Assembly: GCA_014730235.1 (NCBI GenBank)
Contig: WJIO01000125.1
Coordinates: 1-12,829, forward strand
Origin: Candidatus Poribacteria bacterium
GTDB taxonomy: Bacteria > Poribacteria > DTPJ01 > WJIO01
DNA length: 12,829 nucleotides
Direction of reading: 5' to 3'
This document shows, piece by piece, positions 1 to 12,829 of the stretch (the first letter of the stretch is position 1; every line of letters starts with the position of its first letter). Made by a program: the position numbers and the translations under genes. The notes under the pieces are model-generated. The model searched no databases. It saw only the letters and a list, made by a program, of their open reading frames with translations, and was not told the DNA's origin.

Positions 1-45
1 ATTCCTGCTTCAAGCTTTTTCAAAAAGCTTGAAGCAGGAATGACA
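1..45. repeat. Truncated copy of an ATTCCTGC/GCAGGAAT inverted-repeat element
   Basis: Positions 1-20 and 22-41 are perfect 20-nt inverted arms around a single C at 21, giving a 41-bp palindrome. The right side then runs on as GCAGGAATGACA (34-45), which is exactly the terminal 12 bp of the complete element at 2563-2634. I read this as the right end of another member of the same dispersed family, cut by the window edge. It could also fold as a terminator for an upstream gene, but no T-run follows. Confidence 0.6.
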
Positions 46-64
46 AGTTGAGGGAATTTTCAAT

Positions 65-91
65 TATAACCACACTGAACCCGGAATAGCC
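65..91 (-). repeat. Solo end of an ISL3-like miniature element
   Basis: Read on the minus strand this begins GG.T.TTCCGGGTT and continues AGTGTGGT. It matches the left end of the complete 80-bp element at 5513-5592 and the solo end at 2517-2540 with only a few differences. No partner end is visible between 1 and 64, so this is either a decayed copy or one whose other half lies outside the window. Confidence 0.5.
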
Positions 92-127
92 AAATTTTAA
101 CTTGGGCTGGTGACTGAAGTATATATC

Positions 128-156
128 TTGACACCCATCTTTTGAAATGCTATCAT
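128..156 (+). promoter_or_regulatory. Sigma-70 promoter of the glycyl radical enzyme gene
   Basis: TTGACA (128-133), a 17-nt spacer, then TATCAT (151-156). Transcription would start near 163, leaving a leader of about 43 nt before the ATG at 206. The perfect -35 box and ideal spacing make this a confident call. It also argues against using the GTG at 176 as the start, because that would leave almost no leader. Confidence 0.75.
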
Positions 157-205
157 TTCATTCAATCAGAACCCTGTGAATAACAATCTGCAAGGAGATA
201 TAAAT

Positions 206-2431
206 ATGGGCGCAACAATAGATGAATTGACGTATCAAGAACGTTTGGCTATGCTTCACGCTACAAAGCTGGAGCATACAAAGCAGAAGCAGGAAACCCG
301 GGGGGCAATGGATCATGACGACCAGGGGCAGGTTCCCCTTCCTCCCGAAGCTTCGGAAGAGGTAGAAGCCGTAAGTGGCTCCGGTGTTGTCATAAAAGAC
401 CTGATATTAAAGGGTTTTGAACCAAAAAACAATCACCCCAGCGGCGGCTTTTTTGGCCCAAAAATCACCGGTGAAAATTTCCGTATGCTTCTGGATGCTC
501 ATCCCACATATATTAACCCGGTCAGTTCTATGGTTGGTGTGTATATGGTGAATTTCAACTCCTACCGTAAACCCGGTTGGAACCCAGACTATGATTATTC
601 TCATCTTCATGAAGACCAGAGGAAGTATCATCTCAGCACTGGAATTGGAGGTGTCCAGCACTTCTGTCCGGATTTGACAATAGGACTTGAATTGGGATGG
701 GGTGGACTGCTAGATAAGGTAAGACACTATAGAGAAATTAACACCGGTGCTGAGGATTTTTATCAGGGCCTGGAAGAAATTATAATAGGTATGCAGGACT
801 GGATCAGACGACATGGGGAAGATGCCCTTAAAATGGCTGAGACAGAGGAGAATCCGCAGTTGAAAGAAAATCTGGAAACTATGGCGGATGTATGTCAAAG
901 ACTCACCACAGAACCACCTGTAACCTTCCGGGAAGCCTGTCAGTGGTTGGTGTTTTTCCAGGCGGCTGCCAAGATGTTTAACGGAAGTGGAGAATGGGGT
1001 CAGTTGGATGAACTGCTGAAACCTTACTATGAAAGGGACATGGAAGCGGGGATAATTACTGATGAAGAGGCCATATTCCACATAGCATGTCTGCTTTTGA
1101 GCGAAACTGCCTATATTCAACTGGGCGGCCCCGATGCCAAGGGGAATGATCAATCGAGCAAAGTATCATATTTGGTGCTGGAAGCTATACATAATCTGAA
1201 AATACCGGCTAATATTGCCATCCGTATAGGCGAAGGGCTTGATGATGAGCTTTTCCGTCGTGGGCTTGAGATTCTTTTTGAGGATAAGATGGGCTTCCCC
1301 AAATTTATGGGTGATAAACCTGTAAACGAGGGATTCATGAAAAATGGTTATCCCATAGAGCTTGCCCGTCAGCGCACATACTCAGGATGTCACTGGCTGG
1401 CCATTCCCGGACGGGAATATACCATGAATGACCTCATTAAAATTGAACTGGGAACTGTATTTGATGTGGCCCTGAAAGATATGATGTCAGAAGAATCAGA
1501 ACCCAGCATTGATAAGCTCTGGGATTATTTTAAAAAACATTTGCACCGGGCTGTGGAAGTTATTGCCCAGAGTATAGATTTTCACCTGGAACACATGCAC
1601 AAGGTTTTCCCTGAACTTTACCTCGACCTGTTCTGTCACGGCCCCGTAGAAAAGGGTCTGGATGCTACCAACGGTGGGGTTGAATTTTATAATTTATGCG
1701 TGGATGCAGCATCATTAGCTACCGCCGCTGATTCTTTTGCCGCTATTCAGCAGCGCGTAGAGCAGGAAAAACGTCTGACATGGTCGAAGATGATGGAATA
1801 TCTGGAAAACGACTGGGCTGGTCAGGATGGTGAACAGGCTCGATTGATGATGAGAAATATCCGACGTTTCGGGAGCGGTGGTTCTCAGGCTGATGAATGG
1901 GCGTTGAAAATTTCCCGGACATTTACAGAAATGGTGAAAGAAAACCCAACACCCGATGGCTATAACATGATACCGGGATTGTTCTCCTGGGCCAGTGTTA
2001 TCGGCTTCGGGAAGCAACTGGGTGCAACCCCTAACGGCAGGCATGCAGGGGATCCTGTTTCTCATGGGCCAAACCCGGATCCCGGTTTCAACGAGGGCAA
2101 GGGTGGAACCCCGACCCAGATGGTAAAAGCCGTAGCCGCCGTTCAGCCCGGATATGGAAATACAGCACCACTGCAACTAGACCTTGATCCCGGAATGGTG
2201 GAAACTGACGAAGGGCTTGATAAGGTGGAAGCCCTTATCAGAAGCCACTTCGATCTGGGTGGAACGCTTATTAATATAAATGTACTGGATAAAGAAACTG
2301 TGCTGGACGCCTATGAGAATCCGTCGAAATATCCGGATTTGATAGTCAGAGTTACGGGATTTAGCGCATATTTCGCCAGTCTCTCTGAAGACCTTCGTAA
2401 ATTTGTGGTTAACCGGATTGTTGAAGGGTAG
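206..2431 (+). CDS. Glycyl radical enzyme, pyruvate formate-lyase superfamily, substrate unassigned
   Basis: Oxygen-sensitive radical enzyme of 741 residues. The C-terminal glycyl radical loop is present as RVTGFSAYF, with the radical Gly at residue 718, followed by the family-typical helix ending VVNRIVEG. The PFL-type barrel is recognisable from EWGQLDELLKPYYERD and from ATPNGRHAGDPVSHGPNP. The thiyl cysteine is Cys395 in SGCHWLAIPGREYT. Known dehydratases and C-S or C-N lyases of the family usually have Cys-x-Glu here (GCVE); this protein has Cys-His-Trp, so their acid/base chemistry cannot be assumed. Pyruvate formate-lyase itself uses Cys-Cys and is also excluded. Start chosen at ATG 206 because AAGGAG (192-197) lies 8 nt upstream. 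The required radical-SAM activase is not in the window; it may lie upstream or act in trans. A consensus promoter precedes the gene and a strong terminator follows, so it looks monocistronic. Family assignment is sure; substrate is unknown. Confidence 0.9.
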   Translation: MGATIDELTYQERLAMLHATKLEHTKQKQETRGAMDHDDQGQVPLPPEASEEVEAVSGSGVVIKDLILKGFEPKNNHPSGGFFGPKITGENFRMLLDAHPTYINPVSSMVGVYMVNFNSYRKPGWNPDYDYSHLHEDQRKYHLSTGIGGVQHFCPDLTIGLELGWGGLLDKVRHYREINTGAEDFYQGLEEIIIGMQDWIRRHGEDALKMAETEENPQLKENLETMADVCQRLTTEPPVTFREACQWLVFFQAAAKMFNGSGEWGQLDELLKPYYERDMEAGIITDEEAIFHIACLLLSETAYIQLGGPDAKGNDQSSKVSYLVLEAIHNLKIPANIAIRIGEGLDDELFRRGLEILFEDKMGFPKFMGDKPVNEGFMKNGYPIELARQRTYSGCHWLAIPGREYTMNDLIKIELGTVFDVALKDMMSEESEPSIDKLWDYFKKHLHRAVEVIAQSIDFHLEHMHKVFPELYLDLFCHGPVEKGLDATNGGVEFYNLCVDAASLATAADSFAAIQQRVEQEKRLTWSKMMEYLENDWAGQDGEQARLMMRNIRRFGSGGSQADEWALKISRTFTEMVKENPTPDGYNMIPGLFSWASVIGFGKQLGATPNGRHAGDPVSHGPNPDPGFNEGKGGTPTQMVKAVAAVQPGYGNTAPLQLDLDPGMVETDEGLDKVEALIRSHFDLGGTLININVLDKETVLDAYENPSKYPDLIVRVTGFSAYFASLSEDLRKFVVNRIVEG

Positions 2432-2468
2432 TTTTTTGGCAATGGTGTTTGGCGCTTCCAATCCTCCT

Positions 2469-2497
2469 AAATCCCCCTTTAAGAAAGGGGGATTTTT
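2469..2497 (+). terminator. Rho-independent terminator after the glycyl radical enzyme gene
   Basis: AAATCCCCCTTT (2469-2480) pairs perfectly with AAAGGGGGATTT (2484-2495) around a 3-nt AAG loop. The T-run at 2493-2497 follows the G-rich arm. The hairpin starts 38 nt after the stop codon. The same C5/G5 palindrome type is also common as a dispersed repeat in environmental genomes, so it may be a repeat serving as terminator. Confidence 0.8.
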
Positions 2498-2516
2498 AGA
2501 ACTGCTAAATAAAAAT

Positions 2517-2543
2517 GGTTCTTCCGGGTTTAGTGTGGTAAAG
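2517..2543 (+). repeat. Solo end of the ISL3-like miniature element
   Basis: GGTTCTTCCGGGTTTAGTGT followed by GGTAAAG matches the left end of the complete element at 5513-5592 at all but two of its first 22 bases (GG for AA after TTCC). No GGAAGAACC partner occurs downstream before 2670, so only one end survives here. It lies between the terminator and the 72-bp inverted-repeat element. Confidence 0.55.
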
Positions 2544-2562
2544 ATAATAAACTACTTTATGC

Positions 2563-2634
2563 TGTCATTCCTGCGGAGGTAGGAATCTAGTCTTTATGCG
2601 GATCTACTGGATTCCTGCCTTCGCAGGAATGACA
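2563..2634. repeat. 72-bp miniature inverted-repeat element (TGTCATTCCTGC ends)
   Basis: Perfect 12-bp terminal inverted repeats: TGTCATTCCTGC (2563-2574) and GCAGGAATGACA (2623-2634). Each end also forms its own small hairpin: ATTCCTGC/GTAGGAAT at 2567-2586, and ATTCCTGC with a CTTC loop and GCAGGAAT at 2611-2630. The element has no coding capacity and belongs to a dispersed non-autonomous repeat type. The right-hand hairpin could stop transcripts of the convergent minus-strand gene ending at 2670. Positions 1-45 hold part of another copy. Confidence 0.75.
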
Positions 2635-2669
2635 GAATAATTGATATTCATTTAATTGATATTGATTTT

Positions 2670-5459
2670 TTAACGATTACTAAAATTAAACGTGCCTTTG
2701 GAGAAATACCTTCGATGGGCTTCCTGAACATAGCTGTCTTGTAAGCTTCCGTCTTTTAAGACCCTTACAGTACCTCGGTTGGCGTAATAGTGCCAGTGCC
2801 AGCCGAACTGGTCGAATATTTTCAGGTAGTCCATCATAAGGGTTAAAGCGCAGGCGTTATCATAAACGCTTTCCTCAGTCTGCTCAAAACCTCCGAATTC
2901 GCCCAGATGCATAGGTCTTCGGGAATCAATGGCAAATTTAAATGCCGGTATCCAGCGTTTTAATATATCCGTTATGTCATGATCCTGATTGGGCCAGCGA
3001 GGTGGTAGCCTGTATTCGTAGTCATGGAAGCTGTAGACTGTAAGCTCATCTCCGGTTGGCTTTAGCTTCCTGAAAGCCTCCTGGGGAAATGGACTGGCTC
3101 CGGGTCCCCAGGGCGGAAAGGCCTCCACGTATATAAGGTGATCTTTATCCACACTCCTTATGGTATGGGTTATTTTTTGTATCAAGGCGTTATAGGCCGG
3201 GTATTCCCTGGTTTCTGGCTCGTTTAGCAGATCGTAGGCTACAGCATCCGGGGGATAATCCTTACACTGTTCCGCCAGTTTCCTGAAATGCTCAACAATA
3301 TCAGGAACCCATTTTTCATCGGTGTTAAAGACGTTTTGAATACCCCTTTCCCAACACCATTCCAGGGTTTTCATGGCTCTTTCGCCGGTCTGATTATGCT
3401 GTGGTCTGAAGGTGTTAGCGCCTGTCTTTACGATAGTTTCGATCTCTGTAATGCTTCCTGGTTCGCCTATATCAGTATTTCCAAAGCAGTAAGAGGTGAA
3501 ACCTCCGAAGCGCTTTATTTTGTCCAGGGGAACCCGGTATATTATATATTCCTGATCAACTGCGGCTATATGATCTCCCCATATTCCCCTTGATCCCAGG
3601 ATTTCAGCATCGCTGATTACCTCTAAACCCGGGTAATTCGTCATTAGACCATAAGTAGCCAGTGGTGGTAGTGGTGCAACGGTTAAAGGTTCAGTTCCCC
3701 ATTCATCCTCAAAATCCCAGTAATTATATACATCAGCGCATATGATAGCGTTTCTGTCACCGGGATCAGTGGTAAATATCTCGCTGAAGGTAACAGGATA
3801 CATTAACAAAGCCCTTGACCATAGACGACACTGGCTGATAAAATCAGCCGCATCTTCTTCATCCAATGTATTAGATGTCATAATCCTGGCGGTTCTGAGG
3901 AGTCCGCGCCATTCCTTAAAGGGTCGCAGTAGGAAAAATTCTTCTTCGGTTTCGTCAAACTCTACATAAACCTCATTTGTTCCCTTTTCGTCGGTTTTGA
4001 AGACGATTTTCTCCGGGTTAGTGGTAAAGACTAGTTGTTCCGGCAGATGTGCGCCAGCAGAAAGGTCAGTCACCAGCAAAATCCAGTTTTCTTCCATCTT
4101 ACCGTGTTTTATAAGGTCATATACAATTCCGTTTTCATCGGGTTTCAGTATTCTTACCTTGCCATCCAATACAACCCAGATACCAATAGGGCCTAGATTT
4201 TGAGGTTTGTTATAGACTTTAACAGGTTCCAGATTATTCCAGCCTTTGAGCACAAATTCTTTATCCTCAGCGGTAATAAAAATTGCAGGTGATAACGGAC
4301 TGGCCAACATACGTGCCGGTGAATCAATACTTAAACCCCAGTCTTCTATATTGCTATCCAGTAACGCGTTGGTGTCGAACCATCCGAATTTATTTTCAAC
4401 ACAACTGCATAAATCGTTTATAATTCGTCTGGAACGTATTTCATCCATTAGATCCCTGCATTCGACAATTGCTGGCATTATTCCTGAGTATTCTTCTTCA
4501 TCAATAAGCTCCCGCATATGTGAAGTGAGGGCTATTAAACCATCTATTGTATATTCAGTTATTTCCAATTCACTCTCTGATGCTTCCAGAGCTTCAAGGC
4601 CTACCAGATGGTTTTCCAGATTGGTTATTTCATCCATCAAGCGGAAATACCACGTTAAAGCTTCTGCTATTGAATGTTTCCATCCCGATCGTCCTTCGGT
4701 ATCTATGGTTTCTATGGCCTTTTCCAGAATCCAGTTGGAATGTCTTTCTATGCCGCACCATCCATAGGCTTCCCATTCTACTACAGCTATACCCTTTTCT
4801 CCCAGCATTTTCAGCCGCCATTTAGCATCTTCATCCAGCTTTTTCAGGCGCGTCTCTGATAGCTGTTGACATATTTTCATAACTTGATCCCGGGATGTCT
4901 CCAGGGATTTATCCTCTTTTTCTTTAACAGGAAACCACGAGGATGAATCAAAATCTGTTTTCATGCAAGGTTCAAAATCCAGCATGGTGAGGGGAGGGAA
5001 TTTCATTACTTTCCAGTTATCCGCATTGGAAATTATCTTATCTGCTTCACCATCTTCATAAATTACATATCCCGATAATGCAAAACCATCTGCCTTTGTG
5101 CTTATTGCCAATACATTTTCACCCTTATGTAAAAGATGACCTAGTTCGATATTTATAGTTATAGGCTTTGAATCTTTATCCTGAAAATAATCGCCTATTA
5201 GATTACCATTTAGATATATGTAGATGAAGTTTGATGATATTGCCTGGAATCCGGCAGTAAAAGGTTTATCTTTTACCTCGATAATAGTTCTGTAGACTAT
5301 GGGACATACCGGATATTCATTGGTCTTCCAGAAAAGAGAACCGGGAGGAAATTCTGGTTCTTTATCATCCCAGTCAGGCTCAATCCAGGGAGCGGCATTG
5401 GCCGCTGCCAGGGCGAAGACTGAACCTAAACAGGTTATTGCAAAGGTGTTTTTCCACAT
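2670..5459 (-). CDS. Secreted multidomain glycoside hydrolase with GH5-like (clan A) catalytic domain
   Basis: Protein of 929 residues. Residues 1-22 are a Sec signal peptide (MWKN, hydrophobic core, cleavage after AANA). About 30-170 is a beta-sandwich of the GH2 sugar-binding type (YLNGNLIGDYF; HKGENVLAIST). About 180-380 is mostly helical and acidic, and about 390-530 looks beta-rich; neither is recognised. The last 300 or so residues are a TIM-barrel hydrolase: YDLLNEPE supplies the acid/base Glu747, YSFHDYEY the conserved His and Tyr, HLGEFGG the nucleophile Glu854, and WHWHYY the final aromatic strand. The 107-residue gap between the two glutamates suits GH5-type retaining hydrolases. 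Most likely it cleaves a beta-linked plant or algal polysaccharide outside the cytoplasm; the substrate cannot be read. Start ATG at 5459 is supported by AGGAG a few bases upstream and by the signal peptide. It is convergent with the glycyl radical enzyme gene and divergent from the concanavalin-like pair. Confidence 0.85.
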   Translation of the reverse strand: MWKNTFAITCLGSVFALAAANAAPWIEPDWDDKEPEFPPGSLFWKTNEYPVCPIVYRTIIEVKDKPFTAGFQAISSNFIYIYLNGNLIGDYFQDKDSKPITINIELGHLLHKGENVLAISTKADGFALSGYVIYEDGEADKIISNADNWKVMKFPPLTMLDFEPCMKTDFDSSSWFPVKEKEDKSLETSRDQVMKICQQLSETRLKKLDEDAKWRLKMLGEKGIAVVEWEAYGWCGIERHSNWILEKAIETIDTEGRSGWKHSIAEALTWYFRLMDEITNLENHLVGLEALEASESELEITEYTIDGLIALTSHMRELIDEEEYSGIMPAIVECRDLMDEIRSRRIINDLCSCVENKFGWFDTNALLDSNIEDWGLSIDSPARMLASPLSPAIFITAEDKEFVLKGWNNLEPVKVYNKPQNLGPIGIWVVLDGKVRILKPDENGIVYDLIKHGKMEENWILLVTDLSAGAHLPEQLVFTTNPEKIVFKTDEKGTNEVYVEFDETEEEFFLLRPFKEWRGLLRTARIMTSNTLDEEDAADFISQCRLWSRALLMYPVTFSEIFTTDPGDRNAIICADVYNYWDFEDEWGTEPLTVAPLPPLATYGLMTNYPGLEVISDAEILGSRGIWGDHIAAVDQEYIIYRVPLDKIKRFGGFTSYCFGNTDIGEPGSITEIETIVKTGANTFRPQHNQTGERAMKTLEWCWERGIQNVFNTDEKWVPDIVEHFRKLAEQCKDYPPDAVAYDLLNEPETREYPAYNALIQKITHTIRSVDKDHLIYVEAFPPWGPGASPFPQEAFRKLKPTGDELTVYSFHDYEYRLPPRWPNQDHDITDILKRWIPAFKFAIDSRRPMHLGEFGGFEQTEESVYDNACALTLMMDYLKIFDQFGWHWHYYANRGTVRVLKDGSLQDSYVQEAHRRYFSKGTFNFSNR

Positions 5460-5480
5460 GAAAATTCTCCTGTATTAAAA

Positions 5481-5492
5481 AGCTTGCAAGCT
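5481..5492. promoter_or_regulatory. Palindrome at the predicted start of the hydrolase transcript
   Basis: AGCTTGCAAGCT is a perfect 12-bp palindrome overlapping the predicted +1 (about 5488) of the minus-strand hydrolase gene. This is a typical position for a repressor operator, but the palindrome is short and no second copy was seen, so the role is inferred. Confidence 0.3.
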
Positions 5493-5494
5493 CG

Positions 5495-5523
5495 ATTTTA
5501 AAATTGATTTTTGGTTCTTCCAA
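5495..5523 (-). promoter_or_regulatory. Candidate promoter of the glycoside hydrolase gene
   Basis: On the minus strand, TTGGAA (5523-5518), a 17-nt spacer, then TAAAAT (5500-5495), placing the start near 5488 and leaving a leader of about 28 nt. The -10 box matches 5 of 6 and the -35 box 4 of 6 consensus bases. The -35 hexamer lies inside the left end of the miniature element at 5513-5592. Confidence 0.45.
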
Positions 5524-5600
5524 GTTTAGTGTGGTGAACATCTTTTGTTAAATTTGAGATTGTTAATTTAACCCAGTCAAGTCGGAAGAACCTGATTTTT
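5505..5600. mobile_element. Complete 80-bp miniature element with ISL3-like ends and 8-bp target duplication
   Basis: The element (5513-5592) starts GGTTCTTCC and ends GGAAGAACC, perfect 9-bp terminal inverted repeats, with weaker similarity continuing inward. It is flanked by TGATTTTT at 5505-5512 and again at 5593-5600, a perfect 8-bp direct repeat. An 8-bp target duplication and GG-starting ends are characteristic of the ISL3 transposase family, so this is best read as a non-autonomous element moved by an ISL3-type transposase encoded elsewhere. No coding capacity. Solo ends of the same family lie at 65-91 and 2517-2543. Confidence 0.75.
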
Positions 5601-5786
5601 ATAATGCCATTATAAAATTGGTAATAATAAATATCAATAGTAAAATTTTGAGCTTCGAATATAAGTTCAGACAGAAATCCTGTGAGAATTTTTCTTCATG
5701 CTGAAAACCCCTAAAATTCTCTTATAAAAGGGAGAGTTTAGAGGTACTTTTCTCAAAATTTTCTGCCTGGAAACGCTTGTTTTTAC
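5601..5786. other. AT-rich intergenic stretch with nested imperfect inverted repeats
   Basis: No gene seen. GAGAATTTT near 5684 and AAAATTCTC near 5713 form a 9-bp inverted pair. CAGACAGAAAT (5668-5678) and ATTTTCTGCCTG (5758-5769) form an imperfect outer pair. These could be a decayed small element or an upstream regulatory structure for the gene at 5873. Nothing decides between them. Confidence 0.3.
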
Positions 5787-5815
5787 TTGACTATATCATC
5801 ATAATATGTTAGATT
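5787..5815 (+). promoter_or_regulatory. Promoter of the concanavalin-like paralog pair
   Basis: TTGACT (5787-5792), a 17-nt spacer, then TAGATT (5810-5815), with transcription expected near 5822 and a leader of about 50 nt. The -35 is 5 of 6, the -10 only 4 of 6. A strong AGGAGGT ribosome site (5859-5865) follows before the ATG at 5873. Confidence 0.5.
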
Positions 5816-5872
5816 AATTTTGGGTAAGTATGTTATTAAGTTGATGTAAATTAGTAACAGGAGGTATAAAAC

Positions 5873-6613
5873 ATGAAGTTTTTAGTTTCAATCATACTGG
5901 CATCAATGTTGATGCTTTTTGCTGGTGTGGTTTACGCTGTGAATCTGGACGATTTTAACGGCCAAAATCTCGACGACATGTGGACTGTTCGAGATCCTTC
6001 CAATAAAGCTGAATATCGTCTAGAAGAAGGTAAACTTATCGTTGACCTTGAAGCAGGGGCTGATATGTATATACAGGGAACAGATAATGGTGTTTGTTTC
6101 CTTATGGATCCCCCTGATATGGAAGATTTCACCCTGGAAATGAAGGTTAATGTAGCCGTTGACGGAACTCAACCTCCAGCCTGTCAGGTTGGTCCACTTC
6201 TTTTCAACGAAGGTGCCTGGGCTTATAGTGCCTGGGGTCCGTATAGTGCTGGTCAGGATATACGATTGGAAGATTGTATCGCGGCTGATTATCGCTGGCG
6301 GGATCAAACTAATATTGGTATTAACCCGGGTGATGTAGAAATAGATCAGGATGTATGGTTAAGAATTGTTAAGACTGGAGAAGAATTAGAGTTTTTTGCT
6401 AAAAGTGATGCGAATGCAGATTGGGTTTCTGGTGGTGTTGATACAAAGCTTGGGCCAAACTATACCCCGGGTAATTACCAGGTAGGTATTGTCCTCAAAA
6501 GCTGGGGAGGCTCAGTTGATAGCACCTTTGAAATAGATTATTTTAATATCCCAGAAATTGCTCCGGTAGAGTCTAACGGCAAACTGGCGACCACTTGGTC
6601 TGCCATTAAGTAG
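5873..6613 (+). CDS. Secreted concanavalin-like (DUF1349-like) protein with C-terminal KLATTWSAIK motif, copy 1
   Basis: 246 residues. Residues 1-22 are a Sec signal peptide (cleavage after VVYA). The mature part is a beta-sandwich: DFTLEMKV near 85, a highly conserved core WAYSAWGPYSAGQDI (116-130) then RLEDC, YRWRDQ at 140, WLRIVKTG...LEFFAKSD at 162-179, and SWGGSVDSTF...IDYF near the end. This layout resembles DUF1349/LamG-type concanavalin folds, which bind or act on carbohydrates; a specific role cannot be read. After a short variable linker the protein ends GKLATTWSAIK (236-246). Cys104 and Cys135 are shared with the paralog and might form a disulfide; Cys75 is not shared. AGGAGGT (5859-5865) fixes the start. 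It is followed 54 nt later by its paralog, likely in the same transcript. Roughly 60 percent of residues are identical between the two by eye. Confidence 0.85.
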   Translation: MKFLVSIILASMLMLFAGVVYAVNLDDFNGQNLDDMWTVRDPSNKAEYRLEEGKLIVDLEAGADMYIQGTDNGVCFLMDPPDMEDFTLEMKVNVAVDGTQPPACQVGPLLFNEGAWAYSAWGPYSAGQDIRLEDCIAADYRWRDQTNIGINPGDVEIDQDVWLRIVKTGEELEFFAKSDANADWVSGGVDTKLGPNYTPGNYQVGIVLKSWGGSVDSTFEIDYFNIPEIAPVESNGKLATTWSAIK

Positions 6614-6618
6614 CAAAA

Positions 6619-6640
6619 TCCTGCTTATGCAGGGAATTTT
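6619..6640 (+). other. Weak hairpin between the two paralogs
   Basis: CCTGC (6620-6624), a TTAT loop and GCAGG (6629-6633), followed by GAATTTTT. The 5-bp stem and short T-run could give partial termination, making the downstream paralog less expressed. It could equally be a remnant of the ATTCCTGC repeat family, whose core it resembles. Confidence 0.3.
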
Positions 6641-6667
6641 TAATTGAGCCTTTAAGGAGGTTTTCTA

Positions 6668-7408
6668 ATGAAAAAGATTTTTTTCATCGCATTAGCTGTT
6701 GTTTTTTGTCTTTCAGGTACAGTATTTGCCGCTTTGGATGATTTTGATGGTACAGACCTGAGCGGAATCTGGACTCTTCGTGATCCAGCCGATAAAGCTG
6801 ATATAAGCTTTGACAATAGTGAATTAGTTCTGGATTTGGCAGCCGGTGCTGATATGTATATCAGAGGTACTGATGCTGGTGTATTACTTTTGACTGAACC
6901 ACCAGCTATGGAAGATTTCACCCTGGAAATGAAAGTCAACGCTGCTGTTGACGGAGAACAGCCCCCAGCCTGCCATATCGGTCCTGTATTTTTTAACGAA
7001 GATGCGTGGGCTTACAGCGCATGGGGACCATATAGTGCTGGTCAGGATATTCGTTTAGAAGACTGCGTGGACGCAAGCTATCGCTGGAGAGATCAGATCG
7101 GCATAGGTATTGATCCTGCCGATATTGCAGTTGATGGTGACCTGTGGTTGAGAATAGTCAGAACTGGTGACGATCTGGAGTTCTTTGCTAAAGGAAATGC
7201 CGGTGACGATTGGATGTCTGCTGGTGTAGAATCCACTTTAACTGAATATTATACCGAAGGTGACTACATGGTAGGTATAATTGCCAAGAGTTGGGGTGGC
7301 TCTGTGGACAGCACTTTCAGGATCGACTATTTTGACATTCCCGAACTTACTACTACAGCAGTCTCAGCTTCAGGTAAACTGGCTACAACCTGGTCAGCTA
7401 TTAAATAA
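6668..7408 (+). CDS. Secreted concanavalin-like (DUF1349-like) protein with C-terminal KLATTWSAIK motif, copy 2
   Basis: 246 residues, the tandem paralog of the preceding gene. Signal peptide 1-21 (cleavage after TVFA). The same beta-sandwich core is present: DFTLEMKV, WAYSAWGPYSAGQDI (114-128) then RLEDC, YRWRDQ, WLRIVRTG, SWGGSVDSTF. Cys102 and Cys133 match the conserved pair of copy 1. The most divergent parts are the signal peptide, residues 40-60, and the linker before the C-terminus (PELTTTAVSAS here). The final GKLATTWSAIK (236-246) is identical to copy 1 although the codons differ at most synonymous sites, so the identity is kept by selection rather than by recent duplication. Start set by AAGGAGG (6654-6660), 7 nt before the ATG. 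A strong terminator follows at 7445. Likely secreted or surface-attached with copy 1. Confidence 0.85.
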   Translation: MKKIFFIALAVVFCLSGTVFAALDDFDGTDLSGIWTLRDPADKADISFDNSELVLDLAAGADMYIRGTDAGVLLLTEPPAMEDFTLEMKVNAAVDGEQPPACHIGPVFFNEDAWAYSAWGPYSAGQDIRLEDCVDASYRWRDQIGIGIDPADIAVDGDLWLRIVRTGDDLEFFAKGNAGDDWMSAGVESTLTEYYTEGDYMVGIIAKSWGGSVDSTFRIDYFDIPELTTTAVSASGKLATTWSAIK

Positions 7409-7444
7409 CGATTCTTATAATAATAATTGGTTAATTAAATATTC

Positions 7445-7481
7445 AAAAACAGGGGTGTGTTTTTAACACACCCCTGTTTTT
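7445..7481 (+). terminator. Strong rho-independent terminator after the paralog pair
   Basis: A perfect 16-bp stem: AAAAACAGGGGTGTGT (7445-7460) pairs with ACACACCCCTGTTTTT (7466-7481) around a 5-nt loop. The right arm ends in T5 and the left arm begins in A5, so it can work in both directions. It starts 36 nt after the stop codon of the second paralog and insulates it from the next operon. Confidence 0.9.
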
Positions 7482-7503
7482 GATTCTTTACCAAACCCGG
7501 AGA

Positions 7504-7523
7504 AATCAGATTTTTTTCTGATT
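7504..7523. promoter_or_regulatory. Inverted repeat abutting the crystallin operon promoter
   Basis: AATCAGA (7504-7510) and TCTGATT (7517-7523) are perfect 7-bp arms around a T6 centre, ending 1 nt before the -35 box at 7525. Position and symmetry suit an activator or repressor site, though the arms are short and the region is AT-rich. Confidence 0.35.
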
Positions 7524-7524
7524 C

Positions 7525-7553
7525 TTGACAGCTTATAATTGTTGTGTTACAAT
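7525..7553 (+). promoter_or_regulatory. Upstream promoter P1 of the crystallin-flotillin operon
   Basis: TTGACA (7525-7530), 17-nt spacer, TACAAT (7548-7553): perfect -35 and 5 of 6 at -10. Start expected near 7560, giving a leader of about 137 nt to the ATG at 7697. Confidence 0.75.
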
Positions 7554-7557
7554 TTCC

Positions 7558-7586
7558 TTGACATGGAAAAAACGGCGAGGTATACT
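7558..7586 (+). promoter_or_regulatory. Downstream promoter P2 of the crystallin-flotillin operon
   Basis: TTGACA (7558-7563), 17-nt spacer, TATACT (7581-7586): perfect -35 and 5 of 6 at -10, exactly 33 bp downstream of P1. Its -35 box covers the P1 start region, so polymerase on P2 would compete with P1. The leader from about 7593 to 7696 is very AT-rich and shows no clear riboswitch or small gene. Confidence 0.75.
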
Positions 7587-7696
7587 CGTAATAATAATTT
7601 ATAAATAATTAGAAATAAGATTATATTTGTTATATAATTCTGGATTTAAAACTTTTACTGTTCCTGTATTCCATCCAAAACCAGGGGGGAAAGATA

Positions 7697-9142
7697 ATGA
7701 CAAATCAGTATAGACCTCCTACAGTCTATCAGCCGACTACAACATCTTACACAAGATCCAGTATTCCAATGGCTCCAATGAGACCCCGGTTGATAGCTGA
7801 GATATATCGGGATCCTTACTTCCGCGGTCCGAGAGGCCTTGTTATTTCAAACGTACCATTTACTGCCGGCATTGGCTTTCAGGATAATATATCATCCTGC
7901 CGGGTATACCGGGGACCTGGTTATGCTACCAGTCCTAATTATAAGGTAATTTTCCACGAACATAAAGATTTTAAAGGTCGCCAGTTGGTTCTGGGACCGG
8001 GTTATTATCCTAATTTACATGATATAGCATACAATTTTGGTGATACAATATCTTCTATCAGCTTTGGGCCTGCTTTGGTTACTACTGGTCCTGAGTATGG
8101 TACAATACCTCTTATAGTAGAAGTATATCAGCACGTAAATTTCCAGGGTAAAAAGGTTACAATATTACGGGATGTAAGTCATACCGAACAGATAGGACTT
8201 CATGATGCTATTTCATCAATAAGAGTATACCGGGGACCGGATTTTCCTGCCGCAGGATGTAAAGCCATTTTCTATGAACATATAGAATTTGAGGGTCAGC
8301 AGTTGGAAATACCTCTAGGGCCATTGGACTACCATAGAGAACTTCCAAATCTTCATACTCAACCTCAGTTTTTTGGTGATATTATTTCATCTGTAAAACT
8401 TGAATCCTGGGTTGCCGGCGGTACGGGAAGGTTCCGGGAGATAGTATTCCAGGACGAATTTGATACTCTCAAACCTGTATGGCAATGGATCGATCCCAAA
8501 GGCGACTGCCGCCGGGAATTAGGCAGACCAGCTACAGGCGGTATTCTCAGAGAACGTGAAGGCTGGCTTGAGATTCACGTTGGTTCAAACCATGACTTAT
8601 GGTGGGGACCAAACGGCCGGGGTGGTAATATGGATGCTCCCCGAATGATTCAGCCTGTTTCTGGCGACTTTGCACTGGAAGTTAAGATGACATCCTCACA
8701 GCAACGTAAAGAACATGGTGGTATTCTTGTCTGGAAGGATGAAAATCATTTTGTAAGATTGGATAAGACTTCTTCACTGCATGCCTTCCGAGGTGATATA
8801 CGTTTTGAGACTCATGTAAACAGGAGATATCGGGCTATAGGTCGGGGTAGACAAAATTCAGTGATGAATTTCCTTCGTCTGGAGCGAACCGGACATCAGT
8901 TCCAGGCCTATTGCAGCACAGATGGTCAGAATTGGCAATCCTGCGGAACTTCCTCTGTGGTAATGAGAGATCCTGTTATGGTGGGTATGCATGCACTTTG
9001 TCCGGGTAATACACCACCGACAGTTACAAGATTTGACTATTTCAAGATTATAAGACCGGCTGCTACAACCAGTTTGGGATTGGCTTCTCAGACAACTACC
9101 CAGGGTACATCAACGGCAACGACCCAAACACCCTTAAGGTAG
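7697..9142 (+). CDS. Beta/gamma-crystallin (four repeats) plus DUF1349-like domain protein
   Basis: 481 residues, no signal peptide or membrane segment, so probably cytoplasmic. Residues 31-72, 83-124, 138-179 and 188-236 are four Greek-key crystallin repeats (IAEIYRDPYFRG; KVIFHEHKDFKG; IVEVYQHVNFQG; KAIFYEHIEFEG). Each ends in a motif of the calcium-binding type: DNISS 63-67, DTISS 116-120, DAISS 170-174, DIISS 228-232. Pairs are joined by a conserved GPALVTTGPEYGTIP linker. Residues 248-454 form a DUF1349/concanavalin-like sandwich (FQDEFDTLKPVWQW; DFALEVKM; FLRLERTG; RFDYFKII), distantly like the secreted paralogs at 5873 and 6668. The tail 455-481 is Thr/Gln-rich and probably disordered. 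The ATG is preceded by AGGGGGGA. It is first in an operon with a second crystallin protein 16 nt later. Domains are clear; the cellular role is unknown, with calcium-dependent structural or stress binding the family-based guess. Confidence 0.85.
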   Translation: MTNQYRPPTVYQPTTTSYTRSSIPMAPMRPRLIAEIYRDPYFRGPRGLVISNVPFTAGIGFQDNISSCRVYRGPGYATSPNYKVIFHEHKDFKGRQLVLGPGYYPNLHDIAYNFGDTISSISFGPALVTTGPEYGTIPLIVEVYQHVNFQGKKVTILRDVSHTEQIGLHDAISSIRVYRGPDFPAAGCKAIFYEHIEFEGQQLEIPLGPLDYHRELPNLHTQPQFFGDIISSVKLESWVAGGTGRFREIVFQDEFDTLKPVWQWIDPKGDCRRELGRPATGGILREREGWLEIHVGSNHDLWWGPNGRGGNMDAPRMIQPVSGDFALEVKMTSSQQRKEHGGILVWKDENHFVRLDKTSSLHAFRGDIRFETHVNRRYRAIGRGRQNSVMNFLRLERTGHQFQAYCSTDGQNWQSCGTSSVVMRDPVMVGMHALCPGNTPPTVTRFDYFKIIRPAATTSLGLASQTTTQGTSTATTQTPLR

Positions 9143-9158
9143 TAAGGAGCAGATATTA

Positions 9159-11213
9159 ATGTCAATGTCACCAAGGGTTATTGCTGAGGTATTTCGTGAC
9201 CCAAATTATAGAGGGAAAAAGGTTACTATAGTTGATTCAGTGACTGATACTAAAGAGATCGGTTGCAATGATATGATTTCCTCTATAAAGGTATATAAAG
9301 GCCCAGGTTTCGATGCTTCACCGAGTTACAAAGCTATTTTCTACGAGCATCCAAACTTTACAGGCCGTAAAATAGCTTTACCTCCGGGATTCTACCCAAA
9401 TATTCATCATATACCATATAACTTTGGTGATACTATATCCTCAATTCAGTTTGCCCCTGCCCTGGTGTCTACCGGTCCTGATTATGGTGTTGTGCCAATG
9501 ATTGTTGAGCTTTACAGAGATACAAATCTTAGAGGTACAAAGGGTGTTGTCCTTAAGGATATTAGTCATACCCGTCAGATTGGTATGGATAATCAGGTAT
9601 CATCCATCAGGATCATGAGAGGTCCGAATTTTCCGTCTACAGGATGTAAGGTTGTTTTCTTTGAACAGCCTAACTTTGAGGGTGCAAGTTTTTCATTAAG
9701 CATAAGCAAACTGGAATACGAAAAGACCATACCTGATTTACACTATCATCCTCAGCGCTTTGGTGATATAATATCCTCAGTCAGAATTGTTCCAACGGGC
9801 ATATTTAACGTATTAATTGTAATCGGTGATACCCGCAGTATGGAGCCACCTTTTCTGACCGGTTTGACAAATATTGAGGGAAATACGTTTAATTATACAA
9901 CTGTTATTGTTAATCCCAATCCCGATAACCACGGCGATCCTAACAGGGCTATTGCGCTGAATTCTATGGATTTATCAAATTTTGATATTGTCTGGTTTAC
10001 GTGGAACGCTCCGGGGCATGATGGTCAGTATTTTATGGACGGCGCAGAAAGCGCGATACAAGATTTTGTTGCTGAGGGTGGTACTGTTTGGGTGTCGGCT
10101 ATAGATAATAATGTCCACGATGGACGCTGGCGGGGTGGATGGTTGCCTGTTGAGGAACATCCTATTCAGGTTGTTGATTCTGAGGATGCCAACGTGACAA
10201 TTACGCCGCTTGGAGCCAGTTCGGGTTTGTTTTCCTGGCCAAACAAGATCGATCCCAACGATATTATTACAGATGATCACTGGGTAACGAGTGATCCTTC
10301 ATACAGGGTGCTTGCAACCAGACGTGCAGTTATAAAAGTTTTGGTAGTTGTCAGTGATAGTCGTACCAAAGAGCATGAAGTACTTCAGCAGTATAAGGTA
10401 TTATCAGGAAATAACTTTTCGTTTGATGTTGTGCATATAAATCCCAATACTGATAACTATGGCAATCCAAAGGCCGTTAAATTGAGCAGTATTGACTTAT
10501 TCCAATATGATATATTATGGTTTACATGGAATGGACCTGGCCATGACCGGGAATACTTTGTAGCAGATGCTGATGCCCTTATCAGGAACTTTGTTGCTCG
10601 CGGTGGTGTTGTATGGGCTTCAGCTATGGACGATAATATTGTTGAGGGTAAAGGATGGCGTGGTACATGGATGCCTGTGGATAGACATCCTATAAGGGTT
10701 GTAAATTCAAACGACAGTGGAATCCTCATAACTGCAATAGGTAACACTTCCGGTCTTTTTACACAACCCAACCGTATAAATGTTGATGCCCTTGTAACTG
10801 ACGATCACTGGGTAACCAGTGATAAGGCCTATGAGCATCTGGCCGTGAGAAAAGATAACGGTCAGCCAGTAGGAATCCAGCTAAGATGGGGTGCTGGTCA
10901 ATACGTGTCCTTTGCAATAGATACCAGAGATGATGCCAGAACCCAAGCTGCAAGACCACTGATTCAGAATGCCTTGAATTATGTGGCCCGTTTGGTAGCT
11001 TTAAAGGGTGAATATGTAAGCCTTCAGTTGAAATGGGGTAGAGGTCGTTATGTGACCCTGGCGATGGATACCAGAGATCCAGCCAGAGCACAGTTGGCAA
11101 AACCTCTTATTCAGAACGCCCTTTGTTATCTAGCTGGATTGGCCTGGCAGACTTCACCCAGACAGTTATTCGGTATGAGACATGATAGAATGGCGCATAG
11201 TATAGAATTTTGA
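9159..11213 (+). CDS. Beta/gamma-crystallin (four repeats) plus tandem amidotransferase-fold domain protein
   Basis: 684 residues without signal peptide. Residues 5-210 are four crystallin repeats closely matching those of the upstream gene, with calcium-type motifs NDMISS (37-42), DTISS (91-95), DNQVSS (144-149) and DIISS (203-207). Residues 216-387 and 392-563 are two copies of a Rossmann-like domain: VLIVIGDTRS / VLVVVSDSRT, DIVWFTWNAPGHD / DILWFTWNGPGHD, FVAEGGTVWVSAIDNN / FVARGGVVWASAMDDN, DDHWVTSD in both. The fold resembles class I glutamine amidotransferase or ThuA-like domains, but the nucleophile-elbow region has no Cys, so catalysis of that type is unlikely. Two further 42-residue repeats follow (571-612, 619-661; RWGAGQYVSFAIDTRD / KWGRGRYVTLAMDTRD), which look like the closing strand and helix of the same domains. 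AAGGAG (9144-9149) fixes the start. The flotillin gene begins 44 nt downstream. Function not recognised. Confidence 0.82.
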   Translation: MSMSPRVIAEVFRDPNYRGKKVTIVDSVTDTKEIGCNDMISSIKVYKGPGFDASPSYKAIFYEHPNFTGRKIALPPGFYPNIHHIPYNFGDTISSIQFAPALVSTGPDYGVVPMIVELYRDTNLRGTKGVVLKDISHTRQIGMDNQVSSIRIMRGPNFPSTGCKVVFFEQPNFEGASFSLSISKLEYEKTIPDLHYHPQRFGDIISSVRIVPTGIFNVLIVIGDTRSMEPPFLTGLTNIEGNTFNYTTVIVNPNPDNHGDPNRAIALNSMDLSNFDIVWFTWNAPGHDGQYFMDGAESAIQDFVAEGGTVWVSAIDNNVHDGRWRGGWLPVEEHPIQVVDSEDANVTITPLGASSGLFSWPNKIDPNDIITDDHWVTSDPSYRVLATRRAVIKVLVVVSDSRTKEHEVLQQYKVLSGNNFSFDVVHINPNTDNYGNPKAVKLSSIDLFQYDILWFTWNGPGHDREYFVADADALIRNFVARGGVVWASAMDDNIVEGKGWRGTWMPVDRHPIRVVNSNDSGILITAIGNTSGLFTQPNRINVDALVTDDHWVTSDKAYEHLAVRKDNGQPVGIQLRWGAGQYVSFAIDTRDDARTQAARPLIQNALNYVARLVALKGEYVSLQLKWGRGRYVTLAMDTRDPARAQLAKPLIQNALCYLAGLAWQTSPRQLFGMRHDRMAHSIEF

Positions 11214-11257
11214 TTTTTCACCAGTAACAAGTTCAAGCATATAGGGGGACATAAGAG

Positions 11258-12829
11258 ATGCGTCTTGTGGCTGCAATCTTATCATTGGCAGGACTGATAA
11301 TACTATCAGCCGTGATGTTTACCTTCACAGAATTTAAAGTCAGTTTTCTGGCTATATCTGTGGTTGTTGTAGTAACTCTGGCGGTTTTCTTTGCTGTAAT
11401 ATATAGATATTATCGTCCTAAAGCCGACCAGGCGTTAGTTAGAACAGGTGGACGTCATTACAAAATTGCCTTCGCTGGTGGTGGTCTATGGAGCAATACC
11501 ATATTCCACGAGGTCCGTCCTGTAGCCCTTAACACAATGCGCCTTGATATATCCCGCCAGGGACCTGAAGAATCATTGATTACAGAAGACTTTATGCGTG
11601 CTGATGTTCAGGCTGTCTTTTACGTTAAAGTAAGACCCGATGAGGAAAACGTTATCAAAGCAGCCCAGACCCTTGGTGAAAGAACTGTTCCCCCCCAAGA
11701 ATTACGGAGATTCTTAAGCATAGGTAGAAGACGGCAAGGAGCATCTGGTACAGGCAGAGAAGCAGAACAAGATTTATTGCTGGAAAATATAAAAGCCCTA
11801 CTGGATGATAAAGTGGATGGTGCTTTAAGAGCTGTTGCCGCGACAATGACCTTAGAGGAACTTCAGAAAGAACGTCAAAAATTCGCCGAAGAAGTACGAG
11901 TAGTATGTCAGGAAGACCTGGAAGAAAACGGTCTGGCTCTGGAAACAGTAACTATAACTATGCTCAACCAGACACCTGTGGCCGAAATGGATCCGGAGAA
12001 CCGATTTGATGCTGAAGGTATCAAGAAGATTACTGAAATTACAAAAAGGGCTTATAAAGAAAAAGAAAAGATAGTTAAGGATACTGATGTTTCAGTAAAA
12101 GAGATCGAAGTTGACGCTGCTAAAAAGAAATTTATACTGGAAAAAGATAAAGCATGGGCTGAAGCCGAAATGCAGAAGGACATAGCCACGTATTCTGCTG
12201 AGAAGGAAGCTGAAACTATCAAGGTTTCATTTGAGCAGGAACTTATAGGTAAAAAAGCCGGTATTATAAAAGACCAGGAACTTCAAAAAGCAGAAATAGA
12301 TAAAACCCGAGAAGTCGAAGTCGCCAGAGTCGATCAGGAACAAAAAGTCGCCGAAAAGGAAATCGAGAAAAACTTAATTGTTGAAACTAAGACTATTGAC
12401 CAGGGTCAGAAGGTTCAGGAACGAGAGATCGAGATGAAACTTCAGGTTGCCCTGAAGCGTATAGAGCAGGAAAGGGAAGTCGAAACCAAAGAATACGACA
12501 AGATACTTGCTGTTGAAAAAGCCCGTATTATCCAGGAAGAGGGTATGGAAGTCCGGTCTGTGGAAAAGGTTCTTGCTGTTGCTATGGCCAAGATACAGCA
12601 GGAAGAACAAGTCATGGAACGTGAGATCGAAAAGAACAGAGTTATTGAAGTAGCTCAGATAGAACAAAGCCAGAAGGTTCAGGAACGTGAGATAGAGCGA
12701 AACCTTGTTATCCAGCAGGTGACCTACGATGCCCAGGTAGGCATCAAGGAAGCCGAGACCGAATCCCTCAAGAAACAGTATGTGCTTGAGAAAGACCGAG
12801 CCGTTGTAGACGCGGACCAGAAGAAGATC
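11258..12829 (+). CDS. Flotillin/YqiK-like SPFH membrane scaffold protein, 3' end outside window
   Basis: Open from ATG 11258 through the window end (524 codons, no stop). AGGGGGA (11243-11249) precedes the start. Two hydrophobic segments (about 4-22 and 29-49) anchor the N-terminus, followed by an SPFH/band 7 domain at about 55-240 (DFMRADVQAVFYVKVRPD; LDDKVDGALRAVAATMTLEEL; EENGLALETVTITMLNQT). This matches the YqiK branch of bacterial flotillins, which oligomerise on the inner membrane and organise lipid domains. A basic, low-complexity insert (RRRQGASGTGRE, 157-168) interrupts the SPFH region. From about 260 the protein is a highly charged coiled coil, within which residues 335-488 are seven consecutive 22-residue repeats. 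A partner such as NfeD could lie beyond the edge. Being third behind two crystallin genes suggests a joint function at the membrane. Confidence 0.85.
   Translation, partial: MRLVAAILSLAGLIILSAVMFTFTEFKVSFLAISVVVVVTLAVFFAVIYRYYRPKADQALVRTGGRHYKIAFAGGGLWSNTIFHEVRPVALNTMRLDISRQGPEESLITEDFMRADVQAVFYVKVRPDEENVIKAAQTLGERTVPPQELRRFLSIGRRRQGASGTGREAEQDLLLENIKALLDDKVDGALRAVAATMTLEELQKERQKFAEEVRVVCQEDLEENGLALETVTITMLNQTPVAEMDPENRFDAEGIKKITEITKRAYKEKEKIVKDTDVSVKEIEVDAAKKKFILEKDKAWAEAEMQKDIATYSAEKEAETIKVSFEQELIGKKAGIIKDQELQKAEIDKTREVEVARVDQEQKVAEKEIEKNLIVETKTIDQGQKVQEREIEMKLQVALKRIEQEREVETKEYDKILAVEKARIIQEEGMEVRSVEKVLAVAMAKIQQEEQVMEREIEKNRVIEVAQIEQSQKVQEREIERNLVIQQVTYDAQVGIKEAETESLKKQYVLEKDRAVVDADQKKI
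12260..12721 (+). repeat. Seven 22-residue (66-nt) coiled-coil repeats inside the flotillin gene
   Basis: Residues 335-356, 357-378, 379-400, 401-422, 423-444, 445-466 and 467-488 align without any gap. A hydrophobic residue stands at position 2, and at position 13 of nearly every unit (often within EREIE), and usually a small or hydrophobic one at 19. Units 2, 3 and 7 share QKV.E.EIE. Twenty-two residues equal two hendecads (11+11), the periodicity of straight or slightly right-handed coiled coils. The nucleotide copies have diverged, so this is an old protein-level repeat. Confidence 0.75.

Follow-up and report, generated by a model that had tools for sequence, protein, structure and literature searches.

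Three genes, termed A, B and SPFH, occupy the 3′ part of the window, by which the whole stretch of DNA that was analysed is meant (12,829 bp; all of contig C44 of a poribacterial genome assembly with 451 contigs and 5.5 Mb). All three lie on the plus strand with intergenic gaps of 16 and 44 nt, in line with the close spacing given in the original prediction. The following features were assigned to the genes and to the region upstream of them.

7443-7483, no strand assigned: hairpin with a 19-bp stem (terminator scan and sequence)
7525-7553, plus strand: promoter-like site 1, TTGACA-17-TACAAT, with TG preceding the second hexamer (11/12 consensus)
7558-7586, plus strand: promoter-like site 2, TTGACA-17-TATACT (11/12 consensus)
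7697-9142, plus strand: gene A, 481 aa, four beta/gamma-crystallin repeats and DUF1349, a concanavalin-like sandwich (Pfam, hydropathy)
7775-8401, plus strand: crystallin module of A, motifs QDNISS, GDTISS, HDAISS and GDIISS (position 1 non-canonical)
9159-11213, plus strand: gene B, 684 aa, four crystallin repeats and two ThuA/GATase1-like domains (Pfam, fold); the core partner gene of flotillin
9159-9788, plus strand: crystallin module of B, motifs NDMISS, GDTISS, DNQVSS and GDIISS
9792-10325, plus strand: ThuA-like domain 1 of B, first part; its last strands and helix follow domain 2 at ~aa 614-665 (alignment)
10326-10997, plus strand: ThuA-like domain 2 of B, inserted within domain 1 (alignment)
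11258-12829, plus strand: SPFH/flotillin gene, open at the contig end; N-terminal two-helix hairpin, SPFH domain and hendecad coiled coil
11264-11401, plus strand: two predicted membrane helices of the SPFH protein, aa 3-21 and 30-48 (Kyte-Doolittle windows)

The tandem promoters that had been predicted upstream of A were recovered at the sequence level as two TTGACA-led candidate sites, i.e. as matches to the consensus only; both sit just 3′ of the hairpin. This hairpin is probably a bidirectional terminator and would insulate the A-B-SPFH unit from an upstream lectin-like pair.

Directly 5′ of the unit, tandem paralogous genes (5873-6613 and 6668-7408) encode secreted proteins of 246 aa for which no Pfam family scored over its cut-off. 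These two and further secreted proteins of the phylum (L202:3371-4210 and 4372-5151; L204, L206 and L207) share the C-terminal tail K-L-x-T-T-W-G/S-x-I/L/V-K, which looks like a phylum-wide sorting or anchoring signal. The remaining genes of the window encode a 929-aa exported protein (2670-5459), whose C-terminal domain is of the GH5 cellulase type and whose large N-terminal part has no assigned family, and a glycyl radical enzyme (176-2431), which scored far below every NCBIfam equivalog cut-off; its likely active-site cysteine lies in GCHW and its glycyl radical site in RVTGFSAYF.

Domain composition of the encoded proteins

Crystallin modules: The same N-terminal module of four crystallin repeats, as originally claimed, was found in A and B (Pfam PF00030, Crystall; 64 bits each), and the C-terminal half of A was confirmed as DUF1349-like (52.9 bits; cut-off 32.4). 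The first full-length model of B was of low confidence across the second ThuA-like domain, and only its crystallin fold was used; by using Foldseek, lens crystallins were retrieved with the crystallin model of B (E 1e-12), and the best microbial match of the module among solved structures was Protein S (E 1.9e-9). The module was not found in viral contigs, and a viral origin was rejected for this reason.

Calcium motifs: Calcium-type motifs had been predicted in all repeats. The core D/N-x-x-S-S is indeed present in all eight, but the canonical form, N/D-N/D-x-x-S/T-S (PMC3551895), occurs in two only, namely repeats 1 (NDMISS) and 3 (DNQVSS) of B; the acidic or amide residue at motif position 1 is absent from the other six. 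Calcium sites in all eight repeats were therefore rejected as stated. The literature gave nothing usable on the detailed geometry of non-canonical crystallin motifs. Among 58 B proteins, the canonical motif was counted in 5 for repeat 1, in none for repeat 2, in 57 for repeat 3 and in 1 for repeat 4; given this constancy of repeat 3, one calcium half-site of B looks conserved by selection. Judged by these motifs, repeat 3 of B is the only one with good support for calcium competence. Canonical calcium motifs are nearly absent from 36 A proteins, and calcium sensing by A is not supported by the motifs.

ThuA-like domains of B: The C-terminal part of B had been described as a tandem amidotransferase-fold pair. 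The GATase1/ThuA fold was recovered, but the nucleophile cysteine is lacking and domain 2 is nested inside domain 1. A fold model was computed for the single-domain form (257 aa; 36 sequences; pLDDT 90), and its best fold matches were ThuA-like or type 1 GATase-like proteins (1t0b, 3rht and 4pxy; Z 15, ~195 of 257 residues at 3 Å), with many GATase1 chains matching at Z 12-14. The Pfam ThuA profile (PF06283) matched 5 of the 36 members weakly and none significantly (best E 0.029). The nucleophile elbow of the B domain reads WASAMD(D/N)N, without a conserved Cys, which makes amidotransferase activity of B unlikely; an active amidotransferase was rejected on this ground. ThuA-like domain 2 was seen only in the window genome and in its nearest relative, G001. 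A ThuA-like domain nested in its sister domain, with the last segment duplicated, was observed in B (9792-11210) and at L097:2578-3999, in families f1 and f2 only.

Neither a signal peptide nor a membrane helix was seen by hydropathy in A, B or the zinc-ribbon protein described below; the one stretch of B that was flagged as hydrophobic corresponds to strand 1 of its ThuA-like domain. Elsewhere in the phylum, ThuA-like relatives occur as tandem copies with signal-peptide-like N termini and the C-terminal tail of the phylum. These N termini mark B as a predicted cytosolic fusion that is built from an otherwise exported domain. As regards the predicted layout of a shared head with divergent effectors, the tails do differ, but the supposed effectors are a lectin-like sandwich in A and a Cys-less ThuA-like domain in B.

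SPFH protein: The third gene was predicted to encode a two-helix SPFH protein with a very long coiled coil, and two putative membrane helices, a Band_7 domain (PF01145; 52.2 bits; cut-off 23.6) and hendecad repeats agree with this. The contig ends within the gene, whose final 44 bases overlap exactly with the end of C288, another contig of this genome, on which it continues (L202:7582-8742, minus strand) for 386 further codons to a total of ~896 aa. The continuation holds a Flot domain (PF15975; 68.3 bits; cut-off 27), which is also present in relatives. With the NCBIfam FloT equivalog (NF058507), 43.7 bits were obtained, below the curated cut-off, versus 700 for the full-length relative in G083. 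The nearest solved structures by sequence are those of human flotillin-1/2, with which the SPFH domain, the coiled coil and the C-terminal flotillin region align.

An 11-residue periodicity of the coiled coil is evident from Fourier peaks (2.75 and 5.5) and from peaks of identity at lags of 22, 44 and 88. An 88-residue unit was expanded or contracted between families, with flotillins of up to ~1,290 residues in all; the hendecad 88-residue super-repeats (window 11258-12829; L103:9803-13672; L104:7644-11270) are 92-93% alike in family f5. The contig break falls within the repeated coiled coil, in which the gene of G001 is broken too, so that the true repeat number could be higher than in the ~896-aa form. 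In G004, the flotillin orthologue (L101:1038-2684) has no such N-terminal hairpin; it may be a soluble protein or a peripheral one.

Zinc-ribbon protein: A fourth gene was located outside the window on C288, 3′ of the flotillin gene; its 240-aa product has the cysteines of a zinc ribbon at either end. In relatives of 416-474 aa, varied domains lie between these same two ends (LamG in G024, F5/8C in G023, no assigned family in others), and the protein is without insert in the window genome, G001 and G010. A receiver-SpoIIE phosphatase is encoded directly 3′ of the zinc-ribbon gene (L202:5541-6689) in this genome, not in G001; it may point to stress-sigma control.

Conservation of the unit in Poribacteria

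Conservation was searched in 84 Poribacteria genomes, in which orthologues were split from paralogues by score and place. Before that split, the crystallin module was counted in 76 genomes, SPFH genes including paralogues also in 76, and the ThuA-like domain in 82. A conserved neighbourhood in related genomes, set as the test beforehand, was found: B is followed by flotillin on the same contig and strand in 69 of the 84, in seven families with different flanks. Both genes are present in 70 genomes (one pair split by contig ends), B stands at a contig end in one, neither is present in 13 and flotillin alone in none; these are raw counts that ignore relatedness, and Fisher's test of the co-occurrence, which ignores it likewise, was not taken as a probability. 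The gap between B and SPFH is −4 to 125 nt in 15 of the 16 genomes measured and 1.4 kb in G009; in G008 the genes overlap.

The zinc-ribbon gene (present in 71 of the 84) is co-directional with flotillin and 3′ of it in 59 genomes, up to 4.7 kb off in G027. Gene A is a facultative part of the unit. It lies directly 5′ of B in 11 of the 84 genomes, from seven families; in the large sponge-symbiont family f10, to which the sponge-derived genomes belong, it is found apart from B, with an oligogalacturonate-lyase-like gene and a LamG gene as neighbours. G011, which lacks B and flotillin, has several A-like genes and also the zinc-ribbon gene; in G005 and G006, both of which are incomplete, A-like genes alone were found.

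The flanks of the block vary (respiratory complex I genes 3′ in G023, an M6 peptidase in G083), and none of the other four genes of the window clusters with any neighbour in 33 other loci. Since the block is kept while the surrounding genes change, with the order B-flotillin(-zinc-ribbon) conserved across families, a chance neighbourhood was rejected. B, flotillin and the zinc-ribbon gene are jointly absent from 12 genomes; solid cases are G022 (one contig, 98% complete) and G012/G013. G065 was rejected as an independent loss, as a neighbouring peptidase gene is missing too and an assembly gap is likely. The multi-component crystallin-flotillin unit that had been proposed is strongly supported by conserved order and co-absence, but in a changed composition, with B, flotillin and the zinc-ribbon protein as its core.

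In 302 sampled genomes outside Poribacteria, the crystallin module profile gave two weak matches (vs 76/84 inside) and the ThuA-like domain profile gave none. This sample of other phyla is a better test of specificity than a collection-wide scan, in which all entries shown among the best 80 of 119 relatives were Poribacteria and rare outsiders are possible. PADLOC returned no match for any part of the unit, and anti-phage defence was rejected on this basis. Of 19 genomes, 18 had an NfeD gene (PF01957), which in every case lay on a different contig from flotillin or a long way from it; an NfeD gene hidden near flotillin was rejected, as none was found nearby.

Proposed role and comparison with known systems

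NfeD is the conserved partner of SPFH2-type prokaryotic flotillins (PMC2636767), and human flotillin-1/2 form a cone-shaped, membrane-attached cage (PMC11260169). Because NfeD is encoded elsewhere, B lies beside flotillin and the nearest structures are cage-forming, B is proposed as the dedicated soluble partner of such a cage. We tentatively favour, as a reading that falls a little short of probable, a Poribacteria-specific flotillin scaffold unit in which the NfeD slot would be held by the cytosolic crystallin-ThuA-like protein B, with calcium-stabilised docking. The SPFH protein would be anchored by its N-terminal hairpin, and its SPFH domain, long coiled coil of hendecads and Flot region would face the cytosol; by homology to flotillin-1/2 it would build a cone-shaped membrane cage, for which B would replace NfeD. 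In B, the crystallin head may be a rigid pair of domains that has one or more conserved calcium half-sites, and the ThuA-like tail may be of a type that binds a ligand or sugar without catalysis. The zinc-ribbon protein would be the third core part; A would be an accessory in which the same crystallin head is joined to a lectin-like sandwich. Through the heads, the tails would be docked on the flotillin cage or in its interior, and calcium influx via a damaged membrane would stabilise this docking. Known crystallin domains bind Ca2+ at 4-100 µM (PMC3551895), so that a cytosolic site would respond to influx, not to resting levels, and a part in membrane protection is known for SPFH proteins of bacteria (PMC8581546). 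What the data show is which genes are present, their order and co-occurrence, the identity of the domains and the fold predicted for the ThuA-like domain; from these we infer topology, a physical complex, calcium dependence and a role in membrane protection, while gene linkage can reflect co-expression without contact. Weighing against this reading are the non-canonical repeats (six of eight in the window, and nearly all of those in A), the A-like genes of G011, G005 and G006 in genomes with neither B nor flotillin, and the hairpin-less flotillin of G004. A further-reaching form, which we consider improbable, is a phylum-confined membrane cage with a flotillin chamber whose wall length would follow the number of hendecad repeats. 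It would enclose a zinc-ribbon adaptor and a crystallin-headed protein that responds to calcium, or be gated by them, and the tails would have been swapped between lineages.

The main rival of the flotillin-B cage is a glycan-handling scaffold, in which flotillin would gather sugar-binding proteins of the cytosol, either at the membrane or on a polysaccharide granule. The working parts would be the sugar-binding-type folds of A, B and the zinc-ribbon inserts, with the crystallin as a structural adaptor and calcium incidental. The DUF1349/GH43_C2-type sandwich of A, the ThuA-like proteins that head the fold list of the B tail, the family-specific zinc-ribbon inserts and the neighbours of A in f10 are consistent with it, as are the bipolar, non-membrane granules of Poribacteria, which are thought to be carbon reserves (PMC5087111). 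However, the core unit shares no enzyme, the window genome, G001 and G010 do without the insert, sugar genes beside A were seen in f10 only, and sugar binding by DUF1349 or the ThuA-like domain is putative; we regard such a scaffold as unlikely.

A lower probability is given to a dormancy or stress protein of the Protein S/spherulin 3a kind, with an extremely stable head and with B and A packed densely in resting cells, for which flotillin would be co-regulated and not a partner. The Protein S match and the receiver-SpoIIE phosphatase 3′ of the unit point this way, but the phosphatase was not found beside the unit in G001, and the strict B-flotillin order and the co-absence across families ask for more than shared regulation. 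That the genes are merely co-transcribed in an ordinary operon, without functional link and kept by descent within one phylum, is very unlikely: all cases do come from one phylum, to which the entries shown among the best 80 of the 119 scan relatives belong as well, but the other four genes of the window have no clustered neighbours in the 33 loci and all three core genes are absent together from G022 and G012/G013.

Flotillins are near-universal membrane scaffolds of poorly defined function, and a partner swap in one lineage, as proposed for B, would be a clean test of the partner's role. Bacterial beta/gamma-crystallins, mostly studied as isolated calcium binders, gain a conserved genomic partner, and the unit is one candidate explanation of how poribacterial cells are compartmented. 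In agreement with the original prediction, the literature search returned no description that joins crystallins with flotillins in bacteria, nor Poribacteria with flotillin; matches for Poribacteria with crystallin, as far as their entries go, appear to be words such as "crystalline".

The unit shares with the NfeD/YuaF-FloT(YuaG) and YqiJ-YqiK operons (PMC2636767) a flotillin-type SPFH gene and an adjoining, conserved gene for a dedicated partner; theirs is the membrane-bound NfeD, whereas the partner here is a predicted cytosolic crystallin-ThuA-like fusion. The coiled coil is longer than in FloT or YqiK and varies by 88-residue hendecad super-repeats. With the human flotillin-1/2 cage (PDB 9bq2 and 9l3g), the Poribacteria protein has the SPFH domain, coiled coil and C-terminal flotillin region in common; it differs in its predicted N-terminal membrane hairpin and single gene, and its cage is a prediction. 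The tail of B has the fold of ThuA-like or type 1 GATase-like proteins (1t0b, 3rht and 4pxy) but is without their catalytic Cys at the elbow, is fused to a crystallin module and is not significantly matched by Pfam ThuA. In Protein S of Myxococcus xanthus, which lacks a signal peptide, four Greek-key motifs form two domains, and the crystallin module described here is likewise made of four. Like Protein S and spherulin 3a, the proteins of the unit have motifs of the N/D-N/D-x-x-S/T-S type and show no signal peptide; unlike them, the module heads multidomain fusions beside flotillin, and most repeats are non-canonical. The individual folds are known, and it is the crystallin-flotillin combination and its conservation that are new.
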